A stretch of DNA of 64,000 nt from Phycisphaera sp. (GTDB taxonomy: Bacteria; Planctomycetota; Phycisphaerae; Phycisphaerales; SM1A02). The stretch spans positions 124,001 through 188,000 of the forward strand of contig WGMP01000004.1 of the NCBI GenBank assembly GCA_016124975.1, in the 5' to 3' direction. The notes below the pieces were generated by a model. The model was given only the letters and a program-made list of their open reading frames with translations. It ran no database searches and was not told where the DNA came from. Shown piece after piece: positions 1 to 64,000 of this stretch (positions within the stretch are counted from its first letter, which is position 1; the number at the start of each line of letters is the position of its first letter). The translations under genes and the position numbers were made by a program.

Positions 1-1
1 C

Positions 2-2719
2 CTCGGGCCAGGCGTCTGCGTGCGGCTCTACTCGGAGGAAAGCTTCGCGCGACGGCCCGAGTTCACGCAGCCCGAGATCCTGCGCACGAACCTCGCGAGC
101 GTGATCCTGCAGATGGAGGCGCTGAACCTCGGCAAGGCCGAGGACTTCCCGTTCGTCGACCCGCCGGGCGCGCGCATGCTCGCGGACGGACGCGCCACGC
201 TCGTCGAGCTCGGCGCATCGACGGCGGAAGGGCGGCTCACGAAGGTCGGGCGCGACATGAGCCTGCTTCCGCTCGATCCGCGGCTCTCGCGCATGCTGCT
301 TGCGTCGATCGAGGGGCGCGCGGTCAACGAGATCCTCGTGGTCGCGGCCGCGCTCGCCGTGCAGGACCCGCGCGTCAGGCCCGAGCCGCAGCGCGACGCG
401 GCCGATCTTGTGCACGCGCGCTTCGCCGACCCGTCGAGCGACTTCGCGTCGTATCTCCGCATCTGGCGCGCATGGCGCACGGAGACGCGCGACGAGTCGG
501 GGAAGGAGTTCGGCTCGAGCCAGAAGCGCAAGTGGTGCGAGCGGAACATGCTTTCCTACCAGCGGATGCGCGAGTGGTCCGACGTGGCCGCGCAGCTGCG
601 CGAGCTCTGCGCCGAGCACTTCTCCGTGAAGGCGGGCGAGCCTTCCGCCGAGATCAACGACGGCGCCTTCCACCGTGCCGTGCTCGCAGGGTTCGCCTCG
701 CAGGTCGGTGCGCGCAACGAGAAGAAGACCGAGAAGACGGAGTACCGCGGCCCGACGGGCGCCGTGTTCGCGGTCCATCCGTCGAGCGCGCTCGCGCGGC
801 GGACGCCGAACTGGATCGTCGCCGCCGAGCTCGTAGAGACCACGCGCCGCTATGCGCGGATCTGCGCGCGCATCCAGCCCGACTGGATCGTGCGCGTGGC
901 GCCGCACCTCTGCAAGCGCAGCCAGTACGAGCCGCACTTCGTCGACGAAACGGGTCAGGTCGCTGCGTGGGAGCGCACGAACTTCGGCGAGCTCGTGCTG
1001 GTTCCGAAGCGGCGCGTTCCGTTTGGCCCCGTCGACCCCGTGGCGGCGCGGCATGTGTTTATCCAGGAGGGGCTCGTCGCGTATCGCGCGCGGACGCAGG
1101 GAGCGTTCCTCGCCGCGAACCGTGCGCTGCGCGAAGCGCTCGAGCGCGAGGAGGCACGCGGACGCCGCAGGGGGCTTCTTCTCGAGGAGGAGGCCGCGTT
1201 CGCCTTCTACGACCGCCGCGTGCCCGCGCATGTCCACTCGACGCCGTCGTTCGAATCGTGGCGCAGGAAGGTCGAGGCGAAGGAGCCACAGCATCTCTTC
1301 ATGCGGGAGTCCGATCTCCTGCGCGACGATGCGGAGCGCGTGCGCGACGCGGACTATCCCGAGTCGATGCGGCTCGACGCGCTGTCGGTTCCGCTCGCCT
1401 ATGCGCACGACCCCGAGGACTCGGGCGACGGGGTGACCGCGCGCATTCCCGTCGAGGCCCTCGGGCTCGTCGCCTCGGAGCCCTTCGAGTGGATGGTGCC
1501 TGGTCTCTATGCGGAGAAGGTGGAGGCGCTGATCCGCACGCTCCCGAAGCACCTGCGCGTGCGGCTTTTCCCGATCGAGGAGGTGGTGCAGGGCGCGGTC
1601 GAGGCGGTTCCGTTCGGAGTGGGGTCGCTGCGACGCGCACTGGCCCAGCACCTGCTTCCGATCGCGCAGACGGAGCTCAAGGCCGAGGACTTCCGCACTG
1701 AGCTGCTCGCGCCGCATCTCTCGATGCGCTTCGAGGTGCTCGATGCGGACGGGTCGGTGCTCGGTGCAGGCCGCGATCTCGGCGCGCTGCAGGCGCGATT
1801 CGGCGCGCTCTCGCGCGATCGGCTGCGCGCGTCGATCGACCGCGCCACCGATCCCGTCGCGCGGCTCGAGAAGGACGAGGTCGAGGCGATGCCCGACGAG
1901 GCGGTTCCCGCCGAGATCACCTATCTCCGCGCGGGAATCTCGATCGTCGGGCACCCCGCGTTGGTCCGCGAGGGCGAGAAGGTGGCGCTGCGCGTCCTCG
2001 AGCGTGCGCAGGCGGCGCGCCGCGAGCACGCCGCGGCCGTCGCGGGGTTCGTCGCCGCCGAACTCCGCGGCGCGGTCGAGCACCATGTCGCCTACGACGC
2101 CCTGTCCGAAGAGCTGCATGCGCTGCTCGGCCTGCGCGGAGTCGAGGACGCCGTCGGTTTCGTCGCGCGATGCGTCGCGGCGCAGGCCGTCGCGGAATGC
2201 GGCGAGGCTCCGCGCGACGCACGCGGCATGCTCGCCGCGGCCAGGCGTGCGGAGCGCGATCTCTTCGAGCGCGTCTCGCGCGTGGTGCGCACCGTGCACG
2301 CGATCCTCGTCACGGCTGAGGACATCGAGGGGCGCGTCCGCGGGGTGCGCGCCGATCCGACGGGCGAGCCGAAGGCGCGCATCCTCGCGCGCCTTTCCGT
2401 GATTCTCGGCGAACGCGCCGAGTCGCTCGCGCGGGCGGACTCGGAAGACCTTTCGCAGCGGCTGCGGCTTGCGCAGATGCTCGTCGCGCGGCTCGAGCGC
2501 CTGCGGGAGAATGGCCCGGCGCGCGACCGCGCCACCGACGACGAACTTACGCCGTGGCGCGAGCGCGTCGACGAGGCGTGCGCGTCGCCACGGCGCTCCG
2601 CCGACGAAATCCGCGCGCTCCGCCGCATGCTCGAGGAGATCGAGATCAGCCGCCACGCGCCGAAGCTGCCGCGCGCATTCCCCGCAAGCGAGAAGCGCCT
2701 CGAAGCCCTGCTCGCCTGA
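2..2719 (+). CDS. hrpA: ATP-dependent RNA helicase HrpA, C-terminal part (5' end outside window)
   Basis: DEAH-box RNA helicase of the HrpA type, which uses ATP to remodel RNA or ribonucleoprotein. The frame is open from base 2, and its first residues (LGPGVCVRLYSEESF) match the region just after helicase motif VI, so both RecA-like domains with the Walker and DEAH motifs lie upstream of the window. What remains is the helicase-associated HA2/winged-helix region, the OB-fold region, and a long C-terminal segment like the DUF3418 domain of HrpA (around LFMRESDLLRDDA). About 905 residues are visible; full HrpA is roughly 1,300. The GTG at 20 is an internal codon and not the real start. The gene converges on the FtsK-like gene, with 90 bp between the two stops. 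The family is clear; the cellular target is not known from sequence. Confidence 0.93.
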   Translation, partial: LGPGVCVRLYSEESFARRPEFTQPEILRTNLASVILQMEALNLGKAEDFPFVDPPGARMLADGRATLVELGASTAEGRLTKVGRDMSLLPLDPRLSRMLLASIEGRAVNEILVVAAALAVQDPRVRPEPQRDAADLVHARFADPSSDFASYLRIWRAWRTETRDESGKEFGSSQKRKWCERNMLSYQRMREWSDVAAQLRELCAEHFSVKAGEPSAEINDGAFHRAVLAGFASQVGARNEKKTEKTEYRGPTGAVFAVHPSSALARRTPNWIVAAELVETTRRYARICARIQPDWIVRVAPHLCKRSQYEPHFVDETGQVAAWERTNFGELVLVPKRRVPFGPVDPVAARHVFIQEGLVAYRARTQGAFLAANRALREALEREEARGRRRGLLLEEEAAFAFYDRRVPAHVHSTPSFESWRRKVEAKEPQHLFMRESDLLRDDAERVRDADYPESMRLDALSVPLAYAHDPEDSGDGVTARIPVEALGLVASEPFEWMVPGLYAEKVEALIRTLPKHLRVRLFPIEEVVQGAVEAVPFGVGSLRRALAQHLLPIAQTELKAEDFRTELLAPHLSMRFEVLDADGSVLGAGRDLGALQARFGALSRDRLRASIDRATDPVARLEKDEVEAMPDEAVPAEITYLRAGISIVGHPALVREGEKVALRVLERAQAARREHAAAVAGFVAAELRGAVEHHVAYDALSEELHALLGLRGVEDAVGFVARCVAAQAVAECGEAPRDARGMLAAARRAERDLFERVSRVVRTVHAILVTAEDIEGRVRGVRADPTGEPKARILARLSVILGERAESLARADSEDLSQRLRLAQMLVARLERLRENGPARDRATDDELTPWRERVDEACASPRRSADEIRALRRMLEEIEISRHAPKLPRAFPASEKRLEALLA

Positions 2720-2756
2720 CCCGCCGCCCCAACAAGCACCAAAGGAAGCCGCCGCA

Positions 2757-2818
2757 GCGGCGACCGCTCAAACCATCGCGGCGCCCGCTCAAGCCATCGC
2801 GGCGCCCGCTCAAATCAC
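2757..2818. repeat. 21-bp tandem repeat, about three copies, between convergent genes
   Basis: Units at 2757-2777, 2778-2798 and a partial 2799-2818 share the core GCGGCGCCCGCTCAA. The third unit contains the stop codon of the leftward FtsK-like gene, so the array sits at the shared 3' end of two convergent genes. No rho-independent terminator with a T tail is seen here. Confidence 0.8.
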
Positions 2819-5800
2819 ATACGGCCTGAACTTCTCGAGCACACCAAGCTCCTCGGAGTGGAGAAGCCCGCGGTTCGTGCCGAGGCGGCTCGCTGCGGGC
2901 GAGTCGATGAGCGTGCTCGAGTCAGCGGGAGAGATCTGGAAGAGCGCCTTCCAGTCGAACTCGCGCAGGGCGTTGCGGTCAAACGCGCGCTGAAGCGACG
3001 CGAGGGTGTCGCACATGACGACCACATGGACGCCCGAGACAGGGCCCTCGCGGACGATGCCCCCGAGGAGCTTGTCGGGCGATGGCGGCGCGTCGCTCGC
3101 GCCGAAGGAGAAGTCGTCCTCGTTCCTGCGCAGCGCGCGATAGCGCTGCAGCTGGTGGATGACGACGAACCTGCGCGGCGCACCCGCGCGGTCGGCGCGT
3201 TCGGTCACATCCTGCGCGATCTCGGCCAGCTTCGACTCGATCTCGCGATACGGCACGAAGTTCGCGCGCACGCCGCGGCTCGCCGCGAGCCGCTCGAGCG
3301 CGCCGTGCTCGGGCGTATCGGCGGGCGTGCCGTCGAAGACATCGATCACCGCGTCGGGCGACTCCGCATGGATCGAGAGCAGCGCCGCTGCCGTCGTCGA
3401 CACGGCCTGGTCGTCGCGCGGCGAGATGCAGGCCACGTTCGCGCCCGCCGCGCGCGCGAGCCGCGCGCAGGTCGGGTCCTTGATCGCGACCGCCTCGCCG
3501 AGCCAGAGCCGCACGCTTCCGCGCGGGTCGGGCGCGAATCCGCCGCGCACCGCGGGATGCAGCTTCATCGGCGCGCGCGCATCGCCCTCGAAGACGATCC
3601 GCGGAAGCGCGTCGTAGACCCCGCGCGCGCGCGACTCGGCCTCGCCGAGCCAGCGGTCGCGCTTCTCGTCGGGAAGGAACGCGACCTGGAAGGGGGAATT
3701 GCCCTCCACGCGGCCGCCCGCGTCGTTGTAGATCGCTTCACCAGGACGCGACAGAAGCCGTGCCGCAAGGTTCTCGTCGGAGAGGATCAGTTGCGAGTCG
3801 GCCTCGTTGCACTGGAGCGCGATGCGCACGCCCATCTGGCCCATCGTGCTGCGCGCGAGCGAGTAGGCGCCGCCGAGCGTCTGCGAGCCGAGGAGCGCGT
3901 GCATGCCGAAGGCGCGGCCCTGGCGCACGAGCCGGTCGAGCAGCATCGAAGCCCCCTGCGAGACACGGTCGTCGTCGAGGAAGAACTCCTGGAACTCGTC
4001 GATCACGAGGAGGACGCGCGGCATGCGCGCGTCGGGGCGCACCTTGCGATAGCTCGCGATGTCCTGCACGCCCGCCTCGCGGAAGAGCTCGCCGCGGCGC
4101 GAGAGCTCGGCGTCGAGCCCCTCGAGGACGGAGAGCCCGAACTCGCGGTCCGACTCGATGGCCACGGCGCGCGCGTGCGGCAGCGCGTGCTCGGCGTAGG
4201 TCTTGAACTCGACGCCCTTCTTGAAGTCGACGAGCCAGAGCTCGACCTCGTTCGGCGAGTACCAGGTGGCGATCCCGGTGATGATCGCGTGGAGGAGCGT
4301 CGACTTGCCAGAGCCCGTCTTGCCCGCGATCAGCGCGTGCTGGCTCGTTCCCTCGCCGAGGAGGAAGTGCTGGAGGCGCGTCGCGCCCGCGCGCCCCACG
4401 GGCACGCGCAGGTTGCGCGCGCTCGAGAGCGACCAGAACGCGTCGGGCCCCGGCGCGATCGCATCGAACGGCACCTCGACTCGCGCGGCGGTCCGCGCCT
4501 CGCGTCCGATGCGCGAGAGGAGCGGAATGAGCGTGTCGTCGTCGAGCGCCGCGTCGAGCGCAAGAGGAAGCCCTGCGTACGGCCCTTGCGCGAAGCGGAA
4601 CGACTTGCCCGTGTCGTCTGCGCGCAGCACCTGGCAGCTCGACTCGATCTCCTCGGCGGCGATGCCGTCGGGAAGCGACGCCTTGCGGTCGCGGAGCAGG
4701 ATCACATGGACGCCGCAGCGCTGGCCCGCCCGCAGGATCGAGAGCATCCGCGCCGCGGCCTGCTCGCTGAAGTTCGCGGGGAAGTCGGCGCATACGAGGA
4801 AGCGGTAGGGCTCTGCGATCTCGCCCGCGGCCGCGTTGTAGGCGTCGATGTCCTCGAACTCGTTGCGCAGGTACTTCTGGATCACCGTCTCCATGTGCTC
4901 GGAGATGTCGACGAGGCGCTGCTCGATTGCGCGCGGGTCCGTCCAGATCCGCTCGCCCACGAGTTGCTCGAACTCGTCGCCAAGGTGCATGAACGCCGCG
5001 AAGCTCTCGCCGAGGGCGACGGGGTCGAGGAAAGTGAAGCGCACCTTCGAGGGCGGGATCGAGACGAGGAGCCGCGTCACGAGCGCCTGCACGGTGCGCA
5101 GCGCAGCGCCGCGCGACTCGGGCGTCGTCTCGATGACGAGATTGCCCCTCGTCGGAAAGCCGAGGGCGGCGGGGAGCATGAAGCGGTCGGGCATCTCGAC
5201 CGCGAAGTCCGCGGCCGTCGGGAGGCCGCCGGGCAGCGCACGCGGATCGACCGAGAGCGTTCCGAAGCGGAACCATGGCGCGCTTTGTTCGGCGAGCGGC
5301 GCATCGGGCGCCGCCAGCGCCGCGAGCGTCGGACTTGCCGCGCGATCGATCTCCTCGGCCGCGAGGAACGCGTCGCGCGACTCCTGCGCGGTCCTGAGCC
5401 ACTCGAGGCGCGCATCGCGGAGGCGCGCCTCCTCTTCGTCGGCGAGCGCCGTGCGCTCCGCGTCGGCGCGCGCGCGCTCGGCGCGGTCGCGCGCGTCGGC
5501 CTCGCGTTCGATCGATGCGGAGCGGGCGTCGCGCTCCTCGGCCGCGAGCCGAACGGCCTCCGCGCGCGTCGCCTCGATCTCCGCGAGTTCCTTCGCAGCT
5601 GCCTCCTCGACGCGGCGCACGCGACGCTCGAGCGCACGCGGGACCTCCGCGATCGGCTCGTCGAAGGTGCGGTGCGCAGCGGCCTCCTCCGCGCGCTCGA
5701 TGTCGCGGAGCCTGAAGAGCGTGGCCTCGCGCGCGGCGGCGTGCGCCTGCTCGGTGCGCGCCTTCGCGGCTCGGATCGCGGAAAGGTCGGCCTGGAACGG

Positions 5801-6754
5801 CGCCCAGACGCGACGCATCGCGCGCATGGCGACCGTGCGCAGGACAAGCAGGGTGATCACCGAGAGAACGAACGCGCCGAGCATCGAGAGGCCGGCGGCG
5901 GCGGCCCAGCGGTCGGGGTCGAAGAGGGTGGCGGCGCCGCCGATGACGCCCGCGCCGATCACGAAGGCGGGCGCGAGCACGAAGGGCGCGACGCCCGAGA
6001 TCAGCCGCGCTGCGCGGGTCGAGCGCATGTCCTCGAGATGCTCGCGGCCCTTGACGAGGAGCGCGGCGATCTCCGACTCGGCACCCGCCGGATCCGCCGA
6101 GGCCTGGCCATCGGCGTCGTTTGCGGCCTGCGCCGCGCCGACCGAGGCCGGCTCCGGGAGATGTGGGATCGGCAGTCTGCACGACCGGATGTAGGCGGCC
6201 GCCTCGCGCTCAAGCTCCTCTGCCTCGGCCATCGCGCGCGCGAGCCTGTCCTGGAGTTCCCGCGCCTTTCGCCGCTCGGAGTCCTCGCCCGCCTCGCGCA
6301 TGGCTTCCGCCATCAGCAGGGCCTCCTCGAGGGCGCGGGATAGCTTCGCCAGATCCTCGTCGTGCCGCTGATGGAACTCCGCGAGCCGTCGCGCGCGCAC
6401 GCCGTCGGTCTCCTCGCGTCGGGAGAGCGCCTCCGCCTCCGCAGCCGCGATCGCGGCGTCCGCCGCCGCACGCACGCGATCAAGCTGGTCGGAGCGCTCC
6501 TGCCTGACCGTGGCCAGCGAGCGGTCGTGCGCGATGCGCGCCTGCTCGCGCCGCGCCGCGATCTCGCCGCGCACGGAGTCGAGGATCCTTTGCCGCGCCA
6601 CCATGGCGGAGAAGAGCTCGCCCGCGCGTCGCTCGAGCCCGAGCACTGGGTCTCCATCGCCCGTCGCGCGCAACCCGTCGACCCCGCCCGAAGCGGTGGG
6701 CGGCGTTGTCGTGGGAACCTGCGCGGAGCGACCGAGGGCGTCTGTCATGGGCAT
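2810..6754 (-). CDS. FtsK/SpoIIIE-type ATPase with coiled coil, two membrane helices and three tandem ATPase-like domains
   Basis: A 1,314-residue membrane ATPase. Order of parts: a long Ala/Glu/Arg-rich coiled coil (about 40-190), two membrane helices (about 251-273 and 283-308), a second coiled coil (about 330-470), then three FtsK-like modules. Only the middle module has a good Walker A (GKTGSGKST, about 807-816) and Walker B (LLVIDEFQEFF, about 914-924). The first has the FtsK-like fold outline (FTFLDPVALGESFAAF) without a P-loop. The last, from about 1080, has SPRDDQAVSTTAA where a P-loop would be. Three ATPase modules after two membrane helices recall EccC of type VII secretion, but no WXG100 or other Esx gene is nearby, and the long coiled coils are unlike EccC. 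It could instead act in chromosome handling. It lies downstream of topA on the same strand. ATGs at 6754 and 6748 are both possible, without a clear Shine-Dalgarno site. Confidence 0.85.
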   Translation of the reverse strand: MPMTDALGRSAQVPTTTPPTASGGVDGLRATGDGDPVLGLERRAGELFSAMVARQRILDSVRGEIAARREQARIAHDRSLATVRQERSDQLDRVRAAADAAIAAAEAEALSRREETDGVRARRLAEFHQRHDEDLAKLSRALEEALLMAEAMREAGEDSERRKARELQDRLARAMAEAEELEREAAAYIRSCRLPIPHLPEPASVGAAQAANDADGQASADPAGAESEIAALLVKGREHLEDMRSTRAARLISGVAPFVLAPAFVIGAGVIGGAATLFDPDRWAAAAGLSMLGAFVLSVITLLVLRTVAMRAMRRVWAPFQADLSAIRAAKARTEQAHAAAREATLFRLRDIERAEEAAAHRTFDEPIAEVPRALERRVRRVEEAAAKELAEIEATRAEAVRLAAEERDARSASIEREADARDRAERARADAERTALADEEEARLRDARLEWLRTAQESRDAFLAAEEIDRAASPTLAALAAPDAPLAEQSAPWFRFGTLSVDPRALPGGLPTAADFAVEMPDRFMLPAALGFPTRGNLVIETTPESRGAALRTVQALVTRLLVSIPPSKVRFTFLDPVALGESFAAFMHLGDEFEQLVGERIWTDPRAIEQRLVDISEHMETVIQKYLRNEFEDIDAYNAAAGEIAEPYRFLVCADFPANFSEQAAARMLSILRAGQRCGVHVILLRDRKASLPDGIAAEEIESSCQVLRADDTGKSFRFAQGPYAGLPLALDAALDDDTLIPLLSRIGREARTAARVEVPFDAIAPGPDAFWSLSSARNLRVPVGRAGATRLQHFLLGEGTSQHALIAGKTGSGKSTLLHAIITGIATWYSPNEVELWLVDFKKGVEFKTYAEHALPHARAVAIESDREFGLSVLEGLDAELSRRGELFREAGVQDIASYRKVRPDARMPRVLLVIDEFQEFFLDDDRVSQGASMLLDRLVRQGRAFGMHALLGSQTLGGAYSLARSTMGQMGVRIALQCNEADSQLILSDENLAARLLSRPGEAIYNDAGGRVEGNSPFQVAFLPDEKRDRWLGEAESRARGVYDALPRIVFEGDARAPMKLHPAVRGGFAPDPRGSVRLWLGEAVAIKDPTCARLARAAGANVACISPRDDQAVSTTAAALLSIHAESPDAVIDVFDGTPADTPEHGALERLAASRGVRANFVPYREIESKLAEIAQDVTERADRAGAPRRFVVIHQLQRYRALRRNEDDFSFGASDAPPSPDKLLGGIVREGPVSGVHVVVMCDTLASLQRAFDRNALREFDWKALFQISPADSSTLIDSPAASRLGTNRGLLHSEELGVLEKFRPYVI

Positions 6755-6903
6755 CTACGGTACCAATTCGCACCGCGCATGGACCTCACGCGGCACATGC
6801 GTCTGGACGCGGGTGTCGGTACGCACGCCGCGGGCGCGGAGGTGCTGCGGACGCTGGATTTCATCCAACGGACTCGCTCGCTCGATCGACCGCGGTCCGC
6901 CGC

Positions 6904-9819
6904 CTACGCGCGCTTGCGCCGAAGGTCGGCGACGAACGGCGCGGCAATGATCTCGGCCGCGCGGTACGGCGCGAGCACGCCCGATTTCGGATCACCCGAG
7001 GCTCCCGCAGAGGCGGGGCGATCGGCGTCGGGATGAATCGGCAGCGTCACCACGCTCTCGGGCAGGATGAGGTCGGCGACGGGCGTGCCCGCCTCGATCG
7101 TCGATCCGTCGCGGCGCTTCAGTTCCGCAGGCGCGTTCGATGCGCCGTGTCTCTCCAGCGCGGCGAGCAGCTCCTTCTGCTTCGCCTCGTCAAGCTTCTT
7201 CCAGTCCGCGCGCCCGCGGCACTTCGGGAACGCGCTGCATCCGAGCCACGGCCCGCGCTTCCCCGTGCGGAGGTTGCACACCTTGCCGCACTTCTCGCAG
7301 ACGACCGACGGATCCTGGTAGGGCGGCGCCGAGGGAAGCACGACGCGGTCCTTCTTGTCGAGGCGCACCACGTACTTCACCTCGGGATAGTTCACGCTCG
7401 AGATGTACTTCCCGAACTTGCCGCTGCGGAGGACCATCGCCGAACCATCGACGGGGCACACCATGTCGAGCGCCATGTCGCTCACGGGCTCTCCCTCGTC
7501 GTTCAGGCGCGACGCGAAGTCGCAGTCGGGGTAGCCCGAGCACGAGAGGAACCATCGCCCGCCGCCGACGCGCTGCTTGCAGCGCTTGGAGCACTTCGGG
7601 CAGGCGTACCGCGACCACTTCCAGAGCGGCACCTCGCGCATGCGGGCGAACGACTCGTCGAGCGTCGCGCCCTCGAGCATGCCCTTGATCTCGCGCAGGA
7701 TCGCGCGCCAGTCTTCTTCGTCGGCCTCCACCTTGTCGAGCCGGGCCTCCATGAGCCGCGTGTACTCGTAGTCGAAGAGAACGGGGAAGCCGCCGACGAG
7801 GAGCGACACCACGGCCTCGCCGAGCGCCGTCGCATGGAAGCGCCGCGCCTTCTGCTCGACGTAGCCGCGCTGCGAGATGGTGTTGACGATCGATGCGTAG
7901 GTGCTCGGGCGGCCGATGCCGCGCGACTCGAGCTCCTTCACGAGCGACGCCTCCGAGTAGCGCGAGGGCGGCGAGCTGAAGCGCTGCAGCGCGTCGATCG
8001 AGACGCCCGCGAGCTCCTGTCCGCGGTCGAGCTTGGGGAAGGTCGCCTCCTCGTCGTCCTCCGCGATGTCCTCGACGAGCTTGAGGTATCCGTCGAAGAC
8101 GATGACGCTTCCCGACGCGCGCACGACGGCGCCCGTCTTCCTGTCGCTGCGCTCGAGGCGCACGGTGGTGAGGTCGTACTGCTTCGGCGCCATCTGGCAG
8201 GCGACGAAGCGCCGCCAGATCAGCTCGTAGAGCGCGTACTGCTCGGCCGTGAGCGCGCCGCGCAGGCTCTCGGGGCGGCGGAACGGATCGGTCGGGCGAA
8301 TCGCCTCGTGCGCCTCCTGTGCGTCCTTCGACGACGCGAAGAAGTTCGGCTTCTCGGGGAGATAGCGGTCGCCGAACTCGCGCTTGATGAAGTCGCGCGC
8401 GGCGTGCAGCGCCTCGCCCGCGACATGCGTCGAGTCGGTTCGCATGTAGGTGATGAGGCCGACGCGGTCGCCCGCGATGTCGATGCCCTCGTAGAGGTTC
8501 TGCGCGATGCGCATGGTGCGGTCGGTCGAGAAGCCGAGCTCGCTCGACGCCGCCATCTGCATGGTCGAGGTCTTGAAGGGCGGCATGGCCCGCCGTGACT
8601 TCCGCTCCGTCTCGATCGAGGTCACCGCGTAGGTGACGCCTGCGCCCACCGTGCCTGCGACGGTGCGCACGAAGCGCGCGGCGCCCTTGCCGCGCGGATC
8701 CCGGCGCGTCGACACGGCCGCGCTCTCAAGGCCCGCGGCCTCTGCGGCGCCGCGCACGATGTCGGAGAGGTCGCGCGGGTCGGCCGCGCTCGCCTCGGCC
8801 TCGATCGACAGTTCCTTGCCGCCGACCTCGACCAGCTTCGCCTCGAGGACGCCGCTCTTCGCGAGGAACGCGAGGCGGTCCTTCTGCGAGGGGGGCTTGC
8901 CCTTGTCGTCGCGCCGCGCGAGGAAGTCCGCGATCGCCTTCGCGATGGCGCCGCGCTTGGCAAGGTCGGGCGCCAGGCGCACCAGCACCTCCCACGACTC
9001 GCTCGGCACGAACTCGCGGATCTCCTGCTCGCGCTCGACGACGAGCCGCGCCGCGACCGTCTGCACGCGCCCCGCGCTGAGCCCGCCTTGGCGCATCAGC
9101 CGCCAGAGGAGCGGCGAGATGCCATACCCCACGATGCGGTCGAGGATGCGGCGCGAGTTCTGCGCGTTCACGCGCGCCATGTTGATCGCACGCGGATGCT
9201 CGAACGCCTCCTTGATCGCGGTCTTCGTGATCGCGTTGAACACGACGCGCTTCGCGTTCGTCGGCTCCACGTCGAGCACTTCGGCTATGTGCCACGAGAT
9301 CGCCTCTCCCTCGCGGTCCAAGTCGGTCGCGAACCACACGTCGCTCGCGTTCTTCTTGAGCCTCCGCAGCTTCGTGACCGTCTCGCGGCGGTCGGGCGTC
9401 ACGACATAGGTCGTCGCGAAGCTCTGCATGTCGACGCCCGGGATGTCCATGGGCTTCGGCTCGGCGCTCGCAGCCTTCTTCTCGCCGCGCTTGGCCCGCG
9501 GGGCCTTGGTCGGGGCCGCGTCCGACGCCGCCGCGCGCTCTGCGCGCTCGGGAAGGTCGCGGATGTGTCCCTTGCTCGCCTCGACATGGAACTTGCCGAG
9601 CTCCTTGAGGTACTTCTCGATGGTCTTCGCCTTCGCAGGGCTCTCCACGATCACGAGCGCGGCGCCCGCCCCGACGGTCGATGCTCCGTCCGCGAGGTCG
9701 CCGTCGCCCGCATCGGCCCCGCCCGCGGCCTTCTTGGTGCGGGCGCGGGTCGCCGCCGAGGCGGCTCCGGGCTTGCGGGCTGAGGTCTTGGCGGTGTTCG
9801 TGGTCTTCTTCGCGGCCAT
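6904..9819 (-). CDS. topA: DNA topoisomerase I
   Basis: Type IA topoisomerase, 971 residues, which relaxes negative supercoils by a transient phosphotyrosine cut of one strand. The Toprim domain begins at LVIVESPAKAKTIEKYL with the catalytic Glu near residue 57, and includes FATDLDREGEAI. The active-site tyrosine is in LITYMRTDST (Tyr about 458). The C-terminus has Cys motifs of topoisomerase zinc fingers: CPKC...CSGYPDC and CEKC...CSAFPKC keep four Cys, while the middle copy (CPVDGSAMVL) has lost most of them. The start at 9819 (MAAKKTTNTAKTS) was chosen because the upstream extension is poorly conserved in style, and a Lys/Ala-rich basic N-terminus follows it. It lies downstream of miaA and upstream of the FtsK-like gene on the same strand. 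Confidence 0.95.
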   Translation of the reverse strand: MAAKKTTNTAKTSARKPGAASAATRARTKKAAGGADAGDGDLADGASTVGAGAALVIVESPAKAKTIEKYLKELGKFHVEASKGHIRDLPERAERAAASDAAPTKAPRAKRGEKKAASAEPKPMDIPGVDMQSFATTYVVTPDRRETVTKLRRLKKNASDVWFATDLDREGEAISWHIAEVLDVEPTNAKRVVFNAITKTAIKEAFEHPRAINMARVNAQNSRRILDRIVGYGISPLLWRLMRQGGLSAGRVQTVAARLVVEREQEIREFVPSESWEVLVRLAPDLAKRGAIAKAIADFLARRDDKGKPPSQKDRLAFLAKSGVLEAKLVEVGGKELSIEAEASAADPRDLSDIVRGAAEAAGLESAAVSTRRDPRGKGAARFVRTVAGTVGAGVTYAVTSIETERKSRRAMPPFKTSTMQMAASSELGFSTDRTMRIAQNLYEGIDIAGDRVGLITYMRTDSTHVAGEALHAARDFIKREFGDRYLPEKPNFFASSKDAQEAHEAIRPTDPFRRPESLRGALTAEQYALYELIWRRFVACQMAPKQYDLTTVRLERSDRKTGAVVRASGSVIVFDGYLKLVEDIAEDDEEATFPKLDRGQELAGVSIDALQRFSSPPSRYSEASLVKELESRGIGRPSTYASIVNTISQRGYVEQKARRFHATALGEAVVSLLVGGFPVLFDYEYTRLMEARLDKVEADEEDWRAILREIKGMLEGATLDESFARMREVPLWKWSRYACPKCSKRCKQRVGGGRWFLSCSGYPDCDFASRLNDEGEPVSDMALDMVCPVDGSAMVLRSGKFGKYISSVNYPEVKYVVRLDKKDRVVLPSAPPYQDPSVVCEKCGKVCNLRTGKRGPWLGCSAFPKCRGRADWKKLDEAKQKELLAALERHGASNAPAELKRRDGSTIEAGTPVADLILPESVVTLPIHPDADRPASAGASGDPKSGVLAPYRAAEIIAAPFVADLRRKRA

Positions 9820-9988
9820 CGTGGGTCGTGTGTTCCTGCGGGTTTCCCGCGGCTGTTCCTGCCCGATTCCTTCCCGTTCCCCTGCGGACTCATCCCTTCC
9901 GCGACCTGCTTCCGCATCGCGAGAGCAGGTCGCTCCGCCGACCTCATCGGTCGATCGAAGGCGATCCGTTGAGACGGAAGGGACAGGG

Positions 9989-10017
9989 GAATAGTGCAGA
10001 GAGGCGGCCCGAGTCAA
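9989..10017 (-). promoter_or_regulatory. candidate promoter of topA
   Basis: On the minus strand TTGACT (10012-10017) is followed after 17 bp by CTATTC (9989-9994), about 165 bp before the topA ATG. The -35 is good and the -10 is weak. The 258 bp between miaA and topA hold nothing else that I recognise. Confidence 0.4.
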
Positions 10018-10077
10018 GCGGGAAAGGGGTTCTCGGATGGAAATGGGGAGGTCGGCGGAGGGCCAACGCGCAGGCGC

Positions 10078-11100
10078 TCACGCGCGTCCGCACGCACGCG
10101 CGACGCGCGCAAGCGCCGCCGTGCACGCGTCCGCGAGCGCGCACGCCTGCGTGGTCGCGTCACACGCAAGGACGAGCGACGGCTCGAGCGCACGGAAGCG
10201 CTTGAGCCAGGTGCGCTGCTGCTTCGCGAGACGGCGCGAGCGGATCTTCGTCGCCTCGGCGGCCTCTTCGAGCTCGCGCGCGCGCGGCGCGCGCCAGCCG
10301 TCGCCCACGATCGCGAGGAGCTCCTCGTACCCGCACGCCGCCCGCGCCTGCGCGCAGAGCCCGCCGCCGCCGGCGAGCCGCGCGACTTCCTCGACGAAGC
10401 CCGCGTCGAACATCCGCCGCACGCGCGCGTTGATGCGGCGGTTGATCTCCTCGACGGGCCAGTCGAGGATCACCGTGAAGAGATCGCTCCGTCGCGGCGC
10501 GATGCCCGCGTCGTCCCACGCGGTGCGCCGATCGGTGGCGCTGTCACCCGTCGCATGCGCGATCTCAAGTGCGCGCACGATGCGCCTGCGGTCGTTCGGA
10601 TGAAGTCTCCCGGCGGCGGTGGGGTCGCTCGCGGCGAGGCGCGCGTGGAGCTCCGCGCTCGGCACGGCGTCGAGCGCCGCGCGAAACGCAGGATCCGCGG
10701 CGGGCGCCTCGTCGAGCCCCTCGAGGAACGCGCGAATGTAGAGGTTCGTGCCGCCGACGACGATCGGCACGCGCCCGCGCCCTTGGATCGCCGCGACGGC
10801 CGCATCCGCCGCGAGAAGCCAGCGGGCCACGGTGAACCCTTCCTCGTCCGCGTCGACGAGGTCGAGGCAGTGGTGGGGGACCTCCGCGCGCTCGGCCGCG
10901 GTCGGCTTCGCGGTGCCGATGTCCATCCCGCGATAGACCTGCATCGAGTCCGCGCTCACGATCTCGCCGCCGAAGCGACGCGCGAGCTCCATCGCGAGGT
11001 CGCTCTTGCCGCCCGCGGTCGGACCGAGCACGACGACGACGCGCCGCGCGGCCTCGGCCAGCGCAACCGCGCGTTCATCGCTGGTCGTCGCGTCGTCCAT
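10078..11100 (-). CDS. miaA: tRNA dimethylallyltransferase
   Basis: MiaA adds a dimethylallyl group to A37 of tRNAs that read codons starting with U. The 340-residue protein has the family P-loop GPTAGGKSDLA near the N-terminus, the substrate motif SADSMQVYRGMDIGTAKPT, the PHHCLDL segment, and VVGGTNLYIRAFLEG. The length is slightly above the usual 300-320 because of an Ala/Arg-rich C-terminus. The start at 11100 (MDDATTSDE) leaves about 18 residues before the first strand. It follows pgk on the same strand with only 54 bp between them, most of it a 13-bp tandem repeat, so the two are probably co-transcribed. Confidence 0.95.
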   Translation of the reverse strand: MDDATTSDERAVALAEAARRVVVVLGPTAGGKSDLAMELARRFGGEIVSADSMQVYRGMDIGTAKPTAAERAEVPHHCLDLVDADEEGFTVARWLLAADAAVAAIQGRGRVPIVVGGTNLYIRAFLEGLDEAPAADPAFRAALDAVPSAELHARLAASDPTAAGRLHPNDRRRIVRALEIAHATGDSATDRRTAWDDAGIAPRRSDLFTVILDWPVEEINRRINARVRRMFDAGFVEEVARLAGGGGLCAQARAACGYEELLAIVGDGWRAPRARELEEAAEATKIRSRRLAKQQRTWLKRFRALEPSLVLACDATTQACALADACTAALARVARACGRA

Positions 11101-11116
11101 CGTCGGGCCAGAGCCT

Positions 11117-11155
11117 CACGCCACGCCGTCACGCCACGCCGTCACGCCACACCGT
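11117..11155. repeat. 13-bp tandem repeat, three copies, at the pgk stop codon
   Basis: Three contiguous units (11117-11129, 11130-11142, 11143-11155): the first two are both CACGCCACGCCGT and the third has one change. The last base of the third unit is part of the pgk stop codon (TGA on the minus strand, 11155-11157). The array fills most of the pgk-miaA gap. Confidence 0.85.
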
Positions 11156-12375
11156 CACGCATCGTCGATCGCGTCGAGGCACACGAGGTGCTTCCCCTCG
11201 AGGACCTCGAGGCTCGCGCCGCCGCCCGTCGACACATGCGAGAGCTTGTCGGCGACGCCGAACTCCTCGACCGCCGCGGCGGTGTCGCCGCCGCCCGCGA
11301 TCGTGGTCGCGCCCGACGCCGTGGCATCGACGACCGCGGCCGCAACCGCGCGCGTGCCCGCATCGAACGGCGGCATCTCGAAGACCCCCATCGGGCCGTT
11401 CCACACGATCGTCTGCGAAGAGCGGATCGCCGCCGCGAAGCGCTCGCGCGTCGCAGGCCCGATGTCGAGGCCCATCCATCCGTCGGGTATCGCGCCCGAC
11501 ACGGTCGCCGTATCAGTCCCTGCCTTGAACTCGCGGCCGCAGGCGTGGTCGGTCGGCAGCAGGAACTCGCAGCCCTTCGCCGCAGCCTTCGCGAGGATCT
11601 CCCGCGCAAGCTCCACGCGGTCCTCCTCGACGAGGCTGTTCCCCGTGGCCACGCCCTGCGCGCGCAGGAAGGTGTAGGCCATCGCGCCGCCGACGATGAG
11701 TCGGTCGACCTTCGCCATGAGGTTCTCGATCGCGAGGATCTTGTCCGAGACCTTCGCGCCGCCGAGGATCGCAAGGAAGGGCCTCTTCGCGGCCGCGATG
11801 CGCCCGACGAGGTACTCGAGCTCCGCGTCGAGGAGGAACCCCGACACGCACGGCGCGCCGCGCGCGCGCATCGCCATCGGCAGGGCGTACATCGACGCGT
11901 CGGCGCGGTGGCTCGTGCCGAAGGCATCGTTCACATAGATGTCGCAGAGGCCTGCGAGCCTCGACGCGAACCCTGCGTCGCCCTTCTTCTCGCCCTTCGC
12001 GAAGCGCAGGTTCTCGAGAAGCACGACGCCGCGCTCAGGCATTGCGGCGATGGCCGCGCGCGCCGCGTCGTCGGTCGGGTCCTGCGACGGAAACGCCACG
12101 CCGTGCGGCGCATCCGCGCCAAGAAGCTCCGCGAGGCGCGCCGCGACGGGCGCCAGGGAGAACTCGGCCTCGAAGCCCTTGCCCTCGGGGCGCCCGAGGT
12201 GGCTTGCCAGCACAGCGCGCCCGCCGCGCGAGAGCACCGAGCGGATCGTCCTGAGGCTCGACTTGATGCGGCGGTCGTCGGTGATCGCGCCCGCCTCCAT
12301 GGGGACATTGAAGTCGACCCGCACGAACACCCGCCTGCCTGCAACCTCGATCTGGTCGATGCGCTTCTTCGTCAT
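11155..12375 (-). CDS. pgk: phosphoglycerate kinase
   Basis: Glycolytic kinase that transfers phosphate from 1,3-bisphosphoglycerate to ADP. The 406-residue protein has the substrate-binding N-domain motif VRVDFNVPMEAGAITDDRRI, LASHLGRPEG, the hinge and nucleotide region GGAKVSDKI, and the C-terminal glycine-rich loops GGGDTAAAVEEFG and STGGGASLEVLEGK. The start at 12375 (MTKKRIDQIEVAGRRVF) matches the family. It is preceded by TATAGT exactly 7 nt before the ATG, so the mRNA may be leaderless. The longer open frame upstream of this ATG has no family similarity and was not used. First gene of the leftward pgk-miaA group. Confidence 0.96.
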   Translation of the reverse strand: MTKKRIDQIEVAGRRVFVRVDFNVPMEAGAITDDRRIKSSLRTIRSVLSRGGRAVLASHLGRPEGKGFEAEFSLAPVAARLAELLGADAPHGVAFPSQDPTDDAARAAIAAMPERGVVLLENLRFAKGEKKGDAGFASRLAGLCDIYVNDAFGTSHRADASMYALPMAMRARGAPCVSGFLLDAELEYLVGRIAAAKRPFLAILGGAKVSDKILAIENLMAKVDRLIVGGAMAYTFLRAQGVATGNSLVEEDRVELAREILAKAAAKGCEFLLPTDHACGREFKAGTDTATVSGAIPDGWMGLDIGPATRERFAAAIRSSQTIVWNGPMGVFEMPPFDAGTRAVAAAVVDATASGATTIAGGGDTAAAVEEFGVADKLSHVSTGGGASLEVLEGKHLVCLDAIDDA

Positions 12376-12388
12376 GGGACGCACTATA
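12376..12388 (-). promoter_or_regulatory. TATAGT -10 element 7 nt before the pgk ATG
   Basis: TATAGT on the minus strand (12383-12388) with 7 nt to the ATG at 12375. At this spacing transcription would begin at or next to the start codon. No clear -35. Confidence 0.5.
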
Positions 12389-12480
12389 CGGGCGCGCCGC
12401 GCCGCCCTCGGCCTCGGAATGGGCGCGTGAATTTGCGCGTCCGTGCCCGCCCAGCCGTGGGTTCGGCCCCGCGCCGCCGC

Positions 12481-12486
12481 TATGAT
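12481..12486 (+). promoter_or_regulatory. candidate -10 (TATGAT) for the TlpA-like gene
   Basis: TATGAT lies 76 bp before the ATG at 12563 in the divergent region opposite pgk. No convincing -35 is seen, so this is tentative. Confidence 0.3.
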
Positions 12487-12562
12487 CGGCGCTCCCCGCC
12501 GGCCTTCCGCGGCGGCCGCAGATCGCCGACACCCACCGAATTCCTTCGGAGCAACTCTCGCC

Positions 12563-13678
12563 ATGAGCCTTCCCTTCGATCTCCGTTTCCTCGCCGTCCC
12601 CGCCATCGTCTGCGCGATGGGCGCACCCGCGCTCGCGCAGGAGCAGACCCTGAAGGTCGGCATGGACGCCCCCGAGTTCACGGTGGGCAGCTGGATCCAG
12701 GGCGAGATCGACGGCATCAGCGATCCGTCGAAGACCTACATCGTCGAGTTCTGGGCGACCTGGTGCGGCCCGTGCATGCGGTCGATCCCGCATCTCAACA
12801 AGCTGCACCAGCGCTTCCGCGGCGCTGGGCTCGTCATCATCGGCATCTCGGACGAGTCCGCCTCGACCGTGAAGCCGTTCGTCGCGCGCAAGGGCAACTC
12901 GATGTCCTATCCCGTGGCCATCGACACGCAAGACAAGACGATGAACACGAAGTGGATGAAGGCCGCGAACCAGCCCGGCATCCCGTCGGCGTTCATCGTG
13001 CGCGGCGGCAAGATCCTCTGGATCGGCAATCCGCTTGATCCGAAGTTCGACCTCGTCGTCACGCTGTCCCTGATCGGCCGCTACAACCCCGAGCTCTTCC
13101 GGAAGGCCGAGCCGATGCTCGAGGCCGCCAGCGACGCGCTCAAGCTGCGCAACTTCCGCGACGCCTACCGCCACTACGACGACATCCTCAAGATCGACCA
13201 GTCGATCTTCGGCAGCATCGCCTGCATGAAGTACGAGAGCATGATCCACGACGCGAAGGACGCCGCGGGCGCACGCGCCTGGGGCGAGGAGATGCTCACC
13301 CGCTACAGCACCGACTGGGTCACGCTCCTCGAGTTTTCGAACACCATCCTGAAGAGCGACAAGATCCGCGAGCGCGACTTTGACCTCGCCTCGAAGGTGG
13401 TCGAGCGCCTGGTCGCGCTCGTCCCCTCGGGCAACATGGGCGCCAAGCGCATGCAGGCCGAGCTCGCCGCCTCGCAGGGCCGCTTCGAGGAGGCGCAGGA
13501 GTTCCAGTACGAAGCCTGGCTCGCCGCGAGCCCCGAGGACAAGGCCGACCAGCGCAAGCTGCTCGACGAGTACCGCCGCGCCGCGAGGGCGAAGCCCTCT
13601 GCGCGCGTGAAGGAGGAGGCGCCCGCCGCCGAAGGCGCGACGGAGCCCGCCACCGAGGGCTCGGGCGCCTCGCGCTGA
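12563..13678 (+). CDS. exported TlpA/ResA-like thioredoxin-fold protein with helical C-terminal extension
   Basis: Predicted periplasmic thiol-disulfide protein of 371 residues. It starts with a signal peptide (hydrophobic about 8-22, likely cut after APALA near residue 25). The thioredoxin fold follows, with FWATWCGPCMRSIP as the redox CxxC and SAFIVRGGKILWIG as the cis-Pro/strand region (the residue before IP is Gly-Ile-Pro). Residues of about 170-345 form a helical, TPR-like extension rich in Tyr, Asp and Lys, and the tail is Ala/Glu/Pro-rich. The ATG at 12563 was chosen because it begins the signal peptide and has a GGAG a dozen bases upstream. Its partner is unknown. It is divergent from pgk and followed by rpe. 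Confidence 0.85.
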   Translation: MSLPFDLRFLAVPAIVCAMGAPALAQEQTLKVGMDAPEFTVGSWIQGEIDGISDPSKTYIVEFWATWCGPCMRSIPHLNKLHQRFRGAGLVIIGISDESASTVKPFVARKGNSMSYPVAIDTQDKTMNTKWMKAANQPGIPSAFIVRGGKILWIGNPLDPKFDLVVTLSLIGRYNPELFRKAEPMLEAASDALKLRNFRDAYRHYDDILKIDQSIFGSIACMKYESMIHDAKDAAGARAWGEEMLTRYSTDWVTLLEFSNTILKSDKIRERDFDLASKVVERLVALVPSGNMGAKRMQAELAASQGRFEEAQEFQYEAWLAASPEDKADQRKLLDEYRRAARAKPSARVKEEAPAAEGATEPATEGSGASR

Positions 13679-13733
13679 CGCTCGCGCCAGGACGCAGCCC
13701 CTGGCTACGCATCGATCGCGCGGCGCGGATTTC

Positions 13734-13805
13734 GTGACCACCACGATGACCACCACGATGACCACCACGATGGCGAGCACGATGACGAGCACGATGACGA
13801 GCACC
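13734..13805 (+). repeat. 12-bp tandem repeat with six in-frame start codons at the rpe 5' end
   Basis: Six head-to-tail 12-bp units: the first is GTGACCACCACG, the next two ATGACCACCACG, then three of the ATGRCGAGCACS type. Each unit supplies a potential start codon in the rpe frame. Confidence 0.9.
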
Positions 13806-14504
13806 GATTCCGCCGCCAGGGCGTCGCAGTTTGGCGGTCGCCACGCAGCGCGGCTCTCCGAGGTTCCCGTCCTCGTGGCGCCGTCGATCCTCTCCGCCGA
13901 CTTCGCGCGGCTCGGCGACGAGTGCCGCGCGGCGCTCAGCGCAGGCGGCGACCTCCTCCATGTCGATGTGATGGACGGCCACTTCGTGCCGAATCTCTCG
14001 ATGGGGCCCGCCATCTGCGACTCCGTGCACCGCGCGCTCCCCGACGCCGCGCTCGATGTCCACCTCATGGTCACCGACCCGGCCGCCTACATCGAGCCTT
14101 TTGCGAAGGCGGGCGCCTGCCACATCACCTTCCACGCCGAGGTGGTTCAGGATCCTGCGCCGCTCGTCCGCCGCATCCGCGACCTCGGTATGTCCGCGGG
14201 AATCGCCGTCAACCCCAACACTCCCGCCGACCTGCTGTTCCCGTGGCTCGGGTCCATCGATCTCGCGCTCGTCATGAGCGTGCACCCCGGCTTCAGCGGT
14301 CAGTCGTTCATCGCATCGGTGCTGCCCAAGGTGCGCGCGCTCCGCGAGCGGGCGGGGGCGGGCCTTCGCATCCAGATGGACGGCGGCGTCTCGCCCGAGA
14401 GCGCTCCCGCCTGTCGTGCGCACGGGTGCGATCTCCTGGTGGCCGCGAGCGCCATCTTCGGGAAGCGCGACTACGCAGCCGCGATACAATCCCTCCGTGC
14501 CTGA
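13734..14504 (+). CDS. rpe: ribulose-phosphate 3-epimerase
   Basis: Pentose-phosphate enzyme that interconverts ribulose-5-phosphate and xylulose-5-phosphate. The TIM-barrel core starts around residue 43 with VAPSILSADFARLG and contains HVDVMDGHFVPNLSMGP, LDVHLMVTDP, MSVHPGFSGQSF and QMDGGVSPE, which include the metal-binding His and Asp residues. Core length is normal (about 215). The N-terminus is odd: six consecutive 12-bp units each begin with GTG or ATG in frame (13734, 13746, 13758, 13770, 13782, 13794), giving a Met/Thr/Ser-rich leader of about 40 residues with no Shine-Dalgarno site. Any of these starts could be used. The next gene, accD, probably starts inside the rpe end with an 8-bp overlap. 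Confidence 0.93.
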   Translation: MTTTMTTTMTTTMASTMTSTMTSTDSAARASQFGGRHAARLSEVPVLVAPSILSADFARLGDECRAALSAGGDLLHVDVMDGHFVPNLSMGPAICDSVHRALPDAALDVHLMVTDPAAYIEPFAKAGACHITFHAEVVQDPAPLVRRIRDLGMSAGIAVNPNTPADLLFPWLGSIDLALVMSVHPGFSGQSFIASVLPKVRALRERAGAGLRIQMDGGVSPESAPACRAHGCDLLVAASAIFGKRDYAAAIQSLRA

Positions 14505-15339
14505 ATCGACCTGGACGCAGACCGACCTCGCAGAGGCGCCCGCAAAGAAGGGCGTCCCAGAAGGCCTTTGGATGCAGTGCGCCGCCTGCGGCGAGACGCT
14601 CTTCAAGAAGGCCGTCGAGGCAAACCTGTGGGTGTGCCCACGCTGCCAGCACCACATGCGCCTGAGCGCGCGGCAGCGCGTGGAGCAGCTGCTTGACCCG
14701 GGAACATTCGAGAGCTTCGACGACGGGCTCGTGGCGGTCGACCCGCTTCGATTCGTCGACTCGAAGCCCTATCCCGCGCGTCTCGCCGACACCAAGCGCA
14801 AGACGGGAGAACGCGACGCACTGCTCTCGGGCTTCGGCTTCGTGAAGGGGCGCCGCGTGGTGGTCGCGGTGATGGACTTCACCTTCCTCGGCGGCTCGAT
14901 GGGCTCTGTCGTCGGCGAGAAGATCACGCGCGCCATCGAGCGCGGCATCGACCACAACCTGCCTGTCGTCACGGTCAGTTGCTCGGGCGGCGCGCGCATG
15001 CACGAGTCGGGCTTCTCCCTCATGCAGATGGCGAAGACGAGCGCCGCGCTTGCGCGGCTCGACGAGGCGAAGGGGCTCTTCATCTCGGTGCTCGCCGATC
15101 CGACGACGGGTGGCGTGACCGCCAGCTTCGCCATGCTCGGCGATGTGATCTTCGCCGAGCCAAAGGCGCTCATCGGCTTCGCGGGGCCGCGCGTCATCAA
15201 GCAGACGATCAGGCAGGATCTGCCCGAAGGCTTCCAGACCTCGGAGTTCCTGCTCGACGCGGGCTTCGTCGACAGGATCGTCCACCGCAAGGACCTCCGC
15301 TCCGAGATCGGCCGCGTGATCGACTATGCCGGGCGGTGA
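14497..15339 (+). CDS. accD: acetyl-CoA carboxylase carboxyltransferase beta subunit
   Basis: Beta subunit of the carboxyltransferase that makes malonyl-CoA for fatty acid synthesis. The N-terminal zinc ribbon has Cys28, Cys31, Cys47 and Cys50 (CAAC...CPRC). The crotonase-like core follows, with GFGFVKGRRVVVAVMDF, FLGGSMGSVVGEKI, SCSGGARMHE and DPTTGGVTASFAMLGD, the CoA-binding and oxyanion glycines. Length 280 is typical. A GTG at 14497 gives VPESTWTQTD and overlaps the rpe stop by 8 bp; no later start lies before the zinc ribbon except Met26. accA is not in the window. lnt begins 14 bp inside the accD end, so translation of rpe, accD and lnt is probably coupled. Confidence 0.94.
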   Translation: MPESTWTQTDLAEAPAKKGVPEGLWMQCAACGETLFKKAVEANLWVCPRCQHHMRLSARQRVEQLLDPGTFESFDDGLVAVDPLRFVDSKPYPARLADTKRKTGERDALLSGFGFVKGRRVVVAVMDFTFLGGSMGSVVGEKITRAIERGIDHNLPVVTVSCSGGARMHESGFSLMQMAKTSAALARLDEAKGLFISVLADPTTGGVTASFAMLGDVIFAEPKALIGFAGPRVIKQTIRQDLPEGFQTSEFLLDAGFVDRIVHRKDLRSEIGRVIDYAGR

Positions 15340-17011
15340 GGCCCCGCGCGCGTCCGATGCGCCGCGCGACGCGGCGCGTTGGACCTTTCTCGCCGCAGTC
15401 GCCGCGCTTACGGCCTTCGCGTGCTCCTTCCCGCTCTCTGAAGACGCCGTCGGCGGCTGGCCGCTGACTTTCGCGTGGCCCGCGCTCCTCGGGCTCGCGG
15501 CGTGGCTCGCGCCGTCCGCGCGCGTCCTCGCCGTCGCCGTGTTCGTGCCGTCTTTCCTCGCGTTCCTCGCGCTCCAGTGGTGGATGCGCGAGATCACGGC
15601 GCTCGGGATGCCGTTTCTCGTCGCCTACCTCGCGCTCTGGATGACGGGGCTTGCGCTCCTCGTGCGCCGCCTCGCGGGTCGTGCGCCCGACGGATCGGCG
15701 GCCGCGCGGGTTCCCTTCACGATTGCGCTCCCCGTCGCCCTCGTCGCGGTTGAGTTCCTCCGCGGCGACCTCGTCTGCACGGGATACGCGTGGTTCTTCG
15801 CGGCGCATCCGCTCGTCGAGTGGCCGCTGTTCGCGCAGGCCGCGTCGCTCGGCGGGGGCTGGCTCGTCTCGGGCCTTGCGGCCCTCGTCGGCGGAGCGCT
15901 CCTCGACCTCGCGTTCGCGCGCGGCTGGCGGCGCGTGGCTGCGCCTCTCGCGGCAGCGGCGCTTCTCGCGGCGTCGCTTGGTTATGGCGCGATGCGCCTC
16001 GCGGAGCCGCCTGCAGCTGCCGCGCGCGCCCCTCTTTCGGTGCTGCTTGTCCAGACCAACCTGCCGATGTCGAACAAGCTCTCGTGGGCGCCCGAGGAGC
16101 AGGTCGAGGACTTCCTCGACTTCGCGAACCTCACGCTCGCGGGCGCCGAGCGCGCTCGCCGCGACGCGGAGCCCGTCGATCTCGCCGTCTGGCCTGAGAC
16201 GATGGTGCCCGGCTTCGGGCTCGAGCCCGAGTCCCTCGCGACCCTCGTCGAGCGAAGGCTCTTCCCGCTCGACCGCTTCGATCGCTCGCTCCGCGCGCTC
16301 TCGCGTCAGATCGAGGCGCCGCTTCTCGTCGGCTCTGCGGCGTTCCTCGGGCTCCGCGTCGAGGAGAACCGCTTCGCCTGGGACAACCAGTTCAACAGCG
16401 CCTACCTCGTCGACGAAGGGGGGCGACGCGGGCGTACCGACAAGATCTTCCTGACGCCCTTCGGCGAGACGATGCCGATCATCTCGAACTGGGACTGGCT
16501 CGAGGAGCGCCTTCTCGCGCTGGGGGCCGAAGGCATGACCTTCGACCTCGACACGGCCGAGCGCCCCGAGCGGTTCTCCATCGGAACCGCGGCGGGCGAG
16601 GTCCGCGTCGGCGTCCCGATCTGCTTCGAGATCACGGCGCCGTGGGCCTCGCGGCGCATCGCCTTCGACATGGGCGCGCGCGCCGCAGAGGTGCTCGTCA
16701 ACATCTCGAACGACGGTTGGTTCGGCCCGTCCGACGCAGGTCGGCGGCAGCACCTCCAGGTGTCGCAACTGCGGGCGATCGAGCTCGACACGCCCGTCGT
16801 CCGCTCCGCGAACACGGGGATCTCCGCCGCGATCGACGCGCGCGGACGCGTGCTCGGGCGTCTCCCCGCGCAGGCAGGAGACTCGCTCCGCGTCGCCGTG
16901 GCGCCCAGTTCATCGATTCCGCCGGCCGCGCGGCTTGGCGACCTCACGGCCTGGGCTGCTCTTGCTGCGGTCTGCGGGCTCCTCGTTGCAACCCGCTCGA
17001 GAACGGTGTGA
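15326..17011 (+). CDS. lnt: apolipoprotein N-acyltransferase
   Basis: Inner-membrane enzyme that adds the third acyl chain to lipoproteins. The 561-residue protein has an N-terminal block of hydrophobic helices (about residues 20-240) and a C-terminal nitrilase-like domain. The catalytic triad is visible: Glu291 in AVWPETMVPG, Lys373 in RTDKIFLTPFGE and Cys433 in GVPICFEIT. The conserved NISNDGWFG and ANTGISAAID segments follow, and the chain ends in a further hydrophobic helix (about 533-552). The ATG at 15326 overlaps accD by 14 bp. Several lipoproteins in this window (17159, 31683, 53363, 56236) are possible substrates. Confidence 0.94.
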   Translation: MPGGEAPRASDAPRDAARWTFLAAVAALTAFACSFPLSEDAVGGWPLTFAWPALLGLAAWLAPSARVLAVAVFVPSFLAFLALQWWMREITALGMPFLVAYLALWMTGLALLVRRLAGRAPDGSAAARVPFTIALPVALVAVEFLRGDLVCTGYAWFFAAHPLVEWPLFAQAASLGGGWLVSGLAALVGGALLDLAFARGWRRVAAPLAAAALLAASLGYGAMRLAEPPAAAARAPLSVLLVQTNLPMSNKLSWAPEEQVEDFLDFANLTLAGAERARRDAEPVDLAVWPETMVPGFGLEPESLATLVERRLFPLDRFDRSLRALSRQIEAPLLVGSAAFLGLRVEENRFAWDNQFNSAYLVDEGGRRGRTDKIFLTPFGETMPIISNWDWLEERLLALGAEGMTFDLDTAERPERFSIGTAAGEVRVGVPICFEITAPWASRRIAFDMGARAAEVLVNISNDGWFGPSDAGRRQHLQVSQLRAIELDTPVVRSANTGISAAIDARGRVLGRLPAQAGDSLRVAVAPSSSIPPAARLGDLTAWAALAAVCGLLVATRSRTV

Positions 17012-17158
17012 ACCCGAGCGCCCGGGGGTGGCTCGCCCCTCTGCGCAGGAATTGAACCGATCGACCGTCCGCAGCCGATGACCGCAGGGCGGGCGGAGCC
17101 CGAGCGCGAGCGCGAGCCCGACCCCATGAGGCGGTGCACTGAAAGGCATGGAGGCCAG

Positions 17159-18442
17159 ATGAAGAGCGCGATCACCCAACCGGCGACCCATTCAACCCAG
17201 CGAGCCGCAGCGGTCGCCGTCGCCGCGTCCACGCCAGCCAGGACAACCGCCGCAGCGGTCGTCGTCTTCGCAGCAGCCGGCGTCCTTGGCTCCGCAGGGG
17301 GGTGCATGAAGTCGTTCGACCCCGCCACCGCGCGGAGCGAGTTCAGCTCCAAGGAGCGATCGATGAAGAATGGTTCCACCGAGCGACTCGCGCGCGGAAG
17401 CATCGTGGGAAGCCCCGCCGAGGATCCGGCCTTCCGTGCCGCCGGAACCCCAGCGCCCGCGAGCGGGGGCGAGGCCGATGCAATCGTCTTCAGCGAGGTT
17501 TCGTTCGACACGCTTCCAGGCGCGCGTCTCGACGCGGCGCCGAGTCTCTCGGAGCGCTCCGCGGCCGCGGATGTCCTCCGCGCCGCTGCGCGCAGCAACT
17601 GGGCCGCTCTCCGCGCAAACGCGCTCGAGGCGGCGGCGTCGAACCCCGCGCTTCTCGCCGAGCTCGCCCCGCGTGGCCTCGTCGACGAGAACAGGGGCGT
17701 GCGCTTTGTCGCGTGCATGGCCATCGCGCGCGCCGAAGACCGCGATCTGTCGCTTCTCGTGCGCCCGCTTCTCCAGGACGACAGCGCGTCGGTTCGCGCG
17801 GCCGCGATGCTCGCGCTCGCTCGCACGGGAAACACGGTCGATGTCACCCCGCTTGCGGCGATGCTCTCCGAGAACGACGCCGAGGTGCGCGGCAACGCCT
17901 ACCTCGTTCTCGGTGAACTCGGAAACCGCAGCGCGGTGCCGCTCATCCGCGAGTCTCTCGGACGCGGCATGCGACTGGTGAATCCCGTCCGCGCGCGGTT
18001 GGTCGATCTCGCCGCGGCGGAGGCGCTCGTGAAGCTCGGAGACGAGCGCGAGATCGAGCCGATCCGCGCCGCGCTCTTCGCGCCGCCCGAGCAGGCCGAG
18101 CTCACCGTCGTTGCCTGCGAGGCGATCGGAAGACTCCGCGACGAGGTCTCGCGCCCCATGCTCGAGCGGTTGGTCTCGGTCGGAGGCGACGCGCAGCGCT
18201 CGCCCGAGATCCGCCTGGCGGCGGCCAAGGCGCTCGTCGCGCTCGGCGGCGCCGCGCCCATGGCGCTCTCGATCGCCCGCGACGCAGTGTCGAGCCCCGA
18301 CGCGCGAGTCCGGAGCCAGGCCGCGGGCGTGCTTGGGGCGCTTCGGCTCCCCGAGGCCTACGACCTCCTCGCGGCCCTCATTCGCGACGCGGATCCGACC
18401 GTGCAGGTGGCCGCGGCCGCCGGGATCGAATCTGCGGAATGA
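17159..18442 (+). CDS. HEAT-repeat lipoprotein
   Basis: Probable lipoprotein of 427 residues and unknown role. The signal region has a hydrophobic stretch and a lipobox LGSAGGC with Cys49; it is long but contains an Ala-rich core. From about residue 140 the chain consists of 30-35-residue helical pairs with the Ala/Leu/Asp/Val spacing of HEAT or PBS-lyase-like repeats (for example VRAAAMLALARTG, VRGNAYLVLGELGN, VRSQAAGVLGALR). Such solenoids usually bind proteins. The ATG at 17159 was chosen for the strong GGAGG 5 bp upstream. It follows lnt by about 150 bp. Confidence 0.8.
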   Translation: MKSAITQPATHSTQRAAAVAVAASTPARTTAAAVVVFAAAGVLGSAGGCMKSFDPATARSEFSSKERSMKNGSTERLARGSIVGSPAEDPAFRAAGTPAPASGGEADAIVFSEVSFDTLPGARLDAAPSLSERSAAADVLRAAARSNWAALRANALEAAASNPALLAELAPRGLVDENRGVRFVACMAIARAEDRDLSLLVRPLLQDDSASVRAAAMLALARTGNTVDVTPLAAMLSENDAEVRGNAYLVLGELGNRSAVPLIRESLGRGMRLVNPVRARLVDLAAAEALVKLGDEREIEPIRAALFAPPEQAELTVVACEAIGRLRDEVSRPMLERLVSVGGDAQRSPEIRLAAAKALVALGGAAPMALSIARDAVSSPDARVRSQAAGVLGALRLPEAYDLLAALIRDADPTVQVAAAAGIESAE

Positions 18443-18600
18443 GCCAGAATTTCCGCCAAAACCAGCCAGCCGCGATCGCGCGGGGCGGGGCGTCTTGCCT
18501 CTCGGAGCGTCGTGCCCCGACAGCCCAGGCGGGCGTCGCCGCGGCCCAAGCGGCGGCGGGCGCATTCGCGCGGAATCGCACCAATCAACCTTCAGGTGGA

Positions 18601-18629
18601 TTGACACCTCTTGGGGGTGGCGTTACAAA
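18601..18629 (+). promoter_or_regulatory. near-consensus sigma-70-type promoter
   Basis: TTGACA (18601-18606), a 17-bp spacer, and TACAAA (18624-18629). This is the best housekeeping-type promoter in the window. The expected start is near 18636, giving a leader of about 180 nt before the GTG at 18816. Confidence 0.75.
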
Positions 18630-18635
18630 ACTCGA

Positions 18636-18815
18636 CCTGCGTCCTGTTCCTCCTCGGAGTGACCGAGCAACAGGCACAGTCATTCGGACGGACCGTGTGG
18701 AGCACGGGCGTCCGAAACAGTCGTGGTTCCTCGGACCTCGGATTCGCGGCGTTCGCCCGCGGAACGGCGCGACGGGGAGTCGCGCCTGCGGCAAACAATC
18801 CTCAAGGAATTCTCC
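18636..18815 (+). promoter_or_regulatory. structured 5' leader with four predicted hairpins
   Basis: Four inverted repeats follow one another. H1: 18643-18648 with 18669-18674, inner 18653-18657 with 18663-18667. H2: TTCGGACG 18683-18690 with CGTCCGAA 18709-18716, inner CCGTG 18693-18697 with CACGG 18703-18707. H3: 18726-18730 with 18761-18765. H4: GCGCGAC 18767-18773 with GTCGCGC 18779-18785. An AAGGAA Shine-Dalgarno (18804-18809) and a GTG start follow. No known riboswitch class is recognised. The 158 bp before the promoter (18443-18600) hold nothing recognised. Confidence 0.55.
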
Positions 18816-19715
18816 GTGCACATCCTGACCAAGATCTTCGTCGTTCTCGTTGCGCTCCTGACCGTGGCGATCGTGCCGCTCGTGGCCGTGAACGCGACGA
18901 ACGAGGCGTCGTTCCAGAAGAAGTTCAAGGATGCCCAGAGCGGCCAGCGCGCCGCCGAGGCTGCGCTCGAGAGCTCGCGCGCGGCTTGGATCGCTGCGCA
19001 GCAGAAGATCGAGGGCGACCTGCGCCTCGAGCAGACCCGGGTGGCCGACCTCCAGAAGCAGCTCGATGCGCGTTCCGCCGAGCTCCGCAAGGCCGCCCAG
19101 GACCTCGCGGGCGCGAAGGCCGCGCAGGCCTCTGTCGCCGCGAGCCTCGAGATGATGGCGCAGAACGGCAAGGCCAGCACCGAACTCACCGACACGCTCG
19201 TCGCCGAGCTCCGCTCGCTGCGCACCCGCACCATGGAGGCGGAGACCCGCCTCGTCGAGATGCAGGAGGCCTACGACGCCTCGCAGTCGAGCCTCGAGGT
19301 CGCCGACGCTGCGCGCCGTGCGCTCCAGGAGGAAGTCAAGCGCCTCGCCGACGAGAAGGATCGGGCGGTCGCCACGATCGCCGAGTATGTCGCGTCGGTC
19401 GGCGAACTCCCGCGCGCCCGTGCAGGCGCGGTCGGTGACGGAACCCGCGTCGTCGCCAACAAGAACCTCTCCGCGACCATCATCAATGTCCGCCGCGAGG
19501 GCTCTGCGCCGCTCGCCGAGATCAACGCTGGCTCCCGCGACGGGGTCCGCGCAGGCTGGACGCTCGCCATCGGAGACGGCAGCACCTTCATCGCGAACCT
19601 CCGCATCACCGAGGTCGATGTGAACCGTGCCGTCGGCGTGATCGAGCTTGAGGACGCCGCCGGCCGTGGCGCCGTTCAGGTCGGCCAGCGTGCCATCGCC
19701 CGCGCCGGCGAGTGA
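18816..19715 (+). CDS. membrane-anchored coiled-coil protein with MreC-like C-terminal domain
   Basis: A 299-residue protein with one N-terminal membrane helix (about 6-26), a long Ala/Glu/Gln/Arg coiled coil (about 33-205), and a C-terminal beta-rich domain (about 220-299). The C-terminal domain contains INAGSRDGVRAGWTLAIGDG and FIANLRITEVDVNRAVGVIE. That 'glycine, DGV-x2-G' turn and the following strands resemble the barrel domain of MreC (compare INAGIRHGLRAGSVALVSGD in the mreC of this window), and the topology is the same. A scaffold or cell-wall partner role is therefore plausible but not shown. The GTG at 18816 was chosen for its AAGGAA site; a longer frame begins at 18723 but has no membrane-protein character. 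It has its own strong promoter and leader. Confidence 0.75.
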   Translation: MHILTKIFVVLVALLTVAIVPLVAVNATNEASFQKKFKDAQSGQRAAEAALESSRAAWIAAQQKIEGDLRLEQTRVADLQKQLDARSAELRKAAQDLAGAKAAQASVAASLEMMAQNGKASTELTDTLVAELRSLRTRTMEAETRLVEMQEAYDASQSSLEVADAARRALQEEVKRLADEKDRAVATIAEYVASVGELPRARAGAVGDGTRVVANKNLSATIINVRREGSAPLAEINAGSRDGVRAGWTLAIGDGSTFIANLRITEVDVNRAVGVIELEDAAGRGAVQVGQRAIARAGE

Positions 19716-19785
19716 CGCTGCCCATCCGTTCCGCGCAGCGTCCCGTTGTTCGGTGTCCGTCCGCAGTCAGGTCGAGGTCGAATTC

Positions 19786-19950
19786 ATGGCAAAGGCAACC
19801 ACCCGTAGCAGCGAGATGACCGTGTACACCGTTCTGCTGGTCGTCTCGGCGCTGGTCCTCGTCGTGGGCTTGGCGGTCGTGGCGATGGCGAACATGGAGC
19901 AGGCCAGCACGGCGGGTAGCCCTGGTTCGCCGCTCACGGTCGTTCGCTGA
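19786..19950 (+). CDS. small single-pass membrane protein
   Basis: A 54-residue protein with a polar N-terminus (MAKATTRSSEMT), one strong membrane helix (about 13-36), and a short Ser/Gly-rich tail. It lies 70 bp after the coiled-coil gene and 286 bp before mreB. No family is recognised. The frame extends upstream to 19648, overlapping the preceding gene, but the ATG at 19786 is the natural start. It may be a partner of the neighbouring membrane proteins; this is inferred from position only. Confidence 0.6.
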   Translation: MAKATTRSSEMTVYTVLLVVSALVLVVGLAVVAMANMEQASTAGSPGSPLTVVR

Positions 19951-20088
19951 ACAGCCCTCTGCGCGCGTTCGCCGCCCAGCCTCCTGGGCGTCCGTGGGGC
20001 GCGTGCTCCTTCGCCGATGGCGTTCGTCTCGCCTCCTTGTGAGGCCGCGCGTCACCTTCGTGCGGGCGCAAGCTTCCGCTCTTCGTGC

Positions 20089-20094
20089 TACGCT
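20089..20094 (+). promoter_or_regulatory. candidate -10 (TGCTACGCT) upstream of mreB
   Basis: An extended-type -10 (TG at 20087-20088, then TACGCT 20089-20094 after one base) in the 286-bp gap before mreB. No good -35. It would give mreB a leader of about 135 nt. A 36-codon frame starts with ATG at 20104 but has no protein-like features. Nothing else is seen in 19951-20236. Confidence 0.3.
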
Positions 20095-20236
20095 TCCGCC
20101 CCGCATGGGTGGCGTTGAATCGTCAGATGCCTCCGATCCGCGCACCGCGGCGCGGGGTGGGCGTTGCCTGTGTGGAACTGCGTGGGCCAGTAGGCATACG
20201 CAGTCGCGTGGGTAGCTCGAGAGAAGGGACCGCACC

Positions 20237-21289
20237 GTGATCTTCGACAAGCTCCTCAGCTGGTTCAGCGTCGATATGGGAATCGACCTCGGCACCTGCA
20301 ACACCCTTGTGTGCGTGCGGGGCGAAGGGATCGTGCTGAACGAGCCGTCCGTGGTGGCCGTGCGCAAGGGCACGAACCAGGTGCTTCTGAACGGAACGGC
20401 CGTCGGGACGAAGGCCAAGGAGATGCTCGGCAAGACGCCCGGCACGATCAGCGCCATCCGCCCCATGAAGGACGGCGTCATCTCCGACTTCGATGTCACG
20501 GAGGCGATGCTCGCCTACTTCATCCGCAAGGTCTCGGGCAAGAGCAGGCTCTTCGCGCCTCGCGTGGTGATCGCGGTGCCGTCGGGCATCACGGCGGTCG
20601 AGCGCAAGGCTGTGTTCGACAGCGCTGCGCGCGCGGGCGCCCGCAAGGTCTACCTCATCGAGGAGCCGATGGCCGCGGCGATGGGCGCAGGTCTTCCCGT
20701 GGGCGAGCCGACGGCGAGCATGATCGTCGACATCGGCGGCGGCACCACCGATGTCGCCATCATCAGCCTCGGCGGAATGGTCACCTGCGAGGCGCTGCGC
20801 GTCGCGGGCGATGAGTTCGACGAGGCGATCATCGGGCACATGAAGAAGAACTACGGCCTCACGATCGGCGAGCAGACCGCGGAGCGGATCAAGATCGAGA
20901 TCGGAAGCGCCAAGAAGCTCGACAAGGAGCTGACGCTCGATGTCCGCGGCCGCGACATGGTGTCTGGCCTTCCCCGCAAGGTCGTGGTCGGCAGCGAGGA
21001 GATCCGCGAGGCGCTCCTCGAGCCTGTGTCGCAGATCGTCGAGGTTGTCCTCCACACGCTCGAGAACGCGGAGGCCGAGCTCAGCGCCGATCTCGTCGAC
21101 AACGGCATCGTGCTCGCGGGCGGCGGCGCGCTTCTCCGCGGCATCGGCGATGTCATCGAGGAGCGGACGGGTCTTTCCGTTCGCATCGCAGACGACCCGC
21201 TCACCTGCGTCGCGCGCGGCACCGCGATCTATCTCGAGAATCTCGAGGAGTGGCGTGCCACCATGGACAGCGACTCGGACGACTCCTGA
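20237..21289 (+). CDS. mreB: rod shape-determining actin homologue MreB
   Basis: Bacterial actin that polymerises under the membrane and directs lateral wall synthesis. The 350-residue protein shows phosphate-1 GIDLGTCNTLVCV, phosphate-2 VDIGGGTTDVAII, VIAVPSGITAVERKAV, YLIEEPMAAAMGAGL, the adenosine motif GIVLAGGGALLRGI, and the N-terminal amphipathic MIFDKLLSWF, which may bind the membrane. The GTG at 20237 is preceded by AGAAGGGA. Length is typical. mreC starts 6 bp after its stop, so mreB, mreC and mreD form one operon. Confidence 0.96.
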   Translation: MIFDKLLSWFSVDMGIDLGTCNTLVCVRGEGIVLNEPSVVAVRKGTNQVLLNGTAVGTKAKEMLGKTPGTISAIRPMKDGVISDFDVTEAMLAYFIRKVSGKSRLFAPRVVIAVPSGITAVERKAVFDSAARAGARKVYLIEEPMAAAMGAGLPVGEPTASMIVDIGGGTTDVAIISLGGMVTCEALRVAGDEFDEAIIGHMKKNYGLTIGEQTAERIKIEIGSAKKLDKELTLDVRGRDMVSGLPRKVVVGSEEIREALLEPVSQIVEVVLHTLENAEAELSADLVDNGIVLAGGGALLRGIGDVIEERTGLSVRIADDPLTCVARGTAIYLENLEEWRATMDSDSDDS

Positions 21290-21295
21290 CCCACC

Positions 21296-22174
21296 ATGCA
21301 GGCTCCGCGATTCATCCGCTTCCTCTCAGGCAGGCGGCTTGACTGGTCGCTGGCGCTGCTCGCGCTGGCGGCGTCGCTCGCGCCCGTGGGAGCGCTTCGA
21401 CCGTGGACAAGCGACCTCGCGCGGCTCGTCTCCGTGCCTCTGGCACCCGTGAGCCACTTCGGCGTCTTTCTCAGGGCACGCGTGCGCCCCGAGCAGGCGG
21501 CGTTCGACCCTCGGGCCCCCGAGACGGTTGCGCTCGAGCAGGAGGTGCGCCAGTTCCGCGCGCTCTACGAGCAGGCCCGTCTCGAGAACGAGCGGCTTGA
21601 GCGATCGATCACCGCGCTCGCCGCGGTGCGCGCGCGACTCGATGGAACGGGCCAGCGGCTTGCAGAGGCGTCGATCGTCGGAACGGACGCGAGCAGGCGC
21701 GATGGCGCTGCGCGCATCAACGCGGGCATCCGTCATGGGCTACGCGCGGGCTCGGTCGCGCTTGTCTCGGGCGACATCCTCGTCGGCGTGGTGGGGCAGG
21801 ACCTCGGCGCCCTCTCCGCATCCCTGATCCCCGCCACGAAGCTGCCGAGCCTCGGCGTGCGGCTCTATCCGCCGCAGGGGAGCGATCCGTCGACGCCGCT
21901 CTCCGCCTATCCAGGCGCAATGCTGAAGCCGACCACGCGCGGCACATGGTCGGCCGATGTCGCCAGCACGCAGCCCCTCTCTCTCGGGATGGTCGCGCGC
22001 CTCGCCGACGACCGCTTCGGACGAACCGCGCTCGGCGCCCGCGTGGGAACCGTCGTCGCCATCGAGCCGATCGAGAAGGCTCCGCTCGCCCGCAGGGTCG
22101 AGATCGCGCCGCTCGCCTCGCTCGGGGATCACTCCACCGTGATCGTCGTCGTTGAAAGCGGGGCGCCCGAGTGA
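21296..22174 (+). CDS. mreC: rod shape-determining protein MreC
   Basis: Single-pass membrane scaffold of the elongasome, 292 residues. It has an N-terminal membrane helix (about 15-35), a coiled-coil segment (about 73-110, ETVALEQEVRQFRALYEQ), and the two-barrel periplasmic part (about 118-290) with INAGIRHGLRAGSVALVSGD and VGVVGQDLGALSASLIPATK. The central barrel is divergent but ordered as in MreC. It begins 6 bp after mreB and overlaps mreD by 4 bp. Confidence 0.88.
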   Translation: MQAPRFIRFLSGRRLDWSLALLALAASLAPVGALRPWTSDLARLVSVPLAPVSHFGVFLRARVRPEQAAFDPRAPETVALEQEVRQFRALYEQARLENERLERSITALAAVRARLDGTGQRLAEASIVGTDASRRDGAARINAGIRHGLRAGSVALVSGDILVGVVGQDLGALSASLIPATKLPSLGVRLYPPQGSDPSTPLSAYPGAMLKPTTRGTWSADVASTQPLSLGMVARLADDRFGRTALGARVGTVVAIEPIEKAPLARRVEIAPLASLGDHSTVIVVVESGAPE

Positions 22175-22788
22175 GGTGGTCGGTCTACATCGCGGCGGTC
22201 CTCGTCGCGGCGGCGTTCGATGCGAGCTTCGGCGCTGTCCTCGCCGTCGGGGATCTCCGCGGGCATCTCCTCCCGTCGGTCGTCGTCTTCGCGCTGCTCT
22301 CGGCGCCTCGACGGATCGGAGTGCGGCTCGCCATGCTCGCAGGCCTCGTGGCAGATCTTCTCGCGCCGATCGTCGTCTCGCAGGCCTCGCTCGTCGATGG
22401 CGGCAGCGACACCGCCGAACTCCTCGTCGTGCCGGGCCCGCGCGTCCTCGGGTTTGCGCTCGGCGCGCTTGCGGTGCTGCCGCTGCGGGGGCTGCTTGCC
22501 CGTCACAACCCGCTCTCCTCCGCGGCTGCGACGCTTTGTTTCTCGTTGCTTGCGGCGGTTGCGTTCGTCGCCATCTTCATCGTGCGCGGATGGGTCCTCG
22601 ACGGCGGAACGCCCTGGTGGCCGGGGACCGGCGGCGGTGAGGTCCTCCGCCGCGCGCTCGGCGCCGCAGGCGACGCGATCCTCGCGCTGCCCGCCATGTG
22701 GGTGCTCGCCCGCACGCGGTCGTGGTGGGGCTTCACGGTCATGACCCGCGTCTCGCCCGGCCTCGCGCGCCAGGGCGGTGCGGGGTGA
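22171..22788 (+). CDS. mreD: MreD-like membrane protein
   Basis: Polytopic membrane protein of 205 residues with about five hydrophobic segments (about 5-28, 32-48, 52-72, 88-108 and 118-142, with a further one near 168-185). Sequence similarity to MreD is weak, as is usual in this family; the call rests on topology, size and position directly after mreC with a 4-bp start/stop overlap (GTGA). No catalytic motif is seen. Confidence 0.7.
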   Translation: MRWSVYIAAVLVAAAFDASFGAVLAVGDLRGHLLPSVVVFALLSAPRRIGVRLAMLAGLVADLLAPIVVSQASLVDGGSDTAELLVVPGPRVLGFALGALAVLPLRGLLARHNPLSSAAATLCFSLLAAVAFVAIFIVRGWVLDGGTPWWPGTGGGEVLRRALGAAGDAILALPAMWVLARTRSWWGFTVMTRVSPGLARQGGAG

Positions 22789-22804
22789 GCCCTTCGCGGG
22801 GCGG

Positions 22805-22816
22805 TACAGTGCGGGC
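22805..22816 (+). promoter_or_regulatory. TACAGT -10 element 6 nt before the GlmU-like ATG
   Basis: TACAGT (22805-22810), 6 nt, then ATG at 22817. The spacing suggests a leaderless or nearly leaderless mRNA. Confidence 0.45.
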
Positions 22817-23980
22817 ATGACGGCAGCGAGACCCCGCAGGATCCAATTCGTCGACGATGGCCGCGGAGCCTTCGGACCGCTCACGGACCTGAGGCTACCC
22901 CAGGGTCTGCGCTGCGGGCTCTTCACGATCGCAGGCCGCATCGAGCGCGCGTGCGGCGCGGCCGAGTTGGCCAGTGCGCGTGGCACGCTCGTCGTCCATT
23001 CGCGCCTCCTCTCGCTTGGCTCCCTCACGGGAATCGCCCTTGGCGAGCGCCGCGTCGCGGTCGACGGCACCTTCGTCGCGGCATTCGTCGATCGCGAGAT
23101 CGACAGCGCTTCGGAACGAGAAGCCGCCGACGCGATCGCAGCCGCGCACCTGTCCGAAACGCGGGTCGAGGCCGAGTTCGCCGACACTCCGTGGGCGATC
23201 ACCTCCCGCGTCGAGCGCACGCTGGCCGAGGACCTCGCCATCGCGGCCCCGGGCGAACGCCGCGCGCTCCGCGCAGCCGAGGGAACCGCAGTCGGCGACC
23301 ACCCCGTCCTCATCGATCCGACCGCGACGGTCGGCCCGTGCTGCGTGATCGACGCGTCGAAGGGCGCCGTCGTCATCGGCCCGCGCGCCGTCGTGCGCCC
23401 CTTCGCGGTGCTCGTTGGGCCATGCGTTGTCTGCGAGGGATCGATCGTGGCCGAGCACGCGCGCCTGAAGGCGTCGACCGTCATCGGTCCGCGCTGCCGC
23501 GTCGGCGGTGAGATCGGCGGAACGATCTTCCAGGGTTCGTCGAACAAGGCGCACGACGGCCATCTCGGCGACAGCTTCGTCGGCGAGTGGGTCAACATCG
23601 GCGCGGGCAGCGACAACTCGAACCTGCTCAACACCTATGGCGAGGTGATCGTTCGCCTCGAGGCCGATGGCGGGCTCGTGCGCACGGGTCGCCAGTTCTG
23701 GGGCAGCGTCATCGGCGACCATGTCAAGCTTGCGATCGGCACGCGCCTTATGACGGGAACCACCATCGGAACGGGCGCGATGATCGCGATCTCCCGACCG
23801 CCCGCGACGCTCGTGCCGCGATTCGCGTGGCTCACCGACGGCGCAGACGGTCCGCGCAGCTTCCGCTTCGACAAGTTCATGGAGACTGCGCGCGCCATGA
23901 TGTCGCGTCGCGGCGAGTCGCCGTCGCCTGAGATCGAGGCGCGTCTGCGCGAACTTCACGCGCGGGCGATGGGGCCCTGA
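22817..23980 (+). CDS. GlmU-like putative sugar nucleotidyltransferase/acyltransferase
   Basis: A 387-residue protein. The C-terminal half has hexapeptide repeats of a left-handed beta-helix (VLIDPTATVGPCCVIDASKG, VVIGPRAVVRPFAVLVGPC, VIGPRCRVGGEIGGTIFQG, DSFVGEWVNIGAGSDNSNL, GDHVKLAIGTRLMTGTTIG). The SSNKAHDGHLGDSFVG segment is characteristic of the alternative GlmU family known from Bacteroidetes and some other phyla. The N-terminal half has the short nucleotidyltransferase-like layout of that family (LFTIAGRIER) but not the GlmU pyrophosphorylase motif in full. It may act on an amino-sugar phosphate for cell-envelope precursors; the substrate is not certain. The ATG at 22817 was preferred to 22778 because of the adjacent -10 element. 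It follows the mre genes. Confidence 0.75.
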   Translation: MTAARPRRIQFVDDGRGAFGPLTDLRLPQGLRCGLFTIAGRIERACGAAELASARGTLVVHSRLLSLGSLTGIALGERRVAVDGTFVAAFVDREIDSASEREAADAIAAAHLSETRVEAEFADTPWAITSRVERTLAEDLAIAAPGERRALRAAEGTAVGDHPVLIDPTATVGPCCVIDASKGAVVIGPRAVVRPFAVLVGPCVVCEGSIVAEHARLKASTVIGPRCRVGGEIGGTIFQGSSNKAHDGHLGDSFVGEWVNIGAGSDNSNLLNTYGEVIVRLEADGGLVRTGRQFWGSVIGDHVKLAIGTRLMTGTTIGTGAMIAISRPPATLVPRFAWLTDGADGPRSFRFDKFMETARAMMSRRGESPSPEIEARLRELHARAMGP

Positions 23981-24005
23981 TCCGCGAGGCCAGCAAGGAG
24001 AGCGC

Positions 24006-27000
24006 ATGAGCGGTCCCGTCATCACGAAGGTCACGCCCCCCGAGTCCCACGCGGCGATCGTCGACGGGCATGCGCAGTTCTTCCGCGCCTACTACGCGAT
24101 CCGCGGCGGTCTCTCGAGCCCCGTGACGGGCGAGCCGACGAACCTCGTGTTCGGGTTCCTCTCCACGCTCTTCGCCTACATCCGCGCGCAGAAGCCGACC
24201 GAGCTCGTCGTCGTGATCGACGCTGCGGGCGACACCGAGACCTTCCGCTCCGAGATCTACCCCGAGTACAAGGCCCATCGCGATCCCGCGCCCGAGGACT
24301 TTCACCCGCAGGTCGAGCGATGCCTCGAGGCGCTCCGACTCATGGGGATCCCCGTCCTCGCGGTCGAGGGCGTCGAGGCCGACGATGTGATCGCCACGCT
24401 CGTCGAGCGTCTCCGCGCATCCGACCCGTCGCGCCGCATCCGCATGGTGAGCCGCGACAAGGACCTCGGGCAGCTTGTCGATGCGCGCACGACGCTGTTC
24501 GACCCGCATCGGAACGCCGACCTGGGGCTCGAGGAGCTCTTCGACTCGAAGGGCGTGCGCCCCGACCAGGTTGTCGATCTCCTCGCGCTGATGGGAGACG
24601 CAGCCGACAATGTGCCGGGGGTCCCTGGGATCGGGCCGAAGACGGCGGCGACGCTCCTCGCGGAGCACGGCTCGATCGAGGGCATCTACAGGGACCTCGA
24701 CGCGATCAAGGGAAAGCGCCGCGAGAACCTCGCGGCAAGCCGCGCGCTCGTGGATCTCTCGCGGCGGCTCGTCACGCTCAAGCGCGACTGCGAGCTTCCC
24801 TTCAAGGAGTCGGATGCCGCGTTCGACCGGTCGCGGTGCGATCTGCCCGCGCTCCTCGAGCTGCTGCGCGTCCTTGGATTCCAGCGTCTCCGCGCGGAGG
24901 CGCAGGAAATCTTCGGCGACGGCGGCGCCGTCGAGCCGACGACGGACGCCGTCCCCGTGCGCAGCGCGCCCGCCGCAGGCTCGGCGGCTCGGGGAAGGCG
25001 CGGGTCAAAGGTCGACCAGGGCGCGCCCTCGCTCTTCACGCCGGCGCCCGGCTCAGCCAACGCAGACGACCCGGGCGCAAAGACGGCCACGGCCCACGCG
25101 ACGCCCCATGAGCCCGCGAACTTCGGCACGCTCTTCGACTCCGTCGAGGCCACGCGCGGGCCGCTCGCATCACAGCGGGCAATCGACACGGTGGTCGTGC
25201 GCGATCTCAGCGCGCTCAAGGACCTCGTCGCGCGCATCTCCCGCGAGCGACGCGTCGCCTTCGACACGGAGACCGACTCGCTCGTCGTGCCTCTGGCCCG
25301 CCTCGTCGGGCTTTCCTTCGCGCTCCGCGAGGGCGAGGCGTTCTATCTCCCTCTGCGTTCACCCGAGCAGTCGTCGCACCTCTCGCTCGATGACGCGCTC
25401 CCCATCCTTCGGCCCGTCCTCGAGGACGCGTCGATCGCGAAGGTCGGTCACAACCTCAAGTACGACTGCGAGGTGCTTGCGAACCACGGCGTCGCGCTCG
25501 CGGGAATCGCGGGCGACTCGATGCTCGCGAGCTGGCTCGTCGATCCGACCCGCCCGACGCACGGTCTCGACGCGACGAGCGAGCATGTCCTCGGCGTGCG
25601 GCCGATCCCGATCGAGGCGGTGATCGGCGCGAAGGGCGTGGGACAGCGCAGGTTCGACGAGGCGCCGCTCGCGCTCGCGGCGCCCTACGCGGCCGAGGAC
25701 GCCGAGATCGCGCTCGCGCTGTGCGCGCGGCTCGAGAAGACGCTCGCCGAGCGCGGCCACGACCGCGCCTACCGCGAGGTCGAAGTGCCTCTCGTTCCCG
25801 TCCTCGCGCGCATGGAGCGGGCGGGCATCCGCGTCGACCGCGACGAGCTCATGCGGCAGCGGCGCGAGCTCGAGGTCAGGCTCATCAAGCTCCGCGACTC
25901 AATCGCGGAGAGCGCGCCGTGGCCCTTCAATCCCGACAGCCCGCGCCAGCTCGCGCAGGTCCTCTTCAACAGGCCCGAGGACGAGCCACGCGGACTCGGT
26001 CTCAAGGTCGTCAAGCGCGGCGTCACGGGGGCGAGCACCGACAGCGAGGTCCTCGAGAAGCTCGCCGAGGATCCCGCGTGCACCTCGCCGCTTCCAGGGC
26101 AGATCCTCGAGTACAGGCAGTTCGCGAAGCTCGTCGGCACCTACCTGAAGGCGCTCGCCGAGGCGATCGTGCCGGAGACGGGACGCATCCACTGCAAGTT
26201 TCACCAGACGGGCACGGCGACGGGCCGCCTCAGCTCGAGCGACCCGAACCTGCAGAACATCCCGATCCGCACCGAGGTCGGCGCCGCGATCCGCCGAGCC
26301 TTCACGGCGGGCGAGGGCATGACGCTCGTCTCCGCCGACTACTCGCAGATCGAGCTCCGCTTCCTCGCGCATCTCTCGGGCGACCCTGGTCTCTGCGGAG
26401 CCTTCGAGCGCGGCGAGGACATCCACCGTGCCGTCGCGGCCGAGGTGTTCGGCGTGCCGCTCGACCGGGTCGACGACACGCAGCGCTCGGCGGCGAAGAT
26501 GGTCAACTTCGGCATCGTCTACGGCATCACCGCATCGGGTCTCGCGCGTCGGCTTGGCGCCGGCTGCAGCGTCGTCCGCGCGAAGGAGATCATCGAGGGA
26601 TATCGCGATCGCTTCCGCGGAATCGACGCGTTCCTCGAGGGCGCCGTCGCCGCGGCGCGGAAGAGCGGCCACGCCACGACCATCCTCGGGCGCTGGCGTC
26701 CGATCCCGCAGATCGAGTCGCGCAACCCGGCGGAACGGGCCTTTGGCGAGCGGATCGCGGTGAACACGGTCGTGCAGGGCTCTGCGGCCGATCTCATCAA
26801 GATCGCCATGATCCGTCTCGACAGGGCGCTCGCCGAGCGGCACCCGCGCGCGCGGCTCCTCCTCCAGATCCACGACGAATTGCTCGTCGAGGCCCCAGAG
26901 GGCGAGTCCGCCGCGGTCGCGGAGCTCGTCGGAGAGGTGATGCGAGGCGCCATGACGCTCCGCGTGCCGCTCGAGGTCTCGTCGGCCGTCGGATTCCGCT

Positions 27001-27014
27001 GGTCGGATGTCTGA
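24006..27014 (+). CDS. polA: DNA polymerase I with 5'-3' and 3'-5' exonuclease domains
   Basis: Replication and repair polymerase, 1,002 residues. The 5'-3' exonuclease domain has VDGHAQFFRAYYA, VEGVEADDVIATL, SRDKDLGQLV and the helix-3-turn NVPGVPGIGPKTAATLL. A Pro/Ala-rich linker spans about 310-385. The proofreading domain looks intact: FDTETDS, HNLKYDCEVL and YAAEDAE supply the DEDD residues. The polymerase domain has motif A SADYSQIELRFLAHLSGD, motif B RSAAKMVNFGIVYG and motif C LLQIHDELLVEAPE. It starts 25 bp after the GlmU-like gene, with GGAG upstream. Length is a little above average because of the linker. Confidence 0.97.
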   Translation: MSGPVITKVTPPESHAAIVDGHAQFFRAYYAIRGGLSSPVTGEPTNLVFGFLSTLFAYIRAQKPTELVVVIDAAGDTETFRSEIYPEYKAHRDPAPEDFHPQVERCLEALRLMGIPVLAVEGVEADDVIATLVERLRASDPSRRIRMVSRDKDLGQLVDARTTLFDPHRNADLGLEELFDSKGVRPDQVVDLLALMGDAADNVPGVPGIGPKTAATLLAEHGSIEGIYRDLDAIKGKRRENLAASRALVDLSRRLVTLKRDCELPFKESDAAFDRSRCDLPALLELLRVLGFQRLRAEAQEIFGDGGAVEPTTDAVPVRSAPAAGSAARGRRGSKVDQGAPSLFTPAPGSANADDPGAKTATAHATPHEPANFGTLFDSVEATRGPLASQRAIDTVVVRDLSALKDLVARISRERRVAFDTETDSLVVPLARLVGLSFALREGEAFYLPLRSPEQSSHLSLDDALPILRPVLEDASIAKVGHNLKYDCEVLANHGVALAGIAGDSMLASWLVDPTRPTHGLDATSEHVLGVRPIPIEAVIGAKGVGQRRFDEAPLALAAPYAAEDAEIALALCARLEKTLAERGHDRAYREVEVPLVPVLARMERAGIRVDRDELMRQRRELEVRLIKLRDSIAESAPWPFNPDSPRQLAQVLFNRPEDEPRGLGLKVVKRGVTGASTDSEVLEKLAEDPACTSPLPGQILEYRQFAKLVGTYLKALAEAIVPETGRIHCKFHQTGTATGRLSSSDPNLQNIPIRTEVGAAIRRAFTAGEGMTLVSADYSQIELRFLAHLSGDPGLCGAFERGEDIHRAVAAEVFGVPLDRVDDTQRSAAKMVNFGIVYGITASGLARRLGAGCSVVRAKEIIEGYRDRFRGIDAFLEGAVAAARKSGHATTILGRWRPIPQIESRNPAERAFGERIAVNTVVQGSAADLIKIAMIRLDRALAERHPRARLLLQIHDELLVEAPEGESAAVAELVGEVMRGAMTLRVPLEVSSAVGFRWSDV

Positions 27015-27101
27015 GAAGTCGCGTCGTGCGGGGGGGCGCGACGCCAGGTGGCACGGCCCACGCGGCGGGAACACAGCCGTGTTTCGCGTGTTCCAAGCCC
27101 C

Positions 27102-27129
27102 TTGACGGCGGGTTTCTTCTTGCTATCCT
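27102..27129 (+). promoter_or_regulatory. promoter of tRNA-Asp
   Basis: TTGACG (27102-27107), 16 bp, then TATCCT (27124-27129), preceded by TGC as in an extended -10. A perfect 8-bp hairpin, CCTGCATG with CATGCAGG (27137-27144 and 27149-27156), lies in the short leader just before the tRNA. Confidence 0.65.
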
Positions 27130-27160
27130 CTCCCTCCCTGCATGGCTTCATGCAGGTGTT

Positions 27161-27234
27161 GGGGCGGTAGCTCAATTGGTTAGAGTACCGGCTTGTCACG
27201 CCGGTGGTTGCGGGTTCGATTCCCGTCCGCCTCG
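27161..27234 (+). tRNA. tRNA-Asp (GTC)
   Basis: A 74-nt cloverleaf. The acceptor stem GGGGCGG pairs with CCGCCTC (one G-T), with discriminator G at 27234. The D arm is GCTC...GAGT. The anticodon stem is CCGGC/GCCGG with loop TTGTCAC, giving anticodon GTC. The T loop is TTCGATT. CCA is not encoded. Confidence 0.95.
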
Positions 27235-27240
27235 TATTTT

Positions 27241-27364
27241 GAGCGTTCGCAACTGAAGCAGGTCCGCGGCGAAGCCGCGGACCTGCTTCTTTGCTCACTT
27301 CTTCGGAGCGTTCGCAACTGAAGCGGGTCCGCGGCTTCGCGCGGACCTGCTTCTTTGCTCACTT
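27241..27364 (+). terminator. two tandem, duplicated terminator-like hairpins after tRNA-Asp
   Basis: Two copies of a roughly 60-bp unit (27241-27300 and 27306-27364) start with GAGCGTTCGCAACTGAAGC and end with CTGCTTCTTTGCTCACTT. Hairpin 1 is a perfect 16-bp stem (27255-27270 with 27274-27289, loop GAA). Hairpin 2 is a 14-bp stem with one G-U pair (27320-27333 with 27340-27353, loop GCTTCG). Both are followed by short T runs. Confidence 0.75.
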
Positions 27365-27419
27365 TGGCGATGTCGACGCGTGCGTTGGCGTTGTGCGTGC
27401 GTCGGCGTGGGGCGCGCGT

Positions 27420-27974
27420 TTAGGTCGTGCGCCACTTGATGCTGCAGCCGATCGAGGGCTTCTGCTCGGCCAGCGGTGTGCGCTTCGCGACGACGGCCTC
27501 GAGCGCCGCGCGAAGGTCGGCGCCTGTGACCGGAATCCCGGACTTCGGCCTGCTGTCATCGATCTGTCCGCGATAGACAAGCCGATGCGAGGCGTCGTAC
27601 AGGAAGCAGTCGGGCGTGCACTGCGCATCGAAGGCCCTTGCCACGGACTGCGAGTCGTCGAAGAGATAGGGGAAGCAGTAGCCCGCATCGCACGCCTCCG
27701 CGGCCATCAGGGCCGGCGAGTCGTCGGGGTAGGAAGCGGGGTCGTTGGAGCTGATCGCGGCGACCGCGACACCGCGGGGGATCCACTCTCGCGCGATCGC
27801 GGCGACCTCTGCGCGCACATGCTTCACGAACGGGCAGTGGTTGCAGAGGAAGAGGACCAGGAGCGGCCTGCCGCGGGCGTCGTCGCGCGACATGCGGAAG
27901 CCCCTTGGGTCCGCGAGATCGAAGGCGGGGCAAGGTGTTCCAAGGGCGACCATGGCGCTTTGAAGGGGAGGCAT
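27420..27974 (-). CDS. thioredoxin-family protein of the CNHCPFVKH type
   Basis: A 184-residue cytoplasmic thioredoxin-fold protein. The redox motif is LFLCNHCPFVKH with Cys44 and Cys47, followed by VAVAAISSNDPASYPDDSP, FPYLFDDSQSVARAF, and the cis-Pro region AQCTPDCFLYD. This pattern belongs to a redoxin/AhpC-TSA-like family common in planctomycetes and cyanobacteria; the substrate is unknown. The start at 27974 (MPPLQSAMVALG) lies 7 nt after TACGAT, so it is probably leaderless; the longer upstream frame overlaps the divergent gene and was not used. The chain ends with an extra Cys (SIGCSIKW). Confidence 0.85.
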   Translation of the reverse strand: MPPLQSAMVALGTPCPAFDLADPRGFRMSRDDARGRPLLVLFLCNHCPFVKHVRAEVAAIAREWIPRGVAVAAISSNDPASYPDDSPALMAAEACDAGYCFPYLFDDSQSVARAFDAQCTPDCFLYDASHRLVYRGQIDDSRPKSGIPVTGADLRAALEAVVAKRTPLAEQKPSIGCSIKWRTT

Positions 27975-27987
27975 GGCGTGTATCGTA
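27975..27987 (-). promoter_or_regulatory. TACGAT -10 element 7 nt before the thioredoxin-like ATG
   Basis: TACGAT on the minus strand (27982-27987), 7 nt, then the ATG at 27974. Confidence 0.4.
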
Positions 27988-28106
27988 GAGCGGGGCGCGA
28001 AACGCGCGTTTCGTCGCGCAGGGCGCGCGAAGAGGTTCCGATTCGGTGGCGCCGCGATCGAGACCGACCCCAAGACCAAGCTCGAGGCCGAGACGAGGAG
28101 GTACGC

Positions 28107-28460
28107 ATGCCGAGACGGACCGGCCAGCGCGACGAGTGGGAGGACGAGGAAGGCGGCAACGAGGCTAGCGGCGGCGAGGAGTACGGAGGCGCGGATGTCG
28201 ATGACGACGACACCGACGACCCCCACGATGCGGCCGACCGCGCGCGCTTCTCGTCGGAGAAGGGCTTCTGCCCCGAGTGCGGCGCGGAGATCTACGACGC
28301 AGCGGATATCTGCCCGAAGTGCTTCTCGTGGATCGATGGCGCCACGCACAGGAAGCGCACGCGGTTCTCGACAGGCTTCCGCCAGCTTGTCGTCACGGCG
28401 CTGCTCGTGGCGCTCCTGTCAGGAATGGTCGGATGGCTGCTCTTCGTGTTCCTGCGCTGA
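28107..28460 (+). CDS. zinc-ribbon membrane protein
   Basis: A 117-residue protein of unknown role. The N-terminus is very acidic (Glu/Asp/Gly-rich, about 10-50). A zinc ribbon follows, CPEC and CPKC about ten residues apart (about 58-76), then a basic stretch and one C-terminal membrane helix (about 93-115), so the protein is tail-anchored. The ATG at 28107 has a very good GAGGAGG site 4-5 bp upstream. It is divergent from the thioredoxin-like gene and convergent with the ECF sigma factor. Confidence 0.75.
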   Translation: MPRRTGQRDEWEDEEGGNEASGGEEYGGADVDDDDTDDPHDAADRARFSSEKGFCPECGAEIYDAADICPKCFSWIDGATHRKRTRFSTGFRQLVVTALLVALLSGMVGWLLFVFLR

Positions 28461-28476
28461 CGCACCACGACGATGC

Positions 28477-29280
28477 TCACGCACCCTCGCTGCGATCCTC
28501 CGCGCGCTTGCGGCGCTCTTCCTCTCGCTCGATCTCGGGCGCGGACCGCTCGCGGGACCTGCGCGGATCCGTCGCACGCGCGTCGCCCGCATCGTCCGCC
28601 GCGAGTCGATCGCCCCGTCGGTGCGCCGCTCGCGGGGCGCGGTCGGCCGAAAGGTCGACGCGCTCCCTGCCCGCGCGGGAGGCTGAACCAGGTGCGCGCG
28701 TCACGCCGACCACATCGTCGGCAGGCGCTGGAATCGAGGCATCTATCGACCCACCGACGAGCCTCCGCAGCTTCACGATGCCTCGGTGCTTCCAGTTGTT
28801 GATCGTGGTGACCGAGACTCCGAGGGCCTCGGCCGCGTGCTGGTAGCTCTTCCCCTCGCAGACGATCAACCGCACAGCGTCCTGCTCGTCCTTCCCGAGA
28901 AGACCAAGCGCTGTCTCGAGCACATCGCGCTCGATGTTGCCGCGCCCGTGGCGCATGCCCGTCGCGGCTCGTTCCAAGGCTCCGTCCTCAGGATCCGCTC
29001 GGATCGCGTCGATGTGCGCGCGCTCCTCGAGCAGCTCCCGCAGCCGCGACGCCCTGGCGTACCGCCGCCGCAGCAGATTGTGCGCGATCTTGAGCAGGTA
29101 GCTGATGCTGATGGTCAGACGGTCGAGCTCGGGGTGCTGGAGCAGCCGCAGAAACACTTCCTGCGCGAGATCCTCGGCCACATCGGGCGTCGTCGACTTC
29201 CGCAGGAAGCCATAGACGCGCTCGTAGTAGAGATCGAAGAGCCCGAGGACCCGCTGAGCCCGCTGATGCGTCTCGGCCAT
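28477..29280 (-). CDS. ECF-type RNA polymerase sigma factor with basic C-terminal extension
   Basis: Sigma-70 family factor of 267 residues. Region 2 is FDLYYERVYGFLRKST...AEDLAQEVFLRLLQ (about 14-52) and region 4 is LGLLGKDEQDAVRLIVCEGKSYQHAAEALGVSVTTINNWKHRG (given here only as an outline: LGLLGKDEQDAV, then SYQHAAEALGVSVTT, about 125-168). ECF factors are usually about 180-200 residues; here about 95 extra residues rich in Arg, Ala, Asp and Glu follow region 4, with no domain recognised. The ATG at 29280 has GAGGAG 7 bp upstream; a TTG at 29286 is less likely. No anti-sigma gene is adjacent. It is divergent from the response regulator. Confidence 0.85.
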   Translation of the reverse strand: MAETHQRAQRVLGLFDLYYERVYGFLRKSTTPDVAEDLAQEVFLRLLQHPELDRLTISISYLLKIAHNLLRRRYARASRLRELLEERAHIDAIRADPEDGALERAATGMRHGRGNIERDVLETALGLLGKDEQDAVRLIVCEGKSYQHAAEALGVSVTTINNWKHRGIVKLRRLVGGSIDASIPAPADDVVGVTRAPGSASRAGRERVDLSADRAPRAAHRRGDRLAADDAGDARATDPRRSRERSAPEIEREEERRKRAEDRSEGA

Positions 29281-29523
29281 GCACAACTCCTCTCAAAGTC
29301 GGTGGACGCGCTGCGGGGGCGCCCATCGCATCTGGCCAGGGGCGCCTCCGAGTACCCTACGAACCCGCCCGCGGCTTCTCTCAGGGACAATTCCGTTTCC
29401 CCGCACACCGTTCGGATTCGTGGAGCAGAGCCCCGTGGTCATCTGCCTTCTCGGGCAGAGGTTGCGCGTTTCTTCCGAGCGCGTGTCTCTTCCCGATGAG
29501 CGACCGCACGGGCCTGATTGGGG

Positions 29524-29538
29524 TACACTCTCCACAGC
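29524..29538 (+). promoter_or_regulatory. TACACT -10 element 9 nt before the response regulator ATG
   Basis: TACACT (29524-29529), 9 nt, then ATG at 29539. No other signal is recognised in the 258-bp divergent gap. Confidence 0.45.
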
Positions 29539-30201
29539 ATGCGTTCCCAGCGACCCATCAGCGTTGTTGTGGCCGACGACCATGCGCTCATTCGTTCCGC
29601 GCTTGTGTCCGTTCTTGAATCCGCCGGAGACATCAAGGTCGTCGGCTCGGCGTCTCACGGCGCCGAGGCCGTCGAGCTGGCCCACGGCCTGTCCCCCGAT
29701 GTCGTCATCCTCGATGTGGGGATGCCGGGCGTCGACCCGTTCCATGCTGCGTCCCACATCCTGCAGCTGAAGCCCGAAACGGGAATCATGTTCCTTACGG
29801 CCAGCGACCACGACCGCTCGATCGAGCAGGCCCTGAAGGTCGGCGCGCTCGCCTATGTGGTGAAGAGCGACAGCCCCGAGTCGATCCCCGAGGCCGTGCG
29901 CGCGGTCGCGCGCGGGCAGCAGTACTTCTCTCCGACCGCGGCCGAGCGCGTCCGCGCATCGGGCGCTGAGATCAAGCGGCGCAGGATCGTCGGCACGCGC
30001 GGTGCGAGCCTCTCCGAGCGTGAAGTCGAGGTTCTGCGCTATGTCGGCAGGGGCTTCGCCAAGAAGCAGATCGCCGAGATGCTCGGCATCTCCGTGAAGA
30101 CCGTCGACAAGCATGTGACGAGCGTGATGGAGAAGCTCGACATCCACGATCGGGTCGAGCTGGCGCTCTACGCGGTTCGCGAGGGGCTGATCTCGGCGTG
30201 A
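29539..30201 (+). CDS. NarL/FixJ-family response regulator
   Basis: Two-domain transcription regulator of 220 residues. The receiver domain has the acidic pair ADD near 12-14, phospho-acceptor Asp59 in DVVILDVGMPG, and Lys109 in AYVVKSDSP. The LuxR-type helix-turn-helix at about 150-215 reads LSEREVEVLRYVGRGFAKKQ and EMLGISVKTVDKHVTSVMEK. No histidine kinase is encoded nearby, so the partner is elsewhere. The ATG at 29539 fits a -10 element 9 nt upstream. The next gene starts within its stop codon. Confidence 0.92.
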   Translation: MRSQRPISVVVADDHALIRSALVSVLESAGDIKVVGSASHGAEAVELAHGLSPDVVILDVGMPGVDPFHAASHILQLKPETGIMFLTASDHDRSIEQALKVGALAYVVKSDSPESIPEAVRAVARGQQYFSPTAAERVRASGAEIKRRRIVGTRGASLSEREVEVLRYVGRGFAKKQIAEMLGISVKTVDKHVTSVMEKLDIHDRVELALYAVREGLISA

Positions 30202-31040
30202 CGCGCCACGCGCGACAAGGCGGATCTCCTGCGCGCGAGCCGCTGCCAGTGCTCTGGAAGACCGAGCGCGAGGCGGCGGTCGACAAGCCCGCAGGGCTCT
30301 CGAGCGAGCGTCCGCAGAGGGAGTCGGGGGGCGACGGCGTCTCGCTCGACTCTGCCATCGTCCGTGCGCGTGAGCTCTTCGGCTGGCCTGATGCGCAGCT
30401 GCCGCATCGCCTCGATCGCCCGACGAGAGGCGTCCTGATGATCGCGGCCGACGCCGCACAGGTCGCCGAACACGCCCGCGAGCAGCGCGAGGGACTCTGG
30501 ACCAAGTGGTACATCGCCCGCATCCATGGGCATGGCGCCGCGCGTGTGCGTGCGGAGACGCTTGTCGGACGCCATGTCGCGTTCCTTCGCCGCGAAGGGC
30601 GGCGTGCGCGCGTGGTGCGGAGCGGCGGCGACCGCGCGGAGCTCGAGGTGCTTGCCGTCACCGCCGCCACCGACGCGCGTTCCGAGTCGCATGCGCTGAT
30701 CCGCCTCGACACGGGCCGGTTCCACCAGATCAGGGTGATGCTGGCATCCCTCGGGTTTCCACTCGTGGGAGATGTGGAGTACGGGGGAGATGTGGAGTAC
30801 GGGGGAGATGTGGAGTACGGGGGAGATACGGAGTACGGGGGCGATGCGGAGAATGGCCGCGGCGCCGCCTCGCGCTTCCAGCTCGTGGCGGCCGCGCTTG
30901 CGATCGAGCGGGGCGATGCGTCGCGCGTGATCGAGGCGCCGATTCGGTCGTCGGACGGTGTGTCGGCGCCACTCGTCGCGGCGCTCGCCGCAGCGCTCAG
31001 CGCGTGGCGAGCGCGGGCAGGTTCTCGCGAGGCGCGCTGA
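30198..31040 (+). CDS. RluA-family pseudouridine synthase with tandem GDxxYG repeat
   Basis: RNA pseudouridine synthase of 280 residues. The catalytic motif PHRLDRPTRGVLMIA carries the nucleophilic Asp. Later motifs are LWTKWYIARIHG, ALIRLDTGRFHQIRVML and GFPLVGDVEYG. The family has one GDxxYG after the RFHQIRV helix; here it is repeated five times in tandem (about residues 191-220) before the usual C-terminus with ASRFQLVAAALA. Whether it modifies 23S rRNA or tRNA cannot be said. A GTG start overlaps the response-regulator stop by 4 bp, so the two are co-translated. Its end overlaps the convergent lipoprotein gene by 44 bp. Confidence 0.88.
   Translation: MTRHARQGGSPAREPLPVLWKTEREAAVDKPAGLSSERPQRESGGDGVSLDSAIVRARELFGWPDAQLPHRLDRPTRGVLMIAADAAQVAEHAREQREGLWTKWYIARIHGHGAARVRAETLVGRHVAFLRREGRRARVVRSGGDRAELEVLAVTAATDARSESHALIRLDTGRFHQIRVMLASLGFPLVGDVEYGGDVEYGGDVEYGGDTEYGGDAENGRGAASRFQLVAAALAIERGDASRVIEAPIRSSDGVSAPLVAALAAALSAWRARAGSREAR
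30768..30857 (+). repeat. 18-bp in-frame tandem repeat, five copies, in the pseudouridine synthase
   Basis: Five 18-bp units encode GDVEYG three times, then GDTEYG and GDAENG. The first three DNA copies are nearly identical (GGAGATGTGGAGTACGGG), which suggests recent expansion. Confidence 0.92.
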
Positions 31041-31683
31041 CCCACATCGATCGGCCGAAGGCGTTGGTCGCGAACTGGGAGAGTGCGCGGCGCCAGCGCG
31101 ATGCCTCTTCAGGGCGCAGCGATGCGGTGAGCGTGGCCTCGAGACCGACAGGGCTCAAGAGGTCGACGAAGCCGTCGGTCTTCTCGAGAAGCGTGAGGGT
31201 TCCGCCTTCGATCTCGAGCGTGACGCTCTCGTCGCCCGGCTCGCCGTCCACCCGTGCGAACGCAGCGCCGCCATAGAGGCCCGATTCGCCGTTCGAGACG
31301 ATGAGAACGCGCGTGACGAGGTTCGTCGCCGTCGGATCGAGCGGCGTACGCCCGGGGAGCGGCAGCCAGATCAACTGGGCATGGAGGAAGACCCCATCCA
31401 CGAGCGGCGTTCCTGCGTCATGGGCAAGAAGCGCAGACAGCGGCACGTCGCTGAACCAGAAGCTGTGCTCCGCCTCGCGCGACGCATAGCTGCCCTCGAC
31501 GAAACCACGCTCGAAGGCGAGCCGCTTCGGCCCAAGCGACACGAGCTCGGCCTCGCCGACCGTCTCGTGGGAGGCGCAGCCGCTCGAGAGCGCGAGCAGG
31601 GCTGCAGACGACAGTGCGCCGAGTGCGCGTGACCATGGCCGAGGGTGATTCATGCGAGGTCCCTTCATCCGAGCTCCGTTCAT
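30997..31683 (-). CDS. lipoprotein of unknown function
   Basis: A 228-residue probable lipoprotein. The signal region ends in LALSSGC with Cys36 (counted from the first ATG). The mature part is mostly beta-strand in character (for example SVTLEIEGGTLTLLEKTDG) with no recognised family. Three in-frame ATGs exist at 31683, 31668 and 31653. The first overlaps the upstream amidohydrolase stop as ATGA, which favours it; the third gives the most compact signal peptide. The 3' end overlaps the pseudouridine synthase by 44 bp, tail to tail. Confidence 0.7.
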   Translation of the reverse strand: MNGARMKGPRMNHPRPWSRALGALSSAALLALSSGCASHETVGEAELVSLGPKRLAFERGFVEGSYASREAEHSFWFSDVPLSALLAHDAGTPLVDGVFLHAQLIWLPLPGRTPLDPTATNLVTRVLIVSNGESGLYGGAAFARVDGEPGDESVTLEIEGGTLTLLEKTDGFVDLLSPVGLEATLTASLRPEEASRWRRALSQFATNAFGRSMWVSAPRENLPALATR

Positions 31684-32603
31684 CCTGCGTCTCCAGAAAG
31701 GCGCAGAGGTCCATCCGAGGCGAGGGAGCGCGGCGCGGCGCGGTCCCGCGGCGCAGGGTGCGCGCCGAGCCCGAGCAGGGAAATCGAGTCACGCTCCACG
31801 ATCTCGCGCAGCAACGAGCGCGCAATCCGCGGCAGCGACGACTGCTGAAGCAGCGAGTTGACCCCGTAGATCGACTCGATGGCGCGTGCGGGCGTGTCGA
31901 ACGGGAAGCCCGAGGCGAACAGAATGCGCGAGTCGACGCCCATGTCGCGCGCCATCTGCAGCCCATGCAGAAGCTCCCACGGTCGCGCGGCGATGCCGCC
32001 CGTATGCGTGTAGACGCGATCGTGCTTCGCGAGAAGCGCGAGCGTCTCCTGCGCGAACGGCGCACCGAAGCCCCCGATCACAAGCGAGAGCCGCGGGAAC
32101 GCGCGCGCAACCTCGTCGAGCAGGTACGGCCGCCCGAACTCGAGTCGCGCGGAGGCGGGCTGCGGCCCGCTCCATCCAAGCAGCACGGGAAGCTGGTTCG
32201 CCTCGGCCCTGTCGAAGACGCGCATGGCGCGCGTGTCGCTTGGGTTGAAGCCTTGCGTGGCGGGGTCCATCCAGATCGCGGACACGCCGTCCCTTCGCGC
32301 CGACTCGACTTCGGCGGCGGCGCCCGAACGAAGGGGATCAACCGCGCGGGCGAGGAAGACGCGGCCCTCCGATCGCTCGACGATGGGCCGCAGCGCCTCT
32401 TCTGCGACCGCGCCACGCAGCAGTTCACTGCGGAACCCGACCACGATCGAGGCGTCCACAGCGCGCGTGGCGGCGCCGTGCGCCTCCACGGTCGCATCGG
32501 GCTGCACCCAGCGCGCCGAGGCCAGCCTGCGCACGGAGACTGCGATCTCCTCGCCAAGCTCCTCGAGCCGCGTCCAGATCCTCGTGTCGACATCCACGAT
32601 CAT
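31680..32603 (-). CDS. amidohydrolase-2-like TIM-barrel protein
   Basis: A 307-residue protein of the metal-dependent hydrolase fold. It begins MIVDVDTRIW where the family usually has a DxHxH metal site; here the second position is Thr-Arg, so the first metal ligands seem to be missing. Other segments fit: SAIWMDPATQGFNPSDTRAM, LPVLLGWSGPQPAS, LSLVIGGFGAPFAQETLALL, and RILFASGFPFDTPARAIESI near the C-terminus, where the final Asp of the family lies. Activity is therefore uncertain. TACAGT lies 8 nt before the ATG, so it may be leaderless. It is divergent from menG/ubiE and overlaps the lipoprotein gene by 4 bp. Confidence 0.72.
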   Translation of the reverse strand: MIVDVDTRIWTRLEELGEEIAVSVRRLASARWVQPDATVEAHGAATRAVDASIVVGFRSELLRGAVAEEALRPIVERSEGRVFLARAVDPLRSGAAAEVESARRDGVSAIWMDPATQGFNPSDTRAMRVFDRAEANQLPVLLGWSGPQPASARLEFGRPYLLDEVARAFPRLSLVIGGFGAPFAQETLALLAKHDRVYTHTGGIAARPWELLHGLQMARDMGVDSRILFASGFPFDTPARAIESIYGVNSLLQQSSLPRIARSLLREIVERDSISLLGLGAHPAPRDRAAPRSLASDGPLRLSGDAG

Positions 32604-32617
32604 CGAGGCGCACTGTA
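32604..32617 (-). promoter_or_regulatory. TACAGT -10 element 8 nt before the amidohydrolase ATG
   Basis: TACAGT on the minus strand (32612-32617), 8 nt, then the ATG at 32603. Confidence 0.4.
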
Positions 32618-32649
32618 CCCGCCCCGCCGAGCCGCGTGCGCGAAGCACC

Positions 32650-32662
32650 TATACTCGCCCCC
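32650..32662 (+). promoter_or_regulatory. TATACT -10 element 7 nt before the menG/ubiE ATG
   Basis: TATACT (32650-32655), 7 nt, then ATG at 32663. It lies back to back with the amidohydrolase -10 element, about 33 bp apart. Confidence 0.5.
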
Positions 32663-33427
32663 ATGTCGACGCCCGTGTGGCAACCAGAGGAGCTCCGCAC
32701 CGACCCGCATGGGCGCTCGGACAAGCCGGCCAAGGTGCAGGCGATGTTCGCGTCGATCGCGGGCACCTACGACCTGAACAACAGGCTGCATTCCTTCGGA
32801 CTCGACCAGTCGTGGCGGCGCACCGCCGTGCGGATGGCCGAGGTTCAGCCGGGTGACGCCGTGGTCGATGTCGCCTGCGGGACGGGTGATCTCACGGAAC
32901 TCTTCGCGGCATCAGGCGCGGGCAGCGTGCGCGGAATCGACTTCACGCCGCCGATGCTCGACATCGCACGGCAGAAGTGGATGCGCCACGGGGCGCCGCG
33001 CGAGGCGCGTGGCGCCGTGACGCCGACCTACGAGCAGGGCGACGCGACGGCGCTGACCTTGGCCGATGCATCGGCTGATGTCCTCTCGATCGCGTTCGGT
33101 CTGCGCAACGTGGGCGAGCCGAAGACGGCGCTGCGCGAGTTCCGCAGGGTGCTGAAGGCGGGAGGACGACTCGTCGTGCTGGAGTTCGACGAGCCGCGCA
33201 ACCCGCTCATCCGCGCGATGAATCGGCTCTACACGCACCACATCATGCCTTGGACGGCTTCGCTGATCGCGCGCGATTCTTCGGGTGCGTATCGCTATCT
33301 GCCGCGGTCGGTCGAGACCTTCCTCGACCGCGACGCCCTGCGCGCGGCGCTCCTCGAGGCGGGGTTCACGCAGATTCAGCAGAAGCCGCTCACCTTCGGG
33401 ACCTGCGTCGTGACCGTGGCGCGCTGA
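32663..33427 (+). CDS. ubiE: demethylmenaquinone/ubiquinone methyltransferase
   Basis: Class I SAM methyltransferase of the UbiE/MenG family, 254 residues, for the C-methylation step of quinone synthesis. Family motifs: VQAMFASIAGTYDLNNRLHS at the N-terminus, SAM motif VVDVACGTGDLTELF, GIDFTPPMLDIARQKW, SIAFGLRNVGEPKTALREF, and LEFDEPRNPLIRAMNRLY. The C-terminus keeps the TFLDRDALRAALLEAGF segment and ends in FGTCVVTVAR. The start at 32663 is set by the -10 element directly upstream. Menaquinone is the likely quinone in a planctomycete; the window has no other men genes. Confidence 0.93.
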   Translation: MSTPVWQPEELRTDPHGRSDKPAKVQAMFASIAGTYDLNNRLHSFGLDQSWRRTAVRMAEVQPGDAVVDVACGTGDLTELFAASGAGSVRGIDFTPPMLDIARQKWMRHGAPREARGAVTPTYEQGDATALTLADASADVLSIAFGLRNVGEPKTALREFRRVLKAGGRLVVLEFDEPRNPLIRAMNRLYTHHIMPWTASLIARDSSGAYRYLPRSVETFLDRDALRAALLEAGFTQIQQKPLTFGTCVVTVAR

Positions 33428-33604
33428 ACGCCGAAAGGGCGGGCCGCCCGGGGGCTTGTCCCGTCGTCGCACGACATGCGCGGGGTCTCGGCATACCGCC
33501 CCCGTCCCGCATCCGCGCTGCGCCTGGTCGGAGGATCCGGCCATGACCTCGAATCGACGCGTGGGCCGGGAGCGGCCGCGTGTCCCTGCTTCGGGAGCAG
33601 AGTC

Positions 33605-34372
33605 ATGGCTGACATGTGGAGCGATGCGCGCCAGTGCGACAACCGAGTTGAACAGGGTCGAGATGGAAATCCGCCGCTCGAGCGCTTCGTTCGCGCGCTG
33701 ATTGATGGCGACAGAGCGGCATGCAGGAACATCGTGGCGAGGGAGTTGGCGTCTGGCCGCTCGGCACGGGAACTGCTCGAGGATCTCGCATGGCCCGCGT
33801 GCACGCTCCTCGACGGGCTCCTGCGGCGTGACGCGATCGGCGGGGTCGCGGCGCACACCGCCACGCTTCTCCTTGGTCAGATGGTCGAGCGAATCGGCGC
33901 GCGGCTCGAGCGCGTGCGACGGCAGGGGCCCGCGCGGTCTGCCGTGGCCGCGCCCAGGCGCGTCCTCGTCTTCAGCGGGCCAGCGCCTCTCGAGGAGCTG
34001 GCCGCGAACCTCTTCGTTCTGATCGCCGAGTCGGAGGGGTTCGTTCCGCACTTCCTCGGCGGCGGGGTCGAGTCCGACGAGCTGTTCGCCGAGATCGGGC
34101 GGCAGCGGCCAGCGGCGGTGGTCGGTTATGCGGTCGCGGCGGCGGATGGCCCTCGGATTCGTCGGTTGCTCCGCGGAATCGCCGAGCAGGACCCCGTTCG
34201 GGGGCTGCGGGTCGGGGGTGGCGGCGGTCTCTTCAATCGTGTTCCTGGGCTTGCGGAGGAGCTCGGACTTCACTTTGGCGGGGAGAGCCCGTTCGACCTG
34301 CTGGACGCGCTGTCGGCGGATCTCGCGGACGCGGACACAGCGCACGCCAAGGGGCGGGGTCGGGCCGCGTAG
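33605..34372 (+). CDS. B12-binding-fold regulator-like protein
   Basis: A 255-residue protein with the layout of cobalamin-binding regulators. A helical cap region (about 25-100, DGDRAACRNIVARELASGRS, TLLLGQMVERIGARL) is followed by a Rossmann-like domain (about 115-230, RRVLVFSGPAPLEELAANLF, FVPHFLGGGVESDELFAEI, AAVVGYAVAAADG). The DxHxxG histidine that binds cobalt from below is not seen where expected (SGPAPLEE), so B12 may not be bound in the usual way, if at all. The start at 33605 (MADMWSDARQ) is the best ATG, with GGGAGC upstream. It lies just before an ECF sigma factor, on the same strand. The 177 bp upstream show no signal. Confidence 0.65.
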   Translation: MADMWSDARQCDNRVEQGRDGNPPLERFVRALIDGDRAACRNIVARELASGRSARELLEDLAWPACTLLDGLLRRDAIGGVAAHTATLLLGQMVERIGARLERVRRQGPARSAVAAPRRVLVFSGPAPLEELAANLFVLIAESEGFVPHFLGGGVESDELFAEIGRQRPAAVVGYAVAAADGPRIRRLLRGIAEQDPVRGLRVGGGGGLFNRVPGLAEELGLHFGGESPFDLLDALSADLADADTAHAKGRGRAA

Positions 34373-34415
34373 CCGCAAATGGCGCAAAATCGGCAACGGC
34401 GGGGCGGAGGGGGCG

Positions 34416-34421
34416 TACACT
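34416..34421 (+). promoter_or_regulatory. candidate -10 (TACACT) for the ECF sigma factor
   Basis: TACACT, 39 nt before the ATG at 34461. No clear -35. Confidence 0.35.
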
Positions 34422-34460
34422 CAAGGCCTCTTCGTCTGCCATCGCCCCGCGGGTCTCGCC

Positions 34461-35042
34461 ATGCTCGACCAACGAACGGAACGCCTCACCATCCAGCGCG
34501 CCCGCCAAGGGGACCGCGAGGCGATTACCGCGCTGATCCAGGCCTACCAGCGGCCGCTCGAGGCGTTCCTCTTCAGGCTCTGCGGCAAGCCTGAGCTGGC
34601 TGAAGACCTTGCGCAAGAGGCGTTCGTGCGCGTCATCCGCTCGCTCGACCGATTCGACGACCAGTACCGCTTCTCCACATGGCTCTTCACGATCGGGAAG
34701 CGCCTGCTTGTGAACGCGCAGCAGAAGATGCGGCCAGCCTCGGACAGCGAGACGGTCGAGTATCGCGCGGACGACACGCGGACGCCGCTCCTCGCCGTCG
34801 AAAGCGCAGAGCGCGATCAGCGCATCGGGACGCTTGTCCAGATCGCGATCGACTCGCTCGTTTCGCCGCAGCGTGAGATCGTGCTGCTGTTCCACCAGCA
34901 GGGCTGGCCTGTGCAGCGCATCGCCACCGAGCTCGGCATGCCAGAAGGCACCGTGAAGAGCCACCTCTTCCGCGCGCGGCGCCGCATGCTGTTCGCGATC
35001 GAGCAGAGCGGCGTGTCGAACCCAGAAGAGGTGCTCCGATGA
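34461..35042 (+). CDS. ECF-type RNA polymerase sigma factor
   Basis: Sigma factor of 193 residues, normal ECF length. Region 2 spans about 18-85: ALIQAYQRPLEAFLFRLCG, LAEDLAQEAFVRVIRSLDRF, YRFSTWLFTIGKRLLVNA. Region 4 spans about 128-180: LVSPQREIVLLFHQQGWPVQ, RIATELGMPEGTVKSHLFRA. The ATG at 34461 is the first sensible start. Its stop overlaps the start of the next gene (ATGA), which encodes a small single-helix membrane protein in the position of an anti-sigma factor. Confidence 0.92.
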   Translation: MLDQRTERLTIQRARQGDREAITALIQAYQRPLEAFLFRLCGKPELAEDLAQEAFVRVIRSLDRFDDQYRFSTWLFTIGKRLLVNAQQKMRPASDSETVEYRADDTRTPLLAVESAERDQRIGTLVQIAIDSLVSPQREIVLLFHQQGWPVQRIATELGMPEGTVKSHLFRARRRMLFAIEQSGVSNPEEVLR

Positions 35043-35509
35043 ATCTCTTCGGAGGAGAGGATCGCGGGCATGGCCCGCAGCGCATGCTGGTGCGCGTTCT
35101 TCTCGCGCTCCGATGCGAGGCGCGGCGTTCGCCCGACCCTGCGGTGGACCGCCTGCGCGCCGAGCAGCTTGCGGACAGGATCATCGCTGAACTTCCGCGC
35201 TCCGTGCTGCCGCTCGGCATTGCGGCGCTTCTCGTTGTGGCCGTCGTGTGCATCGGTCCGCTGGCCCGCGACGCGGTGACGGAGCGCAAGGCGCTTGTCG
35301 GTCCCACGCCGGTCGCGACGGTGGTCGAGGCGGGCATCCGCGAGCAGGGCGCAGCCCTCCAGGATGGATTCGCCACGATCCGCGCCATCGTGGAACCCTT
35401 CGCGGGCTCGGGTTCCGCGCCTGCGGACGGCGCGTCTGCGGGGTCGCGCGGATTCGCCCCATGCAGCGATCCGCCATGCGATGCGGCGGCGCCCTTCCCG
35501 CGATCGTGA
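35039..35509 (+). CDS. small membrane protein, possible anti-sigma partner
   Basis: A 156-residue protein with a cytoplasmic N-terminus (about 1-52), one membrane helix (about 55-77), and a Gly/Ala/Ser/Pro-rich outer part with two late Cys. The start overlaps the sigma-factor stop as ATGA. This order and topology are typical of membrane-bound anti-sigma factors, but the zinc-binding HxxxCxxC motif of the ZAS family is absent, so the call rests on position. Confidence 0.55.
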   Translation: MNLFGGEDRGHGPQRMLVRVLLALRCEARRSPDPAVDRLRAEQLADRIIAELPRSVLPLGIAALLVVAVVCIGPLARDAVTERKALVGPTPVATVVEAGIREQGAALQDGFATIRAIVEPFAGSGSAPADGASAGSRGFAPCSDPPCDAAAPFPRS

Positions 35510-35516
35510 ACTTGCC

Positions 35517-37121
35517 ATGCCCGCCGCGCGCACGCCAGTCGCCATCGCAGTCGGCGTGATCGTGACGCTCGTCCTCTCGCTGTTCGCGCCCCGCGCGGAC
35601 GCGGACAACGCGGGCTTCGCGCTCGCGCCGAGGTCCGCCGAGTTCGCGCTCGACGCGCGCGGCATGGCGGCCGTCCTCGGCCCCGAGGACGCGGCGCTTC
35701 GCCCTGCGCTCGAGGCACTGATCGGTGAAGAGGCGCTCCGCACCTTCGATCGCCTGGCGAAGCGTGGAAACGCGGCTGCGGATGCTGTGGCACGGGAGAT
35801 CTTCGAGGGCCGCATCGCGCTCTACATCGTCGACGACGCAAGGGGGCGGCCACAGTGGATGTTCGGCGTCGAGGCGGACGACGCGCGCTGTGAGCGCGTG
35901 CTCAAGCTCTTCGACGCGCGCATGCAAGGGCCGGGCCGCTTTGTGGCGGTGGCCGAGAAACTCCTGATGCGTCGCGTGGGAGGCTGGCTTCTCGTGACGC
36001 CCGCTTCGCATGGCGAGGCCGCGCTCGACGCGGCCGCGCGCAGGGTGCTTGCCGAAGAGGCCGCTCTCTCGCTTCTTGGGGAGCCGCTGATGCAGCGGTT
36101 CCTCGCGGACGAGTCCCCCGTGCGTCTCTTCATCCGACACGACGCTCCGCTCGGCGGCGCGACGACCGTTGCGCTCGCACGCGGTCCATCGGGGCTCCGC
36201 GCGTCGGTGGTCGGGGAGTACCAGACACCGCCGCTTCCGCCGCCCGCGCGCCGCGTCGAACTCGATGCCGCGGTGCTGGCGCGGCTCGAACAGGGAGCCG
36301 CCATGGTGCTCGTCCATCCGACGGCGGGCACGGCGGAGGGGATCGGCCCGATCTGGTTCACGCTGGTTCCTGAACTCCGCGCCTCGCCTGCGATGCGGGC
36401 GAATCTTCTCGGTGAGCGCGTGATCGCGGTTGGAGCGGGGCGCGATGGCGCCATGCCTGCGATCGCGATGGCCTGGCGGATCGACGACGCGGAGCAGGCT
36501 CGCATCGACCAGGATCTCTACATGCAGGGCGTCTGCTGCGGATGCGAGCGAGCGCTCGAGGCGGACGGTGTGAGCCCGAGCGTCGCGTCGCGTCCCGTGC
36601 TCGTCGATACCGCCCAGTGCAGCGAATCGGCTTCCGACGCGGGTGCACAGCGGGCCTGTGCGATCGTCGGGCCATTCCTCGACAAGTACCTCGGAAAGCC
36701 CTTCAAGCTCGGCGCAAGCGTGCTTGTCTGGGCGACGGTCGAGACGCCGTGCGGCGGATGGCAGGTGTATGCGAACGACCCCGATTGGCTCGAGGCCGTT
36801 TCCGCGAAGTTGAAGGGCGATCCGTGCGAGCAGGGTGCCAAGGTCGCTGCGGCGGGGCTTGGCTACTGCGACGGCGCTCGGACGGGGGAACTCCTTCGAA
36901 CATGGAAGCCGTTGTCTCTGTCGGCGCCCGATGTTCCCGAAGATCGCGTCGCACGCGGCATTGCGGCGGTTGCCGATGCGCTCGAAAGGCTCGGCCGCAT
37001 GCGGTTCCGCTATGACTTTCCCAGCGAGCGGACGATTCGGGCGGAGATCGAGTTCGACGAGCGCGCGAGGCCTGCGTCCACGGCGCCGCTGACGCCCGCC
37101 GCGCGAGGCGTGCGGCCGTGA
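35517..37121 (+). CDS. large exported protein of unknown function
   Basis: A 534-residue protein with an N-terminal signal peptide or anchor (hydrophobic about 7-23, then APRADAD). The rest is a soluble Ala/Arg/Glu-rich alpha/beta chain with repeated themes of substrate-free 'model' proteins common in planctomycetes (LYIVDDARGRPQWMFGVEAD, GGWLLVTPASHGEAALDAAA, AMVLVHPTAG). Several Cys lie around 340-450, including CCGC. No family recognised. The ATG at 35517 begins the signal peptide; it lies 7 bp after the membrane-protein gene and its stop overlaps tilS by 4 bp, so it is part of the sigma-factor operon. Confidence 0.65.
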   Translation: MPAARTPVAIAVGVIVTLVLSLFAPRADADNAGFALAPRSAEFALDARGMAAVLGPEDAALRPALEALIGEEALRTFDRLAKRGNAAADAVAREIFEGRIALYIVDDARGRPQWMFGVEADDARCERVLKLFDARMQGPGRFVAVAEKLLMRRVGGWLLVTPASHGEAALDAAARRVLAEEAALSLLGEPLMQRFLADESPVRLFIRHDAPLGGATTVALARGPSGLRASVVGEYQTPPLPPPARRVELDAAVLARLEQGAAMVLVHPTAGTAEGIGPIWFTLVPELRASPAMRANLLGERVIAVGAGRDGAMPAIAMAWRIDDAEQARIDQDLYMQGVCCGCERALEADGVSPSVASRPVLVDTAQCSESASDAGAQRACAIVGPFLDKYLGKPFKLGASVLVWATVETPCGGWQVYANDPDWLEAVSAKLKGDPCEQGAKVAAAGLGYCDGARTGELLRTWKPLSLSAPDVPEDRVARGIAAVADALERLGRMRFRYDFPSERTIRAEIEFDERARPASTAPLTPAARGVRP

Positions 37122-38158
37122 GCGACGGCGCCGCGCCGATCCACTCGGCTCTCGCGCGCGACGAAGTCCTGCTTCAGGGTTCGCGCCACCCGCTCGCGGC
37201 GCGACTGTCCGAGGGACTCGCCGCTGCGGAGGTTGCGGTCGACGAGCGCGTGGTGCTGCTCGTGAGCGGCGGCGGCGACTCGATGGCGCTCCTCGTCCTG
37301 ATGGCCGCGCTGCGCGGGCGGACCGACCCGACGCTCGACTCGCTTGCGGTGCTGTCGGTCGACCATGGCCTGCGCGAGGAGTCTGCCGCGGAATGCGCGC
37401 ACGCGGTGTCCGTCGCGCGCACGCTCGGCATCCGTCGCGCGGAGACCGCACGCGTCGAGGTCGCGCGCACGGGCAATCTCCTCGATGCAGCTCGATCCGC
37501 GCGTCTGGCGGCGGTCGAGCGGTTCGCAGCGCGCGAGGCGATCGGAACGGCGATCCTCGCGCATCACGCCGACGACCTGGCGGAGTCGATCCTGATCGGG
37601 CTTGCGCGTGGCGCGGGGCTTGCAAGCCTCGCAGCGCTCCTGCCGCGTCGCGAGTTCGGACCGACGCTTCGGCTCGTGCGCCCGCTTCTCGGGGCGCGAC
37701 GCGCCGAACTGCGCGCGCTGCTCGAAGAGGCCGGCATCGGATGGTGCGAGGATCCTTCGAATGCGATGCACGCGCGCGGCGGTCTGCGTTCGGACCCAGC
37801 GCTTGCAGCGCTCGTCGACTCGATCGCGCTCGGGGCGGGCCGCCTCGCCGAGGAGGCGCGAGGGCTGCTCGAGTGGCGCGATGCCGAGGTTGCGCGGATT
37901 CTCTCGGGCGTGGCTCCCGGCACCGCCGTCGCGCGCGAGTTGCTCGCGGGTGCGCATTATTCGCTCGCCAAGCCGCTGCTGAAGGCGTTCGCGCGCCGCG
38001 AGGGAATCGAACTCCCCGCGAGCGTCGCGTCGGCGATTGTCGGCGCGCTCGAATCGGGCGATCGTGCGCCGAAGCGCTATTCCTGCGCCGATGGCGCCGT
38101 CGTCGAGATCGACGCGCGGAAGCTTTCGTTCACTCGCGCCACGGGGCGACGGGGCTGA
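37118..38158 (+). CDS. tilS: tRNA(Ile)-lysidine synthetase
   Basis: TilS converts C34 of the AUA-reading tRNA-Ile to lysidine. The 346-residue protein has the PP-loop VLLVSGGGDSMALLVLM near residue 50, VDHGLREESAAECAHA, GTAILAHHADDLAESILIGL and the LVRPLLGARRAELRALLEEA segment; DPSNAM follows. The C-terminal substrate-binding domain is short, as in compact TilS proteins. A GTG at 37118 overlaps the previous stop by 4 bp. Convergent with the thioredoxin-like membrane gene, with 15 bp between stops. Confidence 0.92.
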   Translation: MSDGAAPIHSALARDEVLLQGSRHPLAARLSEGLAAAEVAVDERVVLLVSGGGDSMALLVLMAALRGRTDPTLDSLAVLSVDHGLREESAAECAHAVSVARTLGIRRAETARVEVARTGNLLDAARSARLAAVERFAAREAIGTAILAHHADDLAESILIGLARGAGLASLAALLPRREFGPTLRLVRPLLGARRAELRALLEEAGIGWCEDPSNAMHARGGLRSDPALAALVDSIALGAGRLAEEARGLLEWRDAEVARILSGVAPGTAVARELLAGAHYSLAKPLLKAFARREGIELPASVASAIVGALESGDRAPKRYSCADGAVVEIDARKLSFTRATGRRG

Positions 38159-38173
38159 TCGCGACGATCGCGG

Positions 38174-39172
38174 TCACTCGGACGAGCCAGGCAGGCAGTT
38201 CCCGCCGAAGCGGTCGGACACGCAGACGAGCTTGCCGTTCTCGACCTTCAGCACCATCGGCTGCGCCACGATCCACGCAGGCCCCGCGGGCAGGGAGATC
38301 ATCTCGCAGTCGTAGCACTCGATGGGCGGCTCGCCATCGCCAGCAGCTGCCACGGCGCCGTCCGCGAGGGGGATCGCGACGGCAAGCACGAGGTCGTCGA
38401 GCGGCACGAGGAAGTTGTCGATGAAGAGGGTGCGGCAGGTTCCGCACGAAGGGCTATAGACGACGATGTAGGCGTCGCGGTCGCGCGTCCTCTCGACGAG
38501 AACGGGGAGGTACTTCGCAAGCGGCGTGTCCGCGAAGCGCGCGCCGTCATAGGGCCGCATGTCGAGGTCGATCCTGGTCGCCGCCTCCCGCACGGGTGCT
38601 GCGCCCGGCGCCGGAGGAGGCGCCGCGTTCGGATCGCGGAAAGGAATGTCCGCCGTGAAATGCGCGGATGCGGTCGCCGCCGCGAGCGCGGCCAGCGCGC
38701 TCCACGCAGGCGACAGGCCGACGCGGCGGGCTCGCGGCGCCCGGGCCTCGGCCTCGCTCTTCTGGGTCGCGAGGAAGATGAGCCCCGCGGACAAGGCGAG
38801 CGCGGCGATCGGCACGAGCACGCTCGAGTCCTCGCCACTGGCGGGCGAGAGGCCCCGCGAGACGCACGCGAGCGCCGCGAACGCCGCTGCTCCCGCGGCG
38901 ACGAGGTTCATGAACCGTGTTCCCGCCGCGAGCACGGCCGCCGCGAGCGCAAACTCGATGGCGACGACGGCGCGGGCGGCGGTCGCGGGGCTCCATGAGA
39001 AGAGGGCGACACCGACCTCGCGCAGCGGGGCGGGTGCACGGGCCTCGCCCTCCGCGAGCTGCCATGCGCCGCACGCGGCGAGGAAGAGCGCGATGGCGAC
39101 CGCCGTCAGCCTCGGATGCAGCCGCAGCGGACAGAGGCCCTTCGTTGGGGGATTGATCGCCTCGGCGCCCAT
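38174..39172 (-). CDS. membrane protein with C-terminal thioredoxin-like domain
   Basis: A 332-residue protein. About four hydrophobic helices occupy residues 20-175 (FMNLVAAGAAAFAALACV and LVPIAALALSAGLIFLA among them). The C-terminal part (about 200-332) looks like a thioredoxin-type domain with SPSCGTCRTLF as a CxxC motif, followed by ECYDCEMISLPAGPAWIV. The layout resembles MauE/DoxX-type membrane units linked to redox domains. Its start lies 6 bp after the stop of the next, larger gene of the same type, so both are in one leftward operon. The function is inferred only as envelope thiol chemistry. Confidence 0.7.
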   Translation of the reverse strand: MGAEAINPPTKGLCPLRLHPRLTAVAIALFLAACGAWQLAEGEARAPAPLREVGVALFSWSPATAARAVVAIEFALAAAVLAAGTRFMNLVAAGAAAFAALACVSRGLSPASGEDSSVLVPIAALALSAGLIFLATQKSEAEARAPRARRVGLSPAWSALAALAAATASAHFTADIPFRDPNAAPPPAPGAAPVREAATRIDLDMRPYDGARFADTPLAKYLPVLVERTRDRDAYIVVYSPSCGTCRTLFIDNFLVPLDDLVLAVAIPLADGAVAAAGDGEPPIECYDCEMISLPAGPAWIVAQPMVLKVENGKLVCVSDRFGGNCLPGSSE

Positions 39173-39178
39173 CGTCGC

Positions 39179-40828
39179 TCAGCGGCCCTCCGTGCCGAAC
39201 CCGAGGCACGCCTCGAGTGCTGGGATGTCGTCGGCGTTTTCGACCACGCACTCAACGACCCCGTCCTTGATCGCAAGGATGATCGGCGAGCCGACGATGT
39301 AGTTCGGCCCCTTGGCAAGCGACAGCTTCACGCATTCGTCGCAGGGGTTGTCGTACTCGGGCTCGACGTCGGGAATCGACACGGTCAGCGTGCGCACGGG
39401 GAGCTTTCCCGTGAAGTAGGTGCCGAGCAGGATGTGGCAGTGCTCGCAGTTCTCGCGGTAGTAGATCACGACCCAGCGGCCGCTGAGGATGTCGCGGGGG
39501 ATGCGCCCCGTCATGAGACGCGCGAAGGGGATCTCGTCGAATCGCTGGCCGACCATCGAGGGGAAGTCGGGGAGGTACATGGCCTCGACCGACTGCGGCA
39601 GCCCTGGCCAACGCCGCGGCTGCTCGGGCTGCGTGGGAGGAGAGGGGGGCGTCGTCTGCGCAGCGGGTGGCGCGGCTGGTGGCGTGGTGGGGTTCTCCGC
39701 GGGAGTTCCATCGGTCGGGCTCGCGGGAGTCGCCGGCGGCTCGGCCGCGGGGGCGGTGGTGCCGAAGAGCGCCGCGATCTGCGCCGGGTCGTCGACGTCG
39801 CGGCACAGCGCCACGATCACGCCGTCCTTGAGCCGCAGCGCCCACGGCGTCTGCATCATGTACTCGGGAGCGCGTGCGCCCGAGCCTGCGGGCGGCGTGT
39901 AGAACTCGCGGACTTCGCAGCCTTCGCACGGCATCGGCAGCGGCTTTCCACCCGAAGACGGCACGCTCACCTTGAGGATGCGCTCGGGACGCGGGCTCGC
40001 GAAGTGCGTGCGGTAGAACTCCTGGCAGCGGTCGCAGTCTGGGCGTGAGAAGGTCACGATCCATTCGCCGACCTCAAGGCCCTCGGGGACGGGCCTGTTG
40101 ATGGCGAGCGCCCACGGCTGGTCGCGGAGCTGGCTTCCCACGAGTTCCTTCCAGCGGGGGAGATAGATCGGCTCGTACGCAGCGGGCGCGTCAGGCCACG
40201 AGTCGTCCTCGATGACCACGGCGTTCGGATCGATCGTGACGGTGCGGGACGGCGCAAGCACCGCGACGGCGACGCCGAGCACGGCCGCGGGAATCAACGG
40301 CAGGAATGGCCCCTTTCGTCCCTTTGGAACCAGGAAGATGGCAGAGGCGAGGAGCGCCGCGTCGACCGCAAACATCACGGACGCGGGGAGTCCCTTCTCG
40401 CCAAAGCAGCCACAGCTTCCCGTGAGTGCGGCGGCGGGGCCGTCCTTCACGGCCGTCTCGCCCATCGCATAGAGCAGGATCACGCAGAAGAGCGACAGGA
40501 TGCCGATGGCGAGGAATCGCGCGTAGCGAGCAGAGAGCAGGATGGCGACTGCGAGGAAGACCTCCACGCCGACGATGAATCGCAGCGCGTTCGTGAGGAA
40601 CGCCACCTGATCTCCCTCGATCGACTGCGCGACGGCGGTCAGAGACCGCAAGATCGGCGGCGGAAGCAGCATGGGGTTCAGGTCAAGCGTCTTGGCGACG
40701 GCGCCATATCCGATCCAGGCGCTCACGCCGAAATGGAGCAGGACGAGGCCGACGATGCCGCCGCGCCCGAATGGCGATGCAGGGGCGGTGGCTGCGCTGG
40801 TGGTGTCGCGTGGCGTTGCGGTCATCAT
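39179..40828 (-). CDS. MauE/DoxX-like membrane protein with two thioredoxin-like domains
   Basis: A 549-residue protein. The N-terminal membrane part (about 20-215) has five or so helices and the GSCGCFGEKGLPA motif characteristic of MauE-like proteins. Two extracytoplasmic thioredoxin-like domains follow, separated by a Pro/Thr/Ala-rich linker (about 365-405). Domain 1 carries TFSRPDCDRCQEFYRTHF with PCEGCEVREFY; domain 2 carries YYRENCEHCHILLGTYF with PCDECVKLSL. Each therefore has a CxxC near the helix start and a second CxxC later. Such proteins may move electrons across the membrane; this is an inference. ATG at 40828 or 40825. A TAGAAT (40888-40893, minus strand) could be its -10. Confidence 0.72.
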   Translation of the reverse strand: MMTATPRDTTSAATAPASPFGRGGIVGLVLLHFGVSAWIGYGAVAKTLDLNPMLLPPPILRSLTAVAQSIEGDQVAFLTNALRFIVGVEVFLAVAILLSARYARFLAIGILSLFCVILLYAMGETAVKDGPAAALTGSCGCFGEKGLPASVMFAVDAALLASAIFLVPKGRKGPFLPLIPAAVLGVAVAVLAPSRTVTIDPNAVVIEDDSWPDAPAAYEPIYLPRWKELVGSQLRDQPWALAINRPVPEGLEVGEWIVTFSRPDCDRCQEFYRTHFASPRPERILKVSVPSSGGKPLPMPCEGCEVREFYTPPAGSGARAPEYMMQTPWALRLKDGVIVALCRDVDDPAQIAALFGTTAPAAEPPATPASPTDGTPAENPTTPPAAPPAAQTTPPSPPTQPEQPRRWPGLPQSVEAMYLPDFPSMVGQRFDEIPFARLMTGRIPRDILSGRWVVIYYRENCEHCHILLGTYFTGKLPVRTLTVSIPDVEPEYDNPCDECVKLSLAKGPNYIVGSPIILAIKDGVVECVVENADDIPALEACLGFGTEGR

Positions 40829-41031
40829 GGGGCGCTCTCGAAGGGTTCAGGACGGAAGGCGTCCTGTCATCGGTCGGATGGGCGCCGATTCTATGGATCG
40901 GCACGCGGCCCCGCCCCCTACAGGCGGCCGCGGGGCCGGTTCCGCCGTCTTGGGATCGCCGAATCCAATGGTGCGGGGGCCGCGAACGGGCGGCCGTGCC
41001 AGCCGCCCGCCGAGCAGAGTTCCGCGTCCCC

Positions 41032-42744
41032 GTGTTCGATGAGGAACTGGCTTCGCGCCAGGCTGGCCGAGATGGCATCGGTCCCGACGGGGTGCGTCGC
41101 AGGGCGGTCCTCGTACTCCCCGACCAACTCAACCTTGGAATCGGCCCCATCGCGCGGGTTCGCCCGAAGGAGGCCATTCTCGTGCTCGTCGAGAGCGGCG
41201 AGTGGCTGACGCGGCGGCCGTACCACCGCCAGCGCTTGGCCTGGATCCTGCTTTCACAGCGGAGCTTCGCGCTCGAGGCCGCGGAGGCGGGGTTCTTGGT
41301 GCGTATCCTGCGAAGCGACGCGCCCATCTCCGATCTTCTCGCGGCCGCACTGCCCGAAGTCGGACCGCTCGTGGCCATGGAACCCGCCGAACGAGAGGTG
41401 CGCGCGGAACTCGCGCCGCTCGTTGCGTCGGGTGCGCTGAAGTTCGAGCCGCACGATGGCTTCCTGACGACCGCAGCCGACCTCGATGCGGGACGCACCG
41501 CCGAGGGCTGGCGGATGGACCGCTTCTACCAGCATGTGCGGCGTCGGACAGGCGTCCTGATGGACAAGGACGGCAAGCCCCTCGGCGGAAAGTTCAGCTT
41601 CGACGCCGAGAACCGAAAGCGCTGGGACGGCACCCCGCCCGCGCCGCAGCCTCCTGAGTTCGCGGGCTCGCTTCTGCGCGAGGAGGTCGTTCGCGAGATC
41701 GAGACCCGCTTCAAGGCGCATCCTGGCGACCTCGATGTCGATGCGATCCCCGCTTCGCGGGCCGAGATCGACCGCATGTGGCACTGGGCGAGGCGCGCGT
41801 GCCTTCCGTGGTTCGGTCCGTTTGAAGACGCCATGAGCCGTCGGAGCCGCGGCGTCTTTCACACGCGGCTTTCGCCACTCATGAACCTCCATCGCCTCCT
41901 GCCGCGGCAGGTCGTCGCCGAGACGCTTGAGCTCGATCTCCCTTTGCAGAGCAAGGAGGGCTTCATTCGTCAGGTGCTTGGCTGGCGTGAATTCGTCTAT
42001 CAGGTTCATCGCGCCACCGACGGTTTCCGCGCGGGTCGTCGCGCGGACGAGGCTCCGCTCACGGAGGTCGGCGACGGCGGCTACTCCCGTTGGAGCGGCA
42101 AGCGTTGGACGCCCATCGCTCCGCCGCCCGCGGGCGTCGACGGCGGCGCGCGCCCGAACGCGATGTCGGCCGAGCTCGGTGTGCCTCCCGCATGGTGGGG
42201 AACCGAGAGCGGCCTCGCGTGCCTCGACCATGTCGTCTCCGATGTCTGGGCCGAAGGCTGGAGCCATCACATCACGCGGCTCATGGTGCTCGCCAACGCA
42301 GCGACGCTGCTCGGCGTCTCGCCGCGCGAACTGTGCGACTGGTTCTGGATCGCCTACATCGACTCGTGGGACTGGGTGGTCGAGCCGAATGTCCTCGCGA
42401 TGGGCACCTACGGCGACACATCGATGACCACGAAGCCCTATGTGAGCGGCAGCGCCTATCTCGAGCGCATGTCCGACTCGTGCCGGTCCTGCCGTTTCGT
42501 GCCTGGGAAGGATTGCCCGATCGGGCCGCTCTACTGGGCGTTCCTCTCCCGCAACGAGCCCGCGCTGCGCGACAATCTCCGCATGAAGCTTCCGCTTGCA
42601 AGCGCGCGGCAGCGCGCGGAGGTTCTCAGGGTCGGCGACGCGGCGGCGTTCGTGGCGCTGCGCGATGTCCTCATCCGAGGCAGGCCCGCGTCGGAGGCGG
42701 TGCGGCGCGAGGCGAGTCCGCGCGGAGAGAAGGGGTCGACATGA
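41032..42744 (+). CDS. photolyase-related FeS protein (PhrB/CryB-like)
   Basis: Member of the FeS bacterial cryptochrome and photolyase group (COG3046 type), about 570 residues. Features: the N-terminal Rossmann part begins VLVLPDQLNLGIG; RRPYHRQRLAWILLSQR; the FAD-binding region has LSPLMNLHRLLPRQVV, FIRQVLGWREFVYQVHR and ITRLMVLANAATLLGV, DSWDWVVEPNVLAMGTYGD. Candidate cluster cysteines are SCRSCRFVPGKDCPIG plus GLACLDH upstream. Known relatives repair (6-4) photoproducts or act as light sensors; which applies here is not decidable. The start is uncertain: GTGs at 40996, 41032 and 41092 are all in frame, and the frame is open to 40771. It overlaps the next gene by 4 bp. Confidence 0.85.
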   Translation: MFDEELASRQAGRDGIGPDGVRRRAVLVLPDQLNLGIGPIARVRPKEAILVLVESGEWLTRRPYHRQRLAWILLSQRSFALEAAEAGFLVRILRSDAPISDLLAAALPEVGPLVAMEPAEREVRAELAPLVASGALKFEPHDGFLTTAADLDAGRTAEGWRMDRFYQHVRRRTGVLMDKDGKPLGGKFSFDAENRKRWDGTPPAPQPPEFAGSLLREEVVREIETRFKAHPGDLDVDAIPASRAEIDRMWHWARRACLPWFGPFEDAMSRRSRGVFHTRLSPLMNLHRLLPRQVVAETLELDLPLQSKEGFIRQVLGWREFVYQVHRATDGFRAGRRADEAPLTEVGDGGYSRWSGKRWTPIAPPPAGVDGGARPNAMSAELGVPPAWWGTESGLACLDHVVSDVWAEGWSHHITRLMVLANAATLLGVSPRELCDWFWIAYIDSWDWVVEPNVLAMGTYGDTSMTTKPYVSGSAYLERMSDSCRSCRFVPGKDCPIGPLYWAFLSRNEPALRDNLRMKLPLASARQRAEVLRVGDAAAFVALRDVLIRGRPASEAVRREASPRGEKGST

Positions 42745-44174
42745 GCGTGCATGATTCAGGATCGTCCGGCTTCGAGAGGCGCACGCGCATCGAGGTCCCC
42801 GCGGAGCGACTCGGCGCATGGCACTTCCGTGCGGGCGCGATCCACCGACTCATCCCGCCATGGGAGCGCATCGAGGTCGAGCAGGAGGCGTCGCCGCTTG
42901 TCGACGGCGCGCGCGCGCGCATCATCATCCGCAAGGGGCCGATCCGGACGAAGCTCGTCGCGGTGCACTCCGAGGTCGATCCTCCGCGGCAGTTCGTCGA
43001 TACGCAGGAGAGCGGGCCGTTCGCGGCATGGCGCCATGTGCACCGCTTCCAGTCGACCGATGCGCCCGGCGCGTCCGTGCTCGAGGACTCGATCCGCTAT
43101 CGCATGCCGCTTGGCGCGCTCGGGCGAATCCTCCTCGGCAGGCCGATGGCGCGAGAGATCGCGCGGCAGTTTGCGTTCCGCCATGCGCGCACGCGGCACG
43201 ACCTCCTGCGACATGCGGAGTTCTCGGCGCGATTCGGCGACGCGCCGATGCGCGTCGGCGTGACGGGTGCGAGCGGGCTCGTGGGAAAGCAGCTGTGCGC
43301 GTTCCTCTCGACGGGCGGGCATGAGGTTGTGCGCTTCGTGCGCGGCACGCCGCGTCATGCATCGGAGCGCCGATGGGACCCGCGCGACATCGAGCGCGGC
43401 GTCGACCCTGCGAGCGTCGCCGATCTCGACTGCGTCGTGCACCTCGCGGGTGCGGGGATCGCCGACCGCCGCTGGTCGGAGGCGCGCAAGCGCGAGATCC
43501 ACGAGAGCAGGGTGCTCGGGACTGCGGCGATCGCGCGCGGAATCGCCCGCGCCAAGACGCCGCCGCGCGCGTTCGTCTCGTCGAGCGCGATCGGCTTCTA
43601 CGGCGACCGCGGGTCCGAGTGGGTCGATGAACGGAGCGCGCGCGGCGCCGGCTTCCTCGCCGACATCTGCGAGGCCTGGGAAGCCGCGACCGCCGAGGCG
43701 CGCGATGCGGGCGTGCGCACCGTCCACCTCCGCACCGGCGTCGTGCTCACTGCGGCCGGCGGCGCGCTCGCCAAGATGCTCCCTGCGTTCCTCGCGGGCG
43801 CGGGTGGCCCGATCGGAAGCGGACGCCAGGGATTCAGCTGGATCTCGCTCGACGATCTTCTCTCCGCGATCGTCTTCGCGGCGCGCGACGAGCGGCTCGC
43901 TGGCCCCGTCAACACGGTTGCACCCGATGCGCCCTCGCAGCGCGAGTTCGCGCGCGTCCTCGGCCGCGTCGTGCGCAGGCCGTCGTTCGCGCCGCTTCCC
44001 GCGTTCGTGGTCAAGATCCTCTTCGGCGAGATGGGCGAGCGCGCGCTTCTCGAGGGCGCGTTCGTTCGTCCCCTAGCGCTGCACGAGGCCGGCTTCCGCT
44101 TCGCCTATCCGAGGCTCGAGGACGCGCTTCGGCTCGAACTCGGGAGAATCGTCGAAGAGGGAGGTGGCCGATGA
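42741..44174 (+). CDS. SRPBCC domain fused to a TIGR01777-type NAD-dependent epimerase
   Basis: A 477-residue fusion. The N-terminal part (about 10-155) resembles SRPBCC/polyketide-cyclase-type ligand-binding domains (IEVPAERLGAWHFRAGAIHR, YRMPLGALGRILLGRPMARE). The C-terminal part (about 172-477) is an extended short-chain dehydrogenase of the YfcH/TIGR01777 family: MRVGVTGASGLVGKQLCAFL, VVHLAGAGIADRRW, SSSAIGFYGDRGSEWVDE, and RTGVVLTAAGGALAKMLPAF. The substrate is unknown. It starts within the stop codon of the FeS photolyase-like gene and overlaps the next photolyase by 4 bp, so all three are co-translated. GAGAAGGGG precedes the ATG. Confidence 0.88.
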   Translation: MSVHDSGSSGFERRTRIEVPAERLGAWHFRAGAIHRLIPPWERIEVEQEASPLVDGARARIIIRKGPIRTKLVAVHSEVDPPRQFVDTQESGPFAAWRHVHRFQSTDAPGASVLEDSIRYRMPLGALGRILLGRPMAREIARQFAFRHARTRHDLLRHAEFSARFGDAPMRVGVTGASGLVGKQLCAFLSTGGHEVVRFVRGTPRHASERRWDPRDIERGVDPASVADLDCVVHLAGAGIADRRWSEARKREIHESRVLGTAAIARGIARAKTPPRAFVSSSAIGFYGDRGSEWVDERSARGAGFLADICEAWEAATAEARDAGVRTVHLRTGVVLTAAGGALAKMLPAFLAGAGGPIGSGRQGFSWISLDDLLSAIVFAARDERLAGPVNTVAPDAPSQREFARVLGRVVRRPSFAPLPAFVVKILFGEMGERALLEGAFVRPLALHEAGFRFAYPRLEDALRLELGRIVEEGGGR

Positions 44175-45631
44175 CCGTGCGCCGCATCTGGTGGATCCGC
44201 CGCGACCTTCGCCTCGACGACAACCCTGCGGCGCTTCGCGCGGCATCGTGCGAGGCGCTTCTCCCCGTCTTCGTCGCGGGCGACGCGGACGAGGGCGACT
44301 GGCCCCTCGGTGGCGCACAGCGGTGGTGGCTGTCGCAGAGCCTCCCGCGCTTCGCGGCGACGCTCGAGCGCGCGGGAAGCAGACTCATCGTGATCGAAGG
44401 CGACGCGGAGAAGGTGCTGTCCGACCTCGCGCGGCGTCACTCGGTCGAAGAGGTCGTCTGGTCGCGGCGCTTCGATCCAGCGGGGCTCGCGGCCGAGCGC
44501 CGTGTCGAGGCCGCGCTCGATCGGCTCGGCGTCGCGTGGAAGAGCTTTCTCTCGAACCACCTTCACGATCCCGACGAGATCGCCACGAAGGAGGGAAGGC
44601 CGTATCAGGTGTACACCCCGTTCTCGAGGAACTGCGCGCAGCGACCCGAGCCCGCACGCCCGAAGGCCGCGCCCCGCGCACTTCCGTCTGCGGATTGGGG
44701 GCCGAAGGGCGCGTCGATCGGGTCGCTCGGCCTCGAGCCAGCGATTGACTGGGCAGGCGGGCTTCGCGAGACATGGACCCCGGGCGAGGAGGGAGCCGGG
44801 GTGCGGCTCGCGTCGTTTACGCGCGCGGCGCTCGATCGCTATCCCGTCAGTCGCGATGAGCCGTCGACGGTCGGAACAAGCATGCTCTCGCCGCATCTTG
44901 CCTTCGGCGAGATCGGCATCCGGCGCGTCTGGCACGCCGCGGGCGCAGCGTCCGCGCGGGGCGAGGCCTCGCCGGAGAGCCTCGCCAAGTTCCACTCTGA
45001 GCTCCTCTGGCGCGAGTTCGCCACGCATGTCCTCTATCACTTTCCGCGCACGACGCTCGCGCCGCTGCGTGCCGAGTATGCGCGCTTTCCGTGGCGCAAC
45101 GACCCTGAGGCGTTGCGTCGCTGGAAGCGCGGGCAGACGGGCTATCCGCTCGTCGATGCAGGCATGCGACAGCTCTGGCACACGGGCTGGATGCACAACC
45201 GCGTGCGCATGGTGGTGGCGAGCTTCCTCGTGAAGCACCTGCTTCTCCCGTGGCAGGATGGCGCGCGGTGGTTCTGGGATACGCTCGTCGACGCGGACCT
45301 TGCGAACAACTCGCTCGGCTGGCAGTGGGCGGCGGGGTGCGGCGCGGACGCGGCGCCATACTTCCGCATCTTCAACCCGACCTCGCAGGCGGAGAAGTTC
45401 GACGCAGAGGCCCGCTACATCAAGCGCTGGGTGCCCGAGCTCGCGTCCCTTGCACCGAAGGCAGCGATCGATCCAGCGGGGAAGGGGGCGGGCGGACTCT
45501 TCGGAATCGGTGAAGAACTCAAGTATTCGGCGCCGATGGTCGACCATGCGATGGCTCGCGGCCGCGCGCTGGCAGCCCTCGCCTCGGTCAGCAAGGGTGG
45601 GGCGAAGGCGGCGGGTGCGTCGGAGTCCTGA
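44171..45631 (+). CDS. phr: deoxyribodipyrimidine photolyase (CPD, class I type)
   Basis: Blue-light DNA repair enzyme of 486 residues that splits cyclobutane pyrimidine dimers. The N-terminal antenna-binding domain begins RIWWIRRDLRLDDNPAALRA. The FAD domain has TSMLSPHLAFGEIGIRRVW, LLWREFATHVLYHFP, RWKRGQTGYPLVDAGMRQLW, TGWMHNRVRMVVASFLVKHL, WDTLVDADLANNSLGWQWAA and AAPYFRIFNPTSQAEKFD; the Trp residues of the electron-transfer chain lie in these segments. It ends with KYSAPMVDHAMARGRAL. Third gene of the light-repair operon, overlapping its neighbour by 4 bp. Confidence 0.95.
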   Translation: MTVRRIWWIRRDLRLDDNPAALRAASCEALLPVFVAGDADEGDWPLGGAQRWWLSQSLPRFAATLERAGSRLIVIEGDAEKVLSDLARRHSVEEVVWSRRFDPAGLAAERRVEAALDRLGVAWKSFLSNHLHDPDEIATKEGRPYQVYTPFSRNCAQRPEPARPKAAPRALPSADWGPKGASIGSLGLEPAIDWAGGLRETWTPGEEGAGVRLASFTRAALDRYPVSRDEPSTVGTSMLSPHLAFGEIGIRRVWHAAGAASARGEASPESLAKFHSELLWREFATHVLYHFPRTTLAPLRAEYARFPWRNDPEALRRWKRGQTGYPLVDAGMRQLWHTGWMHNRVRMVVASFLVKHLLLPWQDGARWFWDTLVDADLANNSLGWQWAAGCGADAAPYFRIFNPTSQAEKFDAEARYIKRWVPELASLAPKAAIDPAGKGAGGLFGIGEELKYSAPMVDHAMARGRALAALASVSKGGAKAAGASES

Positions 45632-45690
45632 GGTTCTTCAGGGGTCGCGTCGTGGTTCTGGCCGTGGTGGCCTCAGGGAACTCCTGCAGC

Positions 45691-47253
45691 ATGAGCGTTC
45701 TTCCATTCTCGTTCGTGGCCTTGCTCCGCACCGTCGCCGTCGGTGCGGCGTTCGCCTGCCTGCTCGGCGCCTCGGCCCCCGTCGCGGGTGCGCGCACCTT
45801 GTCGACGCCGCCTGACCGCGGCGATCTGGCGGCTGGATACACGCGCTTCGATCGACTCGTCGCGAGCCTCCCCAACGATCCCCTCGTGCGAGAGCGCGCG
45901 AGCCGCTGCTTCGACGGACTCACGAGCGACTTCTTCGCGGGCCGCTACGACGCGGCGCTCGCGGAGCTCGCGCGCACCTATGGCGAGCTTCGGAGGCTCA
46001 ACGAGGACGGCCAGGAGGAGCAGCAGTTCCTCTTCGGCAGGCGCTACGAGATCTCGCCGCGCGCGATCGTCGCGGGTGCGCCCGCCGAGATCCGCATCGA
46101 GTCGGTGGAGCTCTCCCGCATGCAGCGCGGGGATCCGCCGCGGCGCTTCGTCGCTGTCGCGGGTTCGACCGAGCACGATGTCGCCTTCGCCGACGAGGTG
46201 ACGCTGACGCTTCTCGCGATCGACGGCGCCGCGACCATCGAGATCTTCGCCGAGTTCCCATTGTCAGGCCGCGAGTCCGTCGGGCGCGTCGCCGTGCTCG
46301 AGGCTCCGCTCGAGGAGATCGCCAGCCGATACGCAGAGAGACTTGCGGCGCTCCAGTCCTCAGGATCGCTCGACGGCTCGAGCCTCGCGAGTCTCAGGGC
46401 GCGCATCGGTCTCCTGACGCCTGTCGCCGATCGCACGCGGAGCGCCTCGCTTCTTGCGGATCTCTCGAGCCTCGTTCCCGCGATCGGGGAGGAGCTCAAG
46501 GCCGCCGAGGCTGGAATGCGCCCGTACAGGCGCGACGGAGACCTCTGGCGCATCTACAAGGCGCTCGGAACGGAGCTTCCCACACGGCAGTTCATTCCCG
46601 AGGGCGATGGGCCATTCCCGCTCGTGATCGCGCTTCACGGCGCGGGCGGCGACGAGAACATGTTCTTCGAGGGGTACGGCGCAGGCGTGCTGCGCAAGTT
46701 CGCCGCGGGCCAGGGCGCGGCCGTCGTGTGCCCGCCGACCATTCCGTTCGGCGTGAGTCCGAACCTTCTCGACGCGTTCATCGACGAGGTCGCGCTCGAC
46801 GCGCCGATCGACAGGGGGCGCGTCGTCCTTCTCGGGCACTCGCTCGGCGGCGTGACGGCGAGCAGGCTCTCGGTCCTCAAGCCCGAGCGCATTGCGGGTG
46901 TCGTCTGCATCGCTGGTTTCTCGGATCTCCCGCGCACGGGCATTCCCGCGCCGCGGAAGGTGTATCTCGGCGCGCTCGATCCGCTGTTCCCGCTCGAATC
47001 CACCACGCGCTCCATCGAGGCCGCGCGCCTGCGGGGCGAGTCGATCGAGGTCGAGGTGCTCGACCGCGAGGGCCACACGCTCGTCGTGGGCCCCGTGATT
47101 CCTCACGCGCTCGAGTGGCTGCTCGCGCGCCCTGCGCGCCAGATTGAGATCGCGCATCCGATCGCGAGCGAGCCGAGCACGAGCCCGATGAAGACCGATG
47201 GGCCTGCGCCGGCACCCAAGGACGCGAGCCCGAGCAGCGGGCCCATGAAGTAG
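45691..47253 (+). CDS. exported alpha/beta-hydrolase (esterase-like)
   Basis: A 520-residue secreted protein. It has a signal peptide (about 1-32, cut near PVAGA), then a helical region (about 40-110) and a beta-rich region (about 115-215) of no known family, and a C-terminal alpha/beta-hydrolase domain from about 300. Catalytic residues are likely Ser in LLGHSLGGVTASR, Asp in LGALDPLFPLES and His in DREGHTLVVGP, with the oxyanion HG in LVIALHGAGGDENMFF. PHB-depolymerase-like esterases share this pattern. The last 45 or so residues are low-complexity and overlap the convergent MFS gene. ATG 45691 was chosen for the signal peptide; a GTG at 45652 is in frame. Confidence 0.8.
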   Translation: MSVLPFSFVALLRTVAVGAAFACLLGASAPVAGARTLSTPPDRGDLAAGYTRFDRLVASLPNDPLVRERASRCFDGLTSDFFAGRYDAALAELARTYGELRRLNEDGQEEQQFLFGRRYEISPRAIVAGAPAEIRIESVELSRMQRGDPPRRFVAVAGSTEHDVAFADEVTLTLLAIDGAATIEIFAEFPLSGRESVGRVAVLEAPLEEIASRYAERLAALQSSGSLDGSSLASLRARIGLLTPVADRTRSASLLADLSSLVPAIGEELKAAEAGMRPYRRDGDLWRIYKALGTELPTRQFIPEGDGPFPLVIALHGAGGDENMFFEGYGAGVLRKFAAGQGAAVVCPPTIPFGVSPNLLDAFIDEVALDAPIDRGRVVLLGHSLGGVTASRLSVLKPERIAGVVCIAGFSDLPRTGIPAPRKVYLGALDPLFPLESTTRSIEAARLRGESIEVEVLDREGHTLVVGPVIPHALEWLLARPARQIEIAHPIASEPSTSPMKTDGPAPAPKDASPSSGPMK

Positions 47254-48326
47254 CCCGCGCCGACGAGCGCTTCATGAATGCCGCCTGCCTCGACGCGCGC
47301 GCCACCAACGGCGAGGCCGTAGTAGATGGCGCTGTAGTAGATGGCGCCTTGTCCGAGGCCGATCGCGACCAGCGCGGCCACCAGCACGCCTTGGCTTGGG
47401 GATGCGACGGCGAGTGCGAACCCGCCCGACAGGAGGAGCCCTGCGGCCACCAGCGGGCCGCTGCGCCCATGCCAGAAGCTTGTTTGCCAGAGCACCAGGA
47501 CGGCGGCAAACCGCGCGACATGCCACACCGAGCCGATCGGAGCCTGCATCGCGGCGGCGGTGCCGAGGTTCGTGAGGATGTAAGGCAGGATCGGCGAGAG
47601 CGCGCCGATCACGAGGTATCCCATCGGATGCAGGATGCGGGATGCACCGAGGAGCGGTCGGTAGCTCGCGGGCACATGCCGCGCCTGTTCCGACGCATCG
47701 TGATGCGGAGGCTTCTTCGGGAATCGCGCCAGGAAGAGGAGCGCGATCAGGTTGATGGGAAGAAGCGAAGGAATCGCCCAGTCCACGATGCCAGCGGCCT
47801 TCATCGGTCCCGTGATCGCGAGGCCGATTGCGGTCGCCGCCATCCATGAGGCGTTCCACCAGCCGATCGCGTTGCGCATGTCGCGGCCGTGCCTGCCTGA
47901 CACGAGGTAGTGCTGCACGATCGGCCACTGCAATGCGCCAAGCGCCGTCATGGCGATGGCGGCGATCCACAGCGTCATTGCCTGCGGAAAGATGACGAGC
48001 AGCGGCGCGAGCAGCCCCTGCGCGACCAGCACCACCGCAAGCGCACCCCGCGGGCTCGTGAAACGCTCGAGCCATCGGACAGACACGCCGGCCGAGACGG
48101 CGACGGCCGTGTAGAGCACGCCGTTCAGGAACGCGAGCAGCAGGCTCTGCGCCTGCGTGAAGCCGTACTCGCTCTCGGCGATGAAGTAGAGCGCGTTCCA
48201 AAGAATCCCCGTGCCGAGCGAGCACAGGAAGGTGAGCGCCGCGATCGGGAACGCCGCCGTGGGAGGGGTGTCGGACGCCGGGCGCAGCGCGCACATCGGG
48301 ACGGGGTTCGCGTCTGGCTCGCGCAT
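47103..48326 (-). CDS. MFS transporter
   Basis: A 407-residue major facilitator with about 12 hydrophobic helices. Segments include ALTFLCSLGTGILWNALYFI, LLAFLNGVLYTAVAVSAGVS, VLVAQGLLAPLLVIFPQAM, and HPMGYLVIGALSPILPYIL at the start of the second half. No substrate-defining motif is recognised. The start at 48326 (MREPDANPVPM) lies 8 nt after TACACT, so it may be leaderless. The 3' end overlaps the convergent esterase frame by 151 bp; the last helix (PSVFIGLVLGSLAIGCAISI) lies in this overlap and looks genuine. Confidence 0.85.
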   Translation of the reverse strand: MREPDANPVPMCALRPASDTPPTAAFPIAALTFLCSLGTGILWNALYFIAESEYGFTQAQSLLLAFLNGVLYTAVAVSAGVSVRWLERFTSPRGALAVVLVAQGLLAPLLVIFPQAMTLWIAAIAMTALGALQWPIVQHYLVSGRHGRDMRNAIGWWNASWMAATAIGLAITGPMKAAGIVDWAIPSLLPINLIALLFLARFPKKPPHHDASEQARHVPASYRPLLGASRILHPMGYLVIGALSPILPYILTNLGTAAAMQAPIGSVWHVARFAAVLVLWQTSFWHGRSGPLVAAGLLLSGGFALAVASPSQGVLVAALVAIGLGQGAIYYSAIYYGLAVGGARVEAGGIHEALVGAGYFMGPLLGLASLGAGAGPSVFIGLVLGSLAIGCAISIWRAGRASSHSSA

Positions 48327-48340
48327 GGGCGGCGAGTGTA
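48327..48340 (-). promoter_or_regulatory. TACACT -10 element 8 nt before the MFS ATG
   Basis: TACACT on the minus strand (48335-48340), 8 nt, then the ATG at 48326. Confidence 0.4.
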
Positions 48341-48356
48341 GAGGCAGCGCGTCTGC

Positions 48357-48362
48357 TACACT
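48357..48362 (+). promoter_or_regulatory. candidate -10 (TACACT) of tRNA-Arg
   Basis: TACACT ending 9 nt before the tRNA 5' end at 48372. The -35 is not clear. Confidence 0.4.
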
Positions 48363-48371
48363 TCCGTCGCT

Positions 48372-48445
48372 GTCCGCGTAGCTCAATTGGATAGAGCGTT
48401 GCCCTCCGAAGGCAAAGGTTGCAGGTTCGAATCCCGCCGTGGACG
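48372..48445 (+). tRNA. tRNA-Arg (CCG)
   Basis: A 74-nt cloverleaf. The acceptor stem GTCCGCG pairs with CGTGGAC (one G-T), with discriminator G at 48445. The anticodon stem is TTGCC/GGCAA with loop CTCCGAA, giving anticodon CCG (reads CGG). The T loop is TTCGAAT. CCA is not encoded. Confidence 0.95.
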
Positions 48446-48448
48446 CTT

Positions 48449-48475
48449 CGGCCCCGTGTGAGCGGGGCCGCTTTC
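48449..48475 (+). terminator. hairpin terminator after tRNA-Arg
   Basis: CGGCCCCG (48449-48456) pairs with CGGGGCCG (48463-48470), loop TGTGAG, followed by CTTTCGTCTC. A perfect 8-bp GC stem with a short, weak T tail. Confidence 0.65.
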
Positions 48476-48529
48476 GTCTCGACTCGCGCGACGCGGCCCC
48501 TGGCCGCACGATCTTCCCAAGGTGGCTGC

Positions 48530-48817
48530 ATGCAGATCGAAGAGTTCCAGCGGTTGATCCTCGACCGCTACGGCGAGACCGACCGCGCGCGCGGCGCCGC
48601 AGCGACCTATCTCTGGTTCGTCGAGGAGGTCGGCGAACTCGCGCACGCGATCGCGAACCGCGAGCGCGGCAAGCTTGATCGCGCGAACCTCGAGGAGGAG
48701 TTCGCGGATGTGCTTGCGTGGCTGACCACGCTCGCCAACATCTGCGAGGTCGACCTCGCCAAGGCGATCCACGACAAGTACATCCGCGACGGCGGGCCAG
48801 AGGGGACGAAGTCGTGA
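48530..48817 (+). CDS. MazG-like nucleotide pyrophosphohydrolase
   Basis: A 95-residue all-alpha protein of the MazG/dUTPase-like fold, about the size of a single MazG domain. The metal-binding helices are visible as WFVEEVGELAHAIANR and LEEEFADVLAWLTTLANI (ExxE...ExxD pattern). Such enzymes hydrolyse NTPs or dNTPs to the monophosphate; the exact substrate is not known. The ATG at 48530 has AAGGTGG upstream. It overlaps the HIT gene by 4 bp. Confidence 0.85.
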   Translation: MQIEEFQRLILDRYGETDRARGAAATYLWFVEEVGELAHAIANRERGKLDRANLEEEFADVLAWLTTLANICEVDLAKAIHDKYIRDGGPEGTKS

Positions 48818-49299
48818 GCGCATCGGCAGGAGCCGCTTGCCCGTTCTGCTCGGGCGCGGGAGTTCCGCTTCTCGAGAGCCCGCGATGGCTTCTTCTTCGT
48901 CATGCGGACCCGGCGCCGATCGCGGGTTGGATGATGCTGGTGGCGCGCGCCCATCGCGAAGGACCCCACGCGCTTGAACGCGACGAGCAGGCGGAACTCG
49001 GCGGGCTCGTCGCCGCCATCGCCGCGGCGGTGCGCGCTGCGACGGGCTGCGAACGGACCTACCTCCTTTCCTTCAACGAGTCCGTGCAGCACATGCATCT
49101 CCATGTCGTGCCCCGTCATGCGTCCGACGCGACGACGACATCGTGGGCGCTCGCGGATCGATACCGTGAGACGGCGGCGGGTCGGTCTGCCGCGATCGCG
49201 CCCCTTGTCGCCGACGAAGCCGCGCGCGCGGTGGCGCGGCACGCCGAGCGTGCGCTCGCGCCTTTCGGCTTTGCCCCGCCTGCGCACGATGTGCGCTGA
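48814..49299 (+). CDS. HIT-family protein
   Basis: Histidine-triad nucleotide hydrolase or transferase of 161 residues. The triad is in NESVQHMHLHVVPRH (HxHxH followed by hydrophobics). The N-terminus has CPFCSG, as in zinc-binding HIT proteins, and the WMMLVARAHREGPHALE strand. A GTG at 48814 overlaps the mazG stop. A MazG and a HIT protein together suggest nucleotide clean-up, but the pairing may only be positional. trpA follows 25 bp later. Confidence 0.86.
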   Translation: MSASAGAACPFCSGAGVPLLESPRWLLLRHADPAPIAGWMMLVARAHREGPHALERDEQAELGGLVAAIAAAVRAATGCERTYLLSFNESVQHMHLHVVPRHASDATTTSWALADRYRETAAGRSAAIAPLVADEAARAVARHAERALAPFGFAPPAHDVR

Positions 49300-49324
49300 T
49301 CGAATTCCTTCGAATCCCCCGCAC

Positions 49325-50152
49325 ATGCAACACCACGCTTCAACAGGCCCGCAGCGCATCGAGCAGGCTTTCCAGCGCGCCGTCGCGGAGGGTCGCCCCG
49401 CGCTGATGCCTTTCCTGACCGCGGGCGACCCCGATCCTGCGACGACGGTGTCGCTTCTCCGCGCGCTTCCCATCGCGGGCGCCGACATCATCGAACTCGG
49501 CGTCCCGTTTAGCGATCCCATCGCGGACGGACCCGTCATCGCGGAGTCGATGCATCGCGCGCTCCTCAGGGGCGTCACGCCCGAATCTGCGCTTGCGTGC
49601 GTCGGCGAGGCCCGCTCGTCTGCGCCCGTGCTCGCAATGGTCTCTGTGTCGATCGTCGAGCGGGTCGGAGTGCATCCCTTCATCGCGATGGCACGCGCCG
49701 CGGGCCTCGACGGGCTCATCGTGCCCGATGCAGGGCCCGACTTCTGGACCGATGCGCTCCTCTACGAGGCCGATGCCGCCGGGCTCGCCATCGTCGAGCT
49801 CATCGCGCCCACGACGCCCATCGACCGCGTGCGGCGCATCGTCCTCCGCGCGCGCAGCTTCGTCTATCTCCTTGCGCGTGCGGGAATCACGGGCGAGCAG
49901 CGCGACGCGCCCGACATCGCCAGACGCGTCGAGGCCATCCGGGCGATCGCCCCCGTTCGCATCGCAGTCGGTTTCGGCATCTCGAATGCAGACCATGTCC
50001 GCGCGGTCGGCGCGCACGCAGACGGCGCCATCGTCGGAAGCGCGCTCGTGCGGAGACTCGTCGACGGACAGGCCGCGGGCGAGGATCCCGTTCGCGTCGC
50101 AGCCGACTTCGTCGCTGCGCTGCGAGGCGCAGGCCGCGTCAAGGGTCAGTAA
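49325..50152 (+). CDS. trpA: tryptophan synthase alpha chain
   Basis: TIM-barrel enzyme that releases indole from indole-3-glycerol phosphate. The 275-residue protein has catalytic Glu57 and Asp68 in ADIIELGVPFSDPIADGP, MPFLTAGDPDP near the N-terminus, the active-site loop VYLLARAGITGEQ, and phosphate-binding VGFGISNADH and GAIVGSALV. The other trp genes, including trpB, are not in the window. The ATG at 49325 was chosen by family length. The gene is followed directly by a 17-bp tandem array. Confidence 0.94.
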   Translation: MQHHASTGPQRIEQAFQRAVAEGRPALMPFLTAGDPDPATTVSLLRALPIAGADIIELGVPFSDPIADGPVIAESMHRALLRGVTPESALACVGEARSSAPVLAMVSVSIVERVGVHPFIAMARAAGLDGLIVPDAGPDFWTDALLYEADAAGLAIVELIAPTTPIDRVRRIVLRARSFVYLLARAGITGEQRDAPDIARRVEAIRAIAPVRIAVGFGISNADHVRAVGAHADGAIVGSALVRRLVDGQAAGEDPVRVAADFVAALRGAGRVKGQ

Positions 50153-50155
50153 CAG

Positions 50156-50308
50156 TCAAGGCGCAGCTGCATTCAAGGCGCAGCTGCATTCAAGGCGCAG
50201 CTGCATTCAAGGCGCAGCTGCATTCAAGGTGCAGCGGCAGTCAAGGTGCAGCGGCAGTCAAGGTGCAGAGGCAGTCAAGGTGCAGAGGCAGTCAAGGTGC
50301 AGAGGCAG
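50156..50308. repeat. 17-bp tandem repeat, nine copies, between trpA and lexA
   Basis: Nine contiguous 17-bp units starting 3 bp after the trpA stop codon: four TCAAGGCGCAGCTGCAT, two TCAAGGTGCAGCGGCAG, three TCAAGGTGCAGAGGCAG. Units within a subtype are identical, which suggests stepwise expansion. The first subtype contains the palindrome GCAGCTGC. It fills the gap between two convergent genes. Confidence 0.95.
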
Positions 50309-50315
50309 CTCAGCC

Positions 50316-51032
50316 TCAGTAGCGCCGCAGCACGCCGATGACGACGCCCTGGATCGTGCAGTCGTCCACGATGATCGGCGCGAAGTCGGGGTTCGCGGGC
50401 TGCAGTCGGATTCGGCCGCCCTTCTCGCGATAGAAGGTCTTCAGCGTGGTCTCTCCGTTCGGAAGCAGCGCGACCACCCGCTCACCGTTGCGTGCGGTGG
50501 AGCGCTGGTCCACAAGCACATAGTCTCCGTCGAGGATTCCCTCGTCCCGCATCGACATGCCGTCGACCTGCAGCGCGAAGGTCGTTCCCGCGTGCACCTT
50601 GCCTGACCCGAAAATCTTGCCTGACCCGAAAATCTTGCCTGATCCGAAGGTCTTGCGTGGCCCGAACAGCTCCTCGAGGGCGATCGTGTCGCTCTGCTCA
50701 AACTTCTCGATCGGATGCCCTGCGGCCACCTTGCCCACCAGCGGGAAGGTAAGCCCATCTGCGCCCCGGTCCGCCGAGTGCAGCTGCCGCACGGGGACCT
50801 CGTCGGGCTCGTCGGGGAGGACGACCTCAGGCGAGACCGTTAAAGAGCGTGCCTTGTTCGGGTCGCGGTGCAGCGCACCCTTCTCGATCAGTGCCTCGAC
50901 GTGCTCGAAGACCGTGACCTTGCTGACGCGCAGCGCGTCTGCGATCTCCTGCATGGTCGGCGAGTACCCGAGCCTGCGGCGCGTGTCGTGGACGATCCTG
51001 AGCACATTCAGCTGCTTCGGCGTGAGATTCAT
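50316..51032 (-). CDS. lexA: LexA repressor with an in-frame repeat insertion
   Basis: SOS repressor of 238 residues. The N-terminal winged helix starts MNLTPKQLNVLRIVHDTRRR with recognition helix ALRVSKVTVFEHVEAL. The self-cleavage site is Ala104-Gly105 in VGKVAAGHP; the catalytic pair is Ser160 in DGMSMRDEGILDGD and Lys198 in GETTLKTFYRE. Between the cleavage site and Ser160 lies an inserted stretch of repeated GSGKIF (about 126-145), encoded by an 18-bp tandem repeat, which lengthens the protein over the usual 200-220. The start at 51032 matches the family. The ATG is overlapped by another open frame of the same strand. Confidence 0.94.
   Translation of the reverse strand: MNLTPKQLNVLRIVHDTRRRLGYSPTMQEIADALRVSKVTVFEHVEALIEKGALHRDPNKARSLTVSPEVVLPDEPDEVPVRQLHSADRGADGLTFPLVGKVAAGHPIEKFEQSDTIALEELFGPRKTFGSGKIFGSGKIFGSGKVHAGTTFALQVDGMSMRDEGILDGDYVLVDQRSTARNGERVVALLPNGETTLKTFYREKGGRIRLQPANPDFAPIIVDDCTIQGVVIGVLRRY
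50598..50669 (-). repeat. 18-bp in-frame tandem repeat inside lexA
   Basis: Four 18-bp units (50598-50615, 50616-50633, 50634-50651, 50652-50669). The first two are identical, CTTGCCTGACCCGAAAAT on the plus strand; the third and fourth have diverged. On the coding strand they encode the GSGKIF motif. Confidence 0.9.
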
Positions 51033-51444
51033 GGTCGTGATCCTGCGGGTGCGGGTCGAGTCGGCGGTTGTCGGGCATCGCCTCGCGCTTGACCCGCGAG
51101 GCATCGTGTGTGGCATGGACTGCTTCGGTCGAGAAAACCTCGATCGCAGTCCGCTCAAAGGCATCGACGAAGGCGCGGCAGAGGCGAGCGAGGCGCTGGA
51201 CCAGGGAAGGCGCGATGTCGACGCTCGTCGATCCGGCCGCCGCGCGCATCGTCGTTCCGAGCGCTTGCACCGTCGACTCTGGGTCGCGACGCAGCCGGCC
51301 GTTCTCTCCGATGTAGCGGCGCGTGAAGTCCCCGCCCGGCCCCACGATGACGAGCGGCCAGTCCTCGGCAGCGTTGCGCGAGGACTCCGCGGCGAAGTGG
51401 GGGGGCTCGAGCGTCGTGATGCGTGCGTGAAGAGCCTGTGCCAT
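50827..51444 (-). CDS. hypothetical protein upstream of and overlapping lexA
   Basis: A 205-codon frame starting MAQALHARITTLEPPHF at 51444, with AAAGGA 8 bp upstream. The first 135 or so codons have the high third-position GC of the real genes here and a plausible protein (DWPLVIVGPGGDFTRRYIGE, DIAPSLVQRLARLCRAFVDA). The last 70 codons run through the 5' part of lexA in another frame and look like shadow sequence, so the true stop may have been lost. No family is recognised. The frame also opens upstream to an ATG at 51795, but that part is less coding-like. Placement before lexA hints at SOS control, nothing more. Confidence 0.4.
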   Translation of the reverse strand: MAQALHARITTLEPPHFAAESSRNAAEDWPLVIVGPGGDFTRRYIGENGRLRRDPESTVQALGTTMRAAAGSTSVDIAPSLVQRLARLCRAFVDAFERTAIEVFSTEAVHATHDASRVKREAMPDNRRLDPHPQDHDHESHAEAAECAQDRPRHAPQARVLADHAGDRRRAARQQGHGLRARRGTDREGCAAPRPEQGTLFNGLA

Positions 51445-51931
51445 GGTGTGCGTCCTTTCCCCTCGAGGAGGGGCGATCGGGTTGTGCGCGGCACGCGTGA
51501 GCGCTCCGACGCTTTCCGTCACTGGCACGCATTTCCCCCGCGGCGCAGGACGAGTGAGCTGCGTTTCTCGACGCAGCGTGAGAGGCCGAACTTCGCGCCA
51601 CCTGTCAGGCGCTCGCTCGGCAGACGAAGTGAACGCGGCCTCCGAGGCTCCGCCCGGCGCTTCCGCGTCCACCGTGTGCATTGCCCGCTGATCCCGTGGC
51701 GCAGCGCCGTGAACCACGCTCGGTCGCGTGGTCGGTCGTGCGCTCGCTTGGTCGCGAGCCGCACGGGCGCTGGTGTTGGGGTTCTGTTCGGACATGCTTC
51801 CTTGATCGGATGGTGCGTTTCAGGCGCTCCACATTTTGTTCGGGATATGTTCTCCCAAACGAAGCCCTGACGCAAGGGGGTCGGTGGCGTTGGACGCGGG
51901 GATGGACGGCTCAGAGACAATAGAGCCGTAA
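51445..51931. other. non-coding gap between the lexA side and the aminotransferase
   Basis: 487 bp with no convincing gene. Open frames exist on both strands but lack protein-like content. The only structured signal is the GTTC direct repeat at 51838. Confidence 0.5.
51838..51852 (+). promoter_or_regulatory. candidate LexA box GTTC-N7-GTTC
   Basis: GTTC (51838-51841), seven bases, GTTC (51849-51852). This is the form of the LexA site described in alphaproteobacteria. It overlaps a possible -10, TATGTT (51846-51851), for the rightward gene, and lies about 800 bp upstream of lexA on the other side. The site used by this LexA is not known. Confidence 0.35.
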
Positions 51932-53251
51932 GTGTCGGCGAGAGAGTATCTTGCGGAAATGAACTCGGCGTCACATCACCCAAGCATCTCCCAGTCCTCC
52001 ATGCCGGTTGGCCCTTCGTTTGGGTCGTCCGCGGTGGATGAGCACCCGTGCGACCCGAACACGCTGCTCCGCGAGGTCGAGGCGTTTGACGCTCAGTTCG
52101 GAATCGATGCCGCACGGCTCTTCCCGCTCGACTTCTCCTTCACATTCCTGAACCACGGCAGCTTCGGCTCGACACCGCACGAGCTTCTCGCCGAGCAGGC
52201 GCGGTGGCGCGACGAACTCGAGGCGCGCCCGATCGAATTCCTCGGCCGAAGGCTGCCCGCGCTTCTTCGCGAGGCCGCCACATCGGTGGCGCGCTTCGTC
52301 GGAACGGAGCCAGAGCGGCTCGGCTTCACGGTGAACGCGACGGAGGGGATCAATGCGTTCCTTCGATCGATCGCGTGGCAGCGCGGCGACGAGGTCGTCC
52401 TTCTCGACCAGGCGTACGGCGCTGTGCGGAAGTCGCTCCTTCGTCTCGAGCACGAGTTCGGGGTCGTCGTACGCGACGCACTGGTTCCGCTTCCCGTCCG
52501 CGCGCCGCGCGAGTTCATCGATGCGGTGGACGCCGCGACCTCCCCTCGGACACGGCTTGTGCTCATCGACCATGTGACGAGTCCGACGGCGCTTGTCGTT
52601 CCTGTGGCTGAGATCGTGAGCCGTGCACGGGACCGCGGCATCATCACGCTTGTCGACGGCGCGCACGCTCCTGGTTCGATTCCACTTGCGATCGACGAGA
52701 TCGGAGCCGACGGATACGCGGCAAACCTGCACAAGTGGTGCTGCGCGCCGAAGGGCGTTGCCATCCTTGCGGTTTCCTCCGCGTGGCGATCGAAGGTTCA
52801 CCCGCTCGCGACAAGCCACGACTATGGGCGCGACTTCAACGCCGAGTTCGACTGGCAAGGGACACGCGACCCGACGGCGTGGCTCTCGGCGCCCGCGGCG
52901 CTGCGCTTCTTCGCGCGGTTCGGTTGGGCTGCGGTGCGCGCGCGCAACCACGCGCTCGCCGCGTGGTCGCAGTCGGCGCTCTGCGAGATGTGGGGCGAGG
53001 AGCCGATCTCGCCCCTCGACGGATCGATGCTCGCGTCGATGGCGGCGATCCGCGTGCCTGAGCGACTTGCGCGCAGGCATTCGACCGCCGCGGAGTTGCA
53101 GGCATGGCTCTACGAGTCGCATCGCATCGAGATTCCCGTGATCGACTGGGGCGGGCTTCGGCATGTCCGCGTCTCCGCGCATCTGCACACGAAGCCGCAG
53201 GATGTCCGCAGGCTTGGTGAAGTGATCGAGTCGGCGGCACGCGGATCCTGA
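51932..53251 (+). CDS. class V aminotransferase-fold PLP enzyme (isopenicillin N epimerase-like)
   Basis: Fold-type I PLP enzyme of 439 residues. It shows FTFLNHGSFGSTPHELLAEQ near the N-terminus, NATEGINAFLRSIAWQRGDE, the PLP-binding DGAHAPGSIPL (Asp and His), and the Schiff-base Lys in ANLHKWCCAPKG. WQGTRDPTAWLSAPAAL and a C-terminal RVSAHLHTKPQDVRRL follow. This pattern is that of isopenicillin N epimerase-like and cysteine-desulfurase-like proteins; the substrate is unknown. A GTG at 51932 and an ATG at 51959 are both possible starts; the first 40 residues are Ser/His/Pro-rich and poorly conserved. Confidence 0.87.
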   Translation: MSAREYLAEMNSASHHPSISQSSMPVGPSFGSSAVDEHPCDPNTLLREVEAFDAQFGIDAARLFPLDFSFTFLNHGSFGSTPHELLAEQARWRDELEARPIEFLGRRLPALLREAATSVARFVGTEPERLGFTVNATEGINAFLRSIAWQRGDEVVLLDQAYGAVRKSLLRLEHEFGVVVRDALVPLPVRAPREFIDAVDAATSPRTRLVLIDHVTSPTALVVPVAEIVSRARDRGIITLVDGAHAPGSIPLAIDEIGADGYAANLHKWCCAPKGVAILAVSSAWRSKVHPLATSHDYGRDFNAEFDWQGTRDPTAWLSAPAALRFFARFGWAAVRARNHALAAWSQSALCEMWGEEPISPLDGSMLASMAAIRVPERLARRHSTAAELQAWLYESHRIEIPVIDWGGLRHVRVSAHLHTKPQDVRRLGEVIESAARGS

Positions 53252-53362
53252 CGGTTCGATCTGCGCGGTCTGTGCCGATCCCGCGGCGCCTCGGCGAGCG
53301 CGGCGGCCTGAACGGCGAGCACCGCGCAACGCTCGGGCGTCTCGTGCGCCGATCCACTGGGC

Positions 53363-53854
53363 ATGGATTCCGCCGCCTTCCCACGCCCTGCATCGGGCCA
53401 ATGCCGAGCGCTCGCGCTCGCGGCAGCGCTCGGTCTTGCCGCCCTCGTCGCAGGCTTCGCAACTGGGTGCGACTCCTCCGCGGGCGGACTGGGCGCGCTC
53501 TTCGCACGGACGGGCGGCGAGTCGTTCGTGGCGCGGCGTGCTGCCCTTGCGATCTGGTACGACAAGCGCCCGAGCGGCTCCATCATCAAGCACGGATTGC
53601 TCGTGCTCGACTCGCCCGCGCGCGCATCTGGGTCGTACGGCGGCGAGGGGAAGTACCTCGTGACGGCCGCGCCCGCGGTGTTCCGCAAGATCGACGATGT
53701 CCTCGGCAACCGGCTGCCGGTCCAGAAGGGGATCCCGCTGACTTTCGCCGTTGGAGAGCCCGCCCCTGTCCGCATTGAACGGATCGGCCCGCGCGGCAGC
53801 AGGGAACTCGTGCAGGAGGGACGCGTCGCGTTCCTCGAAGTCGTCTGCAATTGA
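53363..53854 (+). CDS. small lipoprotein of unknown function
   Basis: A 163-residue probable lipoprotein. The signal has a hydrophobic core (about 15-33) and lipobox GFATGC with Cys36. The mature part is mixed alpha/beta with no known family (LAIWYDKRPSGSIIKHGLLV, YLVTAAPAVFRKIDDVLGNR). It ends 8 bp before a MITE-like element. Confidence 0.7.
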   Translation: MDSAAFPRPASGQCRALALAAALGLAALVAGFATGCDSSAGGLGALFARTGGESFVARRAALAIWYDKRPSGSIIKHGLLVLDSPARASGSYGGEGKYLVTAAPAVFRKIDDVLGNRLPVQKGIPLTFAVGEPAPVRIERIGPRGSRELVQEGRVAFLEVVCN

Positions 53855-53861
53855 GGCGGCG

Positions 53862-54030
53862 CTAGGTTCTGTCTGACGGATCCCCGAAGACCAAAGAAGC
53901 GCGCGGCGCCCCCGGATGGCAAGGAGGCGAAACGAAGCTGTATCCGCAGCGATACAGCGAGTTGAAGCCGACGCCGCCAGCCGGGATGCCGCGCGATTCG
54001 ACGTCCGCGGATCCGTCAGACAGAACCTAG
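53862..54030. mobile_element. MITE-like element with 22-bp perfect terminal inverted repeats
   Basis: A 169-bp element. Left end CTAGGTTCTGTCTGACGG (first 18 of 22 bp, 53862-53883) is repeated exactly, inverted, at 54009-54030. If the outermost CTAG on each side is a target duplication, it fits the YTAR target of the IS5 group; CTAG is itself a palindrome, so this is not proof. An internal palindrome pairs 53937-53944 with 53951-53958 (GCTGTATC, GATACAGC). No transposase is encoded. The right end supplies the TAG stop of the neighbouring leftward gene. Confidence 0.82.
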
Positions 54031-55148
54031 GCGTCGCTCCGCGCCGGCACCGTGACGGTGTCAACAGCAGCGGCGTCACTCTCGCTCTTCTCCTCGGCGA
54101 ACGCCTGCACCAGCGCGGGATACTCGCGCTGGTACCACGCCAGCCACTGGTCGCGATCGAAGCCCAACGGCGGCGCAGGCTGGCCAGTCGTCCGCTCGAT
54201 CACCATGGCGAGGCTGCGGTGCACCTCGGTGCGGTAGATCACGACCGCAGACTCCATGATGCGGAGCAAACTGCCTTCGTAGAGGATTCCCGGAATCGGC
54301 TGGAGGGCGCCGCTGCCATCGCCGAGGACAGGCACATATCCCGCGATGTAGGCGGTGCGCTGACCGATGGCGATCCACGCCTCGTCGCCCCGGCCCCCAG
54401 CGGACCGCTCCTCGAACTGCGCGTCGATCAGCGCGGGAATCAGCGCCGCGGCGGTGTGGGCGCTCGCGATCATCGCCGCGCGATTGATGTGGAGCTCGCG
54501 GGATGAGCGAAGGCCAGATTCCACCACGGCGAGCGCCTGCGGCGACAGTTCCTCGGGAAGCAGGTCGCGCGCGAGGAGGGAGACCGCATCGTCACCCTTG
54601 AGGGCGTGGCGGACCAGTTCGGCGTGCCCGAAGGCCTCGTCGCGCGCGAGCGCCGTAAAGAGCGCCTTGCGCACATCGCGTTCACCGTGCACGAGGTTCC
54701 CGCCCATCCCTTCGCCCTCGAGGATGCGCACGGCCGCGCGGAGCTCAAGCGGTGACTCGAGCGATTGGATCGTCTCGAGCGCGGCTCCGCGCTCCGCTGC
54801 GACACCGTGGCGCAGCGCCTCGCCGCGCAGTCTTCGCATCGCGTGCTCATAGACCTCAAGCTCGGCGGCGGCAAGTTTCGCAAAGTCCCTTGGCCCACTC
54901 CTCTCGATGCGGGCGATTCGCTCAAGAAGCTCCTCGGTCCGCTGCGATCCATATCGCGACACGAGCGCCGAACCCGCGGCGCGCTGCGAAACGGATCTCC
55001 CCGTCGCGCTCAGAGCTGCGTCGCCCTACAGCGCCGTCGGTGCAGCGATCGCAACGCCCGTCAAGCACGCAGGTCCGAAGCCGAGGGCGAGGATGGTGGA
55101 TGTCAGAAAGGCGGAGCCGAGTCGTTGGCGCGGGCGAGGGGACTTCAT
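54027..55148 (-). pseudogene. exported alpha-helical protein gene interrupted by an in-frame amber codon
   Basis: One reading frame runs from ATG 55148 to 54027. It begins with a normal signal peptide (MKSPRPRQRLGSAFLTSTIL, then ALGFGPACLTGVAIAA), preceded by GGGAG 7 bp upstream and a TATATT -10-like element (55177-55182). Codon 41 is TAG (55026-55028). The same frame then continues for 332 codons with sound coding features: Ala/Leu/Glu-rich helices (HEAT-like), LLERIARIERSGPRDFAKL, RDLLPEELSPQALAVVESGL, QWLAWYQREYPALVQAFAEE. A GTG at 54962 could start a shorter protein without signal peptide. The final stop codon lies in the MITE right end. It may be a pseudogene, a sequencing error, or an amber read-through; no family recognised. 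Confidence 0.65.
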
Positions 55149-55315
55149 GGTTGTGCTCCCGTTTGATGACAGCCTGAATATACGGGCCACGGGACGCCCG
55201 ATTGAAGGGAAAGTTCAAGGAATCGGGGCGTTGGCAAGCGATGGAGCGCACGATTCGCGAGCCCCCGACGGGCCAGCCCCAGGCCGCGCGCTCGCAATCC
55301 GCCGTGGCCACGGCG

Positions 55316-56236
55316 TCACTCGAGAGAGCGCTCGACCGTGAAGCCCTGTTGTCCGAACTGGAGCATCGCTCTTCCCGCCACGGTTCTGTTCGGGAAGCGC
55401 CCAACCTGCACCACGAACACGGGCGTCCGACCCGGCCGAGCCTTCTCGATCACGCGCGGGGCCGAAAGCCCCGCGCGCGTGGCCGCCGCCTCGAGCGACT
55501 CGGCAACGCGATCTGCCCGGTCCCGCTCGCTGAACGCACCCGCCTGGATGGCGAACGCCACGGGCTCGACCGCCATGCCGTTCACCACGCGCTCGGTCGA
55601 GGTGCGCGGCTCCTCGGGTCGGCCGGCCGGCTGTTGAGAGGGGGCCGCCACGGCCCTCGGCTGCAATGGCTGCTGCGATTCCGGCTGCGCGCCAGGCACG
55701 CGTGCCTGACAAAGCGCCGCGAGCTCCTCCGCGCGGCGCCGCTCCTCGCCCTCGAGAATGAGCGCAGCGCGTCGATAGGCGTCGGAGGCCGCACGGAAGT
55801 CTCGCCGAGCGACCTCAGCCGTCCCGAGCGACACGCGCGCGTTCGCAGCCAGGGTGCGGTCTGCAGCCTCGACCGCCTCGCGCAGCGCGCGCGCGGCCTC
55901 GTCAGCGTTCCCCAACTGCAGTTGCGACAGTCCCTCGAGATAGCGTGCCCGCGCACGGGGAAGGCCGCTTGCCTCGCTCGCCGCAGCGCGAGCGAGCGTC
56001 ACCGCCCGCCCGAACTCGCGCGCGTTGTAGGCATTCGTCGCATCGAGGAGCTCGCGGGAGTCGCCCGAGCTTGCGCCTCGGCTCGCCGTCGTCGGCGCGC
56101 GCTGTGCGGTGGAGCATCCGGCGGTCGCAGTCATCCCCGCCACGAGAAGAACCCAGCACGCGGCCGCACGGAGCGACGCATCCCAGGCACGGCTGGAACG
56201 GTTCGTCCGGGGAACGACGGAGTCCACGAGAGGCAT
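55316..56236 (-). CDS. TPR lipoprotein with C-terminal SPOR domain
   Basis: A 306-residue probable lipoprotein with lipobox TATAGC (Cys41). Residues of about 60-175 are helical TPR-like repeats (ATNAYNAREFGRAVTLARAA, YLEGLSQLQLGNADEAARAL, ASDAYRRAALILEGEE). A Gln/Pro/Arg linker follows (about 180-220). The C-terminal 75 residues are a SPOR domain: FAIQAGAFSERDRADRVAES and FVVQVGRFPNRTVAGRAML. SPOR domains bind denuded glycan strands of peptidoglycan, often at division sites. TAGACT lies 7 nt before the ATG, so the mRNA may be leaderless. It is divergent from the acyl-CoA synthetase. Confidence 0.85.
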   Translation of the reverse strand: MPLVDSVVPRTNRSSRAWDASLRAAACWVLLVAGMTATAGCSTAQRAPTTASRGASSGDSRELLDATNAYNAREFGRAVTLARAAASEASGLPRARARYLEGLSQLQLGNADEAARALREAVEAADRTLAANARVSLGTAEVARRDFRAASDAYRRAALILEGEERRRAEELAALCQARVPGAQPESQQPLQPRAVAAPSQQPAGRPEEPRTSTERVVNGMAVEPVAFAIQAGAFSERDRADRVAESLEAAATRAGLSAPRVIEKARPGRTPVFVVQVGRFPNRTVAGRAMLQFGQQGFTVERSLE

Positions 56237-56249
56237 CGCGGGTAGTCTA
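56237..56249 (-). promoter_or_regulatory. TAGACT -10 element 7 nt before the SPOR lipoprotein ATG
   Basis: TAGACT on the minus strand (56244-56249), 7 nt, then the ATG at 56236. Confidence 0.4.
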
Positions 56250-56297
56250 CGGAACCCGTTTCACGCGTGGATCGTCGGGCACACCCAGGAGGCGACC

Positions 56298-57776
56298 TTG
56301 GAACTTCTCTCGGCCATCCGTCGGAACCTTCTTCTCAGGCCACTCAGGCACGCGGTGGTGGACGACCAACGCCGTTGGCGTGGCATCGACCTGATGGTGG
56401 TGGCGTGGCACCTCGCGCGCGCGATCGAGCGCGCAGGCGACGCGCCGCGCGTCGGCGTCATGCTCCCGACCTCGGGGCTCTTCCCCGCGGCCGCGATCGC
56501 TGCCTGGACGCTCGGCCGCACGGTCGTCCCGATCAACTACCTGCTGTCCCGCTCCGACATCGAGTATGTCGCGCGAGACGCAGGGCTCGACACGCTCGTG
56601 ACGGTCGGGCCGATGCTCGACTTCATTGGCGGCCCGATCGCCGGGCTCGCGGAGGTGCGGCTCGACCAGATGCGCTTCAACGGGATCCCGCCCGTGCGCT
56701 TCACAAATCCGCTCCAGCGCGATGATCTCGCGGTCGTCCTCTACACCTCGGGAACGAGCGGCCGTCCCAAGGGCGTGATGCTCTCGGCGGGAAACATCGC
56801 GGCCAATGTCAGGCAGTGCCAGGAGTGGGTCGACTTCGGGGCGGAGGACACGATTCTCGGCGTGCTGCCCCAGTTCCACTCCTTCGGCCTGACGGTGCTC
56901 ACGATGCTGCCGCTCGCGACGGGCGCGCGCGCGGTCTACACCGCGCGGTTCATTCCGCGCAAGCTGATCGACCTCGCGCGCGAGCACAAGCCCACGGCTT
57001 TCGTCGCGATCCCGTCGATGTACAACGCGCTTCGGCTCCTTAAGGACGCGAGCCCAGCCGACCTCGCCTCGCTTCGGTTCGCGGTCTCGGGCGGCGAGCC
57101 GCTCCCAGAGGCGGTGTACGACGGCTTCCGCGACAAGTTTGGCATCGAGATCAACGAGGGCTACGGCCTGACCGAGACCTCGCCCGTGACCAACTGGTGC
57201 AGGCCCGAAGAACAGCGGCGCAAGTGCGTGGGCAGGGCGCTCGGAGGCATCGATCAGCGCATCGTCGGCCCCGATGGGGGCGTGCTCGGGCCAAACCAGG
57301 ACGGAGAGGTGAGGATGAAGGGCCCGAACATCATGAAGGGTTACCTCAACCTCCCCGACGAGACGGCCGCGGTGTTCGACGAGCAGGGCTACTTCAAGAC
57401 CGGCGACATGGGCCGACTCGATGACGACGGCTTCCTCTCGATCACGGGCCGAATCAAGGAGATGCTCATCATCGCGGGCGAGAATGTCTTTCCACGCGAG
57501 ATCGAGGAAGTCCTCAATCTCCACGAGAGCGTCAAGGACTCAGCCGTCATCGGCATGCAGGACGGGATGCGGGGCGAGGTGGCCCTTGCGTTCGTCGAGC
57601 TGAAGGAGGGCGCGTCGTTCGACGAACAGGCCTTGAAGGCCTTCTGCCGCGACCGCATCGCGGGATTCAAGGTTCCCCGCGAGATCCGCGTGCTGCGCGA
57701 ACTTCCGCGCAATCCGACGGGGAAGATCATGCGCCGCAAGCTGAGCGCGGACGCGCCGTCGGCTTCCGCGTCCTAG
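56298..57776 (+). CDS. AMP-dependent acyl-CoA synthetase/ligase
   Basis: Adenylate-forming enzyme of 492 residues that activates a carboxylic acid with ATP and CoA. Motifs: LYTSGTSGRPKGVMLSAGNI (P-loop-like A3), FHSFGLTVLTMLPLATGARA, NEGYGLTETSPVTNW (A5), GRLDDDGFLSITGRIKEM with FKTGDMG (A7-A8), and the A10 Lys in LPRNPTGKIMRRKL. A fatty or acyl acid is likely; the chain length is not known. The start is a TTG at 56298 (LELLSAIRRN) because a perfect AGGAGG lies 5 bp before it; upstream ATGs at 56109 and others lie inside the divergent gene. The C-terminus ends in DAPSASAS. Confidence 0.88.
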   Translation: MELLSAIRRNLLLRPLRHAVVDDQRRWRGIDLMVVAWHLARAIERAGDAPRVGVMLPTSGLFPAAAIAAWTLGRTVVPINYLLSRSDIEYVARDAGLDTLVTVGPMLDFIGGPIAGLAEVRLDQMRFNGIPPVRFTNPLQRDDLAVVLYTSGTSGRPKGVMLSAGNIAANVRQCQEWVDFGAEDTILGVLPQFHSFGLTVLTMLPLATGARAVYTARFIPRKLIDLAREHKPTAFVAIPSMYNALRLLKDASPADLASLRFAVSGGEPLPEAVYDGFRDKFGIEINEGYGLTETSPVTNWCRPEEQRRKCVGRALGGIDQRIVGPDGGVLGPNQDGEVRMKGPNIMKGYLNLPDETAAVFDEQGYFKTGDMGRLDDDGFLSITGRIKEMLIIAGENVFPREIEEVLNLHESVKDSAVIGMQDGMRGEVALAFVELKEGASFDEQALKAFCRDRIAGFKVPREIRVLRELPRNPTGKIMRRKLSADAPSASAS

Positions 57777-57790
57777 CGAGGGGCCGCATC

Positions 57791-59572
57791 TCAGGGGCAC
57801 GCCCCCCACGCGCTCAGGAGTTCCGCGAGGTCCTGCGCGTTTGTGGTGCCGTCGCCGTTGAGGTCGCCCTTCGGGCCATCCCAGCCGCTGAGGACGGCGG
57901 CGAGGTCTTGGGCATCGACGGCTCCGTCGCCATTGAGGTCCGCGGGGCAATCTGCGCAGAGCGGGGCGAGCGTCTCGACCGTCACCAGCACATCGCCGCC
58001 ACCGAGCGACTTCGGCCCGACGCGGATGAAGTAGGTATCTCCGCAGGCGGCCTTGAAGCCAACGCGGCTTCCGCCAGGGCCGCAGATCGGCGCGTTGTCG
58101 CTGCAGCCGATCGCCGTGAGCCCTCCGCACTCTCCCGAATAGACGGCGAGCACCGTGTCGAACCAGGTGGCACAGGTCGTGATCTCGACGAATCCGCTGC
58201 GATCGCTCTCCCAGCGGAGCCACACATCGCGGGCAAACGCCGCACCGCCGCACGCGGGGTCGGCCGCAGGAAGCTCGAGCGTGGAGCGCAGCGTGTTCAC
58301 GATCGCGCCGTCGCCGACGAGAACCGCGGCCGCCGCACAGGTGTCGTTCGCGGGCGGCCCTCCGAGGCAACGGTCACCTGCGAGGACGACGCAACCCGAG
58401 TCCCATGCGGAATCGCAGCAGAAGGGGTCAACCGCGCACACCTCGCCGCAGCAGGTGCCGTCGGAGCATCCAGCGGACTTGGCGGGTGCGAAGCAGCTGT
58501 TCCCTGACTGGCTGCACGGATCGGCGCAGCCATCGTCGACGACAACCTTCAGGTTGTAGCGGTCGCCGATGCTGCAGACTGGTGCGTTCCCGCCGAAGGA
58601 GGGGAAGGTTCCGCCCGCGACGACCACGCGGTACAGCCCAGGCGCGAGGCACGCGGAGGGCGAAGCCGCATCCACGCAGAGCTCGCTGCCGACCGTGAGG
58701 AGCGCAGCAGACATGGGGGTGCAGGCGGATTCGGGCAGGAGTGCCGCCCACGCCTTCGTGGCGGATGCGAACTCGACCGTCACCCGCGACACGCCGTCCC
58801 CGTCGCCATCGGGCACGGTGATCAGGTAGGCATCGACATCGTTCGGGAAGGTGTTGCCTTGGATGGTGCCGATCGATCCACGGACCTGTCGGTTCGGCAG
58901 CAGCGCCTCTGGTGCTCCGCCCGGTCCCGCATAGCAGGGATCGTTCTGACGGACATCGCAGGGCTCGAGCTCGGGCACCGAATCGGGGTCGGGGGTCGGC
59001 TCGCAGCCTGTGATGCAGATGTCCTCCGCGATGATCACGCAGATCTGGTCCCACGACTGCGAGCAGCATGTCGGGTCGACGGCGCAGACGGCATTGCAGC
59101 AGGTCGTGTCGCTGCATGCGCCGTTCGGATTCGTCTGGAAGCATGAGCCTGTGCCGGCTCCGCCACAGGTGCCCGGGTTTCCAGGGCAGGCGAAACCCGC
59201 GAGGGCTGCGCAACTCGCGTCCCACGAGGTCGAGCAGCAGAAGGGGTCGAACGCGCACACAGCCACCGAGCACGATGCGCTGTCGCAGTTCGGATTCGAG
59301 TGCGGGTTGAAGCAGGAACCGCTGGCGGCGGCGCCGGGATAGCCAGCACACGACTCGTTTGCGATGATCACGCAGCCCTGGTCCCAGCCGCCCGCTCCGC
59401 AGCAGGTCGGGTCGATCTGACAGACGAGCGTGCAGCACGCCGCGCCATCGCAGCCTGGCGTCGGGTGGACGACCAGGCAGGACGCCCCTGTGCCGCAGAT
59501 CTGCGCGGACGCCGCGTCGAGGCCAAGCAGGTTCAGGAACGGGATGGCGACGAGGGCGAGCGTGGAGCGCAT
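57791..59572 (-). CDS. secreted Cys-rich repeat protein with C-terminal dockerin-like motif
   Basis: A 593-residue exported protein. The signal peptide (MRSTLALVAIPFLNLLGLD, cut near AASAQ) is followed by three Cys-rich units of about 40-45 residues (CDGAACCTLVCQIDPTCC, CDSASCSVAVCAFDPFCC, CSDTTCCNAVCAVDPTCC) each ending in a WDxxC motif, a beta-rich region (about 205-335, like pre-peptidase C-terminal domains), a fourth unit (CSDGTCCGEVCAVDPFCC), a second beta domain and a C-terminal pair DLNGDGAVDAQDLAAVLSGW, DLNGDGTTNAQDLAELLSAW. The last motif is a calcium-loop pair seen at the ends of many secreted Phycisphaerae proteins, perhaps a sorting or anchoring signal. An ATG at 59605 is also in frame. 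The function is unknown; a surface or matrix role is likely. Confidence 0.82.
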   Translation of the reverse strand: MRSTLALVAIPFLNLLGLDAASAQICGTGASCLVVHPTPGCDGAACCTLVCQIDPTCCGAGGWDQGCVIIANESCAGYPGAAASGSCFNPHSNPNCDSASCSVAVCAFDPFCCSTSWDASCAALAGFACPGNPGTCGGAGTGSCFQTNPNGACSDTTCCNAVCAVDPTCCSQSWDQICVIIAEDICITGCEPTPDPDSVPELEPCDVRQNDPCYAGPGGAPEALLPNRQVRGSIGTIQGNTFPNDVDAYLITVPDGDGDGVSRVTVEFASATKAWAALLPESACTPMSAALLTVGSELCVDAASPSACLAPGLYRVVVAGGTFPSFGGNAPVCSIGDRYNLKVVVDDGCADPCSQSGNSCFAPAKSAGCSDGTCCGEVCAVDPFCCDSAWDSGCVVLAGDRCLGGPPANDTCAAAAVLVGDGAIVNTLRSTLELPAADPACGGAAFARDVWLRWESDRSGFVEITTCATWFDTVLAVYSGECGGLTAIGCSDNAPICGPGGSRVGFKAACGDTYFIRVGPKSLGGGDVLVTVETLAPLCADCPADLNGDGAVDAQDLAAVLSGWDGPKGDLNGDGTTNAQDLAELLSAWGACP

Positions 59573-59764
59573 GTGGCGATGCAAACGAGGCGAGAGAACG
59601 TCCATTGCGGCAGCGAAGATACGCGGGAGGGGATTCCGAGACGAGAGAAACCGTGTGGATTCGGGTGAGGCGACCGCTGGCCGCGGCGTGGCGCGGCCTC
59701 TCGGACGCTCGACTTCCGCGGTAGCCCGTCCCTCCCGCGGAGAGCTCGTCCGTGCACAAAGAGA

Positions 59765-59794
59765 AGGGCCCCCGGTCCGAAGACCGGGGGCCCT
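59765..59794 (-). terminator. strong terminator hairpin with UUCG loop
   Basis: A perfect 13-bp stem (59765-59777 with 59782-59794). On the minus strand the loop is TTCG closed by C-G, the stable cUUCGg tetraloop, followed by TTCTCTTTG. It ends transcription of the 59841-62507 gene. Confidence 0.85.
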
Positions 59795-59840
59795 GTTGCT
59801 GTCATGCGCTGTCAGGTCCTGGCGCGAGCGCCTTGCCTGA

Positions 59841-62507
59841 TCAGTTGCAGGCGCCCCAGCCGTTCAGCAGGGCCGCGAGGTCCTGCGAATCGGTGGTGCC
59901 GTCGCCGTTGAGATCGGCGCCAGCGGTGCCCCACGCGTTGAGGAGCGTGGCGAGATCCTGCGAGCTGACCTCGTTGTCACCGTTGAGGTCACCCGGGCAC
60001 GACGGCGCGCAGCTGCCGGCCTGGGAGATCGTCATGGTGCCCGAGCCGAAGCCCGCGGGCGACCAGGCGCCGACGGCGATCACATAGGTCGTGCCGCAGG
60101 TACCGGGGAAGGTGACCTGAGACTGGAGACCGCAGGAATCGTCGTTGCACGCGACCTGAGCGCCACCGCAGCTGCCCTCGAACACGGCGAGAGCCGTGTC
60201 GTACGACGCGCCGCAGAGCGAGATCGTGATGTCCTGATCACCGACGGCGGTGTAGGTGTACCAGATCTCGTTGTCGATGCTGACGCAGGCGTTGGTGAGG
60301 CCAGTCGCGAGGAAGTTCGCGAACGGAGTTCCGCCGAGGCCAACCGCGATCGCGTTCGCGCACTCGTCGTTCGCCGGGGGCTCCGGCGGGCCGTCCGAGG
60401 TCGCGATCGTGAGCGTGCCGCTTCCGGGGAGCGTGGCGGCCGCATAGCCACCGAGCGCCACGAAGTAGGTCACGCCGCCCTCGAGATCAACAGCGTCGAT
60501 GCGGCTGGTGAAGCCAGCGCAGCCCGTGCCGTCGTCGTTGCAGGCGAGGACGCCAGCGAACGCATCGCCGCACACATTGAGGATCGCGATCTTCGTGTCG
60601 AAGTTCGCGGTGCCGCAGGTCGAGAACGAGTAGGTGCCCGTCTCGGTGGGGGTGAAGCTGTAGAAGTTGGTGTTGTAGATCAGATCGGTGAACTGCATGT
60701 CGCAGATGCCCGTCAGATCGAGGATGGTGCCCGTACCGCCGTTGGCGAACGCGTTGTCGCCAAGGACGACCACGGTCGGAGCGTCGCAGGTGCTGCCACC
60801 GCCGCCACCGCCGCCGCCGCAAGACTTGCAGCTCACGGCCGCAGCATCGGCGCAGATCTGATCCCACTCGGTCGCACAGCAGAACGGATCCGCAGTGCAG
60901 ATCAGGTCGCAGCACTCTGCATCGCTGCAGTACGGGGTGCCGTTCGCAACGCAGCAGTCGCCAGCCTCAGGGCTGCCGCACACGATCGCGGTGCACGGCA
61001 CACCCGTGACCTCGAGCGTGTACTCGTTGCCGACCGAGAGACCGCACGGAGAGCCCTCGAAGGAGCTGGGGAGCGCCACGATGAAGTGGTCACCCGCCGG
61101 GAGGCAGACCGACACGGTGCCGGGGCACTCGCCGACGGTCGGGCCGCCGACGATGCCATTGCAGCCGAGGTCAACCGCCGCTGCAAACGCGGCGATGTTC
61201 GAGCGGATCGTCAGGGTGACCTCGGTGTCCTCGGTGAGGGTCAGGAGGTACCAGTCGGTGTCGCGCGTGCCGCCATCAGCCCAGAAGGTGCCCTGGACGA
61301 TGTCGCCGAGCGCGATTGGCTCCGTGGGGAGCGTCGGCTGGGTGTTGCATCCGCCGTTGAGGTCTTCACCACAGAGCTCAGCCTCGAAGGCGGTCGCCGT
61401 GCCGAGATCGCAGGGCACGAAGCTCGCGATCTCGATCTGGCCGAAGCCCTGGTCGGCGGCGCTGAAGCCACCGACGACGATGTAGTACTCGACGCCACCC
61501 TCGAGCTCCACGAAGGGAATCTCGCTGGTGAAGTTGGCGCAACCCGCGCCGTCGTCGTTGCACGCGAGCACGCCGTCCGCGGGCGTGCAGCCCTCGAAGA
61601 CGGCCAGACGCGTGTCGAAGCCCGCGAGATTGCAGGTCGAGATCGAATAGACGTCGCTCTTCGGAGGCGTGAAGCTGTAGAAGACGGCGTTGTAGATCAG
61701 GTCATCGCCGAACGCACCCGGGTCGCAGAAGCCCGTGAGGTCGACCGGCGTGAACGCGGTCGAGGTGTCGAAGTCGTTGAGGCCGACGACCAGGTCGGTC
61801 GCCTCTTCGCATCCGCCGCCGCCACCGCCACCGAGGAAGGTGATGTTGAAGCTGCCCGAACCAACGGGGGTGGCCGCGGCGTAACCGCCGAGGGCGATCT
61901 TGTAGGTGACGCCGCCGATCAGCTCGACCGCAGGAATCTGGCTGGTGAAGCCGGTGCAGGTTGCGCCGTCATCGTTGCACGCGAGAACGCCCTCGAAGGG
62001 GTCGCAGCCGTTCATCACGGCGATCTTCGTGTCGAAGTCGGCCGTGCTGCAGGTCGACATGCTGTAGAAGCCGTCTTCCGCTGGCGTGAAGAGGTAGTAG
62101 TTCGTGTTGTAGAACTGGGGCGTGAACTGCATCGTGCAGGCGCCAGTCATGTCGATGATGACGCCGGTTGCGCCGTTGGCGAACGTGTTGTCGCCGAGGA
62201 CGAACTCGCCGGGCTTGTCGCAGGTGGAGCCGTCTCCGCCACCGCCACCGCCGCCGCCGCCACCGCCGCCGCACACGCCGCAGATCGCGACGGCCGCGTT
62301 GGCGCAGATCTGATCCCACTGCGTGTTGCAGCAGAAGGCGTCGGCCGCGCACACGGCCTCGCAGCACTCGGCGTCAGAGCAGCCGGGCGTGCCGTTTGCA
62401 ATGCAGCAATCACCCGCAGCCGGGTCGCCGCACTGCGCCCACGCGGCGCTCGCGACGAACGTCGCGGACAGCGCGGTACAGATGAAGGTCCAGTTCTTCG
62501 ATCGCAT
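59841..62507 (-). CDS. large secreted Cys-rich and beta-domain protein with dockerin-like C-terminus
   Basis: An 888-residue exported protein. After a signal peptide (about 1-24, cut near AWAQ) come a Cys-rich unit (CSDAECCEAVCAADAFCC, WDQIC), a poly-Gly linker (12 Gly), and a beta domain (FYSMSTCSTADFDTKIAVMN, YKIALGGYAAATPVGSGSFN). A second poly-Gly linker, a second beta domain and a distinct third beta domain follow. Then the first module repeats: CSDAECCDLICTADPFCC, poly-Gly, and a similar beta domain (FYSFTPTETGTYSFSTCGTA). A last beta domain precedes the C-terminal pair DLNGDNEVSSQDLATLLNAW, DLNGDGTTDSQDLAALLNGW. The domain style is that of adhesin or matrix proteins. AAGGAG lies 8 bp before the ATG. 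Confidence 0.83.
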   Translation of the reverse strand: MRSKNWTFICTALSATFVASAAWAQCGDPAAGDCCIANGTPGCSDAECCEAVCAADAFCCNTQWDQICANAAVAICGVCGGGGGGGGGGGGDGSTCDKPGEFVLGDNTFANGATGVIIDMTGACTMQFTPQFYNTNYYLFTPAEDGFYSMSTCSTADFDTKIAVMNGCDPFEGVLACNDDGATCTGFTSQIPAVELIGGVTYKIALGGYAAATPVGSGSFNITFLGGGGGGGCEEATDLVVGLNDFDTSTAFTPVDLTGFCDPGAFGDDLIYNAVFYSFTPPKSDVYSISTCNLAGFDTRLAVFEGCTPADGVLACNDDGAGCANFTSEIPFVELEGGVEYYIVVGGFSAADQGFGQIEIASFVPCDLGTATAFEAELCGEDLNGGCNTQPTLPTEPIALGDIVQGTFWADGGTRDTDWYLLTLTEDTEVTLTIRSNIAAFAAAVDLGCNGIVGGPTVGECPGTVSVCLPAGDHFIVALPSSFEGSPCGLSVGNEYTLEVTGVPCTAIVCGSPEAGDCCVANGTPYCSDAECCDLICTADPFCCATEWDQICADAAAVSCKSCGGGGGGGGSTCDAPTVVVLGDNAFANGGTGTILDLTGICDMQFTDLIYNTNFYSFTPTETGTYSFSTCGTANFDTKIAILNVCGDAFAGVLACNDDGTGCAGFTSRIDAVDLEGGVTYFVALGGYAAATLPGSGTLTIATSDGPPEPPANDECANAIAVGLGGTPFANFLATGLTNACVSIDNEIWYTYTAVGDQDITISLCGASYDTALAVFEGSCGGAQVACNDDSCGLQSQVTFPGTCGTTYVIAVGAWSPAGFGSGTMTISQAGSCAPSCPGDLNGDNEVSSQDLATLLNAWGTAGADLNGDGTTDSQDLAALLNGWGACN

Positions 62508-63029
62508 CCTCGGTTCTCCTTACAACTTGGGTCTCACACTCTGACTGGGTCCAGGGCCGCGGCCGCCGGACCACTTCGACGCGTGCGTTCAGATCGCCGA
62601 TCGGGCCCGCGCGCCATTGCGGCGAATTCGGGTCTCTCGGTCAATCCGCTCCGTCGGGATGCGTACCCAACGGAGGCCCACGCGCTTGGCCTGCAACACG
62701 GCCGTGGTGCAGGTCATACGGTCCCGTCGCACGACGACGGTGCCGCACAGGCCTCCTGAAGATAACTCCAGTCTGACGACTACCAAGTCGAATCTTGATC
62801 GATCGCAAGAATCGTGCAACCGTCTCCCGCACGGCGGACGGATGCGCGGTGCGCGCGGCCTGCTCGATTCGCTCCGAGCGCGCGGGATGCGGAGGCGCAC
62901 AGGCGTCATAAATCCATGCCCTGCTTCGGCCTAGGTGGGCGGTCGCCGTCTGTCCACGCGTTTGGTCAGACGCTCTTATCATCCGCGGCCCGTTTCACCC
63001 ACGCTCATCCCCGATCCTGGAGATCTGAC
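62508..63029. other. non-coding divergent region
   Basis: 522 bp between the secreted-protein gene and the peroxiredoxin. Short open frames exist on both strands but look random. It contains the Shine-Dalgarno of the leftward gene (62515-62520) and a TATCAT (62977-62982) that might be a -10 for the rightward gene. Nothing else is recognised. Confidence 0.5.
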
Positions 63030-63500
63030 ATGCCCCTGTCCATCGGAACCGTCGCCCCGACCATCAAGCTCCCCGCCAAGCCCGGCGAGGAAGTGGACGT
63101 TGGCGCGCTGTTCGGCCGCGAGAAGGTCGTCATCCTGTTCTTCCCGCTGGCGTTCAGCTCGGTCTGCACTGAGGAGATGTGCCACTTCCGCGACAACTGG
63201 TCCGTCTGGAGCGGACTCGGCTGCAAGGTGTTCGGTGTGTCGATCGACAGCCCGTTCGTGACGGATAAGTTCCGCACCGAGCTGAGCATTCCCTTCCCGA
63301 TCCTCTCGGACTTCAACAAGACGGTCGCCGCGAGCTACGACGCGCTGCACGCGGACCTGATGGGTCTCAAGGGCGTCACCAAGCGCGCGGCCTATGTCAT
63401 CGGAACCGATGGCAAAGTCGCCTATTCGTGGGAAGCGGAGATTCCCAAGACGCAGGTCGATTTCGACGCCATCAAGGCCGCCGTGGCCGCTGCGAAGTGA
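63030..63500 (+). CDS. peroxiredoxin (AhpE/BCP-like)
   Basis: Thiol peroxidase of 156 residues. The peroxidatic Cys46 is in FPLAFSSVCTEEMCHFRDNW, the standard PxxxSxxC form with Thr/Glu after it; Cys51 follows nearby. SIDSPFVTDKFRTELSIPFP and RAAYVIGTDGKVAYSWEAE complete the fold. A resolving Cys outside the first helix is not seen, so it may be a 1-Cys type or use Cys51. GGAG lies 8 bp before the ATG. The next gene overlaps its stop by 4 bp. Confidence 0.92.
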   Translation: MPLSIGTVAPTIKLPAKPGEEVDVGALFGREKVVILFFPLAFSSVCTEEMCHFRDNWSVWSGLGCKVFGVSIDSPFVTDKFRTELSIPFPILSDFNKTVAASYDALHADLMGLKGVTKRAAYVIGTDGKVAYSWEAEIPKTQVDFDAIKAAVAAAK

Positions 63501-64000
63501 GCGGGCCGGGACGGAGCAGCGACGACGCACACCCGCCTGGGTTTCCCCCAGAGCGTTGTGCAATGTACCTCGCTGGGAACGAGGGCGCGCCTCCGAGAGA
63601 ACAGCTCGTTCGCGCCGTCGCGCATGTTCGTCGCGCGAGCGGCGATGCGATGCCGCGCGCGCTCGATGTCGGCTGCGGGCCGGGACGCGAGGCTCTCTTC
63701 CTCGCGCGTTCGGGCTTTGAAGTCTTTGCGTTCGATCCGTATCCAGAGATGCTCGAGCGAACCCGAGAGATGTTCGCGCGGGATCCCGACGGCGCGCGCC
63801 TGCTGAACCGCGTTGCCCTTGAGCGCGCCACGCTCGAGGAGTTCGCGCCACGCATCGAGGCCGAGGCCTTCGCGCTCGTCCACGCAGGATTCGTGCTCCC
63901 GTTCGTTCTTCCGAATCGATTCGACTCCTGCATTCAGAGCCTGCTGCGAAGCATGCGGCGCGGGGGCATTTTCTGCGGGCAGTTTTTCGGGCGCGACGAC
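63497..64000 (+). CDS. SAM-dependent methyltransferase, N-terminal part (3' end outside window)
   Basis: Open frame of 168 codons to the window end. Class I SAM motif I is in RALDVGCGPGREALFLARSG, followed by FEVFAFDPYPEMLERTREMF (motif II acidic residue at the end of strand 2) and a glycine-rich RRGGIFCGQFFGRDD late motif. It may be of the TehB-like or thiopurine-methyltransferase-like type; the substrate is unknown. A GTG at 63497 overlaps the peroxiredoxin stop (GTGA); an ATG at 63563 is an alternative and begins MYLAGNEGAPPREQL. Co-translation with a peroxiredoxin may point to detoxification, by position only. Confidence 0.82.
   Translation, partial: MSGPGRSSDDAHPPGFPPERCAMYLAGNEGAPPREQLVRAVAHVRRASGDAMPRALDVGCGPGREALFLARSGFEVFAFDPYPEMLERTREMFARDPDGARLLNRVALERATLEEFAPRIEAEAFALVHAGFVLPFVLPNRFDSCIQSLLRSMRRGGIFCGQFFGRDD

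Follow-up and report, generated by a model that had tools for sequence, protein, structure and literature searches.

A conserved gene of Phycisphaera sp. is interrupted by an in-frame amber codon directly behind a leader that resembles a signal peptide, and this is probably a recent nonsense mutation in the gene of a conserved, probably exported HEAT-like protein. The window, that is, the whole stretch of DNA analysed, comprises 64,000 nucleotides, and the interrupted frame is read on its minus strand from 55148 down to 54027 (Table 1). As claimed in the preliminary description, a promoter-like element, a Shine-Dalgarno sequence, a signal-peptide-like leader and a downstream domain lie in one frame that is broken by TAG, and translation confirms that the frame remains open for 332 further codons. 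The TAG at codon 41 is the sole abnormal feature of the gene, and the terminal TAG (54029-54027) is native.

Table 1. Features of the interrupted gene and its surroundings (positions in the window)
Feature	Position	Strand	Basis or remark
-10-like element TATATTC	55176-55182	-	upstream of start; sole copy in window, 0.06 expected
Shine-Dalgarno-like GGGAG	55156-55160	-	7 nt before ATG; direct sequence reading
Start codon ATG	55148-55146	-	translation
40-codon leader, signal-peptide-like	55029-55148	-	translation
In-frame TAG (codon 41)	55026-55028	-	inside poorly conserved linker; absent from 15/15 same-genus orthologues
332 open codons, predicted HEAT-like alpha-solenoid with conserved C-terminal part	54030-55025	-	alignment, profiles, model
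GTG, first start-type codon past the TAG	54960-54962	-	candidate restart site; product of 311 aa lacking the signal peptide
CTAG, last base of last sense codon plus native TAG stop	54027-54030	-	doubles as a copy of the target-site duplication
MITE body, inverted repeats, GTTCTGTCTGACGGATCC ends	53866-54026		inverted repeat 96% over 25 nt
CTAG, other copy of the target-site duplication	53862-53865		sequence read
Convergent neighbour, 163 aa	53363-53854	+	undamaged; its TGA stop lies 7 nt short of the MITE duplication

Both strands of this DNA are rich in long, overlapping open frames, so an open frame alone is weak evidence for a gene. An orthologue was found in each of the 15 other same-genus genomes searched (the comparison collections hold one genome per species), and the 44-56% identity over the matched part indicates that the interrupted frame is a real gene. 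All 15 orthologues are uninterrupted, none containing an internal stop. A contig-level homologue search returned 13 loci (L051-L063), which largely repeat the places of the genus loci (L022-L036). In a sample of the class, 63 of 298 genomes contained a match at E <= 0.001, a count that includes the genome of the window and two genus members already counted; many of the weak matches span just a short stretch of larger proteins. Internal stops in distant homologues were also considered, and were rejected for the three flagged matches inspected out of six, since the stops in G047 (TAG), G111 (TGA) and G034 (TAG) are all terminal; the other flagged matches are G256, G303 and G121.

The neighbours of the gene are kept wherever the orthologue loci reach far enough. 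The convergent neighbour, for which the Pfam search returned no family, was matched beside 12 of the 15 orthologues, and at the three loci without it (L030, L031 and L032) the DNA ends within 100 bases of the orthologue. A SPOR gene, named from its Pfam match, was matched in 14 of the same 15 loci, and a gene that we take to be aminotransferase-like in 11. Nine of the 13 longer loci L051-L063 contained a further gene, presumably AMP-ligase-like.

The leader combines a basic start, a hydrophobic core and the motif AIAAP near its end (AIAAPTAL), and the protein is probably exported, as judged from this translation and by eye. Most orthologues likewise open with a hydrophobic stretch when inspected by eye. 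In the 80 nt that precede the chosen start, TATATT was found in 12 of the 15 orthologues, TATAGT in two and neither in one; the orthologue starts were picked by eye, which favours signal-peptide-like starts, and L032 was given a GTG start. The heptamer TATATTC occurs twice in the whole 325 kb contig. Because TATATT is kept upstream of most orthologues, and because the window copy has both the promoter-like element and the leader, its upstream ATG is most likely the ancestral start.

An alternative is that translation restarts at the GTG at 54962, which would yield a 311-aa form that is not exported. The frame opened by this GTG retains the conserved domain, which begins further on, and our own gene caller chooses this start, but no Shine-Dalgarno-like motif was seen upstream of it, the promoter-like element, the Shine-Dalgarno sequence and the signal peptide all lie further upstream, and most orthologues have hydrophobic openings, as judged by eye. 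We regard a restart as very improbable.

The 3' end of the frame adjoins a MITE, the extent of which in Table 1 assumes a 4-base duplication; with both CTAG copies included, it spans 53862-54030. The preliminary description placed the 3' stop codon inside this element and named a gene hit at both ends as one option. The stop does belong to the CTAG duplication at the edge of the element, but the protein ends at the same aligned place as its orthologues, and the notion of damage at this end is not upheld. TAG is retained here because a CTAG duplication of two, three or four bases keeps the stop. Comparison with the orthologues thus indicates that the MITE landed on the native stop as an independent, harmless insertion that left the protein unchanged, and 3' truncation by the MITE was rejected.

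Sixteen strong MITE matches, including the window copy, and 33 end matches were found in this genome. Among the matches with exact ends, every free left base (8 of 8) is C, and 14 of 15 distinct right ends have G as their free base, which indicates that copies of the MITE sit between CTAG sequences; ends with other letters occur on C40, C38 and C1. The element has the terminal inverted repeats and the CTAG/YTAR duplication expected of an IS5-type MITE. Seven of the 16 matches are cut at contig edges, each after exactly 141 bases; in some cases a single copy may account for two of these matches. The common length is probably a trace of the k-mer length of the assembly, k = 141 being a common assembler maximum.

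The contig-edge matches bear on another reading of the codon-41 TAG, as an error in the assembly consensus, or a variant from a minority strain, in a metagenome-assembled genome, with the gene intact in most cells. We infer that the genome is a metagenome assembly: its division into 59 contigs and the seven edge matches at exactly 141 bases would fit short-read k-mer assembly of a mixed sample. The gene is, moreover, otherwise undamaged. However, a base without the support of several reads would usually be pruned in such an assembly, and the site lies inside the 325 kb contig, away from its edges. An error or minority variant is in our estimation unlikely, but it is the next most likely reading after a recent nonsense mutation.

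No decay was seen downstream of the TAG, either in conserved columns or in relative rate. Of 51 columns that do not vary among the other 15 sequences, one is changed in the window copy; for the others, each left out in turn, 0-5 of 50-55 such columns are changed. Looser thresholds give 2 of 65 and 5 of 80 changed columns for the window copy (others, 0-11 of 64-70 and 0-14 of 77-83). In a relative-rate comparison with the nearest relative (L022), chi-square ranged from 0.02 to 2.86 over 14 outgroups. The terminal branch of the window copy is longer than that of its sister (0.449 vs 0.389), which counts against a recent nonsense mutation, but the difference is not significant by the relative-rate comparison. 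The nearest relative is about 51-56% identical in this gene, too distant for dN/dS since the stop arose.

The lack of decay fits alike a very young stop, a polymorphic one, an artefact, and a stop that is tolerated while the gene stays in use. Relaxed constraint would be expected only behind an old stop, so its absence argues against an old pseudogene and leaves a recent one unaffected. Because continued use would likewise leave the frame free of decay, the result also weighs against the nonsense mutation that we favour.

The decoding genes of the genome are ordinary. A search with RF00005, which a divergent tRNA could escape, in an assembly 97.59% complete, found 46 tRNA genes, none of them with a CTA, TTA or TCA anticodon; the amber suppressor tRNA that the preliminary description had proposed to look for is thus absent from this set. 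An RF1-like gene with a frame of 439 aa was the best of three matches at 348 bits, and its position below the NCBIfam cut-off of 423 bits is a further point against the nonsense mutation; the one TGA flagged in the match is its own terminal stop. An RF2-like gene is present too, distinguished from the RF1-like gene by its score and by the frameshift site that it carries. The search for PylS returned just a 19-bit match, against a cut-off of 178 bits. TAG terminates 26 of the 243 genes called on the contig with our own codon model, the interrupted gene among them, and five of the 15 orthologues also end with it. It follows from these uses that TAG still means stop.

Ten candidates for further in-frame interruptions emerged when the contig was scanned; four were inspected, including both with TAG. 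All four are pairs of separate genes, the members of which we distinguished by what we take to be their protein types, and the search for further TAG-interrupted genes, also proposed earlier, was negative to this extent. The scan is based on codon usage and was run on a single contig (325 kb out of 3.61 Mb). It catches roughly 6 in 10 interruptions: when stops were simulated at random codons in genes of at least 150 aa, 2639 of 4340 were flagged, and at codon 41, 121 of 217. The interrupted gene itself is not flagged, as its leader and the next 30 codons score low.

These results were used to assess whether the whole genome reads UAG as an amino acid, through an alternative code or pyrrolysine. 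Apart from the open frame itself, the sub-cut-off score of the RF1-like match is what would favour such a code. Against it stand the presence of that RF1-like gene, the lack of CTA anticodons and of PylS in the searches, the regular use of TAG as a terminator, and the four inspected pairs that proved to be separate genes. Genome-wide amber recoding was rejected on these grounds, and we consider it extremely improbable.

Read-through confined to this gene, whether tolerated or regulatory, would require that near-cognate tRNAs read UAG and yield some full-length exported protein, with selection keeping the frame. A clean downstream part, constrained about as in the intact relatives, would be expected in this case, and the excerpted text of Belinky et al. 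2021 (PMC7918605) proposes widespread read-through in prokaryotes, with a TAG example in Paenibacillus; the interpretation remains a proposal there. On the other hand, no orthologue shares the TAG, an RF1-like gene is present, no suppressor tRNA was seen, and the TAG sits in a non-conserved linker, which varies in both sequence and length in the orthologue alignment. The 100 nt that follow the TAG form no unusually stable RNA structure (z +1.09; 174 of 200 shuffled sequences were at least as stable) in a fold test that leaves out pseudoknots and other signals, and a strong stem-loop behind the TAG was rejected. The suggestion of stop read-through or recoding in the preliminary description thus found no positive support, and we consider read-through decidedly improbable, although ordinary read-through at a low level may occur.

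A more specific version, in which the UAG behind the signal peptide is a translational valve that halts most ribosomes after the leader, a small, condition-dependent read-through sets the dose of the exported solenoid and selection preserves the domain, has very little probability. Should the TAG prove frequent in the population, with the protein still being produced, the gene would be a lineage-specific case of read-through. A literature search, judged by titles and the start of abstracts, found no paper on stop codon readthrough in planctomycetes.

The product is predicted to be a HEAT-like solenoid. No family exceeded its cut-off in NCBIfam, or in Pfam for the window protein and three orthologues, and the HEAT profile PF13646 reached a sub-cut-off E of 0.055 in one of the four members. 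Three matches were returned by a PDB sequence search (best E 0.23), and none by Foldseek at E <= 0.001. The AlphaFold model, from 16 sequences, has a mean pLDDT of 78.6 and shows 17 helices in a helical solenoid; its residues 207-261, which contain part of the best conserved region, are unreliable. A second structure comparison retrieved alphaRep, CLASP and PP2A scaffolds at Z 7-8, values common for helical repeats, the best match having Z 8.0 and rmsd 7.7 over 169 aligned residues. As a guess, the protein may be a binding scaffold outside the cytoplasm.

A larger protein (L037-L050) was found in 14 of the 15 other members of the genus, with frames of 954-1092 aa in 13 and 474 aa in one. It shares a stretch of 47-58 residues with the most conserved part of the family (window residues 212 to 258-269). 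No match to this stretch was found at that threshold in the genome of the window or in G001.

Elsewhere in the window, a minus-strand ORF that we take to be LexA-like contains an 18-bp in-frame tandem repeat (GSGKIF units, 50598-50666) and is closely followed on its downstream side by a 17/51-bp tandem array (50153-50308). Two large adjoining minus-strand ORFs (604 and 888 aa, 57791-62507) have signal-like starts, cysteine-rich repeats and C-terminal DLNGDG motifs, presumably dockerin-like.

The preferred reading, a recent nonsense mutation, was one of the options named in the preliminary description, and it is the best account of the 5' TAG, the gene being intact in all 15 orthologues with none sharing the TAG. 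A single TAG would have arisen just behind the signal peptide in the lineage or population of this assembly. Translation would begin at the conserved upstream ATG and be ended by RF1 at codon 41, and the exported protein would then be absent or made only in traces, with a presumed loss of its function. A young or polymorphic event would explain why the downstream frame is still clean, and the MITE would have inserted, independently and harmlessly, into the CTAG holding the native stop. The gene offers a worked example in which orthologue C-termini and a target-site duplication reduce two apparently broken ends to one, and illustrates that insertion of an element at a stop codon can be harmless.

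A separate observation concerns the RF2-like gene (L114, L149; G000:C13:25399-26472, minus strand), called prfB from its score and layout, which contains a +1 frameshift site CTT TAA C. The gene was matched in 40 of 41 genomes. Among the 30 RF2-like loci listed, 20 have CTTTAAC and nine have CTTTGAC in the expected frame, and one (L177) has neither (16, 13 and 1 when the first match in any frame is counted instead); the same-genus loci listed, that of the present genome included, have UAA in 13 of 13. An AGGGGG like that of E. coli was not seen by eye before the site. A literature search found no paper on UAA at the prfB frameshift site of planctomycetes. The site differs from the RF2 frameshift site described in an excerpted source (PMC13245932), which has UGA where UAA stands here.

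Further comparisons with known systems can be drawn for the MITE, the protein and the interruption. IS5 target duplications are given as Py-T-A-Pu, most commonly CTAG, in the part of the literature consulted (PMC5493358), and the CTAG target duplication of the window MITE resembles those of IS5-type elements and MITEs. It differs in that inspection of the 33 end matches by eye revealed no pair of ends spaced at IS length, so that membership in this family is a candidate assignment. The protein resembles HEAT and other alpha-helical repeat proteins, such as the artificial alphaRep, the PP2A A subunit and the CLASP TOG domains, in its predicted helical solenoid, but differs from HEAT proteins in lacking a Pfam HEAT model above cut-off. 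For the interruption, the closest parallel is in the excerpted text of Belinky et al. 2021 (PMC7918605), according to which bacterial genes with in-frame stops are widespread and most of the stops are short-lived and SNP-like, lasting about as long as population polymorphisms. Like the cases described there, the present gene combines a single in-frame TAG, conservation and no decay downstream; their large-scale set, in contrast, requires at least two species sharing the stop. The gene is thus one more conserved bacterial gene with an in-frame stop, seen here in a single assembly.
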